Shown here: positions 1 through 36,306 of the stretch, piece after piece
How positions within the stretch are numbered: position 1 is the first letter of the stretch
How the letters are laid out: each line of letters begins with the position of its first letter
The notes under the pieces: generated by a model
Database searches by the model: none
Told to the model about the DNA's origin: nothing
The model's input: the letters and a program-made list of their open reading frames with translations, nothing else
Translations under genes and position numbers: made by a program
NCBI GenBank assembly: GCA_015489175.1
Contig: WGAI01000012.1
Span: 1-36,306, forward strand
Length of the DNA stretch: 36,306 nt
Reading direction: 5' to 3'
Origin: Caldifarciminota bacterium
Lineage (GTDB): Bacteria; Hydrothermota; Hydrothermia; B15-G9

Positions 1-261
1 ACGACGCCGACTGAGATAAAGATATTCGTGACCCCGTCCTGTCCACATTGCCCGCGTGCGGTCTCACTCGCCCACAGATTCGCCATAGAGAATGAGAAGA
101 TACGCAGTTGCATGATAGAAGCCATTGAGTTTCCTGACCTTTCTGAGAAATACGGAGTTTACGCTGTCCCGAAGATAGTCATCAACGATTCTTACGAGTT
201 TGAGGGTGCATATCCGGAATCTATGTTCGTCGATGAGATTTTAAAAGCCGTGTCTTCATGA
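1..261 (+). CDS. Protein disulfide oxidoreductase / glutaredoxin-like, C-terminal part (5' end outside window)
   Basis: The reading frame is open from base 1, so the gene starts before the window. The visible 86 residues form a thioredoxin-fold domain. They show a CPHC redox motif at visible residues 14-17 after a beta strand (KIFVTP), and a cis-proline motif (AVPKI) about 40 residues later. The family exchanges dithiols and disulfides on cytoplasmic proteins. In thermophiles a two-domain version (PDO) commonly helps form intracellular disulfide bonds, and this could be its second domain. A single-domain thioredoxin or glutaredoxin is also possible because the N-terminus is not visible. The GTG at 28 lies inside the first strand, just before the CPHC motif, and is not a sensible start. 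The next gene begins six bases after the stop, so the two are probably co-transcribed. Confidence 0.8.
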   Translation, partial: TTPTEIKIFVTPSCPHCPRAVSLAHRFAIENEKIRSCMIEAIEFPDLSEKYGVYAVPKIVINDSYEFEGAYPESMFVDEILKAVSS

Positions 262-267
262 GGTTAC

Positions 268-1470
268 ATGAAAATTCCGCCCGAAGATCTCAGAAAATAT
301 AAGCTTATTCCAGTTGTTTCATCGGTAGCTGCGGAGCTCGGAATCCGTCTTTACCTCGTTGGAGGCCCGGTGCGCGACATGCTTCTGGGCAAGGAAACGC
401 TCGACTACGATTTCGTCGTCATCGGTGACCTGAGGTCGATGGCGTTCTCAGTGGCCGAAAGGCTTGGAGTTGGCAGGAACGATGTCACTTTCTCGAAATT
501 CTTGACAGCCTCCGTCAGATACAGGGGGATTTCGATTGATTTCGCCCACGCAAGGGTGGAGGAGTATCCTTCTCCCGCTGCCCTTCCCGTTGTCCGACCG
601 TGCTACTCGATAGAGGAAGACCTTGGAAGGCGCGATTTTACCATCAACGCAATGGCTGTTGATCTCTCAAAAGAGGGATTTGGCACACTGATCGACATCT
701 TCGGGGGACTTGAGGATCTGAAGGACGGGGTTATACGGGTTCTCCACGCTGGCAGCTTCAGGGACGATCCGACGCGCGGGTTCAGGGCTGTGCGCTACGC
801 TAAGAGGTTCGGGTTCCGCTATTCGGATGAGACCCTGTCTGAATTCGATAACGCTCGAAATTACATGGGGCTGGTGTCGTTTGTGCGAGTCAAAAACGAG
901 CTTGTGCGCTCATCGGTCGAGGAAAGGCGCGTTGAGATGTTCATCGATTTCTCCAGATTTCGCTTGATTTATGGCATGCAGGCGCCTGAACATGCGATAA
1001 GACGGCTCGATGTGCTTCTTGACGGCAGGGACAGGTCGCACTGGCTGCCGTTTTACCTCCTTTTTGTTGCAAACAGCGCAGATAAGACTGAAGTTTTGAG
1101 GGATCAGATGACCAGAAAGGAGAAGAACGCCATCATGAGCCTCCTTCTGGCCCTTGAGCTCCCGATGAACGCCGAGCTTTCGGAGATTCACGGTGTGCTG
1201 CGAAATGCGCCTGAGGAAACCCTGCTGGCGCTTGCTGCTTTGAGGGGTGGCAATTGTGAGCTATATCTCAGGCGACGGCCGCTGGCTGTGACAGCCTTGA
1301 AAGGCGACGACCTCATCAAATTAGGTGTGCCTCGTGGTCAGGCCATTCAGAGAATGCTAAAATTGATTGAAGTTGAACGACTTAATGGCCGCATCAAGAC
1401 CCTTCAGGACGAGATACAGTTCGTGAAAAGCCAGCTTTCCCGAAACGATGAGCCCACATCTAATTCATAA
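268..1470 (+). CDS. CCA tRNA nucleotidyltransferase / poly(A) polymerase family protein
   Basis: This 400-residue protein is a class II nucleotidyltransferase that adds CCA (or part of it) to the 3' end of tRNA. Visible motifs are the nucleotide-binding VGGPVRD (residues 31-37), the metal-binding pair in LDYD (D46 and D48), RRDFTINAMAVD (121-132) and the conserved neck segment RGFRAVRYAKRFGF (170-183). The C-terminal half is poorly conserved, as usual in this family, and ends in a short coiled-coil-like helix. The family also contains poly(A) polymerases and enzymes that add only CC or only A, and sequence reading cannot separate these. The ATG at 268 has a weak GAGGTT ribosome site right after the preceding stop codon. 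Confidence 0.85.
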   Translation: MKIPPEDLRKYKLIPVVSSVAAELGIRLYLVGGPVRDMLLGKETLDYDFVVIGDLRSMAFSVAERLGVGRNDVTFSKFLTASVRYRGISIDFAHARVEEYPSPAALPVVRPCYSIEEDLGRRDFTINAMAVDLSKEGFGTLIDIFGGLEDLKDGVIRVLHAGSFRDDPTRGFRAVRYAKRFGFRYSDETLSEFDNARNYMGLVSFVRVKNELVRSSVEERRVEMFIDFSRFRLIYGMQAPEHAIRRLDVLLDGRDRSHWLPFYLLFVANSADKTEVLRDQMTRKEKNAIMSLLLALELPMNAELSEIHGVLRNAPEETLLALAALRGGNCELYLRRRPLAVTALKGDDLIKLGVPRGQAIQRMLKLIEVERLNGRIKTLQDEIQFVKSQLSRNDEPTSNS

Positions 1471-1561
1471 CGCTCTTTTGTCCCCGTTGTGTGCGTTTTT
1501 CTGATCTCATTCGAGTGCACAATCTTGCATTTTTCGACGCTTTTGATGGGCGATCCGCTTG

Positions 1562-1591
1562 TTGATGGGGTTTCTTTAAGTCCCTTATAAT
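1562..1591 (+). promoter_or_regulatory. Sigma-70-like promoter for the TPR lipoprotein gene
   Basis: A TTGATG element at 1562-1567 and a perfect TATAAT at 1586-1591 are separated by 18 bases. They lie about 55 bases before the ATG at 1647. The rest of the 176-base gap (1471-1646) is unremarkable apart from the GGAGG ribosome site next to the start. This is read by eye and untested. Confidence 0.5.
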
Positions 1592-1646
1592 CCAAGACCT
1601 AAATTGGCCACATACCATTAAAAACCAAAGGTAAAGGAGGATAACC

Positions 1647-2750
1647 ATGAGGAAATACATTGCAGCATCTGCCGTAGCAGTGGCACTCATAGTTGCTCTT
1701 GGTGGATGTGCTAAAAGTCCGCACAGCTCAAGTGTGAAGATCTACATCCAGCAGCATCAGCCGGATAAAGCTGTCAGGGAAGGTAAAGCATGGGTGAAGG
1801 ATGAACCCCAGAATCCAGCAGCACATTATTGGCTTGCAAGGGCTTACTCTCTTGATGAGGACTATGTCAACGCCGCAGAAGAACTGGATAGCGTTTACAA
1901 ATACGATAAAACCGGGGAATTTGTCTCAAAATTTACTGATTTTGAGAAGGTGGTTTACCAGAATGCAGGCCTCAAGGTCAAAGACAAAAATCCTCTTAGA
2001 GCCGTTCACTATTTCAAACAGGCAATGAAGATAGCCCCCAATGACACAAAAGTGCTGATGACAATTTCTGCACTTTACGGTTTGGCGCTCACCGGCACAC
2101 CTGGTTCCGATACGATAACAGGCACCCTTCTCGATAGCACAACAGGGAATGCCTTGAAGGACAGCATGTTCACATATCTGAGGAAGGCCTATCAGCTTGA
2201 TCCCAACAATCCGGATATCCTTTATCGGACGGCAGTTGCCTACGAGACCTATGGAGAGATAGACAGCGCTAAGGCATATCTGGAGAAGCTGTTACAGGTC
2301 AAACCTGACATGGCAAAAGCCCATTATCGCTACGGAATCCTTCTGTTCAACTCAGGGGATTATGAGAAGGCAGCCGAGGAATTCCGCAAGAGCTATGAGC
2401 TTGATACCACTATGGTCGAGGGGCTGTTCAACTGCGCGCAGGCATTGTTGAAGGCCGGGGATTACGATAAGGCGATAGAGGTTGCGAAGCAATACACGAA
2501 AGTTCGCCCTGACGATCCCAACGGCTGGTTTTTCCTCGGCGGTTCCTATGTCAGCAAGAACAACCCATCGAAAGAGGATCTTCAGAAGGCCGTTGAAGCG
2601 CTTACAAAGGCCATCCAGCTTAACCCTAACAACCCGTTGTATTACGATATCAGAGCCGCTGCTTATGGCGCACTGGGTGAGAGCGATAAGGCACTTCAGG
2701 ACATAAACAAATCGGATGAGCTTAAGGGCAAAAAGGGCGAACAGAAATGA
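1647..2750 (+). CDS. TPR-repeat lipoprotein
   Basis: This 367-residue lipoprotein has a signal peptide with a lipobox (ALGGC, Cys21). The rest is helical and contains several tetratricopeptide repeats, visible as 34-residue units such as those beginning PQNPAAHYWLARAYSL, PDMAKAHYRYGILLFNSGDY and PDDPNGWFFLGGSYVSKNNP. TPR lipoproteins act as scaffolds for protein complexes at the membrane. No catalytic motif is visible and the partner is unknown. A strong AAAGGAGG ribosome site precedes the ATG, and a promoter is visible upstream. Its stop overlaps the argF start by four bases, so translation is probably coupled, although no functional link to arginine synthesis is evident. Confidence 0.85.
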   Translation: MRKYIAASAVAVALIVALGGCAKSPHSSSVKIYIQQHQPDKAVREGKAWVKDEPQNPAAHYWLARAYSLDEDYVNAAEELDSVYKYDKTGEFVSKFTDFEKVVYQNAGLKVKDKNPLRAVHYFKQAMKIAPNDTKVLMTISALYGLALTGTPGSDTITGTLLDSTTGNALKDSMFTYLRKAYQLDPNNPDILYRTAVAYETYGEIDSAKAYLEKLLQVKPDMAKAHYRYGILLFNSGDYEKAAEEFRKSYELDTTMVEGLFNCAQALLKAGDYDKAIEVAKQYTKVRPDDPNGWFFLGGSYVSKNNPSKEDLQKAVEALTKAIQLNPNNPLYYDIRAAAYGALGESDKALQDINKSDELKGKKGEQK

Positions 2751-3670
2751 CCGGCAAAAGGGATTTCCTCTCGGTCACTGACTTTACCCCTGATGAGGTT
2801 AGGGAGGTCATCGACCTCTCGATTCAGGTTAAGAAGGATCGCAGCGTTCACAACCTGCTTGAAGGCAAAAGCTTTGCCCTGATATTCGAGAAGCCTTCAC
2901 TCAGAACGAGGACGACATTTGAGATAGCGATACATGAGCTCGGCGGCTATCCGATCTATCTCGCTCCGGGCGACATAAAGCTCGGTAAGCGCGAGTCTGT
3001 GCCGGATGTGGCGCACAACCTCGAAAGGTGGACTTACGGCATAGTAGCCCGTGTGTTCAAGCAGTCAACCGTCGAGACACTCGCTGCAAACTACCGCTAT
3101 CCCGTGATCAACGCACTTTCTGACATAGAACACCCATGTCAGGCCATCGGTGACTATGTGACGATAAAGGAACATGCTGGTGACACAAAAGTTAAGCTTT
3201 CCTTCATCGGTGACGGTAACAATGTAGCGAACTCCTTGATGCTTCTTACGGCCATGCTTGGCGGTGAGTTCACAATTGCTTGTCCCGAGGGCTATGAGCC
3301 GAACGCTGCCCTCATAGTAAGAGCTATGGACATTGCGCGCGAAACGGGTGCCAGAATCCGCATTGTCAGGGATCCAATAGAGGCGGTTAAGGACGCAGAT
3401 TTCATCTACACAGATGTCTGGACATCGATGGGGCAGGAAGAGGAGGCCGAGATAAGGCGCAGGGTCTTTGCCCCGTATCAGGTCAACGAAGAACTGATGT
3501 CTCACGCCCCGAAACACGCCAGAGTGATGCACTGTTTGCCTGCGCGTCGGGGCGAAGAGATAACGGATGGGGTGATAGACGGGCCTCAATCCATTGTGTT
3601 CGATCAGGCTGAGAACAGATTGCATTCGGAAAAGGGGATTTTGATGTTTCTCTATGGGCTAAAAATCTAA
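2747..3670 (+). CDS. argF: Ornithine carbamoyltransferase
   Basis: This 307-residue cytoplasmic enzyme makes citrulline from ornithine and carbamoyl phosphate in arginine synthesis. It has the carbamoyl-phosphate loop SLRTRT (residues 51-56), HPCQ (129-132), the ornithine-loop segment DVWTSMGQE (about 223-231) and the active-site MHCLPA (261-266). The length is normal. The HCLP and SMGQ motifs favour ornithine over aspartate carbamoyltransferase, though related transcarbamylases with other amine substrates exist. The ATG overlaps the stop of the upstream TPR gene (ATGA) and has little ribosome site of its own, which fits translational coupling. No other arginine gene is in the window. Its last 12 bases overlap the end of the convergent lipoprotein gene. 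Confidence 0.92.
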   Translation: MTGKRDFLSVTDFTPDEVREVIDLSIQVKKDRSVHNLLEGKSFALIFEKPSLRTRTTFEIAIHELGGYPIYLAPGDIKLGKRESVPDVAHNLERWTYGIVARVFKQSTVETLAANYRYPVINALSDIEHPCQAIGDYVTIKEHAGDTKVKLSFIGDGNNVANSLMLLTAMLGGEFTIACPEGYEPNAALIVRAMDIARETGARIRIVRDPIEAVKDADFIYTDVWTSMGQEEEAEIRRRVFAPYQVNEELMSHAPKHARVMHCLPARRGEEITDGVIDGPQSIVFDQAENRLHSEKGILMFLYGLKI

Positions 3671-4225
3671 TGCTTTGATCTCGGCCCAGCTCAGAGAGGA
3701 GGGGGTGGCTTTCCTGTCCCACCATCGGGATATTGACCACAATTCGCTTGATGGATCTTTTCGGGCGAGAAATATCGAGGAGCCGTGCGCCTCTAACTCT
3801 CGCCCGTCCCTCAGTTGAACCACAAGGCGATACCTTGCAAAGATGCGCGCTGAATCCCCAAAATCCTGCGTGGAGTCCCGAATTATCAGCAGGAAAGGGG
3901 GCGACTGTGGCTTGAAATACGCCGAAAAAAGTATTTCCGTCTGGGTCCGTTCCTTGGCGTAGTCCCAATCCCGATAAAGGTATGCGTGCGGGCCGTTCAA
4001 TAATGATTCATCGGCATAAAAGGAAAAGTCTGTTGAGTCAAAACATCGCATGTAGTTGTCCAGCATGAAATACTGATATGCGAACTCCATGTTCCTCAAA
4101 ACCTTGTATGCCGAATCCGGTTCGAGCCAAGACATATTTCCTGCAGGTGGTGACGGCTCCCTCAACTTAAAAAGGTCGCATCCAGCGGCAAGGATGATGA
4201 GCAGCATCAAATACCTTTTCATCAT
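3659..4225 (-). CDS. Small lipoprotein of unknown function
   Basis: This 188-residue protein starts with a short hydrophobic signal and a lipobox (LAAGC, Cys16), so it is probably lipid-anchored in the envelope. The mature part alternates helices and strands and ends with a Trp-rich stretch (WSISRWWDR). The early FAYQYFMLDNYMRCFDST and the late strand pattern recall NTF2-like folds, but this is only an impression and no family is claimed. It may start at either of two adjacent ATG codons (4225 or 4222). It lies downstream of the HU gene on the same strand, separated by a probable terminator, and converges on argF with a 12-base overlap. Confidence 0.7.
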   Translation of the reverse strand: MMKRYLMLLIILAAGCDLFKLREPSPPAGNMSWLEPDSAYKVLRNMEFAYQYFMLDNYMRCFDSTDFSFYADESLLNGPHAYLYRDWDYAKERTQTEILFSAYFKPQSPPFLLIIRDSTQDFGDSARIFARYRLVVQLRDGRELEAHGSSIFLARKDPSSELWSISRWWDRKATPSSLSWAEIKALDF

Positions 4226-4283
4226 GATGTAGAAGTTTAACGGACAAAGTGAAAAATGGAAGAGTTCGGCGAGGAAGGAAGAT

Positions 4284-4312
4284 CGGGCAGTGTCCTAACG
4301 GGGCACCGCCCG
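4284..4312 (-). terminator. Probable terminator of the HU gene
   Basis: Two 12-base arms (4284-4295 and 4301-4312) pair with one mismatch and one G-U pair around a five-base loop. On the minus strand the hairpin follows the HU stop by about 14 bases and is trailed by a pyrimidine-rich run (ATCTTCCTTCC) rather than a pure T tract. It separates HU from the small lipoprotein gene. Confidence 0.55.
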
Positions 4313-4325
4313 ACAGGTGATCTAT

Positions 4326-4601
4326 CTACTTGTTTACGATCTCGCGAAGCTGTGTAGAAGGTTTGAACACAGGTGCATACCTCTCCGGAATGTCGATGGG
4401 CTCTTTCGTTCTTGGATTTCTACCCTTACGAGGAGCTCTCTTTCTCACTGAAAAAGTGCCAAACCCTATAAGCCTCACCGACTCCTTGCTCCCAAGTGCT
4501 TCCTTCACTACTTGCACGAAAGCATCCACCGCCGCTGCAGCCTCTTTCTTGGAGAGGCCGGCCCTCTTGGCCACCTCAGATACGAGTTGCTGCTTGTTCA
4601 T
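4326..4601 (-). CDS. HU family DNA-binding protein
   Basis: This 91-residue nucleoid protein binds and bends DNA as a dimer. It has the helical N-terminus MNKQQLVSEVAKRAGLSKKE and the conserved beta-arm region, with GFGTFSVRKRAPRKGRNPRT running into the PAFKPS-like VFKPSTQL. The start chosen is the ATG at 4601, because AAGGAGG lies seven to eight bases upstream and the protein then begins exactly as HU family members do. An in-frame upstream ATG at 4643 would add 14 residues not seen in the family. The gene stands alone between a clear promoter and a hairpin terminator. IHF-type members of the same family cannot be excluded. Confidence 0.93.
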   Translation of the reverse strand: MNKQQLVSEVAKRAGLSKKEAAAAVDAFVQVVKEALGSKESVRLIGFGTFSVRKRAPRKGRNPRTKEPIDIPERYAPVFKPSTQLREIVNK

Positions 4602-4709
4602 CTCCAACCCTCCTTGTTTATTAAGAACTTTTCTAAATTTCATAGAGACACTCCAAAGGCCGCAATATGCAGCTTTGCCTCAAAACGTGTCCCCTTTGTT
4701 CGCTCTCAA

Positions 4710-4739
4710 TAAATACAGCATTCTTTAAAAAGATGTCAA
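4710..4739 (-). promoter_or_regulatory. Sigma-70-like promoter for the HU gene
   Basis: On the minus strand a consensus TTGACA (4734-4739) is followed after 18 bases by TATTTA (4710-4715). The ATG at 4601 lies about 108 bases further on, giving a leader of about 100 bases. The surrounding AT-rich sequence is consistent with a strong promoter, as expected for an abundant nucleoid protein. Confidence 0.6.
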
Positions 4740-4792
4740 GATTTTTGTGAGTTGAATGTTGAGTCCTTTACGAAAATTGTAATTGTTTCATA

Positions 4793-6913
4793 TCAGAACG
4801 GACTGAACTCGTCTATCTGACCGTTCTCTGTGTCTAAACCTATCCCAATGTTGCCGTATCCTTGCTTTTCGGATTCCCGGTTGGGTTGAAACCAGATGTT
4901 ATTGTTCCTGAAAGTGTTATTTTTTACAGGTTTTCCGTCCTTGCCCTTGAGAATATACCTGTCGTTTCCGCCGACGTCTATGAATATGCCGAACTCAAGC
5001 GAATGGCTCATGTGACCGAACGGGCTGTAACTATTGGGCACCTTGTAGCTTTTCCGATAATCCGCTGCCCCGAATTTCAGGGTGGAAGAGTCCATTCGAT
5101 ACTTATCATCACCCTGCAAATCTATGAAAAATGCGTTTGACCGTATCTCCGCAACGCCGATCGAGATGATCTTTGCGTCGTAAAAGTCGTTGCCTTTACG
5201 GTCGAAGAATATGGCATCGACGAAATCCCATCCGAACCCCAGCGCCGCACCTGCCGTTTCAAAAAGCTCGTGTCTGTCATCGCCATCCTCGTCGAAAAGG
5301 GCGCCTATGGCGTAATGTGCGCCCGATCCCTGAGTGAAGTAACAGGAACGATACAGGTCATCGCCTGCACCATCCCACACAATGCCAATGCCATACCAGT
5401 AGCCAATGCCGAGCGTCCAGTTGCCGGAATAGTAGCGGTCATCTCCCTCGACATCGATCAATGCGCCCAATCCGCCCGCATAGCTGTGTCCGTCAGAGCC
5501 GTCCCCGCGCCTGCCACCGCCGTAACCCTGTGCGCCGTTTGCGTTTATTTTGTGTTTGGAGTGGTAGTCACCAAGGTCAAAGACGGATGAGTATGGCTCT
5601 GCCGTGTAACTGTCGTTGCCGTATCTGTTTACCAGTGCCCCGATGCCGCCTGCCAGCCCGGCCCCCTGCCCCTGACCGTAGATGTAAAATTTGTCGTCCC
5701 CGTGCCTGTCAGCCAAAATGCCAATCCCGTTTGTTCCGACGCCCTGAGCCGCAAGCTCCGCCTGATACTCGTCGTTTCCCTCGTTGTCGAACAGCAATCC
5801 GAGCCCAAACATGCCAAATCCCTGCGCACCGTTCGCCCCTAAATACCTATCGTTCCCGTGCCAGTCCACAAGGACGCCGTTGCCAATGATTCCGACGCCC
5901 TGCGACACGGCCGAGTCAGCGTAATAGGTGTCATCCCCACCCATATCTATTGCAACGGACACTGGCACAGAAGGATATCGCCCCACAGCAATCGGCCCGT
6001 GAACCTCATCGTTGCCCCCGAGATCGAGGTATAGGAGTGGAGGTGTGCGGAATTCAAGCACATCATCGCCGCCTCCCGTCACAACGACTTCACCGATCGG
6101 TGTATCGTATCGAAAGATGAAATTCGGAGGCCGGTGCCGATGGGATTTCAGGATCGAATCTATATCGACAGCCGCTTTCTGAGCCGCATCTGCCAGTTTC
6201 ATAGCAGAATAGTAGAGCGAATGTTCGTCTATCGTGCTGGCCACATCGTCAAATTCGGGATAAAACTCCGAGTCCTGCCCGTATTTCGATGGGTCCCTTG
6301 AGGATGCCAGTTTTGCAGCCGCGCCGCAGTCGATGTGCCTGACTGCAATGAGCCACCAGCTGTAAGCGTCCAGTATGTTCAAAATCAGCTTCGCTATTGC
6401 CCGACGATACTCATGTGGCACCTTCTCAAGGCCGATTATCGAGTCTGAACCGTATGATCCGCCGAAAGATATGTCGTTCATGCCTGCGCCTGTCATCTCA
6501 CGCACGCGGCGCAACGCATCCTGAAGTGGGGCTCTTTCCGAAATGCGAGGTGACAGGTTGGTAGAATAATTGCGGAACCCCGTTATCTTGCGATCGACAC
6601 CTAAAAAATAGACCAATCTGTGGAGGGCAAAATCGGTTGAATTGAACAGGGAATCCGACAGGTAATCGTCGGCGACATTGCCCATGGTGCGCGCATACTC
6701 GTAAACCATCAACGGTTCAGCAAAAAGGTCGTCGAATGCCGGCAGCTTGTAAGGTATGAGTTTCGGGTTTGGATATCTCAGCCAGTAGCCTTTGGGGCGG
6801 TATCCGAGATCGCTTTTGGAATGACCTGCAAGCGCAAGGAGGGAATCCAGAGTGTCCCCTCCAAGCGGAACGGCGATCAAAACCAGCAGCACTAACATGT
6901 TTTTTGTCTTCAT
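4793..6913 (-). CDS. Exported protein with about 13 G-N/D-D repeats (unrecognised family)
   Basis: I do not recognise a named family. The 706-residue product has an N-terminal signal peptide (positive start, then MLVLLVLIAVPLG). A mainly helical region of about 250 residues follows. The C-terminal 440 residues carry at least 13 copies of a G-[ND]-D motif, usually written D-x-x-G-[ND]-D-x-Y and alternating with QGxGxxGIGxLxD. The best-kept copies are spaced 26-27 residues apart, which fits one strand-turn coil of a beta-solenoid, with the Asp-rich turns stacked in a line. Such turns could bind calcium, but this is inferred. The spacing differs from the nine-residue RTX repeat. The ATG at 6913 is preferred over an in-frame TTG at 6919; neither has a clear ribosome site. 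The gene is divergent from rsmD. Confidence 0.8.
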   Translation of the reverse strand: MKTKNMLVLLVLIAVPLGGDTLDSLLALAGHSKSDLGYRPKGYWLRYPNPKLIPYKLPAFDDLFAEPLMVYEYARTMGNVADDYLSDSLFNSTDFALHRLVYFLGVDRKITGFRNYSTNLSPRISERAPLQDALRRVREMTGAGMNDISFGGSYGSDSIIGLEKVPHEYRRAIAKLILNILDAYSWWLIAVRHIDCGAAAKLASSRDPSKYGQDSEFYPEFDDVASTIDEHSLYYSAMKLADAAQKAAVDIDSILKSHRHRPPNFIFRYDTPIGEVVVTGGGDDVLEFRTPPLLYLDLGGNDEVHGPIAVGRYPSVPVSVAIDMGGDDTYYADSAVSQGVGIIGNGVLVDWHGNDRYLGANGAQGFGMFGLGLLFDNEGNDEYQAELAAQGVGTNGIGILADRHGDDKFYIYGQGQGAGLAGGIGALVNRYGNDSYTAEPYSSVFDLGDYHSKHKINANGAQGYGGGRRGDGSDGHSYAGGLGALIDVEGDDRYYSGNWTLGIGYWYGIGIVWDGAGDDLYRSCYFTQGSGAHYAIGALFDEDGDDRHELFETAGAALGFGWDFVDAIFFDRKGNDFYDAKIISIGVAEIRSNAFFIDLQGDDKYRMDSSTLKFGAADYRKSYKVPNSYSPFGHMSHSLEFGIFIDVGGNDRYILKGKDGKPVKNNTFRNNNIWFQPNRESEKQGYGNIGIGLDTENGQIDEFSPF

Positions 6914-7002
6914 AAGCAAAATTTTAAGGTAACGGGCAAGTTGTCGTAATGTCGAGCTTGCGGCTGGAACACAGCCGGCTTCTTCCTTATAGTTTTACCG
7001 CC

Positions 7003-7566
7003 ATGAAAAAGGGACTTGAGATACAGGGCGGGACAAAAAAGGGGCATAAGATTAAGACACCTCGTGGGATAAGGCCCACGCGCGCACTTCTGAAAAGGTC
7101 CCTTTTCGACAGGCTCGGCGGATGGATTGTCGGCGTGAGGATGATGGAGCTTTACGCCGGCTCAGGTGCTGTCGGCCTTGAGGCACTCTCGAGAGGGGCA
7201 AGTTCAGTGGTTTTCGTTGAAGCCTCTCGTCAGGTGGCACTCACGATTAAGGAAAACATCAAAAAACTCGGCTTTTCCGACAGAGCGAAGATCATCAACG
7301 CACGCGCTGAGAAAGCTCTGCGCGAATTCATAGCGAATGGGGAGAAATTCGATTTCGTGTTTGCCGACCCACCTTACAAAATGCGACAGTTAGAACAGAT
7401 TACGGAGCTCGTTGCCGATGTGATTGAGGATGAAGGGCTGTTCGTCCTTGAGACGCACAAAAAAACGCCTGCACCGATCACTCGCAGGCTTAAACTGTGG
7501 AAGGAGGCCAGAATTGGAGACACAATCCTCCGTTTCTATATCCGTGATATATCCGGGGACATTTGA
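7003..7566 (+). CDS. rsmD: 16S rRNA (guanine(966)-N2)-methyltransferase RsmD
   Basis: This 187-residue methyltransferase uses S-adenosylmethionine to methylate G966 of 16S rRNA. It shows the family N-terminus (GLEIQGGTKKGHKIKTPRG), the RPT motif, SAM-binding motif I MELYAGSGAVGLEALSRGA (48-66) and catalytic DPPY (122-125). The start at 7003 is chosen because RsmD proteins normally begin a few residues before the GG-x-x-KG motif. The frame is open to another ATG at 6949, but the 18 extra residues do not resemble the family, and a six-base-pair hairpin lies in that stretch. Neither start has a strong ribosome site. The 3' end overlaps coaD by 53 bases, a common rsmD-coaD pairing in bacteria. 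Confidence 0.9.
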   Translation: MKKGLEIQGGTKKGHKIKTPRGIRPTRALLKRSLFDRLGGWIVGVRMMELYAGSGAVGLEALSRGASSVVFVEASRQVALTIKENIKKLGFSDRAKIINARAEKALREFIANGEKFDFVFADPPYKMRQLEQITELVADVIEDEGLFVLETHKKTPAPITRRLKLWKEARIGDTILRFYIRDISGDI

Positions 7567-8044
7567 CCCTGTGACACTCGGACATCTGGACATCATAAAG
7601 AGGGCCACCCGCTTGTTCGATAAAGTTATCGTTGGCGTGGCCCTTGCGACGCCGAAAAAGACAGTTTTCTCGATTGAGGAACGGGTAAGGATGATGAAGG
7701 AGGCCATCGAGGACTGCCGCATCGACGGCAAAATCGAGGTTGATGTGATCGACAGCCTGCTCGTTGAATTTGCCCGTAAACACAGAGCCAGAGCCATAAT
7801 CAGAGGTTTGCGGGCGGTATCCGACTTCGAGTATGAGTTCAAAATGGCGTGGGCCAACAGGCGGCTTGAACCGGACATCGAGACAATTTTCCTCATCCCA
7901 TCTGAACGGTATGCCTACATTTCGTCAAGTCTGGTGCGTGAGATCGCACGGCTTGGTGGAGATGTCAGCCAGTTTGTCACCCCGAAGGTCAAGAGGCGAC
8001 TCGTTCGCGCATTCTCCGAGAAAAAATACCCTTTCGGCGAGTGA
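7514..8044 (+). CDS. coaD: Phosphopantetheine adenylyltransferase
   Basis: CoaD transfers AMP from ATP to 4'-phosphopantetheine, giving dephospho-CoA, the penultimate step of coenzyme A synthesis. It has the nucleotidyltransferase motif YPGTFDPVTLGHLDII (TLGH at residues 21-24), the RGLRAVSDFEYEF segment and the ISSSLVRE motif. The start is assigned to a TTG at 7514: an AAGGAGG site sits at 7501-7507, six bases away, and no in-frame ATG or GTG occurs between it and the conserved strand. This gives 176 residues, slightly longer than the usual 160. An in-frame upstream ATG would add 30 residues encoded inside rsmD and is rejected. The overlap with rsmD implies co-translation. Confidence 0.93.
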   Translation: METQSSVSISVIYPGTFDPVTLGHLDIIKRATRLFDKVIVGVALATPKKTVFSIEERVRMMKEAIEDCRIDGKIEVDVIDSLLVEFARKHRARAIIRGLRAVSDFEYEFKMAWANRRLEPDIETIFLIPSERYAYISSSLVREIARLGGDVSQFVTPKVKRRLVRAFSEKKYPFGE

Positions 8045-8068
8045 TTATGCCTTAAAATTCATGGTATC

Positions 8069-9043
8069 ATGAAAAGGATAGCAGTATTGACAAGCGGCGG
8101 AGATGCGCCGGGGATGAACGCAGCCATCAGGGCTGTTACGAGGACAGCCATATCCGAAGGCCTGGAAGTGTTTGGCGTAATCAAGGGATATAAGGGGTTG
8201 ATAGAAAACAAATTCCAGAAACTTGACCTGCGAGATGTCGGCGGAATTATAGAGCGAGGCGGAACCATATTGATGACTGCGCGCGAGCCGAGATTCCTCG
8301 AGCGTGAATGGCGAGAAAAAGCATACGAGAACCTGCGCAAGAACGAGATCGACGGGATGGTTGTTATCGGTGGAAACGGTTCATACCGTGGCGCTTACGA
8401 TTTCTACAACGATTTTGGATTCCCGGTTGTTGGGGTGCCTGCTACGATCGACAACGACATTTCCGGGAGCGATTACGCCATTGGTTTTGACACGGCGGTG
8501 AACAACGCAGTGAACGCCATTGACAAAATTCGGGATACGGCATCTGCATTTGAACGCGTGTTCATAGTCGAGGTGATGGGACGGCGGGCTGGTTTTATAG
8601 CACTCCATGTCGGCATAGCGACCGGGGCCGAGATCGTCCTCATTCCCGAGGTGGAACATCCGATCGAGAAACTGGCAAACGATGTGATCGAGGCCAAGAA
8701 GAAGGGTAAGAAACATGTCCTGATCGTTGTGGCCGAAGGCGTTGCCAGCGGCAGCTCGGTTGGCGACATCCTTTTGAAACGGCTTGAACCTCACGGCTAC
8801 ACTGACATTAGGGTCACGGTTCTTGGATACATCCAGCGAGGAGGCAGTCCGACAGCCACTGACAGGATGATGGCATCGAGGATGGGCGCAGAGGCCGTTT
8901 ATGCCCTTCTCAGAGGCGAGGCCGGCGTCATGGTCGTGCTATCGGGCAAGTCGATAAAAACTGAACCTCTTGATATTGCAATAAATAAGCCCAAGAAAAT
9001 CGATAAAAAGCTTTACGACCTTGCCTGGAAACTGTCTCTATAA
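8069..9043 (+). CDS. pfkA: ATP-dependent 6-phosphofructokinase
   Basis: This 324-residue glycolytic enzyme phosphorylates fructose 6-phosphate. Key segments are TSGGDAPGMNAAIRA (8-22), IGGNGS (100-105), PATIDND (124-130, catalytic Asp128), the EVMGR substrate motif and GYIQRGGSPTATDR. Gly104 and the small residue before TIDND (Ala rather than Lys) argue for ATP rather than pyrophosphate as phosphoryl donor. Residue 103 is Asn where the common bacterial form has Asp in GGDGS, a position that contacts Mg-ATP. There is little ribosome site before the ATG. It follows coaD by 24 bases and may share its transcript. Confidence 0.92.
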   Translation: MKRIAVLTSGGDAPGMNAAIRAVTRTAISEGLEVFGVIKGYKGLIENKFQKLDLRDVGGIIERGGTILMTAREPRFLEREWREKAYENLRKNEIDGMVVIGGNGSYRGAYDFYNDFGFPVVGVPATIDNDISGSDYAIGFDTAVNNAVNAIDKIRDTASAFERVFIVEVMGRRAGFIALHVGIATGAEIVLIPEVEHPIEKLANDVIEAKKKGKKHVLIVVAEGVASGSSVGDILLKRLEPHGYTDIRVTVLGYIQRGGSPTATDRMMASRMGAEAVYALLRGEAGVMVVLSGKSIKTEPLDIAINKPKKIDKKLYDLAWKLSL

Positions 9044-9069
9044 ATTGAGATTTGGTCTCAATTTATAGA
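9037..9069 (+). repeat. Perfect 14-bp hairpin overlapping the pfkA stop codon
   Basis: Arms 9037-9050 and 9056-9069 are perfectly complementary around a TTTGG loop and include the pfkA stop codon (9041-9043). The stem is AT-rich and no T tract follows, so it may stabilise the 3' end or help termination rather than act as a classic terminator. Confidence 0.6.
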
Positions 9070-9093
9070 TGAATTGGGCGTTGATTTGCTGAA

Positions 9094-9122
9094 TTGACAA
9101 GCGATTTCAAAATGATTATCAT
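9094..9122 (+). promoter_or_regulatory. Promoter of the Roadblock gene
   Basis: A consensus TTGACA (9094-9099) is followed after exactly 17 bases by TATCAT (9117-9122), one base off TATAAT. The start codon at 9152 is 29 bases further. It is one of the best sigma-70-like promoters in the window, and it is overlapped by a palindrome. Confidence 0.65.
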
Positions 9123-9126
9123 TTTG
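9108..9126 (+). promoter_or_regulatory. Fur-like palindromic operator
   Basis: The sequence CAAAATGATTATCATTTTG is a near-perfect inverted repeat centred on the promoter -10 element. It matches the classic 19-base Fur box at 14 of 19 positions, including the core ATGAT-ATCAT. A Fur, Zur or PerR-family repressor bound here would block RNA polymerase. No such repressor gene lies in the window. Confidence 0.5.
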
Positions 9127-9151
9127 GAAAAATCAAACAGGAGGTATGGAG

Positions 9152-9508
9152 ATGCCAACGCTTGAGGAAAAAGTTATGAAAATAGTTGATACCCTTGGGA
9201 CATTGAGGGATGTGCGCGGTATTGCCGTGGCCAACACCGATGGATTTGTTATAGCTTCCAAATTCTTCGCCGGCAATGTTCCAGAGGAGAAGTTCGCCGG
9301 CATGGTCTCAGAGTCCGTGTCCTACTACAAAAAGATCCTTTCTGAAGTAGGTGCCGGGCACATCAAATCGGCGATAGTGGAAGGGGAGGATGGCAAGATA
9401 GCTCTGATCGTGGTTGGCGATTTTATCGTCATCATATTGGGTGGCCCGGAGCTGAACCTTGGACTTGCGAGGTCAACTCTTCAAGAGGTCACTAAGGAAC
9501 TGGCTTAA
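9152..9508 (+). CDS. Roadblock/LC7 domain protein (MglB-like)
   Basis: This 118-residue protein is a single Roadblock/LC7 domain, the fold of MglB and of dynein light chain 7. It shows a helix, the strand VRGIAVANTDGFVIAS, a long helix, then strands KSAIVEGEDGKIALIVVGD and FIVIILGG, and a last helix. Bacterial members often act as GTPase-activating partners of small Ras-like GTPases (MglA) in polarity, motility or signalling. No GTPase gene is in the window, so the partner is unknown. AGGAGG at 9139-9144 is seven bases from the ATG at 9152, so this start is preferred to the ATG at 9146, which is only one base away. It has its own promoter, an operator and a following terminator. Confidence 0.82.
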   Translation: MPTLEEKVMKIVDTLGTLRDVRGIAVANTDGFVIASKFFAGNVPEEKFAGMVSESVSYYKKILSEVGAGHIKSAIVEGEDGKIALIVVGDFIVIILGGPELNLGLARSTLQEVTKELA

Positions 9509-9515
9509 ACTAACG

Positions 9516-9560
9516 GATGTTCCCCTGTCTTCGTTAGGGGATAGGGGAACATCATTGTTT
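9516..9560 (+). terminator. Rho-independent terminator after the Roadblock gene
   Basis: Perfect 11-base arms GATGTTCCCCT (9516-9526) and AGGGGAACATC (9543-9553) are followed by ATTGTTTT. It sits just after the Roadblock stop. It ends only 12 bases before the ATG of the next gene, leaving no room for an ordinary ribosome site there, so it may also act as an attenuator. Confidence 0.75.
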
Positions 9561-9564
9561 TCCC

Positions 9565-10587
9565 ATGGATGAATGGAAGGTGTTATACATAGGTAGAGAG
9601 GAGAAGTTGCCGGGATGGTTGTATAGGCTTGTAAGCCACTCGGCTGAATGTGAGTGTGTTGATACGATCGAGAGCGGCATTGAGAAGTTGCGCAACCGTA
9701 AATATGATCTCCTCATAATAGGTCTCGAACGGTTCCACGATGCTGTCAAGCAACGCATTCGGGAGGTCGCAAAGGAAACCAACCCGGAAATAGATATAAT
9801 CTATACCAAGCACCTTTCGAGTACATTCGCACCGATAGGATTTTACTGTAACGCCGCTCGCCTTGAAGAGATGGTCAAAAACTCCCGTTTTTGGGGGGTC
9901 TCCGAATCTCACGATTTCCTTTCCCTTATTGAAGGCATCGGAGTCATATCGCACTCCGCTGCCCTGACAATAATATCCGGCGATTTTACTGGTGTGGTTT
10001 ATTTCAAAGAAGGGAAAATACTTCATGCTCAGGCTGGAGATGCAAAAGGTCGAGAGGCATTTTCCATGATGCTCTCGTGGAAAGGTGGCATCTACTTCGT
10101 TGAGGAGGGAATTGAACCGCCAGAGATCACAATCGATGCGCCTGTTGATTCGCTTCTGCTTGGAATAATCAGTCAGATGGAGGAGACTAAGAACTCTTAC
10201 GCTCAGTTTATCAAAATTCTGTTGATGGAGCTGCCCGGAGATGTCCATTGGGGCGCTGTGATAACAAACGGTAAAGTAATGGGTGCACTTGGCGAAGGCC
10301 CCAAAGGCCCTATACTCGGTTTCCTCAATCAGATTTCCCAAAAGGTTGAGTGGATTATAGGAAAGCTGAACCATATAAACATCGAATTTGATAACTGCTG
10401 GGTGACATTGAGACGGTTATCCGAAAATTCATTTGTTGTTGTTTCATTTAAAGGTAACCCTTACATAGTCGATTATGCCCTTCAGAAGAACCTCGAGAAA
10501 TACGGTGTCTATGCTATTAAGGAGATAGAGAAAAAGGAATTATCCCCAATGGAATTTTCTTTTGAGGAGTTCGAAGAATCGGGGTGA
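9565..10587 (+). CDS. Receiver-like + DUF4388 (PATAN) + Roadblock-like signalling protein
   Basis: This 340-residue soluble protein appears to have three parts. Residues 1-105 look like a receiver fold (KVLYIG, YDLLIIGL), but the usual phosphorylated Asp is absent (Gly53 at the expected place). Residues 117-185 match DUF4388/PATAN in pattern, with SGDFTGVVYFKEGKILHAQA and the late GGIYFVEEG. Residues 222-318 resemble a Roadblock domain (WGAVITNGKVMGALGEG, then strands around NSFVVVSFKG). DUF4388 occurs in bacterial signalling and gliding proteins. The location after a separate Roadblock protein suggests one signalling module, perhaps a heterodimer. The start has no ribosome site because a terminator hairpin precedes it. 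The 3' end overlaps convergent nadK by 48 bases. Domain assignment is by eye. Confidence 0.7.
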   Translation: MDEWKVLYIGREEKLPGWLYRLVSHSAECECVDTIESGIEKLRNRKYDLLIIGLERFHDAVKQRIREVAKETNPEIDIIYTKHLSSTFAPIGFYCNAARLEEMVKNSRFWGVSESHDFLSLIEGIGVISHSAALTIISGDFTGVVYFKEGKILHAQAGDAKGREAFSMMLSWKGGIYFVEEGIEPPEITIDAPVDSLLLGIISQMEETKNSYAQFIKILLMELPGDVHWGAVITNGKVMGALGEGPKGPILGFLNQISQKVEWIIGKLNHINIEFDNCWVTLRRLSENSFVVVSFKGNPYIVDYALQKNLEKYGVYAIKEIEKKELSPMEFSFEEFEESG

Positions 10588-11373
10588 GTCGTCGAATTTC
10601 ACTATCGATATGTTGGACGGACTCGCCCAAAATGTTATAGTCTCGCCATTTGCGATATTTTCCTCATCCTGACCATCAGCGGAAAGCAATATTTTTCCCC
10701 CTCTTGATCTCACTGTAATGAAGATTTTGCAGTCAATAGGGAGGACGAAGGGCCGTAATGTCAATGTGTGGGCACATATAGGCGTGACGATGAGCGCATC
10801 CATTTGGGGGTGAATTATCGGGCCGCCGGCGGCAAGGTTGTATGCAGTTGAGCCCGTTGGAGATGCCACCATTATACCGTCTGCACGCAGCCTCGCAAGC
10901 GAAAGCTGATGGGCACTGATCTCTATCTCGAGTATTCGGGCAGCCCCTGTTGCTATGATCGCTATCTCGTTCAGTCCCATGAACTGACGTCCGTTGCTCC
11001 TTTGGGCCACTACGCGCATCCTTTTCTCAATGGTGAAATCCCCGTTTCTCAATCTCTCAAGAACGGATGGGATTTCGGATGGTTTGAATATGGTAAGGAA
11101 ACCAACTCGACCGATGTTTATGCCGACCAACGGTTTCCCACATGAATAACGGGCCGCTCTCAAAAATGTGCCATCTCCTCCAATAACGATTATGATGTCA
11201 CTTTCTGAGCCTATCTGTTCCATTGGGATAAATCGGAAATTGGCAGGCGATAAAAGAAAGCTGGCGAGGCTTTGCTCGAAAACCGCCTCGCCAGCTCGGA
11301 GATTCTCTTCAAGAAATCTAATAACAGATGCAACTTCTGGCTTGAGTGGATTGGCAATAACGCCGAGAACCAC
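10540..11373 (-). CDS. nadK: NAD kinase
   Basis: This 277-residue enzyme phosphorylates NAD to NADP. It carries the GGDGT motif (in IIIVIGGDGTFLRAARY), the NIGRVGFLT segment and the conserved SPTGSTAYNLAAGGPIIHP, which binds NAD. The length is normal. It is the last gene of the minus-strand secD-secF-nadK run, three bases after secF, which suggests co-transcription. Its 3' end overlaps the end of the DUF4388 protein gene on the other strand by 48 bases, an unusually long tail-to-tail overlap. Confidence 0.93.
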   Translation of the reverse strand: MVLGVIANPLKPEVASVIRFLEENLRAGEAVFEQSLASFLLSPANFRFIPMEQIGSESDIIIVIGGDGTFLRAARYSCGKPLVGINIGRVGFLTIFKPSEIPSVLERLRNGDFTIEKRMRVVAQRSNGRQFMGLNEIAIIATGAARILEIEISAHQLSLARLRADGIMVASPTGSTAYNLAAGGPIIHPQMDALIVTPICAHTLTLRPFVLPIDCKIFITVRSRGGKILLSADGQDEENIANGETITFWASPSNISIVKFDDSPRFFELLKRKFHWG

Positions 11374-11376
11374 TAT

Positions 11377-12465
11377 TTACCTTCTTTTCTTTTTCTTCTT
11401 TTTGCCCTTTTTGGACTTTTTGTGTCCCTTGGTTTTGGTAGTTGTTTTCTGTCCCGCAGTTCCGGTTGTGGCACCACCCTGTTCGGCTTTTGCGGACTCC
11501 GTTTTCGCGGTCGCAGTGGATGTTGGAGGCGTGAATTTGGGCTTCGATGTAGCTGTCACAGTGGATTTTTTCAGCTTGCTTCTTTCTCGGTAAGCCTTCC
11601 ATTCAACAACGAGTGCAGCAACGACATAGATCGATGAATATGTTCCGACGATCACGCCTATCGTCAGGGTGAGGGCAAAGTCGAATATCACGGGGCCGCC
11701 AAAGATAAGGATCGAGACCAACACGATAAGCGTTGTGAATGATGTTATGATTGTGCGGGATAGCGTTTCGTTGATGCCGCGGTTGACCATATCTATGAAG
11801 TGGTCGAGTCTGACATTTTTGCCTATGGCGCGCAGCTTTTCGCGAACTCTATCTGAAACCACAATTGAGTCGTTGATCGAGTAACCTACGATTGTCAGGA
11901 GTGCAGCAACTATCTCGATCGTTATCTCTTTTCCAAGTATCGAGAAGATGGTCAGCGTGATGAAGACATCGTGGAACAATGCGAGCACCGAGCCGAGCCC
12001 GAATGCGAAGTCAAACCTGATGGTGATGTAGATAAGCATCAGGATAAGGCCGAGGAGCACGGCATTTATGGCCTTTTTCTTGAGCTCACGTCCGACTTTA
12101 GGACCGACTTTCTCGTTCCTATCCAGCCTTACTTTGACGCCGAGCTGTTTCTCTATTGCCTGGGTGACCTTTGATGCGTCGATGTCCTCTTTGTATTTGA
12201 TCAAAAAGTCCTGCGGGGAGCCAAAATCCTGAATTTCAGCCGAGGCTATGCCGGCCTTTGCAACTGCCTGCCTAATCTGAGCTATGTCAACCTTCTTCTC
12301 AACATGAATCTGGATGAGCGTTCCGCCTGTGAAATCGATGCCATACCTTGGGCCTTTCACAATCATGAAGATTATGCCGATCAGGATGAGTGTTCCTGAG
12401 ATAAGGAACGCGATCCTTCTCTTGCCGATGAAATCGTAATTTGGGTTATCAAAAATTCTGATCAT
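11377..12465 (-). CDS. secF: Protein translocase subunit SecF
   Basis: SecF works with SecD in the inner membrane, using the proton gradient to help pull proteins through SecYEG. The 362-residue product has a first membrane helix, the periplasmic GIDFTGGTLIQI motif, and a cluster of five membrane helices including VGYSINDSIVVSDRVREKL. After the last helix a 70-residue tail rich in Thr, Ala and Lys ends in a run of about 20 mostly basic residues. That tail is not part of the usual SecF core, which ends near residue 290, and is likely to be cytoplasmic. The gene follows secD by 15 bases. Confidence 0.95.
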   Translation of the reverse strand: MIRIFDNPNYDFIGKRRIAFLISGTLILIGIIFMIVKGPRYGIDFTGGTLIQIHVEKKVDIAQIRQAVAKAGIASAEIQDFGSPQDFLIKYKEDIDASKVTQAIEKQLGVKVRLDRNEKVGPKVGRELKKKAINAVLLGLILMLIYITIRFDFAFGLGSVLALFHDVFITLTIFSILGKEITIEIVAALLTIVGYSINDSIVVSDRVREKLRAIGKNVRLDHFIDMVNRGINETLSRTIITSFTTLIVLVSILIFGGPVIFDFALTLTIGVIVGTYSSIYVVAALVVEWKAYRERSKLKKSTVTATSKPKFTPPTSTATAKTESAKAEQGGATTGTAGQKTTTKTKGHKKSKKGKKKKKKRR

Positions 12466-12480
12466 TTTCGCCCCCTTGCA

Positions 12481-14055
12481 TCAAATCTTTATGCCAGTGC
12501 CTTTGATTTTAACGAAGTAATCAAAGATGATTTTAGTGATGAAGACTGCGGTTATGAAGTTGATGATTATACCGAGCGAGAGTGTGGTTCCGAATCCTTT
12601 GATCGGGCCGGTTCCGAGCTTGAACAGCACTATTGCGGCGATCAGCGTCGTGAGGTTTGCGTCGAAGATGGTAATTGTTGCGCGGTGGAAGGCTGCATCG
12701 AGGGCAGTGGATGGAGCTTTACCCGCTCTGAGCTCTTCTCTGATCCTCTCGAATATAAGCACATTGGAGTCAACCGCTATACCTGCGGTGAGTATCAATC
12801 CTGCGAGACCGGGCAGTGTAAGGGTGGCATGAAGGCCGGCAAGTGCAGAGAAAATAAATAGCATTTCAAGCAACAGCGCCACATCTGCGACGATGCCAGA
12901 CATGTTGTAGTAGATTGCCATGAACAAGAGCACAGAGAGCAATCCGATTATCAATGCGATGATGCCTCTGTGAATTGAATCCCTACCGAGGCTCGGTCCA
13001 ACTGTCCTTTCCTCAACGATCTTCACAGGAGCAGGCAGTGCACCTGCGCGAAGCACAATAGCAAGCTCTTTCGCCTCATCGAGGCTCCCAATTCCTGTGA
13101 TTTGAGCCCTGCCGCTCGGAATCCTTTCCCTGATGACAGGTGCTGACTGAACGACATTGTCAAGCACTATGGCAAGGCGTTTGCCAACATTTGCCGCTGT
13201 TACGATAGCGAACTTCCGGGCGCCTTGCCTATTAAGTTCGATCAGAACTATCGGTTTGTTGGCAATTTGTGGGTTCGCGCCGCTGCCTATGGTGTGGCGG
13301 GCATCCTTTATGGCGGCACCGGTTAGCTCAGGTTTCTTCCTAACAAGGTATAGTGGCCTGTATTTCTGGCCTTCTATCTCGACCGATTTGCCCCATAAGA
13401 ACTCATATCCTGACGGGATCACCTTCTGGACTTCAGGCAATTTCAGGATGCTGTCAACTTTGGGCACATCGTCTTCCATGACCACTATGTTTGCCCCTTG
13501 ACTTCTAAGATAGCTCGTGAACGGTCCAATTTCTGTCTCGGTGGTGTCGATTAAGGTGTCGCTTTGCAGCTTTTCTCTCGTTTTCAGGACATTGTCGATA
13601 TTTTTGATAGTTTCCGATATGAGCTTGTCATCAGCTACCAATTTGAACTCCAGCAAAGCTGTTCTACCGATTAGAGATACCGCGCGGTCACGGTCGAGAA
13701 CGCCGGGAAGCTGGACGAGTATGCGGTCATTTTTGAGTTTCTGGATAGTAGGTTCAAACACACCCCACTGGTCAACGCGGTTCCTTATGATCTCGATAGC
13801 CCTGTCAACAGCTTTATCAAGGCTCATGCCTTCAGGGAGCTTGCTTTTATCGACTTCCAGCAAGAGATACATACCTCCCTGAAGATCCAAGCCGAGGTTT
13901 ATAGCGTTTTTCTTGAGCTCAAGGAGCTCAGACCTGGGCATTCTGGCCCTTTCTTCTGGACTCATTGTGTAATAGCGGATAGTCGGAATAAGCGTCCAGA
14001 TAGCGACGACGAGCAGGAGCACTACGATGGCTACACGCCACTTTAAGCTCTTCAC
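12481..14055 (-). CDS. secD: Protein translocase subunit SecD
   Basis: SecD is the larger subunit of the SecDF accessory motor. The 524-residue product has an N-terminal membrane helix, the GLDLQGGMYLLLEVD motif, a periplasmic P1 region, the RTVGPSLGRDSI segment and a bundle of five helices with AGIAVDSNVLIFERIREELR. The gene starts with GTG at 14055, seven bases after AGGAGG. A TATAAT lies about 40 bases upstream of the start. It leads the secD-secF-nadK run. Confidence 0.95.
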   Translation of the reverse strand: MKSLKWRVAIVVLLLVVAIWTLIPTIRYYTMSPEERARMPRSELLELKKNAINLGLDLQGGMYLLLEVDKSKLPEGMSLDKAVDRAIEIIRNRVDQWGVFEPTIQKLKNDRILVQLPGVLDRDRAVSLIGRTALLEFKLVADDKLISETIKNIDNVLKTREKLQSDTLIDTTETEIGPFTSYLRSQGANIVVMEDDVPKVDSILKLPEVQKVIPSGYEFLWGKSVEIEGQKYRPLYLVRKKPELTGAAIKDARHTIGSGANPQIANKPIVLIELNRQGARKFAIVTAANVGKRLAIVLDNVVQSAPVIRERIPSGRAQITGIGSLDEAKELAIVLRAGALPAPVKIVEERTVGPSLGRDSIHRGIIALIIGLLSVLLFMAIYYNMSGIVADVALLLEMLFIFSALAGLHATLTLPGLAGLILTAGIAVDSNVLIFERIREELRAGKAPSTALDAAFHRATITIFDANLTTLIAAIVLFKLGTGPIKGFGTTLSLGIIINFITAVFITKIIFDYFVKIKGTGIKI

Positions 14056-14091
14056 ACGAACGCCTCCTTTTTTCTGTTTCTGGAACCGCCA

Positions 14092-14120
14092 ATTATATTT
14101 CAGGAGCTTGAAAAACGCAA
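14092..14120 (-). promoter_or_regulatory. Likely promoter of secD-secF-nadK
   Basis: On the minus strand a perfect TATAAT (14092-14097) follows a weak TTGCGT (14115-14120) after 17 bases. The secD GTG lies 37 bases downstream of the -10 element. The -35 match is poor, so confidence rests mainly on the -10 element and its place. Confidence 0.45.
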
Positions 14121-14151
14121 TAAATCAAAGGATTTAGCGATGGATAGGTGG

Positions 14152-14244
14152 TTACATCTTCAGCATTTGCACCATCTTGTGTGATAGCTTGACAGCGGTT
14201 CCACAGAGCCGCAACCGCTTGAGCTCTTTTTTCTTGACTGCCAT
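14152..14244 (-). CDS. Possible 30-residue basic small protein
   Basis: A short minus-strand frame codes for a 30-residue peptide with many Lys and Arg residues (begins MAVKKKELKRLRL). AAGGA lies about eight bases upstream of its ATG. It sits in the 230-base gap between secD and the divergent lipoprotein gene. Against it, its start region is taken up by the promoter of the opposite gene, and nothing is known about its conservation. It may be chance. Confidence 0.25.
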   Translation of the reverse strand: MAVKKKELKRLRLCGTAVKLSHKMVQMLKM

Positions 14245-14261
14245 TTTAGCGTCCTTAAAAT
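14234..14261 (+). promoter_or_regulatory. Promoter of the surface-protein operon
   Basis: TTGACT (14234-14239) and TAAAAT (14256-14261) are separated by 16 bases. Transcription would start near 14268, leaving a short leader with an AGGAGGA ribosome site before the ATG at 14286. The whole 14286-21730 run has no gap large enough for another obvious promoter. Confidence 0.55.
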
Positions 14262-14285
14262 AAAGGCACAAATAGGAGGAATAGG

Positions 14286-14861
14286 ATGAATAGAGCATCT
14301 CTAATGCTCACCCTACTCGGGTTCTCTATCCTTCTTATCTATACCGCCTGCGATAAGATAGAGAACCCATCCCCTGGATATATCACCGGTGTTGTAAAAG
14401 CAGCAGTAGTAGATACATCAGGTGATACAACGGTGGCGCCCCTCCCTGGGGCATCTGTGAGAACTATCCCTTATCATGCCTCGGCTGTGACCGACAGTCT
14501 TGGTGAATACACGCTTGAAGTCTTCCCGAGAACCTACCAGGTATATGCTAAGCACGACCCGACCGAACTCGACACCATGATAGACCTGGATCCAGACTCC
14601 GTCCTCTCCACGATCGCTTACATCGACACTGTCGTAAATGACAGCGATACGCTCATAATCACTACTACCGTCGATAGCCTCCTCGATAGCATCTATCATG
14701 TAGAGACTGTTACCTACGATTCAACCATCTCAGATGAGTATGATGTTCAGGAAGGTCAGACAGTTACAGTCCCGGATCTCGTTCTACCAGCTCAGCTCTC
14801 ATATGCCGATTCTCTTATCATAAAAATTGACACAGTTAGCGTTGATACCACAAGGCCATAG
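14286..14861 (+). CDS. Lipoprotein with carboxypeptidase-regulatory-like domain
   Basis: The 191-residue product has a signal peptide and a candidate lipobox (IYTAC, Cys22; the Tyr in the lipobox is unusual). Residues 30-85 look like a carboxypeptidase D regulatory-like beta-sandwich (ITGVVKA, then PLPGASVRT, AVTDSLGEYTLEV, YQVYA), a domain common in Bacteroidota-like surface proteins. The rest is rich in Asp, Thr and Ser with repeated DTV and DSL patterns. It is probably an outer-membrane lipoprotein acting with the TonB-dependent receptor encoded nine bases downstream. The start of the coding region contains two strong inverted repeats at RNA level. The ligand is unknown. Confidence 0.75.
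   Translation: MNRASLMLTLLGFSILLIYTACDKIENPSPGYITGVVKAAVVDTSGDTTVAPLPGASVRTIPYHASAVTDSLGEYTLEVFPRTYQVYAKHDPTELDTMIDLDPDSVLSTIAYIDTVVNDSDTLIITTTVDSLLDSIYHVETVTYDSTISDEYDVQEGQTVTVPDLVLPAQLSYADSLIIKIDTVSVDTTRP
14293..14368 (+). repeat. Tandem inverted repeats inside the lipoprotein signal-peptide codons
   Basis: A first hairpin pairs GAGCAT (14293-14298) with ATGCTC (14304-14309). A second pairs GGGTTCTCTATC (14319-14330) with GATAGAGAACCC (14357-14368), with nested CTTATC (14334-14339) and GATAAG (14352-14357) in its loop. All arms are perfect. They lie 7-82 bases after the ATG, within coding sequence. Confidence 0.6.
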
Positions 14862-14870
14862 GAGGGTGCT

Positions 14871-17609
14871 ATGCGTAAGTTACTGGTAATATTTTTGGCT
14901 ATTTTGGTGGCCATACCCGTTTTTGCAGGTGAGACGGGCAAGATCAAGGGGTATGTTTACGATGCAGAAACGGGCGAGCCGCTCCCAGGCGCCAATGTTA
15001 TGATCGTTGGTACCAATATGGGAGCTGCTACTGATCTGGACGGGTTCTTCTTCATAATCAATATTCCACCAGGGACATACACTGTCAAGGCCTCGATGCT
15101 CAGCTATGCGGACATGGTCATCAAGAATGTGAAGGTGTATGCGGACCAGACAACCGAGCTTGTGTTCCGTCTTAAACCTCAGGCAATCCAGGCAAAAGCG
15201 ATAGTTGTTACCGCAAAAGAGCCCATTGTCAAGAAAGATGTAACCTCGAGCGTCATCACAACAAGCAAAGATGAGCTGAAATCGCTTCCTGTTGAGAGCG
15301 TTGGCGATATCCTGACACAGAAAGCTGGTATTACGGTAGATGCTGGTGGTTCGATCCATGTGAGGGGCGGGCGCTCCGGCGAGGTCCTCTACATCGTCGA
15401 TGGTATCCCGATAGTTGACCCGTATGGGCTCGGCACGAGCATCAGGGTTCCCACCAACCTCATTCAGGAGATGTCGCTTGTCGCCGGGACATTCAACGCA
15501 GAATACGGTAACGCAATGTCCGGCGTCGTGAACATCGTCACGGAGGAAGGTGGCAGCCGTTTCAGCGGGAACATCACCACCGCATTGGGCGACTATCTGA
15601 GCACTCACGATGAGATCTTCGTGTTGCCTCAGTCCCCGATTTTGGAGAAGATCGAGGCGATTGACACAACAGACACGACCATCGACCCCGAAAGGCTTGC
15701 CAAGTTCAGAGAGCTTGCCGCCAAACATTACGATAATCCTACCCACCCATTCAAAGTGTTTAATCCGTTCTCGCTCAATGATTTCAGGTGGAGCATATCC
15801 GGGCCGGTCATGGGCAAAAAACTCAGCTTCTTCTTCGGCGGAAGGTCGTATCAGCGTGAGGGCGCAATCTACGGAAGAAACCTCTATCTACCCACCGACA
15901 CAAGGACGGACACGGTTCTCGGTCTTTATCTTGGACATGGCGATGGCAAGTGGGTCAACATGAACCCTTACTGGGAGAACTCGCTGAGCTTCAAACTCAC
16001 ATACAGGCCAACATCTTCCATCAAGATCATATCCTCCAACTTCTATTCAAAACGCCACAGCCGTGTTTATGCAAATGTTCTACGCTATGAGCCTCTCGCA
16101 GAGCCTCATTCCCTTAACATTGGCCGTCAGCATATACTCGGACTTAACCATGTGCTGAGCCAGAGGACATGGTATTCGCTCAGGTTCAGCTTTGCTCGCC
16201 ATCAGATCAAACAGTTTGTTTATCCAGATGAGCACAGTCTCGGCTACCTCTATCCGTATTTCGCTTACCTCTTATCCCGTGCGGAGTTTTACAAGGGCGG
16301 GATTTCTATTTCATGGTATGACAGATACACGGACACATACATCGGCAAGTTTGACATCTCCAGTCAGATTAACGATGTCCATCTCGTGAAGGCTGGAATT
16401 GAAGGTTCCTACTATACTTTGAATTACCTGTCGATGGCGATCACCAATCCACGCAGTAACCCACCTGTGAGCGATACCCTTTACAGCATGACCAAGTTCA
16501 AACACAGTCCATATCAGTTTGCAGCCTATGTTCAGGACAAGATGGAGTTTAAAGACATCATCGTCAACGCCGGTGTCAGGTTCGACTATTTTGACCCTCA
16601 ATGGAAAATCTGGGTTAATGATAGTGCACCGAGCCCGATGATCTGGGACACGGCCCGCGGCCCGTTCCCGGGTTACACGCAGGTAAAGCCGAAGATGCAA
16701 GTTTCGCCTCGTTTTGGCCTCGCTTTCCCAATATCCGAAGCTGGTGTGTTCCACTTCTCCTACGGGCACTTCTTCCAGGTTCCAAACCTTTACTACCTCT
16801 ATCGTAATTCCAAGTTCCTGTGGGAGAGAAAAGCCAACAGAACATATCTCGGCAACGCCAATCTTAATCCTCAGAGAACAGTTGCCTTTGAGGTTGGCTT
16901 CAAACAGGGCATCGGAAACAACTTCGGCGTCGAGGTTATAGGTTATTACAAAGACATCCGCGACCTTGTCGCTACCAAACTTATGCCGACCTATGTGGCT
17001 GGCGATCATTATGTTACCTATGTGAACAGGGACTATGGAAATGTTCGCGGTATATCCCTGTTCTTGAAATTCAGGAACATAGGCAACCTGTCTGGTGAGC
17101 TTGATTACACTTATCAGATAGCGGAAGGCACAAACTCTTATCCTCGCGATCTCTTCTCCGATCTCCGTCATGGAGTTGAGCCGCCCAAATCGCTTGTGCC
17201 GCTTGCATGGGATGAGAGACATAAGATCAGCGGAACTATAACCTATGCCGTTCCAAACAATTTCGATGTGACGGTTACGGCCACTTACGGGAGCGGGCTC
17301 CCATACACACCTACCGATAGGGAAGGCAACAGGATCGGCGATGAGAACTCTGCGAGGAGACCGCCGAGATTTGGAATGAACCTTTACTTCAACAAATACA
17401 TCAAGATAGCCAGCACCGTAAGCGCTTCCGTCTATGTCAAGGTGTATAACCTGCTCGACCATCTCAACGAGAACATCGTCTATACGGATACCGGCCGCGC
17501 TACATACACTAACAGGATGATCGAGGGCGCAGAGCCCGGTTACTATCTGAGACCAAACTACTTCAGCTCACCGAGACAGGTGAGATTTGGCGTTTCTGTC
17601 TCCTTCTGA
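14871..17609 (+). CDS. TonB-dependent receptor with N-terminal carboxypeptidase-regulatory-like domain
   Basis: This 912-residue outer-membrane protein has a signal peptide (MRKLLVIFLAILVAIPVFA). A beta-sandwich domain at about residues 24-105 follows (KIKGYVYDAETGEPLPGANV, then PPGTYTVKASMLSY). Next is a plug domain at about 115-230 (GDILTQKAGITVDAGG, HVRGGRSGEVLYIVDGIPI, EYGNAMSGVVNIVT). The long C-terminal region has aromatic-rich alternating strands and ends in RQVRFGVSVSF, a typical last barrel strand. The layout resembles Oar and SusC-type receptors, which import large ligands using TonB energy or act as surface barrels. No TonB, ExbB or ExbD is in the window. It is the second gene of the four-gene surface operon, and the ligand cannot be deduced. 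Confidence 0.92.
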   Translation: MRKLLVIFLAILVAIPVFAGETGKIKGYVYDAETGEPLPGANVMIVGTNMGAATDLDGFFFIINIPPGTYTVKASMLSYADMVIKNVKVYADQTTELVFRLKPQAIQAKAIVVTAKEPIVKKDVTSSVITTSKDELKSLPVESVGDILTQKAGITVDAGGSIHVRGGRSGEVLYIVDGIPIVDPYGLGTSIRVPTNLIQEMSLVAGTFNAEYGNAMSGVVNIVTEEGGSRFSGNITTALGDYLSTHDEIFVLPQSPILEKIEAIDTTDTTIDPERLAKFRELAAKHYDNPTHPFKVFNPFSLNDFRWSISGPVMGKKLSFFFGGRSYQREGAIYGRNLYLPTDTRTDTVLGLYLGHGDGKWVNMNPYWENSLSFKLTYRPTSSIKIISSNFYSKRHSRVYANVLRYEPLAEPHSLNIGRQHILGLNHVLSQRTWYSLRFSFARHQIKQFVYPDEHSLGYLYPYFAYLLSRAEFYKGGISISWYDRYTDTYIGKFDISSQINDVHLVKAGIEGSYYTLNYLSMAITNPRSNPPVSDTLYSMTKFKHSPYQFAAYVQDKMEFKDIIVNAGVRFDYFDPQWKIWVNDSAPSPMIWDTARGPFPGYTQVKPKMQVSPRFGLAFPISEAGVFHFSYGHFFQVPNLYYLYRNSKFLWERKANRTYLGNANLNPQRTVAFEVGFKQGIGNNFGVEVIGYYKDIRDLVATKLMPTYVAGDHYVTYVNRDYGNVRGISLFLKFRNIGNLSGELDYTYQIAEGTNSYPRDLFSDLRHGVEPPKSLVPLAWDERHKISGTITYAVPNNFDVTVTATYGSGLPYTPTDREGNRIGDENSARRPPRFGMNLYFNKYIKIASTVSASVYVKVYNLLDHLNENIVYTDTGRATYTNRMIEGAEPGYYLRPNYFSSPRQVRFGVSVSF

Positions 17610-17630
17610 GACAATCAGGGAGGATAAAAT

Positions 17631-20600
17631 ATGCTTAAGAGAATACTGGCAGTGGCAGTTCTAATGGCTTCCTTTGCCTATGCAGGAGTCCCTGGCCAGA
17701 AACACATGAGCAAAGAGGAGCTGGCCAAGCTATCCCCGGAACAGATAGGCAAAGGTGCTACCGTTGGGACGAAAGGCCATCAGGACAGGAAGCTTGGAAT
17801 CTTTCAGGGCAACCAGATCAGAGTTAAGGGATTTAACTTTGGGCCGCTCGGCGGTCCTGACCGCGTGGATCCGTGGCCAAGACTTGAATGGCCCGCATAC
17901 TCCGGCCACGAATATATCTATGAGATTTCACCACTTATAGCTGCGAAAGTGCCTGCCATCGCAGCAAACGGCGATACTGTCTGGACCCCGATAGTGGACG
18001 ATGGTGTGCAGGATGGTGGTGACGAGGACTTTGAGCCTCTACACGGCTATGCCAATCCCCTCAATGACACATTTGCGTTTTCAAATATGCCGAACACATG
18101 GCCCGAGCAGTGGGGGGACTACATAACTGTGTTTGGCGACACGATAAGGAACCTCGCTGGAAACATCTGGCCTGATGCATTCAACAGGATTACAAGTTAC
18201 GGAGGCGGGCCTGACACACTCGTGCCGGTTGTGACTGCAGATCAGGAAGGCTTCTACATAATGCGCGACGATGCGAGCAGGAAGTTTATGCCGGGCAACC
18301 CCTATGGCAACCCGGTTTATTTCCCTGGATTCACTCCTGAGGGTGATTCCCTGCACGGACTTGGTGTGCAGGTGGATGTGAGAGGCTACCAATGGGGTGC
18401 AAAACCTGTAGAAGATGTGTTGATAATGTCCTATGTCGTGCGAAATGTCTCCCAGTATGACATTGACACCATGGTTGTGGGCATGTTCGGTGACTTCCGC
18501 ATCGGCGGGCCTGGCTCCGACTTCGACGATGACATGTACACATTCGACAGCACCCAGAACATGGTTATTATCTACGACCAGGACGGCTATGGCCGTGCTG
18601 CCGATGGCACTCCTTACAGGTGCGGAATGGTGGGGTTTAAGTTCCTTGAAAGCCCCGGTGTCCCAAACGATGGAATAGACAACGATGGTGACGGAATGAT
18701 CGATGAGAGCATGTATGACGGCATCGATAACGATCACGATTGGGATTCCACCTCAGGGAACTGGAAGGATGATGTTGGCCGAGACGGTATCGCTGGAACC
18801 GGTGACATCGGCGAAGGAAACCATGTTCCGGACTGGGGCGAGCCTCATTTCGATATGCTTGACCCTGACGAGAAGGACGAGCTCGGCCTGACATCGGCCA
18901 CATTTTTCCACTACGGATCCCATTTCGCCTCACAGGACAACGACATGTGGCAACTTATGACACCTGGAACTTACATTGACACCGTTCCGGTAGGCGACTA
19001 CATCATGGTCTTCGGTTCAGGTTATTTCAGGCTGCCGGTCGGTGGGTTCCAGAGGTATTCGATAGCGCTGGTTATGGGACAGGATTGGGATGATCTCTAC
19101 GCTAATGCCTCGAAAGCTCAGGAGATTTACAACCGTGCATACCAGTTCCCGAAAGCACCTCCTACCCCCACCACACTTGCGAAACCCGGCGACGGAACCG
19201 TTACGCTTTACTGGGACAATGCGGCCGAAAGATCACCTGACTTTGAAGGATATGCAATTTACAGGAGTGAGGACAGAGGGCTTACATGGGGCGAGCCGAT
19301 AACGGACGCTTACGGCAGACAAGTTTACTGGAAACCACTTGCACAGTTCGATGTTATCGACGGAGACACCGGTCTGTTCCCTGTAGGCGTTAACGGCGCC
19401 CATTTCTATGTGGGCAACGATACGGGCATCAAACACTCATGGACGGACACCACTGTCGTCAATGGCAAACATTACTGGTATGTCGTGACAGCATACGCCA
19501 CCCCGCCTGAGTCACTTGAGATTCCTGTTCTTCAGACCTCCTTCACGCTTGACAATAATCCAAGTGTTGTCGAGGTTGTGCCAGATGCGAAGCCTATCGG
19601 CTATGTGCCGGCTGAGGTTGAGTTCATCGATAGCGGTTCAAATCGCGTTGGCACAGGCGATATAGAGGCGCAGGTCGTTGTGCCGGGCGATGTCAAGGAC
19701 AACGAAAAGTATCGCATCACCTTTGAGGATAGGCTTGGCGAGCTTTACTACATAATCACTGATGTCACGGATTCGCCCAAGGTTGTTGCCCAATCAAACC
19801 ACATAAACGGCGAGGACGACGGACCGATCTTCGACGGCATCAGGTTTGTTCTTAACAACGATTCTTTGAGGATCGACACGGCTTACTGGGAAGCAAGAAC
19901 ATCGACAAACTTCGATGTGAGAATGGATCTGCCTCGTCGAGCTGTGAAATCGCCTTATGACTTTGAGGTCGTCTTCGGTGAAAGCAGCGTGGTGTATTAT
20001 GGTCTTATTCCGAATCCCGCAATGCTTGTCCCAGTGAACTTCAAAGTCTATCGCATTCAGGGCAATCAGCGTGTGGTTGACACAGTGGCATTCTTAGAGG
20101 GATCTCCTTCAAGCCGTGACACAATGATCGATGACCCTCACGGGAACGACATCATCTTCACCTTTGTGTGGGATAGCACGATTAACAATTATCGTCCAAG
20201 CTGGTCTCTCAGGTTTGAATATCAGGGAGCTGATTCCGCGATACCGCCGACAGACGGTGAAATAGCTTACTTCCACACAGGAAAACCGTTCGGAGTTTAT
20301 GATACGGTAATGTTCGTAACACACGGAGAGGGAGCCAACAACGAGGAAATCGTAAACAGTCTCGATAGCATAGCAGTTGTGCCTAATCCTTATGTGGTTG
20401 CTGCAGAATGGGAGATTAGGGATCCGAACATACGATTCGGTCGTGGCGATATGGAGCTCCACTTCATCAATCTGCCACCTGAGTGCACGATTCGCATCTA
20501 TACGCTTAACGGAGAGCTTGTCGATGTCCTCCATCATGTGCCAGGAGATCCTGAGTACATCGATCCCGGAACGCAGAAATGGAACCTGCTCACAAAGGAC

Positions 20601-20705
20601 GGATATGAGATTTCTTACGGTGTATACATCTACCATGTTGAGGTTCCCGATGGCAATGGCGGAGTTCTTGCTACACACATTGGCAAATTTGCGGTGATTA
20701 AGTAA
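17631..20705 (+). CDS. Large secreted or surface protein with FN3-like and type-IX-like C-terminal domains
   Basis: The 1024-residue product starts with a signal peptide (MLKRILAVAVLMASFAYAG). At about residues 345-365 it has the Asp-rich calcium-binding pattern DGIDNDGDGMIDE, repeated more loosely just after (DGIDNDHDWD). At about 508-625 it has a fibronectin type III-like module (PTTLAKPGDGTVTLYW, EGYAIYRSEDRGLTW). Its last 110 residues (from VVPNPYV, with CTIRIYTLNGELVDVL and YGVYIYHVEV, ending GKFAVIK) look like the FlgD-like or Por-secretion tail found in type IX substrates of FCB bacteria. It is probably exposed at the surface and held by, or exported with, the neighbouring barrel proteins. 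No enzymatic motif was recognised. GGAGG precedes the ATG. Confidence 0.82.
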   Translation: MLKRILAVAVLMASFAYAGVPGQKHMSKEELAKLSPEQIGKGATVGTKGHQDRKLGIFQGNQIRVKGFNFGPLGGPDRVDPWPRLEWPAYSGHEYIYEISPLIAAKVPAIAANGDTVWTPIVDDGVQDGGDEDFEPLHGYANPLNDTFAFSNMPNTWPEQWGDYITVFGDTIRNLAGNIWPDAFNRITSYGGGPDTLVPVVTADQEGFYIMRDDASRKFMPGNPYGNPVYFPGFTPEGDSLHGLGVQVDVRGYQWGAKPVEDVLIMSYVVRNVSQYDIDTMVVGMFGDFRIGGPGSDFDDDMYTFDSTQNMVIIYDQDGYGRAADGTPYRCGMVGFKFLESPGVPNDGIDNDGDGMIDESMYDGIDNDHDWDSTSGNWKDDVGRDGIAGTGDIGEGNHVPDWGEPHFDMLDPDEKDELGLTSATFFHYGSHFASQDNDMWQLMTPGTYIDTVPVGDYIMVFGSGYFRLPVGGFQRYSIALVMGQDWDDLYANASKAQEIYNRAYQFPKAPPTPTTLAKPGDGTVTLYWDNAAERSPDFEGYAIYRSEDRGLTWGEPITDAYGRQVYWKPLAQFDVIDGDTGLFPVGVNGAHFYVGNDTGIKHSWTDTTVVNGKHYWYVVTAYATPPESLEIPVLQTSFTLDNNPSVVEVVPDAKPIGYVPAEVEFIDSGSNRVGTGDIEAQVVVPGDVKDNEKYRITFEDRLGELYYIITDVTDSPKVVAQSNHINGEDDGPIFDGIRFVLNNDSLRIDTAYWEARTSTNFDVRMDLPRRAVKSPYDFEVVFGESSVVYYGLIPNPAMLVPVNFKVYRIQGNQRVVDTVAFLEGSPSSRDTMIDDPHGNDIIFTFVWDSTINNYRPSWSLRFEYQGADSAIPPTDGEIAYFHTGKPFGVYDTVMFVTHGEGANNEEIVNSLDSIAVVPNPYVVAAEWEIRDPNIRFGRGDMELHFINLPPECTIRIYTLNGELVDVLHHVPGDPEYIDPGTQKWNLLTKDGYEISYGVYIYHVEVPDGNGGVLATHIGKFAVIK

Positions 20706-20716
20706 GGAGGCCAGCA

Positions 20717-21730
20717 ATGAAACGAGTAATCATTTTATTGTTCATTTCGGTAGCAATACTTTCAGCCCAGGCTGTCAGCAAAGTCGGCATGACAGCTGCC
20801 CAGTTCCTCAAGATTGGGGTTGGCGCAAGAGCGACGGGCATGGGCGAGGCTTTTGTGGCTGTGGCGAACGATGCCTCAGCCCTCTACTGGAATCCTGCCG
20901 GCATTGCCGAAGTTAAATCCCCTGAATTCATTTTCGTGAAAACCAACTGGATAGCAGACATTTACCATGCTTACTTCGGATTCGCGATGCCTATCGGGAT
21001 TATGGGAACAATCGGAGGCTCAGTCACTTATCTTGGGATGCCCGATATGGAAGTGCGCACGGTGTATGAGCCAAACGGCACAGGCGAGCGGTTCAGCGCA
21101 AGCGATGTGGCAGTCACATTCTCATACGGAAAGTTCTTCACCGACAAGTTCTCGTTCGGTGTCAACACGAAACTCGTCTCGGAGACGATCTACCGCATGA
21201 ATGCTACCGGCGTGGCGGTTGATATCGGTTTGCTCTACCGCATAGATTTTCACAACATCAGGCTGGGCATGAACTTCTCTAACTTTGGCACAAAGATGCA
21301 ACTCACAGGAGAGAATACGGGATTTGTCTATCATCCGGATCCGAGCAGAGGTCCGAGCACTCAGCCTCATGTTCCCGCTGAGCTTAAAACCGGCAAATAT
21401 GAGCTTCCGATGAGATTTCAGGTTGGCCTTGCTGGTTATCTGGTTGAGAAACCGAATTTCAAAGTTCTTCTGGCAGTTGATGCCGTGCATCCTAACGATA
21501 ACACTGAATATTTCAATGTCGGAACCGAAATTAGCCTCTTGAATATGCTTTATGTTCGTGGCGGTTACAGGACAATAGGCATGAGGGACGCGGAAGGCGG
21601 GCTGAGCTTCGGCATGGGCGTGAACTGGAGGATCCCAGGTTCCGTTATGAACCTTAAAGTGGATTATTCCTACACGGATTTTGGCAGACTGAAAAACACA
21701 CATAGAGTTACGCTTGGGACAAGTTTCTGA
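20717..21730 (+). CDS. PorV/PorQ-family outer membrane protein (UPF0164-like)
   Basis: This 337-residue barrel protein has a signal peptide and the hallmark N-terminus of the PorV/PorQ family (FLKIGVGARATGMGEAFVAV, then NDASALYWNPAGIAEV). Amphipathic beta strands follow to a C-terminal NTHRVTLGTSF. In Bacteroidota PorV shuttles substrates of the type IX secretion system, and related proteins are spread through candidate phyla where the role is unproven. It follows the 1024-residue protein with the type-IX-like tail by 11 bases and has an AAGGAGG site. The pairing supports a shared export or anchoring role. Confidence 0.88.
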   Translation: MKRVIILLFISVAILSAQAVSKVGMTAAQFLKIGVGARATGMGEAFVAVANDASALYWNPAGIAEVKSPEFIFVKTNWIADIYHAYFGFAMPIGIMGTIGGSVTYLGMPDMEVRTVYEPNGTGERFSASDVAVTFSYGKFFTDKFSFGVNTKLVSETIYRMNATGVAVDIGLLYRIDFHNIRLGMNFSNFGTKMQLTGENTGFVYHPDPSRGPSTQPHVPAELKTGKYELPMRFQVGLAGYLVEKPNFKVLLAVDAVHPNDNTEYFNVGTEISLLNMLYVRGGYRTIGMRDAEGGLSFGMGVNWRIPGSVMNLKVDYSYTDFGRLKNTHRVTLGTSF

Positions 21731-21745
21731 GCGGTCATCTTCCAA

Positions 21746-21772
21746 TGTGCGGCGCGCGAAGCGCGCCGCACA
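21746..21772 (+). terminator. GC-rich 12-bp hairpin ending the surface operon
   Basis: Arms 21746-21757 and 21761-21772 are perfectly complementary with a three-base GAA loop, 16 bases after the PorV stop. The stem is nearly all G and C. The downstream run is C and T rich (CCTCCCTTTC) rather than a strict T tract, so it may terminate imperfectly or protect the 3' end. Confidence 0.6.
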
Positions 21773-21841
21773 CCTCCCTTTCGATCCCCCCTTGACTTCA
21801 AACCTAACCTTGAGTAATTAAAAAACAGTTACTTTAAAAGC

Positions 21842-21870
21842 TTGACAATTAAATCCAAACTTGTAATAAT
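21842..21870 (+). promoter_or_regulatory. Promoter of the peroxiredoxin gene
   Basis: A consensus TTGACA (21842-21847) is followed by a TAATAAT stretch (21864-21870), placing a -10 element 16-17 bases away. The ATG at 21908 has a leader of about 30 bases with a strong AAAGGAGG site. A PerR-like palindrome covers the -10 region. Confidence 0.6.
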
Positions 21871-21875
21871 TACAA
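21861..21875 (+). promoter_or_regulatory. PerR-box-like operator
   Basis: TTGTAATAATTACAA is a perfect 7-1-7 palindrome. It differs from the consensus PerR box TTATAATNATTATAA at only one position per half. It overlaps the -10 element of a peroxiredoxin promoter, exactly where a peroxide-sensing repressor would act. The repressor gene itself is not in the window. Confidence 0.6.
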
Positions 21876-21907
21876 TCTCAAACAAACTTTAAAAAGGAGG
21901 TAAGGCC

Positions 21908-22582
21908 ATGGAGAAAAAACTCCCTGTGCTTGGAGAGAAGTTCCCTGAGGTCGAGGTCAAAACAACACACGGCATGCTGAAGCTGCCGGATTATGCTACC
22001 AAAGAGGGCAAATGGATGGTTCTTTTCAGCCACCCAGCTGATTTCACTCCCGTTTGCACCACTGAATTTGTCGGCTTCCAGCTCAGATATGAGAAATTCC
22101 AGGAATTGAACGCCAAGCTCATAGGGCTTAGTGTCGATCAGGTTTTCAGCCACCTAAAATGGACCGAGTGGATCAGGAACAACATTGAAGTCGATGGCAA
22201 GAAAATCGACATTCAGTTCCCAATAATAGCTGACGACAAGGGCGAGCTTGCCGAGATGCTCGGTATGATACCTGCCGGCGCAACGATAACGGCGAGGGCA
22301 GTCTTCATAGTAGATCCCAAAGGTGTCATAAGAGCGATAATTTACTATCCGGCAGAGGTCGGTCGTGACATTGACGAGATCCTCAGGCTGCTCAAGGCCC
22401 TCCAGACGAGCGATGAGCATGGCGTTGCACTGCCTCACAAATGGCCTGAGAATGAGCTTATCGGCGACAGGGTTATTGTCCCGCCGGCAGCCACCGTGGA
22501 TCAGGTCAAGGAGCGCGAGGAGGCTGAGAAGAAGGGCGAGATCGAGTGCTTTGACTGGTGGCTTTGCCATAAGAAGATTTGA
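21908..22582 (+). CDS. Peroxiredoxin, archaeal-type Prx6 group
   Basis: This 224-residue thiol peroxidase reduces hydrogen peroxide and organic peroxides. The peroxidatic cysteine is Cys50 in [15 protein letters not shown]. The long C-terminal domain ends in ECFDWWLC (Cys214, Cys220), matching the cysteine layout of the hyperthermophile Aeropyrum thiol peroxidase. The C-terminal pair may resolve the oxidised Cys50. The match to archaeal and thermophile enzymes suggests lateral exchange or a shared hot, reduced habitat. It is transcribed alone between a PerR-like operator and a strong terminator, and is the first gene of the oxidative stress island. Confidence 0.93.
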
Positions 22583-22609
22583 TCAAGATGGTGCTGAGCA
22601 ACAGTATTG

Positions 22610-22644
22610 GGCACGGGTTGGTTATCCACCAATCCGTGCCTTTT
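22610..22644 (+). terminator. Rho-independent terminator after the peroxiredoxin gene
   Basis: A 13-bp stem with one G-U pair (22610-22622 with 22628-22640), loop TATCC, is followed directly by TTTT. The form is textbook and separates the peroxiredoxin gene from the superoxide reductase gene. Confidence 0.85.
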
Positions 22645-22654
22645 CCGTTAAAAC

Positions 22655-22684
22655 TTGATAATTTGCCCTCTCCTGCTTTATTTA
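22655..22684 (+). promoter_or_regulatory. Possible promoter of the superoxide reductase gene
   Basis: TTGATA (22655-22660) and TATTTA (22679-22684) are 18 bases apart, the same -10 sequence and spacing as the HU promoter. It lies between the terminator and the ribosome site. No palindrome like the one before the peroxiredoxin gene is visible. Confidence 0.4.
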
Positions 22685-22709
22685 AGAACCAACAAAGGAG
22701 GTGTTGATC

Positions 22710-23084
22710 ATGGCTTTTGAGGAACTCATCAAAACGGCTGATTGGAAGTCCGAGAAGCATGCGCCTGTTATCGAGTTGCCCGAAAAGGTGAAGAAGGGCG
22801 AGCTCACACATGTCACGGTGAGTGTTGGCAAAGAGATCCCGCATCCCAACACACTTGAGCACCACATCGAGTGGATCGATGTGTATTTCAAACCTGAGGG
22901 CGGGGGAGTGGTCTATCACATCGCCAGATTTGATTTTGCCGCTCATGGAGCACTTGAGGGACTTATTTCCGAACCGGTTGCCACTTTTGCGTTCAAGACA
23001 GATAAACCTGGCACGCTCTACGCCTTCTCGTTCTGCAACATACATGGGCTCTGGGGTGGAACCGCCGAAGTGAAGGTTGAGTAA
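22710..23084 (+). CDS. Superoxide reductase (neelaredoxin type)
   Basis: This 124-residue enzyme reduces superoxide to hydrogen peroxide without making oxygen, using electrons from rubredoxin. The iron ligands of the class II (1Fe) type are all visible: His17, His45, His51, Cys109 and His112 (in CNIHG), plus Glu15 of the EKH motif. Their spacing is close to that of the Pyrococcus enzyme. There is no N-terminal desulforedoxin domain. The start is the ATG at 22710, eight bases after AAGGAGG. A GTG three codons upstream overlaps the ribosome site and is rejected. The rubredoxin domain encoded downstream is a natural electron donor, and the peroxiredoxin upstream can remove the peroxide made. Confidence 0.95.
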   Translation: MAFEELIKTADWKSEKHAPVIELPEKVKKGELTHVTVSVGKEIPHPNTLEHHIEWIDVYFKPEGGGVVYHIARFDFAAHGALEGLISEPVATFAFKTDKPGTLYAFSFCNIHGLWGGTAEVKVE

Positions 23085-23096
23085 TGAATAAATTAG

Positions 23097-23120
23097 GGGC
23101 GCCTAACGGCGCCCTTTTTT
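23097..23120 (+). terminator. Rho-independent terminator after superoxide reductase
   Basis: A GGGCGCC/GGCGCCC stem of seven pairs with loop TAAC is followed at once by TTTTTT. It lies 12 bases after the superoxide reductase stop. Confidence 0.9.
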
Positions 23121-23135
23121 GTGCGGAGGTGAACC

Positions 23136-23318
23136 GTGGAGGACAAAGAAAAAGTTGTCCTTGAGGCTATGAAGAAGGCTGGTGAACCTTTGAAGACAGC
23201 CGAAATCGCCCGTCTCACCGGGCTTGACAGCAAAGAAGTGAGCAAAATAATCAAAAAACTTAAGAAAGAAGGGAAGGTTACTTCCCCTAAAAGGTGTTAT
23301 TACGCACCTGCTGATTGA
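23136..23318 (+). CDS. Small winged-helix DNA-binding protein
   Basis: The 60-residue protein is one winged helix-turn-helix domain. It has helix 1 (EKVVLEAMKKAG), the turn pair PLKTAEIARLTGLDSKEVSKI (about 18-38), a third basic helix and the wing ending SPKRCYYAP. I recall this small family, with its SPKRC-Y-AP ending, from archaea and anaerobic bacteria, where its role is unclear. The single Cys54 in the wing could be a redox switch, but that is inference. The start is a GTG five bases after GGAGGT. It sits 15 bases before the bacterioferritin-like gene, so it may be a local regulator of this stress island. Confidence 0.75.
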   Translation: MEDKEKVVLEAMKKAGEPLKTAEIARLTGLDSKEVSKIIKKLKKEGKVTSPKRCYYAPAD

Positions 23319-23333
23319 AAAGGAGGTAATGTC

Positions 23334-23753
23334 ATGGCATCCAAAGAACTGCTTAAGCTTTTAGATGAAGCTGTGGCAAGAGAAATTCAGGTGTCTATTC
23401 AATATATGTGGCAGCATATACTCTGGAAGGGGATTAAGGGGTTCGCAGTGAAAGACGAACTTAAGAAGATAGCCATCGAAGAGATGAAGCATGCGGAGGA
23501 TATAGCTGAAAGGATTGCGTATTTCGGAGAGGTTCCGACCACAAAGCCAAGCGAGATTGTCGTCGGTGATACCCTGAAAGAAATGATGGAGCAGGACATC
23601 AAAGACGAGGAGTATGCCATTGAGCTTTATCAGCGCATAATCCAGAAAGCTCAGGAAGAAGGTGACCACGGCACAGCTCATCTTTTCAAAAAAATTTTGA
23701 TGGACGAGGAAGAGCATCTCGATTTCTTCCGCGGCATACTTGAAGATCTGTAG
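23334..23753 (+). CDS. Bacterioferritin-like ferritin
   Basis: This 139-residue four-helix protein has the full di-iron ferroxidase set: Glu17, Glu50 and His53 (in EEMKHAE), Glu93, then Glu125 and His128 (ExxH). Met51 is at the place of the haem-ligand Met52 of bacterioferritin, so haem binding is possible. It is about 20 residues shorter than typical bacterioferritin, mainly at the C-terminus. It would oxidise and store iron, limiting Fenton chemistry, or act as a small peroxidase. AAAGGAGG precedes the ATG. It probably shares a transcript with the winged-helix gene. Rubrerythrin and Dps-like proteins are alternatives, but the EM-K-H pattern favours bacterioferritin. Confidence 0.85.
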   Translation: MASKELLKLLDEAVAREIQVSIQYMWQHILWKGIKGFAVKDELKKIAIEEMKHAEDIAERIAYFGEVPTTKPSEIVVGDTLKEMMEQDIKDEEYAIELYQRIIQKAQEEGDHGTAHLFKKILMDEEEHLDFFRGILEDL

Positions 23754-23824
23754 AAAACAGCATGGTGAAATGATTTTTACCTTTGTGGTGATGTCTTTTA
23801 CTATCAAAAGGGAGCTAAATGGTC

Positions 23825-24529
23825 ATGAATCTCAAGGCGTTGTATAAAATAAGTTATGGTGTGTATATCGTGGCGTCGAAGAAGGGCGATAAATTCAACG
23901 GACAGATAGCGAACACGGTGTTTCAGGTGACTTCTGAGCCGCCTCAGATTGCAATAAGCATCAACAAGTCGAATCTGACACATGAATTCATCGAGTCAAG
24001 CGGGGTGTTTACTGTTTCCGTTCTATCGACCGAGACTCCTATGACCCAGATTGGCAAGTTCGGCTTCAAATCAGGCAGGGACATCGACAAATTTGAGTCA
24101 ACTAATTACAAGGTGGGTAAAACCGGAGCTCCGATAGTTCTGGACAATGCACTCGCTTATCTTGAATGTGAGGTTGTTAAGTCGCTTGACACTGGCACAC
24201 ATACAATTTTTGTCGGCCGTATTGTTGATGCCGATGTTCTCAGCGACGGTGAGCCTATGACTTACGCCTACTATCATCAGATTAAGAAAGGCAAGTCCCC
24301 CAAAACTGCTCCGACTTATATTGCCGATGGTGAGGGGACAAGAACCAAAAAGGAGAGTAAAAAGATGGCAAAATATAGGTGCCAGATATGTGGCTACATA
24401 TACGACCCTGAAGAGGGCGATCCCGATTCTGGGATCAAACCTGGCACGCCATTTGAGGAGCTGCCAGACGATTGGGTATGCCCCATTTGCGGCGCAGGTA
24501 AGGAAGACTTTGAAAAGGTCGAAGATTAG
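23825..24529 (+). CDS. hrb: High molecular weight rubredoxin (flavin reductase domain + rubredoxin)
   Basis: Residues 1-165 form a flavin reductase-like FMN-binding domain ([20 protein letters not shown], then [19 protein letters not shown]). The last 54 residues are a complete rubredoxin with CQICGY and CPICGAG iron ligands. In Moorella this fusion (Hrb) passes electrons from NADH to the FprA flavo-diiron protein, encoded here 14 bases downstream. The rubredoxin part may also serve superoxide reductase. The ATG at 23825 matches the Moorella start (M-x-x-KALY) and is ten bases from AAGGGAG. An ATG at 23819 is possible but only four bases from it. A second ribosome site precedes the rubredoxin part. 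Confidence 0.92.
24351..24529 (+). CDS. Possible nested rubredoxin translated from inside hrb
   Basis: Within hrb an AGGAG preceded by a run of A (24351-24355) lies nine bases before an in-frame ATG at 24365. Translation from there would give a 54-residue protein beginning MAKYRC, the exact length and start of a free rubredoxin. A feature like this could let one gene make both the fusion and a free electron carrier. It could also be a relic of a recent fusion of two genes. There is no direct proof that it is used. Confidence 0.35.
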
Positions 24530-24543
24530 ACCTGGAGGGCTTT

Positions 24544-25728
24544 ATGGCTGTCATAGAAATTAAACCCGATGTCTATTTTGTCGGGGCAATACATTGGGAC
24601 AGACAGATTTTTGACGAGCTAATTCCACTTCCGGATGGAACATCTTATAACGCCTACATAGTGCGAGGCTCCGAAAAAACTGCATTGATAGACACTGTCG
24701 ATCCAGAGGTTCAGGAACAACTGCTCAGAAACCTGAGGAAGTTGGGGGTTGAAAAAATCGATTATATCATCTCAAATCATGCGGAACAGGATCATTCTGG
24801 CTCCATCCCCAAAATTCTCGAGCTCTATCCAGAGGCGAAAGTGGTCACCAACTCTAAATGCAAGGCGTTCCTTATCAACCTCTTGCTCATTCCCGAGGAC
24901 AAATTCATAGAAATTAAAGAGGGCGACGAGCTTTCTCTGGGTAACAAGACCCTAAGGTTCATTATGACCCCGTGGGTGCACTGGCCGGAAACGATGTCCA
25001 CATATCTTGTTGAAGATAGGATTTTGTTCTCCTGCGACTTCTTCGGTTCCCATCTGGCAACGAGTGTGATGCTTGTCGATGACAACCCTAAAGTGGTCGA
25101 GGACGCAAAGCGGTATTACGCCGAGATCATGATGCCGTTCCGAAACATCATCAAAAAGAATATCGACAAAATCTCAAAACTCGACATCGATATGATAGCC
25201 CCAAGTCACGGCCCAATTTACAGGAAACCTGAGATCATAATAGACGCCTATTCCGATTGGATCTCGGATGCGGTTAAAAACGAGGTTGTCGTCCCTTATG
25301 TTTCCATGCACGGGAGCACCAAAAAGATGGTTGACCACTTCATAGACGCCCTGATCGAGCGCGGCATGATAGTTCGGACATGTAACCTTACGCATGCGGA
25401 CATGGGAAAAATGGCCATGACGCTTGTGGAAGCGGCGACTATCGTGTTCGCCACTCCGATGGTGCTTTCCGGTGCCCACCCTGCGGCAGTTTATGCGGCA
25501 TTTCTGACCAATGCGCTGAGGCCCAAGCTGAAATTTGCTTCCATGATAGGCTCTTACGGATGGGGAGGCCGGATGCTCGATCAGATTAAGAGCCTGATCT
25601 CCAACCTCAAGGTCGAGTTTCTTGACCCTGTCCTGATAAAGGGCTACCCGAGAGAAGATGATTTCAGGAAACTCGACGACCTTGCTGACCGAATTCTAAC
25701 TAAGCATAAAGAAATTGGTATAGCCTGA
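24544..25728 (+). CDS. fprA: A-type flavoprotein FprA (flavo-diiron oxygen / nitric oxide reductase)
   Basis: This 394-residue enzyme reduces oxygen to water and, in many members, NO to N2O, protecting anaerobes. The N-terminal metallo-beta-lactamase-like domain holds the di-iron ligands His79, Glu81, Asp83 (NHAEQDHSG), His146, Asp165 and His222 (APSHGP). The C-terminal flavodoxin domain (from about 253) has an FMN loop SMHGSTKKM and the GSYGWGG segment. It directly follows Hrb, its known electron donor in Moorella, and ends at a strong terminator. The sequence does not show whether O2 or NO is the main substrate. Confidence 0.95.
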   Translation: MAVIEIKPDVYFVGAIHWDRQIFDELIPLPDGTSYNAYIVRGSEKTALIDTVDPEVQEQLLRNLRKLGVEKIDYIISNHAEQDHSGSIPKILELYPEAKVVTNSKCKAFLINLLLIPEDKFIEIKEGDELSLGNKTLRFIMTPWVHWPETMSTYLVEDRILFSCDFFGSHLATSVMLVDDNPKVVEDAKRYYAEIMMPFRNIIKKNIDKISKLDIDMIAPSHGPIYRKPEIIIDAYSDWISDAVKNEVVVPYVSMHGSTKKMVDHFIDALIERGMIVRTCNLTHADMGKMAMTLVEAATIVFATPMVLSGAHPAAVYAAFLTNALRPKLKFASMIGSYGWGGRMLDQIKSLISNLKVEFLDPVLIKGYPREDDFRKLDDLADRILTKHKEIGIA

Positions 25729-25750
25729 CGCTTTTCGGTGGTTAGCAAAA

Positions 25751-25779
25751 AAGAGCCGTGCGTTCAACGCACGGCTCTT
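25751..25779. terminator. Bidirectional terminator between fprA and tolC
   Basis: Perfect 12-base arms (25751-25762 and 25768-25779) enclose loop TTCAA. On the plus strand TCTATTTCT follows. On the minus strand a TTTTTT tract follows, so the site serves both convergent genes and is strongest for tolC. Confidence 0.88.
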
Positions 25780-25827
25780 CTATTTCTAAGGGCCGCCCCT
25801 ACACAATATAACTCAACAACCTTGCTG

Positions 25828-27309
25828 TCAGAAGCCCATAGCTGGGGCACTTGTTTGCCCTCTCTGGCCTCCAACGCCCCCCTGGGTATTACCTCCCTCA
25901 CGCGATCCACCGGATCGGCTATTGCCCATATCCCAACCCGATGAGGTTTGTTGCAAACCACCGTTTTGGCCCGCAACTTCGCCACCGGTCTTGCTTCCGC
26001 CGGCGACCAGCGCCAGCTCCAGATCAGCAAGTGCTGAGCGATATTGAGCAAGGGCGGTTATGAAATTTACTCTCGCCGACAGATAAGCAAGTTCAGCGTC
26101 CATCACATCAAGAGAAGTTGCAAGGCCGCTCTTGTATTGCTCTTCTGCCATCGAGAACATCTTTTTCGCAAGCTTAAGGTTCTCCTTCTGAGACACTATC
26201 GTTCTTCTTGCGGCTTCAAGATCACGATACGCTTTCTTGACTTCCAGCACCGCACCGCTGATAGCCATCTGGCGCATAACCCTTAGCGATTTTAACTGAA
26301 TTTCCATCGACTTTACCTGAGCATCGGTTTTAAATCCGTCAAAAATAGGAAATTGAGCACCAAGCACAGCTGTCCAGCTCCCACCCCATTTCTCCTCAAA
26401 GCCGTGTGGCCGTTCGTAATTATATTGCCACGAGGCGAAGAGGGAAGGCTTATCCGACGCCTTCTGCGCTGAGATCAACCTTTCCATAGCCGCAATTTGC
26501 ACATCAAGCTGTCTTATATCTAATCTATTGTTAATGGCAATGTCTATAAGTGAATCCAGATCGGCGTTATAATCTATAAAGTTCAAGGAATCAATAGGTT
26601 CTACCCAAACGGTATCCGGTAACCCCATGGCAAATCGGAGCGCTTCCACTGCTGATTTGTATCCGTTCTCGGCCTGAATTACCGACGGCTCTGCATTTTT
26701 CCATTCCACTTTCGCCCGAAGAAGCTCAAAATCTGATGCATAGCCGTTGTCGTAGCGCACTTTTACGGATTCATAGTGTGTCTTCTTCTCTTTGTATGCG
26801 GTCACCGAAAGGTTGTATAGGGCTTTTGTCATAAGCGCAGTGTAATACAGTTTTTGAACTTGATTTTTAACTCGCGCTTCTTCTATCTTAAGCTCGATTT
26901 CCTTTGCTGCCGACGAGAGTTTGGATGCCTTATAGCCATTAATTCTTGCACCCCATGTGAATATCGGATACGAGACTGAGAACTGGAGTTTGTAGTTATT
27001 CGGCTTTCCGAATTCCATCTGCGTGAATGTGTAATGCGGAATGAGTATGCCGCCGGGCCCTGGCTCAAGATATTGGAGCACAGGCATGGTCATTTTCTGG
27101 ACATAGGAAAGCCTTGCATATGTGGCAGAGGCACTTATCGTTGGGAAAAATGAGCTTTTGGCGGCAAGCACATCATACTGTGATACTGCGACGGCTAAGC
27201 GGGCTGCCGCTATCTGCTGATTTTGCTCAAGTGCTATCTGGATCGCCTGACTTTCCGTTACTTTCAGCGTGTCCATCGACAGAACTGCCATCAAAAAAAT
27301 CAGGTTCAT
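25828..27309 (-). CDS. TolC-family outer membrane efflux protein
   Basis: This 493-residue protein belongs to the TolC family, trimeric tunnels spanning periplasm and outer membrane that serve efflux pumps and type I secretion. It has the two-fold repeated pattern of long helices and strands, with QAIQIALEQNQQIAAARL at the start and the repeat EEQYKSGLATSLDVMDAEL near residue 395. The signal sequence is short and lacks basic residues (MNLIFLMAVLSMDT), which is odd. The last 55 residues are a Gly, Gln and Ser rich tail not seen in classic TolC. The ATG overlaps the TetR stop by four bases with GGAGG inside tetR, so the two are coupled. The pump and adaptor genes are not in the window. Confidence 0.88.
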   Translation of the reverse strand: MNLIFLMAVLSMDTLKVTESQAIQIALEQNQQIAAARLAVAVSQYDVLAAKSSFFPTISASATYARLSYVQKMTMPVLQYLEPGPGGILIPHYTFTQMEFGKPNNYKLQFSVSYPIFTWGARINGYKASKLSSAAKEIELKIEEARVKNQVQKLYYTALMTKALYNLSVTAYKEKKTHYESVKVRYDNGYASDFELLRAKVEWKNAEPSVIQAENGYKSAVEALRFAMGLPDTVWVEPIDSLNFIDYNADLDSLIDIAINNRLDIRQLDVQIAAMERLISAQKASDKPSLFASWQYNYERPHGFEEKWGGSWTAVLGAQFPIFDGFKTDAQVKSMEIQLKSLRVMRQMAISGAVLEVKKAYRDLEAARRTIVSQKENLKLAKKMFSMAEEQYKSGLATSLDVMDAELAYLSARVNFITALAQYRSALADLELALVAGGSKTGGEVAGQNGGLQQTSSGWDMGNSRSGGSREGGNTQGGVGGQRGQTSAPAMGF

Positions 27310-27911
27310 TGCTGTTCCTCCTTTTCCGACATCGCTCCGTTTAAGAAAAGCTCAGTTGCTATGCTGGACATCTCATCGGGGGCGATGTCAATGTCGAAAA
27401 CCACCGAATTTATGACCATTTTCTGCAATAGCCCTGTTAGTGCAGAGCTGAGCCATAGGGGATTTATAGGCTTCAAATAGCCTTCGTCGATGCACTCTTT
27501 CATCAATCTCATTATGAACTCCTGACTTTGACGATAAAGCTCTATGTGCTTCATTTTGTGTTTCTTGCTGTGGCCTTTACCTGAACTTGCTATTTCTTCG
27601 TTGAGTATCATGAAAAAGATCTGCTTGTGTCTCGTTATGTAATGGAAATATGAGCTTATGCCCTCTTTGAGCCTATCAAGCGGGTCATTAAGGGTGGATA
27701 TTTTTTCTTTTATCGTGTCGATCATACCCCTGATCATGAATTCGATAGTCTGGAAAAACAGCTGCTCTTTCGACTTGAAGTAGAGGTAAATTGTGCCTTT
27801 CGCGATTCCAGCGCGTTCTGCGATCTCATCCATCTTTGCGGCATGAAACCCTTTTTCGGCGAAAACCTCTTCAGCAACCATCAAGATTTTCAGTTTCGTT
27901 TTCTTTTCCAT
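27306..27911 (-). CDS. TetR/AcrR-family transcriptional regulator
   Basis: The 201-residue repressor has an N-terminal helix-turn-helix (AERAGIAKGTIYLYFKSKEQ at about 31-50), typical of the TetR family. Its helical C-terminal half would bind a ligand, probably a hydrophobic compound, though its identity cannot be read from sequence. It is the first gene of a two-gene unit with tolC, and a palindromic operator lies 16 bases upstream of its start. This suggests self-repression and co-regulation of tolC, lifted when the ligand appears, as for many drug-efflux regulators. Confidence 0.93.
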   Translation of the reverse strand: MEKKTKLKILMVAEEVFAEKGFHAAKMDEIAERAGIAKGTIYLYFKSKEQLFFQTIEFMIRGMIDTIKEKISTLNDPLDRLKEGISSYFHYITRHKQIFFMILNEEIASSGKGHSKKHKMKHIELYRQSQEFIMRLMKECIDEGYLKPINPLWLSSALTGLLQKMVINSVVFDIDIAPDEMSSIATELFLNGAMSEKEEQQ

Positions 27912-27926
27912 CTCACATCCCCTTTC

Positions 27927-27944
27927 TGACTGACTGGTCAGTCA
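27927..27944 (-). promoter_or_regulatory. TetR-family operator (perfect palindrome)
   Basis: TGACTGACTGGTCAGTCA has perfect 8-base arms around a TG centre. Its form is typical of TetR-family operators. It lies just upstream of the tetR start and directly after the -10 element, covering the expected transcription start. Confidence 0.75.
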
Positions 27945-27947
27945 TGT

Positions 27948-27976
27948 ATGGTAAATTTAAAGCATGTGTTTGTCAA
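27948..27976 (-). promoter_or_regulatory. Promoter of tetR-tolC
   Basis: On the minus strand TTGACA (27971-27976) is followed after 17 bases by TACCAT (27948-27953). The palindromic operator begins four bases downstream, so bound repressor would block the promoter. Confidence 0.6.
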
Positions 27977-28131
27977 GCAATTGAGGACATGATCTTGAGG
28001 ATATTGGAGTTGTGGCGGGTATGGGAATTGGGAATTTTGAGACGGCATGGATTTGTTATGCAGGTTATAACGGGCACTTGAAAACGCAAAACTGTTGGTC
28101 AAAAATAATGCGTTGAAAGTAAGGAGCTACC

Positions 28132-28602
28132 ATGAAAATAACCTTCAAGCTTAACGGAGAACAGGTATCCGTTGAAACTCTTCCTACGATGAGGCTGCTT
28201 GATGTTTTGAGGGAAGAGTTCGGCCTCATCGGAGTTAAAGAGGCGTGCGGCGAGGGCGAATGTGGTGCCTGCGCCGTGATAATGGATGGCAGACTCGTCC
28301 ACTCCTGCCTTGTCCCTGTTGCCGCTGTCAATGGCTCCGAGATATTGACGATAGAGGGTTACAGGGAGACGGAACGCCATAAAGTGCTCATGGAGGCGTT
28401 CGCAGAGGCCGGCGCTGTCCAGTGCGGCTTTTGCACGCCCGGCTTCGTAATGGCGATCGAGGCTTTACTGAGGCGAAACCCGCATCCCAACGAGGATGAG
28501 ATCAAAGAGGCAATATCGGGCAACATCTGCCGGTGCACGGGATACGACATGATCATCGATGCGGTTAAGATCGCGGCAAAGAAAGGAGAAGGGCTATGGT
28601 GA
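28132..28602 (+). CDS. (2Fe-2S)-binding subunit of a xanthine dehydrogenase-type enzyme
   Basis: The 156-residue protein carries two [2Fe-2S] clusters, as in the small subunit of molybdenum hydroxylases (CoxS, NdhS, XdhC-like naming varies). The plant-ferredoxin-type ligands are in CGEGECGACAV and the following HSC (about 39-60). The second cluster ligands are in CGFCTPG and CRCTGY (about 100-137). It would pass electrons between a molybdenum site and FAD. A GGAGCT site precedes the ATG. The stop overlaps the FAD-subunit start by seven bases. The molybdopterin-binding large subunit expected in the complex is absent nearby. Confidence 0.95.
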   Translation: MKITFKLNGEQVSVETLPTMRLLDVLREEFGLIGVKEACGEGECGACAVIMDGRLVHSCLVPVAAVNGSEILTIEGYRETERHKVLMEAFAEAGAVQCGFCTPGFVMAIEALLRRNPHPNEDEIKEAISGNICRCTGYDMIIDAVKIAAKKGEGLW

Positions 28603-29441
28603 ATTTCTACATACCTGAAACATTGCAGCAGGCACTTGAGATCAGAGGAAAAGAAAAAGCAATCGTGTTTGCAGGCGGAACGGACCTCATGGTCAGGGCA
28701 CGGGTGTGGTTCGGTGTCCCTTCAAATTTTGATAAGCCCGTGGTTTACATCGGAAAACTCAAAGAACTCAAAGGGGTTTCGATGCAGGACGGGGTGATTC
28801 ATATCAAGGCCGCTACATCTTTGACTGATCTCCTCGATGATCCACTTGTGCCTCAACCGCTTAAGGATGCCATTAGTTCGATGGCTGCTCCTGCCATACG
28901 CAACATGGGCACAATAGGCGGCAACATCTGCAACGCATCGCCGGCAGGTGACACTTTGCCTGTGCTTTACACGATGGACGCTGTGCTTACCCTGCGAAGT
29001 GTATCCTCCACGAGAGAAGTCCCCATTGACGAGTTCATTCTCGGCCCGGGCAAAACGGCCATACGAGACGACGAGATACTCACCGAGATAAGCTTCAAGG
29101 TGCCCCAATTCGATGTTTATACATTCCGCAAGGTCGGCACTCGCAAAGCGAATGCACTATCCAAACTGTCGTTCATGGGCATGTTGGCTTTTGATGGTGA
29201 CCGTGTCGCGGATTTCCGTGCCGCTTTCGGCGCAGTCGCTCCAACCGTCGTGAGGTCAAGGGATGCCGAGCTCAAGATCATTGGAAAGACCAGAGACGAG
29301 GTGGTTTCCGTGATACCTGAACTCCTGGGGGATTACAGCAAACTCATCAGGCCGATAGACGATCAGAGATCAACGGCATTTTACAGAAAAAATGTGTCTC
29401 TGCGCCTGTTAGAACATTTTCTGAATACGCACCTTAAGTAG
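28596..29441 (+). CDS. FAD-binding subunit of a xanthine dehydrogenase-type enzyme
   Basis: The 281-residue protein is the medium (FAD) subunit of the molybdenum hydroxylase family (CoxM/XdhB-like). The FAD-binding motifs are VFAGGTDLMV (about 28-37) and MGTIGGNICNASPAGDTLP (about 105-123). The C-terminal part matches the CO dehydrogenase flavoprotein C-terminal domain. It would accept electrons from the FeS subunit and pass them to NAD or another acceptor. It is preceded by AAAGGAG, overlaps the upstream gene, and the next gene starts immediately after its stop codon. Confidence 0.94.
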   Translation: MVNFYIPETLQQALEIRGKEKAIVFAGGTDLMVRARVWFGVPSNFDKPVVYIGKLKELKGVSMQDGVIHIKAATSLTDLLDDPLVPQPLKDAISSMAAPAIRNMGTIGGNICNASPAGDTLPVLYTMDAVLTLRSVSSTREVPIDEFILGPGKTAIRDDEILTEISFKVPQFDVYTFRKVGTRKANALSKLSFMGMLAFDGDRVADFRAAFGAVAPTVVRSRDAELKIIGKTRDEVVSVIPELLGDYSKLIRPIDDQRSTAFYRKNVSLRLLEHFLNTHLK

Positions 29442-30185
29442 ATGGACTACCTTAATTCCCTGATCGAGCTGGTTGAGCCGATACCGGTGCGCGATGTCGT
29501 TGTCGGCATCTTTGACACCGTTGTGGTGAGTGACATGGCAGCCGGGTTGGCAAGCACTTTACGGGACAATTATCCTGGGCCACACGGTGGCATCTCAAAC
29601 GGCGGTCGCCTGACCAGTTTGAGCCTCAGGGAGCTGGCAAAGCTGGCCGTTTCGGACAACCTCATAGAGGCCTCTGTAGGAATGGCTGCCATCAACAGCT
29701 TCTTCAACTCCCCGAAACGCGGGTTTCAGGTCATGAACGGCATCGACCTGATAAAAGCTGTTGCCATAGGCAGATCCCTTGCGTTTATCGGCCACTTTCC
29801 GTTCGTCAACATGTTTTCCGATGTTGCGGACAGGCTTGCCGTGTTTGAACGGCAGCCTATGGACGGCGACATCCCCTCGTCTGAGATACCGTCTGAACTC
29901 CCGAAATTCGATGTCGTCGTCATAACCTCGACCACACTGACAAACCACACCTTCGGTGAAGTCATAAGTCATTCATCTCCAAACTCATTCAAGATTTTGC
30001 TTGGTCCCAGCACCCCGCTGTCGCCTGTGCTGTTTGATTACGGCGTCGATGCCCTCTGCGGCACAGTAGTTGTTGACACGGAGCTTGCTGTCAGGCATGT
30101 AAAAGAAGCTGTCCCGTTCCACGATTTCAATGGAATAGAGCATGTCACATTTTTAAGAGACGGATTGAACTGGCATGATCGATGA
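29442..30185 (+). CDS. DUF364 / putative heavy-metal chelation domain protein
   Basis: This 247-residue protein resembles the DUF364 (putative heavy-metal chelation) family, often with a DUF4213-like N-terminus. The pattern includes GISNGGRLTSLSLRELAKLA (about 49-68), the ASVGMAAINSF segment and, after the central region, FDVVVITSTTLTNHT with ILLGPSTPLSP. Members are found beside molybdenum or metal-transport genes, but the chemistry is not known. It starts right after the FAD-subunit stop and overlaps the XdhC-like gene by 11 bases, so it is within this operon. A role in handling a metal or cofactor for the hydroxylase is an inference. Confidence 0.72.
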   Translation: MDYLNSLIELVEPIPVRDVVVGIFDTVVVSDMAAGLASTLRDNYPGPHGGISNGGRLTSLSLRELAKLAVSDNLIEASVGMAAINSFFNSPKRGFQVMNGIDLIKAVAIGRSLAFIGHFPFVNMFSDVADRLAVFERQPMDGDIPSSEIPSELPKFDVVVITSTTLTNHTFGEVISHSSPNSFKILLGPSTPLSPVLFDYGVDALCGTVVVDTELAVRHVKEAVPFHDFNGIEHVTFLRDGLNWHDR

Positions 30186-31041
30186 GATTATTTACCAAAA
30201 ACTTATCTCGCTTAAGCGTGATGGTGGCGAGGCCGTCCTTGTGACAGTCATCGAAAAGCTAAGCGAAGGTCCGGCTCGGGTAGGGGCGAAGATGCTGGTT
30301 CTGCCTGACGGCAGTCATATCGGCACGGTTGGCGGAGGCTCGCTTGAGCTGTCGGCTGTGAAAAAAGCGCTGGAGTTCATGCGATCAAAGTCGTCCGGAA
30401 TCGTCAGATACAACCTGAATGCGAGTGCGGATGCGCCTGACGAGGTGCATGTGCCGATGGTGTGCGGCGGCAAAGTCGCCCTGTTTTTCGAGTATATCAC
30501 CTCAGGCCCATCGGTTTACATCTTCGGAGCGGGCAATGTCGGTCGTGAGATCGCAGCGCTGGCGTCCAGAAGTGGCTTCATGGTCACCGTTTTTGACCCC
30601 AGTGAGGAAGCGCTCGACCTGCTTGACCCGTCCGTGAAGAAAGTCAGAACGGACTATCTTAAGCTTTTCGACGATTTTTCGCCGCGCCCTGAAAGTTTCT
30701 TCATCGTCTGCACACTCAGCCACCGAAGCGATTTTATGGTTCTCAAGAGGTTGCTGAGAGGCGATTACAGACCTGCATACATCGGCATGCTTGCCTCGGA
30801 GCACAAGCTCCTTGAGGTCATGAAGCTGCTGAGAGATGAGTTGGGCGCTGATGTGCCTGAGATCGATAAGCTGTATTCCCCGATTGGGCTGGACATAGGC
30901 GGCGAAACGCCAGCGGAAATAGCGATTTCCGCTGTCGCAGAGATGCAGGGATTGCGCTACGGCCGCAAAAATTTGCCCCACAAATCCGCCGTGCGCAGAA
31001 TTGTCGGGATGCTCTTACCCCTTCCTGATGCCTCTGATTAG
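30175..31041 (+). CDS. XdhC/CoxI-family accessory protein
   Basis: The 288-residue protein has the XdhC/CoxI N-terminal part (GTVGGGSLELSAVKKALEF) and a Rossmann C-terminal part (VYIFGAGNVGREIAALA, later YIGMLASEHK, and GLDIGGETPAEIAISAVAEM). XdhC proteins bind the molybdenum cofactor, help its sulfuration and insert it into molybdenum hydroxylases. Its presence implies that the cell makes such an enzyme, although no large subunit gene is in the window. It overlaps the DUF364 gene by 11 bases. Confidence 0.92.
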   Translation: MIDEIIYQKLISLKRDGGEAVLVTVIEKLSEGPARVGAKMLVLPDGSHIGTVGGGSLELSAVKKALEFMRSKSSGIVRYNLNASADAPDEVHVPMVCGGKVALFFEYITSGPSVYIFGAGNVGREIAALASRSGFMVTVFDPSEEALDLLDPSVKKVRTDYLKLFDDFSPRPESFFIVCTLSHRSDFMVLKRLLRGDYRPAYIGMLASEHKLLEVMKLLRDELGADVPEIDKLYSPIGLDIGGETPAEIAISAVAEMQGLRYGRKNLPHKSAVRRIVGMLLPLPDASD

Positions 31042-31043
31042 TT

Positions 31044-31049
31044 TATAAT
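31044..31049 (+). promoter_or_regulatory. Perfect TATAAT upstream of the metallophosphoesterase gene
   Basis: A TATAAT sits just after the XdhC-like stop and 30 bases before the ATG at 31079. A matching -35 element is not clear (CTTCCT at the 17-base spacing), so only the -10 element is reported. Confidence 0.35.
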
Positions 31050-31078
31050 TCAGCAACTTCAAAAACGGAGGTCAAAAG

Positions 31079-32692
31079 ATGAAAAAAGCTTTCGTGGCGA
31101 TTGTTAGTCTATTGATTTTTTTCGGCCAATCCAGCGCACTTGTGAGATATGTCTTCCCGAAACTGGAAATTCAGGATTCGAGCGTTATCGTATCGGTTAA
31201 GACGGATGCACCTGTCACAAAGCCCAATGTTTACTACGACAGGTTTGATGGAGATGGCCCTTATGGCGATTACCTCTACAACCTTTACTTCCGAAACGAC
31301 ACAAGCGACACCTTCTTTCAGTTCAGGTTTAAGCACATCGAGCCCAATGTGTTGTATCGCTACATTGTGACGGTCAACAACGAGAAGAACCTGACCATCC
31401 CTTCGAGAGAGAGGTATTTCAGGGTTCTGAAGGACGAAGATGGCAGCCTGAAATTCGGACTTGCCTACGATGTCCTGCCATTTGCGGGCTATTCGGGAGA
31501 TGGCGTTGTGTCGATCAGGTGGACGCTGACGAAGGACGCCGACATGGGCTATGTCGTTGTTTACGACGGCGATAAGGCCGTCGCGCGGGCGGGAAGTGCC
31601 GGGAAAAGCAGGGAATTCGAGTTCAGGATAAAGGCGCTGGATTACGGTAAGCGCTATACCTATATGACTTATTCCGTATCGGGCAGTGATACGCTGAAGA
31701 TGGGCGGCTCTTTTGCCATGCCGAAAAAGCCCGGACAGGATTTCTCTTTCGTGTTGATGGGCGATTCGAGGTCAAACTGGCGCTGGCCGAACAGCGTCGA
31801 TCACACCAGCTATGTGGCGGCATCGAGTTTGAACCTGCTTTCGAGGATTCTCGGCAGATACGACCATGATTTTGTGATTTTCAGCGGCGACCTGATTGGA
31901 GGCGGCACTACGGATACGCTTCAGGCAGAGGATCAATACAAGGCATGGCTGTCGGCGGTGTGGCACGATAACCGCAACGCTTTCTATTTCAATGTTGTAG
32001 GCAATCATGATGCCACAGCGCCCAACCGCAGGTTGCCAAACGGGGATTACATACCGCTCAAGCCACCTTACGCCTCCGAATGCTACTGGTCGAGGATGTT
32101 TGTGCTGCCCGAAAACGGCCCCAGAGCACCGAAAGGCGCCGCTCCTTACCTTGAAAACACCTACTCCTTCGACTGGGGAGATGTCCATTTCGTGGTTCTG
32201 AACGACGATTATGGCTATTACCGCAAGAACAAGCATCGCAAACCGGCATCGCTCACTCCAGCCCAATGGGAATGGCTGATAAATGACCTTAAGTCAAATC
32301 AGGGTAAGTGGATCATCGTGTCATACCATGAGCCCACATTTTCGCCGCTCGGAAGGCAGGATTTCGACTCCACTCAGATCGACAGCCTCTGGCATGTATT
32401 TGACCGATATGGCGTTGTCGCCGTCGTCAACGGCCACGAGCACATCTACGCAAGGATCGCAGTCGATTCCAACCTTGTCAAAGGCATGAAGAGGACCATA
32501 CCGCAGATTATCTCAGGTCGCGCCGGTGCGCCTAAATACAACATCCACCGTAAGTTGCACTTCAGTCAGAACATCAAGGCGATCGACAACCGCCGCCATT
32601 TCGTTCTTGTGAATGCATCGGCGGATTCCCTTGTCTTTAAAGCCATCGATTTCGATGGAAAGGTCTTTGACAGATGGGTGATAAGAAGGTAA
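31079..32692 (+). CDS. Secreted metallophosphoesterase (calcineurin-like, purple acid phosphatase-like)
   Basis: The 537-residue product has a signal peptide (MKKAFVAIVSLLIFFGQSSA) and an N-terminal beta-rich region of about 200 residues similar in style to fibronectin-like domains of purple acid phosphatases. A calcineurin-like phosphoesterase domain follows with VLMGDSRSN, FSGDLIGGG, VGNHDA, SYHEP and NGHEHIYAR. These give the di-metal ligands, though the first motif has Arg in place of the His of the classic D-x-H. It should act outside the cytoplasm on phosphate esters, phosphodiesters or nucleotides, but the substrate is unknown. GGAGG precedes the ATG. The stop overlaps the downstream rlmD-like gene by 19 bases. 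Confidence 0.87.
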   Translation: MKKAFVAIVSLLIFFGQSSALVRYVFPKLEIQDSSVIVSVKTDAPVTKPNVYYDRFDGDGPYGDYLYNLYFRNDTSDTFFQFRFKHIEPNVLYRYIVTVNNEKNLTIPSRERYFRVLKDEDGSLKFGLAYDVLPFAGYSGDGVVSIRWTLTKDADMGYVVVYDGDKAVARAGSAGKSREFEFRIKALDYGKRYTYMTYSVSGSDTLKMGGSFAMPKKPGQDFSFVLMGDSRSNWRWPNSVDHTSYVAASSLNLLSRILGRYDHDFVIFSGDLIGGGTTDTLQAEDQYKAWLSAVWHDNRNAFYFNVVGNHDATAPNRRLPNGDYIPLKPPYASECYWSRMFVLPENGPRAPKGAAPYLENTYSFDWGDVHFVVLNDDYGYYRKNKHRKPASLTPAQWEWLINDLKSNQGKWIIVSYHEPTFSPLGRQDFDSTQIDSLWHVFDRYGVVAVVNGHEHIYARIAVDSNLVKGMKRTIPQIISGRAGAPKYNIHRKLHFSQNIKAIDNRRHFVLVNASADSLVFKAIDFDGKVFDRWVIRR

Positions 32693-34077
32693 AGCGTAAA
32701 CACGGCAGGAGAGGTAAAAAGCGGGAAAAGTCGATAGTTGTCAGCCCAAAGGAGAAGGGCGAGCTCTTTATCCTCAAGCTTGAGGACATAACAGACACGG
32801 GCCTGGCGGTTGGCAAAATCAAGGGGCACTATGTCGTTTTTGTTCAGGGCGGCATTCCGGGTGAGAAAGTCAGGGTCAAGCTCACGGAACGGCGCAAACA
32901 ACACGCACTCGGCTATGTGGTTGAAGTCCTTGAACCGTCAGATGATCGGATAGATCCCTCATGTCCCCATTTCCCTCAATGCGGCAGCTGCTCATGGCAG
33001 ATGCTCAGGTATTCCGCACAGCTGAAATTCAAGGAAAACTTCGTGAGGAAAGCGTTTGAGGCAAACAACCTGCCGACAGACAGGATTTTGCCGATCGAGG
33101 GGATGAGAATCCCATGGTATTTCAGGAACCGCGGTATCTACCCGTTGAAACGCAGCGGCCCAAAGGTGTTCATGGGATTTTACGAGCGCGGCAGCCACAG
33201 AATCGTCGATATCCATGAATGTCCTGTCCAGTATCCCATGCTGGTTAAGGTTGCGAATCGTTTCCGCGAGCTTCTCAAATCTGAGCCGATCACGATTTAC
33301 AACGAGGAAAAGGATTTCGGCAAACTGCGATACTTCATCATTCGAGGCAGCAAGCGGATGAACGAGATGCTGGTGACGCTTGTAACGAGGCGGCAGGGCA
33401 TATCCCGAAAGTTTGCGGATAAAGTGATGGCGCTTGACGACAGGATTATAGGCGTGGCCGAGAACATCAACCCGCATAAATCCAATGTGATTTACGGACT
33501 TATAACGAGGAAGGCGGTCGGCAGGGATTACTACATGGAGACGGTTTTAAATCGGCGCTTCCGAATTTCAGCCCCGTCGTTTTTCCAGACGAACATCGAA
33601 CAGGTTGAAAAGCTCATCAAAGAGCTCAGAGCGAATGTGACCTCCCGTTACTCTCTCCTTGTCGATGCTTACAGCGGAGTTGGCCTGTTTTCGATAATAA
33701 TGTCCGACTTATCCGACAAAGTCGTTGGTGTGGAGGAGTCCATATCATCACACACCGACGCAATCGCCAACCGGGACATCAACGACCAGATGAACATAGA
33801 ATTTGTGCGTGGCAACGCAGAGGATTACCTTGAAACGGTCCATCCAGATGCTTTGATCGTGGATCCGCCCCGCAAGGGGCTGACAGACAGAGGGTTAGAA
33901 GCGATAAACATCTCGCTACCGAGGGAGATATTTTACATCTCTTGCAATCCGTTGAGCTTTGCGAAGGACGCATCAAAGCTCATCATGTCAGGATATGAAC
34001 TCGTTTTCGCGCGGCCATACGACTTCTTCCCGCAGACGCACCATGTGGAATTGCTATCGAAGTTCGTTCGGAAATAA
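32674..34077 (+). CDS. rlmD: 23S rRNA (uracil-C5)-methyltransferase RlmD-type
   Basis: This 467-residue SAM-dependent enzyme methylates C5 of uridine in RNA. It has a basic N-terminal tail, a TRAM domain (about 35-90), and 4Fe-4S cluster cysteines in CPHFPQCGSC (about 94-103) and HECP. The methyltransferase domain has SFFQTN, LLVDAYSGVGLFSI, DPPRKGL and the catalytic cysteine in YISCNP. The cluster favours RlmD/RumA (U1939 of 23S rRNA) over RlmC or TrmA, but related enzymes may use U747 or tRNA U54. It overlaps the metallophosphoesterase gene by 19 bases and lacks a strong ribosome site. Confidence 0.9.
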   Translation: MGDKKVKRKHGRRGKKREKSIVVSPKEKGELFILKLEDITDTGLAVGKIKGHYVVFVQGGIPGEKVRVKLTERRKQHALGYVVEVLEPSDDRIDPSCPHFPQCGSCSWQMLRYSAQLKFKENFVRKAFEANNLPTDRILPIEGMRIPWYFRNRGIYPLKRSGPKVFMGFYERGSHRIVDIHECPVQYPMLVKVANRFRELLKSEPITIYNEEKDFGKLRYFIIRGSKRMNEMLVTLVTRRQGISRKFADKVMALDDRIIGVAENINPHKSNVIYGLITRKAVGRDYYMETVLNRRFRISAPSFFQTNIEQVEKLIKELRANVTSRYSLLVDAYSGVGLFSIIMSDLSDKVVGVEESISSHTDAIANRDINDQMNIEFVRGNAEDYLETVHPDALIVDPPRKGLTDRGLEAINISLPREIFYISCNPLSFAKDASKLIMSGYELVFARPYDFFPQTHHVELLSKFVRK

Positions 34078-34084
34078 TTTGCAC

Positions 34085-34765
34085 TCAATAATTTCTTGCT
34101 CCGAATATGCCGCGACCGATCCTGACCATGGTCGAGCCTTCCAAAATCGCCCATTCAAAATCTTCGCTCATGCCCATCGAAAGGATCGGCAGGTCAATGT
34201 GGAACTCGTTTTCCAGCCTGTCACGCAGCTCCCTGAGCATGCGGAACGCCTCACGGGATCGGGTTTCCTCAGGTGGATATGGCCCTACGGTCATGAGGCC
34301 GCGAACATCCAAAACTTCTGATTCCAGCACGGCTCTGAGCAGGTCTGCGGCATCGCCCGGCATGACGCCATGTTTTTGCAGTTCCCCAGATGTGTTGACC
34401 TCTATCAGACAGCGCATATTGCCGCCGTGTATTCGCTTTTTCAGCTCCTCCACTAACGGGATTCGGTCCACTGACTGGATGAAATCAAACAGTTTGACCG
34501 CTTTTTTGACTTTATTCCGCTGGAGATAGCCTATCATGTGCCATTCCACATCCCTGCCTATCTGAGGGATTTTCTGTTCGGCTTCCTGAACCCTATTCTC
34601 GCCCAAAACCTTCAGCCCTGCATTTATGCCCGCAACTATCCGCTCGATGTCTATGCCCTTCGTCACGCCGAGTATCGTGATCTCATCGGGATCGCGCCCC
34701 ACTTTTCTCGCAGCATCGTAAATCTTGTTTCTCACAACCTCAAGGTTTTTCGCCACATCAACCAT
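34085..34765 (-). CDS. YggS-family pyridoxal phosphate homeostasis protein
   Basis: The 226-residue PLP-binding barrel protein belongs to the YggS/PROSC family, which controls free PLP levels and amino acid balance. Lys36 in ILGVTKGIDI is the PLP lysine. Other signatures are GENRVQEAEQKI, WHMIGYLQRNKVKKAV, EVNTSGELQKHG, GLMTVGPYPP and LSMGMSEDFEWAI, with GRGIFGARNY at the end. GGAGG precedes the ATG by six bases. It follows ligA on the minus strand by about 20 bases and is probably co-transcribed. No cell-division gene neighbour, common for this family, is present. Confidence 0.93.
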   Translation of the reverse strand: MVDVAKNLEVVRNKIYDAARKVGRDPDEITILGVTKGIDIERIVAGINAGLKVLGENRVQEAEQKIPQIGRDVEWHMIGYLQRNKVKKAVKLFDFIQSVDRIPLVEELKKRIHGGNMRCLIEVNTSGELQKHGVMPGDAADLLRAVLESEVLDVRGLMTVGPYPPEETRSREAFRMLRELRDRLENEFHIDLPILSMGMSEDFEWAILEGSTMVRIGRGIFGARNY

Positions 34766-34785
34766 TTTTACCTCCCTCTCGCCCG

Positions 34786-36306
<1,521 letters not shown>

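Follow-up and report, generated by a model that had tools for sequence, protein, structure and literature searches.

Two adjacent plus-strand genes in the window analysed here, a stretch of 36,306 nucleotides on contig C12 of the genome G000 (2.06 Mb, 77 contigs) of an uncultured WOR-3 bacterium, encode a small Roadblock protein and a 340 aa protein composed of a degenerate receiver, a DUF4388 (PATAN) domain and a predicted Roadblock fold. We give about an even chance to the reading that both proteins form a heteromeric Roadblock complex with an accessory role in regulating MglA, a Ras-like GTPase. The pair is best read as acting by protein binding and not by phosphorylation, possibly for type IV pili. 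MglA and MglB form the polarity module of Myxococcus xanthus and Thermus, in which MglB is a Roadblock GAP.

The small Roadblock/LC7 (MglB-like) gene is located at 9146..9508 including the stop codon. Translation from the ATG at 9146 yields 120 aa and from the ATG at 9152 118 aa; the latter corresponds to the first ATG in all three other orthologues. The protein matches Robl_LC7 (Pfam PF03259, E 3.1e-12) with 46.5 bits at a curated cut-off of 23, and a sub-threshold MAPKK1_Int match is found in it as well. Profile searches link it to a Roadblock protein of solved structure (E 1.8e-7) and, along almost its entire length, to MglB (E 0.004-0.007, the best value given being 0.0042). The orthologues in the three related genomes G001, G002 and G003 are 90, 83 and 62% identical, and dN/dS versus G001 is 0.07. 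No mglA lies within four genes: The MglA-like genes are found on contigs C33 and C24, and the pair is located on C12, about 9 kb from the near end of the contig. The small Roadblock gene is therefore an orphan by the definition of Wuichet and Sogaard-Andersen, who, in their 2014 survey, counted 328 of 749 MglB homologues as orphans, none of them characterised at that time (PMC4316618). Neither the small protein nor its 340 aa neighbour has an NCBIfam match. A role in anti-phage defence is not supported by PADLOC, which gave no match, and Rfam detects nothing between 8900 and 10700.

The 340 aa protein (9565..10587, plus strand) was dissected with profiles, AF2 models and Foldseek; its overall dN/dS versus G001 is 0.07. 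The DUF4388/PATAN domain comprises residues 118-208 (9916..10188, the same interval as in the genome search) and matches Pfam PF14332 with E 5.8e-9 and 36.5 bits (cut-off 25). It is recognised in all four orthologues at E up to 1. The N-terminal domain (residues 1-108, 9565..9888) is more cryptic: Pfam finds no receiver in any of the four orthologues. In a profile-profile comparison, residues 5-86 match canonical receivers from relatives in the same class (hhalign E 4.9e-6, probability 86%). When the domain was modelled separately by AF2 (pLDDT 74.6), about 36 of the 50 listed Foldseek rows were receivers or CheY-like proteins by title, among them TadZ and CpaE, and the remaining ones mostly PPAT/CoaD and PtmA2; the best E value was 1.2e-3, with none below 0.001 among the matches listed. 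The position of the phosphorylated Asp is occupied by Gly53 in the window protein and by Glu in G003, so that the Asp is missing in all four orthologues. The acid pair, replaced by Gly10-Arg11 in the window protein, is likewise broken in all four, the column of the receiver Lys is a gap in all four, and the alpha4/beta5 stretch is missing or shortened. The domain is best called a pseudo-receiver, receiver-derived and devoid of the residues for the usual phosphorylation. The first-pass annotation of the window had proposed this combination, a Roadblock gene beside a larger gene with a PATAN domain and a receiver-like domain lacking its Asp, and these assignments hold: Both reading frames are real and each of these domains has a profile match.

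For the C-terminal part (residues 209-324, 10189..10536), a second Roadblock fold is predicted, and here the structure model provides the support. The full-length AF2 model, built from four sequences, has a mean pLDDT of 64.8 and a pTM of 0.39; ten-residue blocks between residues 222 and 318 score 56-81. Residues 211-323 are arranged in the order helix-strand-strand-helix-strand-strand-strand-helix. In comparison with the PDB, the region of about 208-325 matches solved Roadblock proteins with Z scores of 10 to 12.5. The top match in VIA-align is Streptomyces 3leq (Z 12.5; the best superposition covers 99 residues at an rmsd of 2.8), followed by Prometheoarchaeum Roadblock3 (12.2), M. xanthus MglB 6h5b (11.9) and MglC (11.2), with human Ragulator p14/MP1 entries near 11; matches within one Z unit of each other count as tied. 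Because of these matches, the Roadblock fold that had been suggested for residues 222-318 is borne out on the predicted model. Sequence profiles yield no such match: Robl_LC7 is found in the domain neither in the window protein at E up to 10 nor in the four orthologues at E up to 1. Profile comparison with the neighbouring small Roadblock protein gave no match, and a profile search against PDB sequences retrieved no Roadblock protein. Comparisons with the C termini of a paralogue in the same genome (see below) and of the relatives from families f6 and f11 reached only hhalign E 0.12 and E 0.095, respectively, and the f6/f11 C termini themselves have no Roadblock match. A whole-chain similarity to Rag GTPases was dismissed; with an rmsd of 16-20 Å, it is best read as a two-domain coincidence.

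Among 60 genomes, full-length relatives of the 340 aa protein are encoded in four members of one family: G000 itself, G001 (87% identity), G002 (56%) and G003 (37%). The six genomes of the same order that belong to other families have no full-length relative, and most other matches among the 60 genomes cover DUF4388 only, some of them also the receiver. In all four family genomes, the Roadblock gene is located directly upstream of the gene for the 340 aa protein, with intergenic gaps of 56, 56, 77 and 42 bases in G000 to G003. The outer neighbours have changed: G000 and G001 have pfkA upstream and ppnK downstream, G002 has other genes upstream and ppnK downstream, and in G003, rsmD and coaD follow the pair (flanking genes in G001-G003 were named by likeness to the scanned window genes). 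Adjacency in four of four genomes despite changed flanks is good evidence for a functional unit and confirms the expectation that both genes co-occur in relatives. Neither gene has an internal stop in any of the four genomes, and invariant residues are distributed over all three domains of the larger protein. Measured against G001 (dS against G002 is beyond estimation), dN/dS amounts to 0.11 for the receiver, 0.05 for the PATAN domain and, with a saturated dS, 0.04 for the C-terminal domain, compared to 0.02 for the neighbouring pfkA. This means purifying selection in every domain, so that no part of either protein decays freely.

Upstream of the Roadblock gene, a σ70-like promoter, TTGACA-N17-TATCAT, is located at 9094..9122 on the plus strand and agrees with the consensus in 11 of 12 positions. 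In the surrounding 1.8-kb region, four promoter-like sites were found compared to 2.6 expected. Hexamers and spacing are identical in G001, G002 has TTGACA-N17-TATTAT, and in G003, no promoter was seen by eye. A perfect 8-1-8 palindrome (9109..9125), for which a function is unsupported, overlaps the -10 box. One of its outermost bases is changed in G001; in G002 it has decayed while the promoter hexamers are kept, and in G003 it was not seen. Between the two genes, a terminator-like hairpin (9516..9553, plus strand) with 17 pairs and a loop of 4 is followed by ATTGTTTT and has a fold z of -4.9. Since a simple scan found one terminator-like site in the region and expects 1.8 by chance, only the length of the hairpin is notable. 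Its counterpart in G002 is a 14-pair stem (z -2.5), G001 folds differently (z -1.6), and RNA folding reveals no hairpin between the genes in G003. No promoter-like site was detected between the hairpin and the start of the second gene, which makes read-through likely and the fused protein probably the scarcer of the two. The hairpin suggests an unequal dosage of the two proteins.

The first-pass annotation had surmised that the GTPase partner is encoded elsewhere, and a candidate was found. G000 encodes two MglA-like proteins, an MglA with intact motifs (G000:C33:8262-8873) and a divergent, odd second one on C24; on the contig of the window, no Ras-like GTPase was detected, and the link to MglA consequently rests on family knowledge and on a paralogous operon. 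All four family genomes carry the intact MglA, with the motifs GLSGKTTN and TVPGQVFY, as well as a second MglA-like protein. On C33, the gene order is PAS-histidine kinase, 429 aa REC-DUF4388 protein, Roadblock protein, MglA and AAA_3 MoxR-type ATPase, and this order is kept in G001-G003, where the Pfam scan covered all three REC-DUF4388 proteins and, in G002 and G003, also the kinase. The 429 aa paralogue has a canonical receiver and DUF4388, and its C-terminal 124 residues have no Pfam match in any of the four copies. This C terminus aligns weakly with the small Roadblock protein of the window (110 columns, hhalign E 0.0015, probability 17%); a search against the PDB returned no match with a Roadblock name and two rows at E 0.17 and 0.19.

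Across the wider class, REC+DUF4388 proteins commonly carry an additional domain at the C terminus. One of them, encoded in G028 (L078:5651-7063), combines Response_reg, DUF4388 and Robl_LC7 in one chain of 471 aa, all above the Pfam cut-offs, and is the only such chain among the relatives examined in which Pfam shows the Roadblock domain. G010 and G015 from other families have a related operon coding for FIST, Roadblock, MglA, histidine kinase, REC-DUF4388, a 128 aa protein (no Pfam match in G010), PP2C and Ser-Thr kinase; most G015 genes were named by likeness. An alignment (A2) of 20 rows comprises the paralogue L042 and 19 of the loci L006-L035, which number 30 and begin with the window (L006). 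The omitted loci are L017 (near copy), L021 (short), L022 (wrong-frame ORF) as well as L025 and L029-L035, short DUF4388 proteins without a receiver. At E up to 1, all 20 members match DUF4388, and the 16 members other than the four orthologues match Response_reg. In the three members from family f11, Glu replaces the receiver Asp, apparently a second loss of the phosphosite. A tree of 26 rows was computed from no more than 250 N-terminal residues per row (240 for the C9 protein). In it, the window branch has solid support (100/99), whereas its placement is weak (56/88, long branches). The window branch does not group with the branch of the MglA operon, and descent of the window protein from the paralogue in that operon is unsupported, given the weak placement and long branches. 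The three-domain chain of G028 and the domain matches in A2 place the window protein in a regulator architecture that already exists in the lineage, as a divergent branch with a pseudo-receiver and without a kinase neighbour. The impression that the domain combination was unknown has to be corrected accordingly: Apart from the G028 protein, the window's own genome G000 has a canonical REC-DUF4388 paralogue beside Roadblock and MglA, and the 2014 survey mentions Response_reg+Robl fusions and PATAN genes near MglA/MglB (PMC4316618). Our search of a limited literature collection found no paper joining roadblock, response regulator and DUF4388, and none joining 'candidate division WOR-3' and MglA; a REC-PATAN-Roadblock architecture may nevertheless be in print.

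Do the two proteins act on a GTPase at all? One might imagine a Roadblock scaffold that no longer acts on MglA and assembles other proteins, e.g. an envelope or metabolic complex, with pseudo-receiver and PATAN domain as docking modules. The contig of the window is devoid of a Ras-like GTPase, 328 of 749 MglB homologues are orphans, as mentioned above, without a characterised representative at the time of the survey (PMC4316618), and MglC, described as an MglB paralogue of M. xanthus (PMC7949163), is among the structure matches. We regard this scaffold as a possibility of modest weight, since the pair is accompanied in all four genomes by two MglA-like proteins, one of them with intact motifs, and the closest paralogous architecture of the genome sits in an MglA operon. 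A histidine kinase might still signal to the 340 aa protein, via another residue or via heterodimers with the canonical paralogue, and thereby feed the small Roadblock protein. The receiver ancestry is recognisable at the hhalign E value given above, the domain is constrained (dN/dS 0.11), and the paralogous operon provides a PAS histidine kinase. Loss of both Asp and acid pair in four of four orthologues, the shortened alpha4/beta5 stretch and the lack of a recognisable kinase gene when the window ORFs of at least 150 aa were inspected by eye render such an input improbable.

The idea of a metal-type operator, put forward in the first-pass annotation, did not withstand comparison. Transcription of the pair would be under metal-responsive, Fur-type control via the palindrome at 9109-9125, whose core we take to resemble a Fur-type site. 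The palindrome is indeed present, perfect and positioned over the -10 box, only 0.23 sites with at most three mismatches to it are expected by chance in the window, it is kept in G001 apart from one outermost base, and the genome encodes two FUR-family proteins. However, the window contains two perfect 17-base palindromes of any sequence; in 30 first-order Markov sequences, the mean was 0.6 and the highest count 2. If one mismatch is allowed, the 13-base core is found at seven places in the genome, including that in the window, none of them recognised as lying in front of an iron gene. L074, with feoB and the 271 bases preceding its ORF, has no copy within two mismatches. A site that overlaps a σ70-like promoter, has decayed in G002, was not seen in G003 and for which no regulon was found was rejected as an unsupported operator, and we hold metal control of the pair to be improbable, slightly more so than kinase input. 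Finally, a degenerate receiver and missing kinase and GTPase neighbours could indicate a decaying duplicate of the MglA-operon pair that is heading for loss. Intact reading frames in four genomes, dN/dS values of 0.04-0.11 in every domain and invariant residues across all three make this hardly credible.

In the favoured reading, regulation of MglA by a heteromeric Roadblock complex, the small Roadblock protein would pair with a second copy of itself, with the Roadblock domain at the C terminus of the 340 aa protein, or with both. The complex would bind either the MglA encoded in the C33 operon or the second, divergent MglA-like protein and alter its GTPase state or its place in the cell. The pseudo-receiver would serve as protein-docking domain and not as phospho-switch, and the PATAN domain might link the complex to an effector, perhaps a type IV pilus motor. 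One promoter and the hairpin between the genes would probably provide more small Roadblock protein than fused protein. There is precedent for such a principle: Roadblock proteins are often found in heteromeric GAP/GEF complexes, and RomY stimulates the GAP activity of MglB (PMC9481161). Binding of MglA-GTP to SgmX is described to expose a site for the FrzS pseudo-receiver, whereupon pili are activated (PMC12632262).

A pilus output of the pair is plausible, and the evidence is circumstantial. T2SSE ATPases are encoded in all four genomes; in G000, frames of 592 aa and 366 aa lie close together and resemble PilB and PilT in size and order. In the same genome, a further Roadblock gene precedes genes for a type IV leader peptidase, a PilM/PilN fusion, PilO and a secretin. 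Type IV pili are the presumed target of the cyanobacterial PATAN proteins PixG, PixE and LsiR (PMC7690835), and a study on the MglA effector SgmX mentions two PATAN proteins of M. xanthus among its unanalysed candidates (PMC11580455). A more elaborate, Ragulator-like design is conceivable, and we propose it tentatively. Here, MglA would be regulated by an asymmetric heterodimer of the free Roadblock protein and the chain-embedded Roadblock domain, and the pseudo-receiver and PATAN domain would be scaffold arms reaching to the type IV pilus motor. The ancestor would have been a two-component protein of the REC-PATAN-Roadblock type that lost phosphorylation, which would have converted a phospho-switch into a switch controlled by dosage and binding.

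The pair can be compared with several known systems. It resembles MglA/MglB in the match to the MglB profile and the intact MglA in the genome, and differs in that its Roadblock gene is uncoupled from mglA and its partner carries a fused, predicted second Roadblock fold. With the bipartite MglB/RomY GAP complex it shares the proposed principle, Roadblock plus second protein; RomY, described as 188 residues with a conserved N-terminal region (8-89) without a characterised domain, is set apart from the pseudo-REC/PATAN/Roadblock chain by this description (PMC9481161). FrzS shares with the 340 aa protein a receiver that lacks the phospho-Asp and, as proposed for the pair, a role in the network of MglA (PMC1974792, PMC12632262), but FrzS is said to carry a C-terminal coiled coil, where the window protein has PATAN and Roadblock domains. 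In the cyanobacterial regulators PatA, PixG, PixE and LsiR, PATAN is joined to a receiver, too; in PatA it is N-terminal (PMC7690835), whereas the window protein has the order receiver-PATAN-Roadblock and a dead receiver. Response_reg + Robl_LC7 fusions, some with a C-terminal region below the Pfam threshold, have the same N-terminal receiver and C-terminal Roadblock domain (PMC4316618); in contrast to them, the window protein has PATAN in between, no receiver Asp and a separate Roadblock gene next to it. The G028 protein has the same three domains in the same order, but its receiver is canonical, its Roadblock domain detectable, and it is not an orthologue. Actinobacterial conservons (histidine kinase, Roadblock, CvnC, GTPase) show an operon linkage like that of the C33 paralogue and lack a response regulator (PMC4316618); the window pair is without kinase and GTPase. 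Finally, Ragulator p14/MP1 and the C-terminal domains of Rag GTPases match the modelled Roadblock fold with Z 10.7-11.9, and the N-terminal domain is a GTPase in Rag proteins but receiver-like in the window protein.

In summary, REC-DUF4388-Robl chains and MglA polarity modules are known; the combination of a dead receiver, a hidden second Roadblock fold, as predicted, and an orphan Roadblock gene constitutes a new variant. Orphan MglB homologues are common, and here the orphan comes together with a partner that has both a dead receiver and, according to the model, a hidden Roadblock fold. Asymmetric Roadblock pairs are known from the eukaryotic Rag/Ragulator complexes, whose Roadblock partners are heteromeric, and the window pair allows testing whether such pairs act on MglA in bacteria. 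Since two versions coexist in one genome, they offer a way to test how a phosphorylation-controlled GTPase regulator may have turned into a phosphorylation-independent one.

A second MglA-like GTPase is encoded outside the contig under study (contig C24 of the same genome, G000; locus L072, 9236-9823) and was found in all four genomes of the family (G000-G003; relatives' loci L104-L106). Its TVPGQ motif is altered and its P-loop is degraded in two genomes, G000 and G001, where it reads GSGKA. The gene is convergent with a DUF4388 gene. In addition, it adjoins a PCC-domain gene in G000; the corresponding neighbours in G001 and G002 were named by likeness, and none was seen beside it in G003.

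Another family of the class carries an operon with the order FIST, Roadblock, MglA, kinase, REC-DUF4388, 128-aa protein, PP2C and Ser-Thr kinase (L077:917-8066 in G010; L082:3200-10006 in G015). Elsewhere in G000, on contig C67 (region L073:9465-18344), a Roadblock gene is followed downstream by a type IV pilus cluster comprising leader peptidase, a PilM/PilN fusion, PilO and secretin. This locus also encodes a 379-aa protein in which MshEN is fused to an AAA/DnaA-like ATPase domain.

Among other DUF4388 proteins, three REC-DUF4388 proteins from family f11 (loci L026, L027 and L028) have Glu in place of the phospho-Asp; these are possibly independent pseudo-receivers or phosphomimetic receivers. 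A 239-aa protein on contig C9 of G000 (L074:15771-16487), whose gene is convergent with feoB, is a borderline case: it scored 25.4 and 23.9 bits in two scans with the DUF4388 profile (cut-off 25). By eye, its C-terminal half looks Roadblock-like.

Downstream, the 340-aa gene meets an NAD kinase gene that runs towards it on the minus strand (10540-11373); their 3' ends share 48 bases (10540-10587), as they do in G001 and G002. Upstream, a long terminator-like hairpin (9516-9553) separates the 340-aa gene from the Roadblock gene. Since this hairpin includes the G-rich stretch closest to the second start, it may limit the 340-aa protein at the levels of both transcription and translation.
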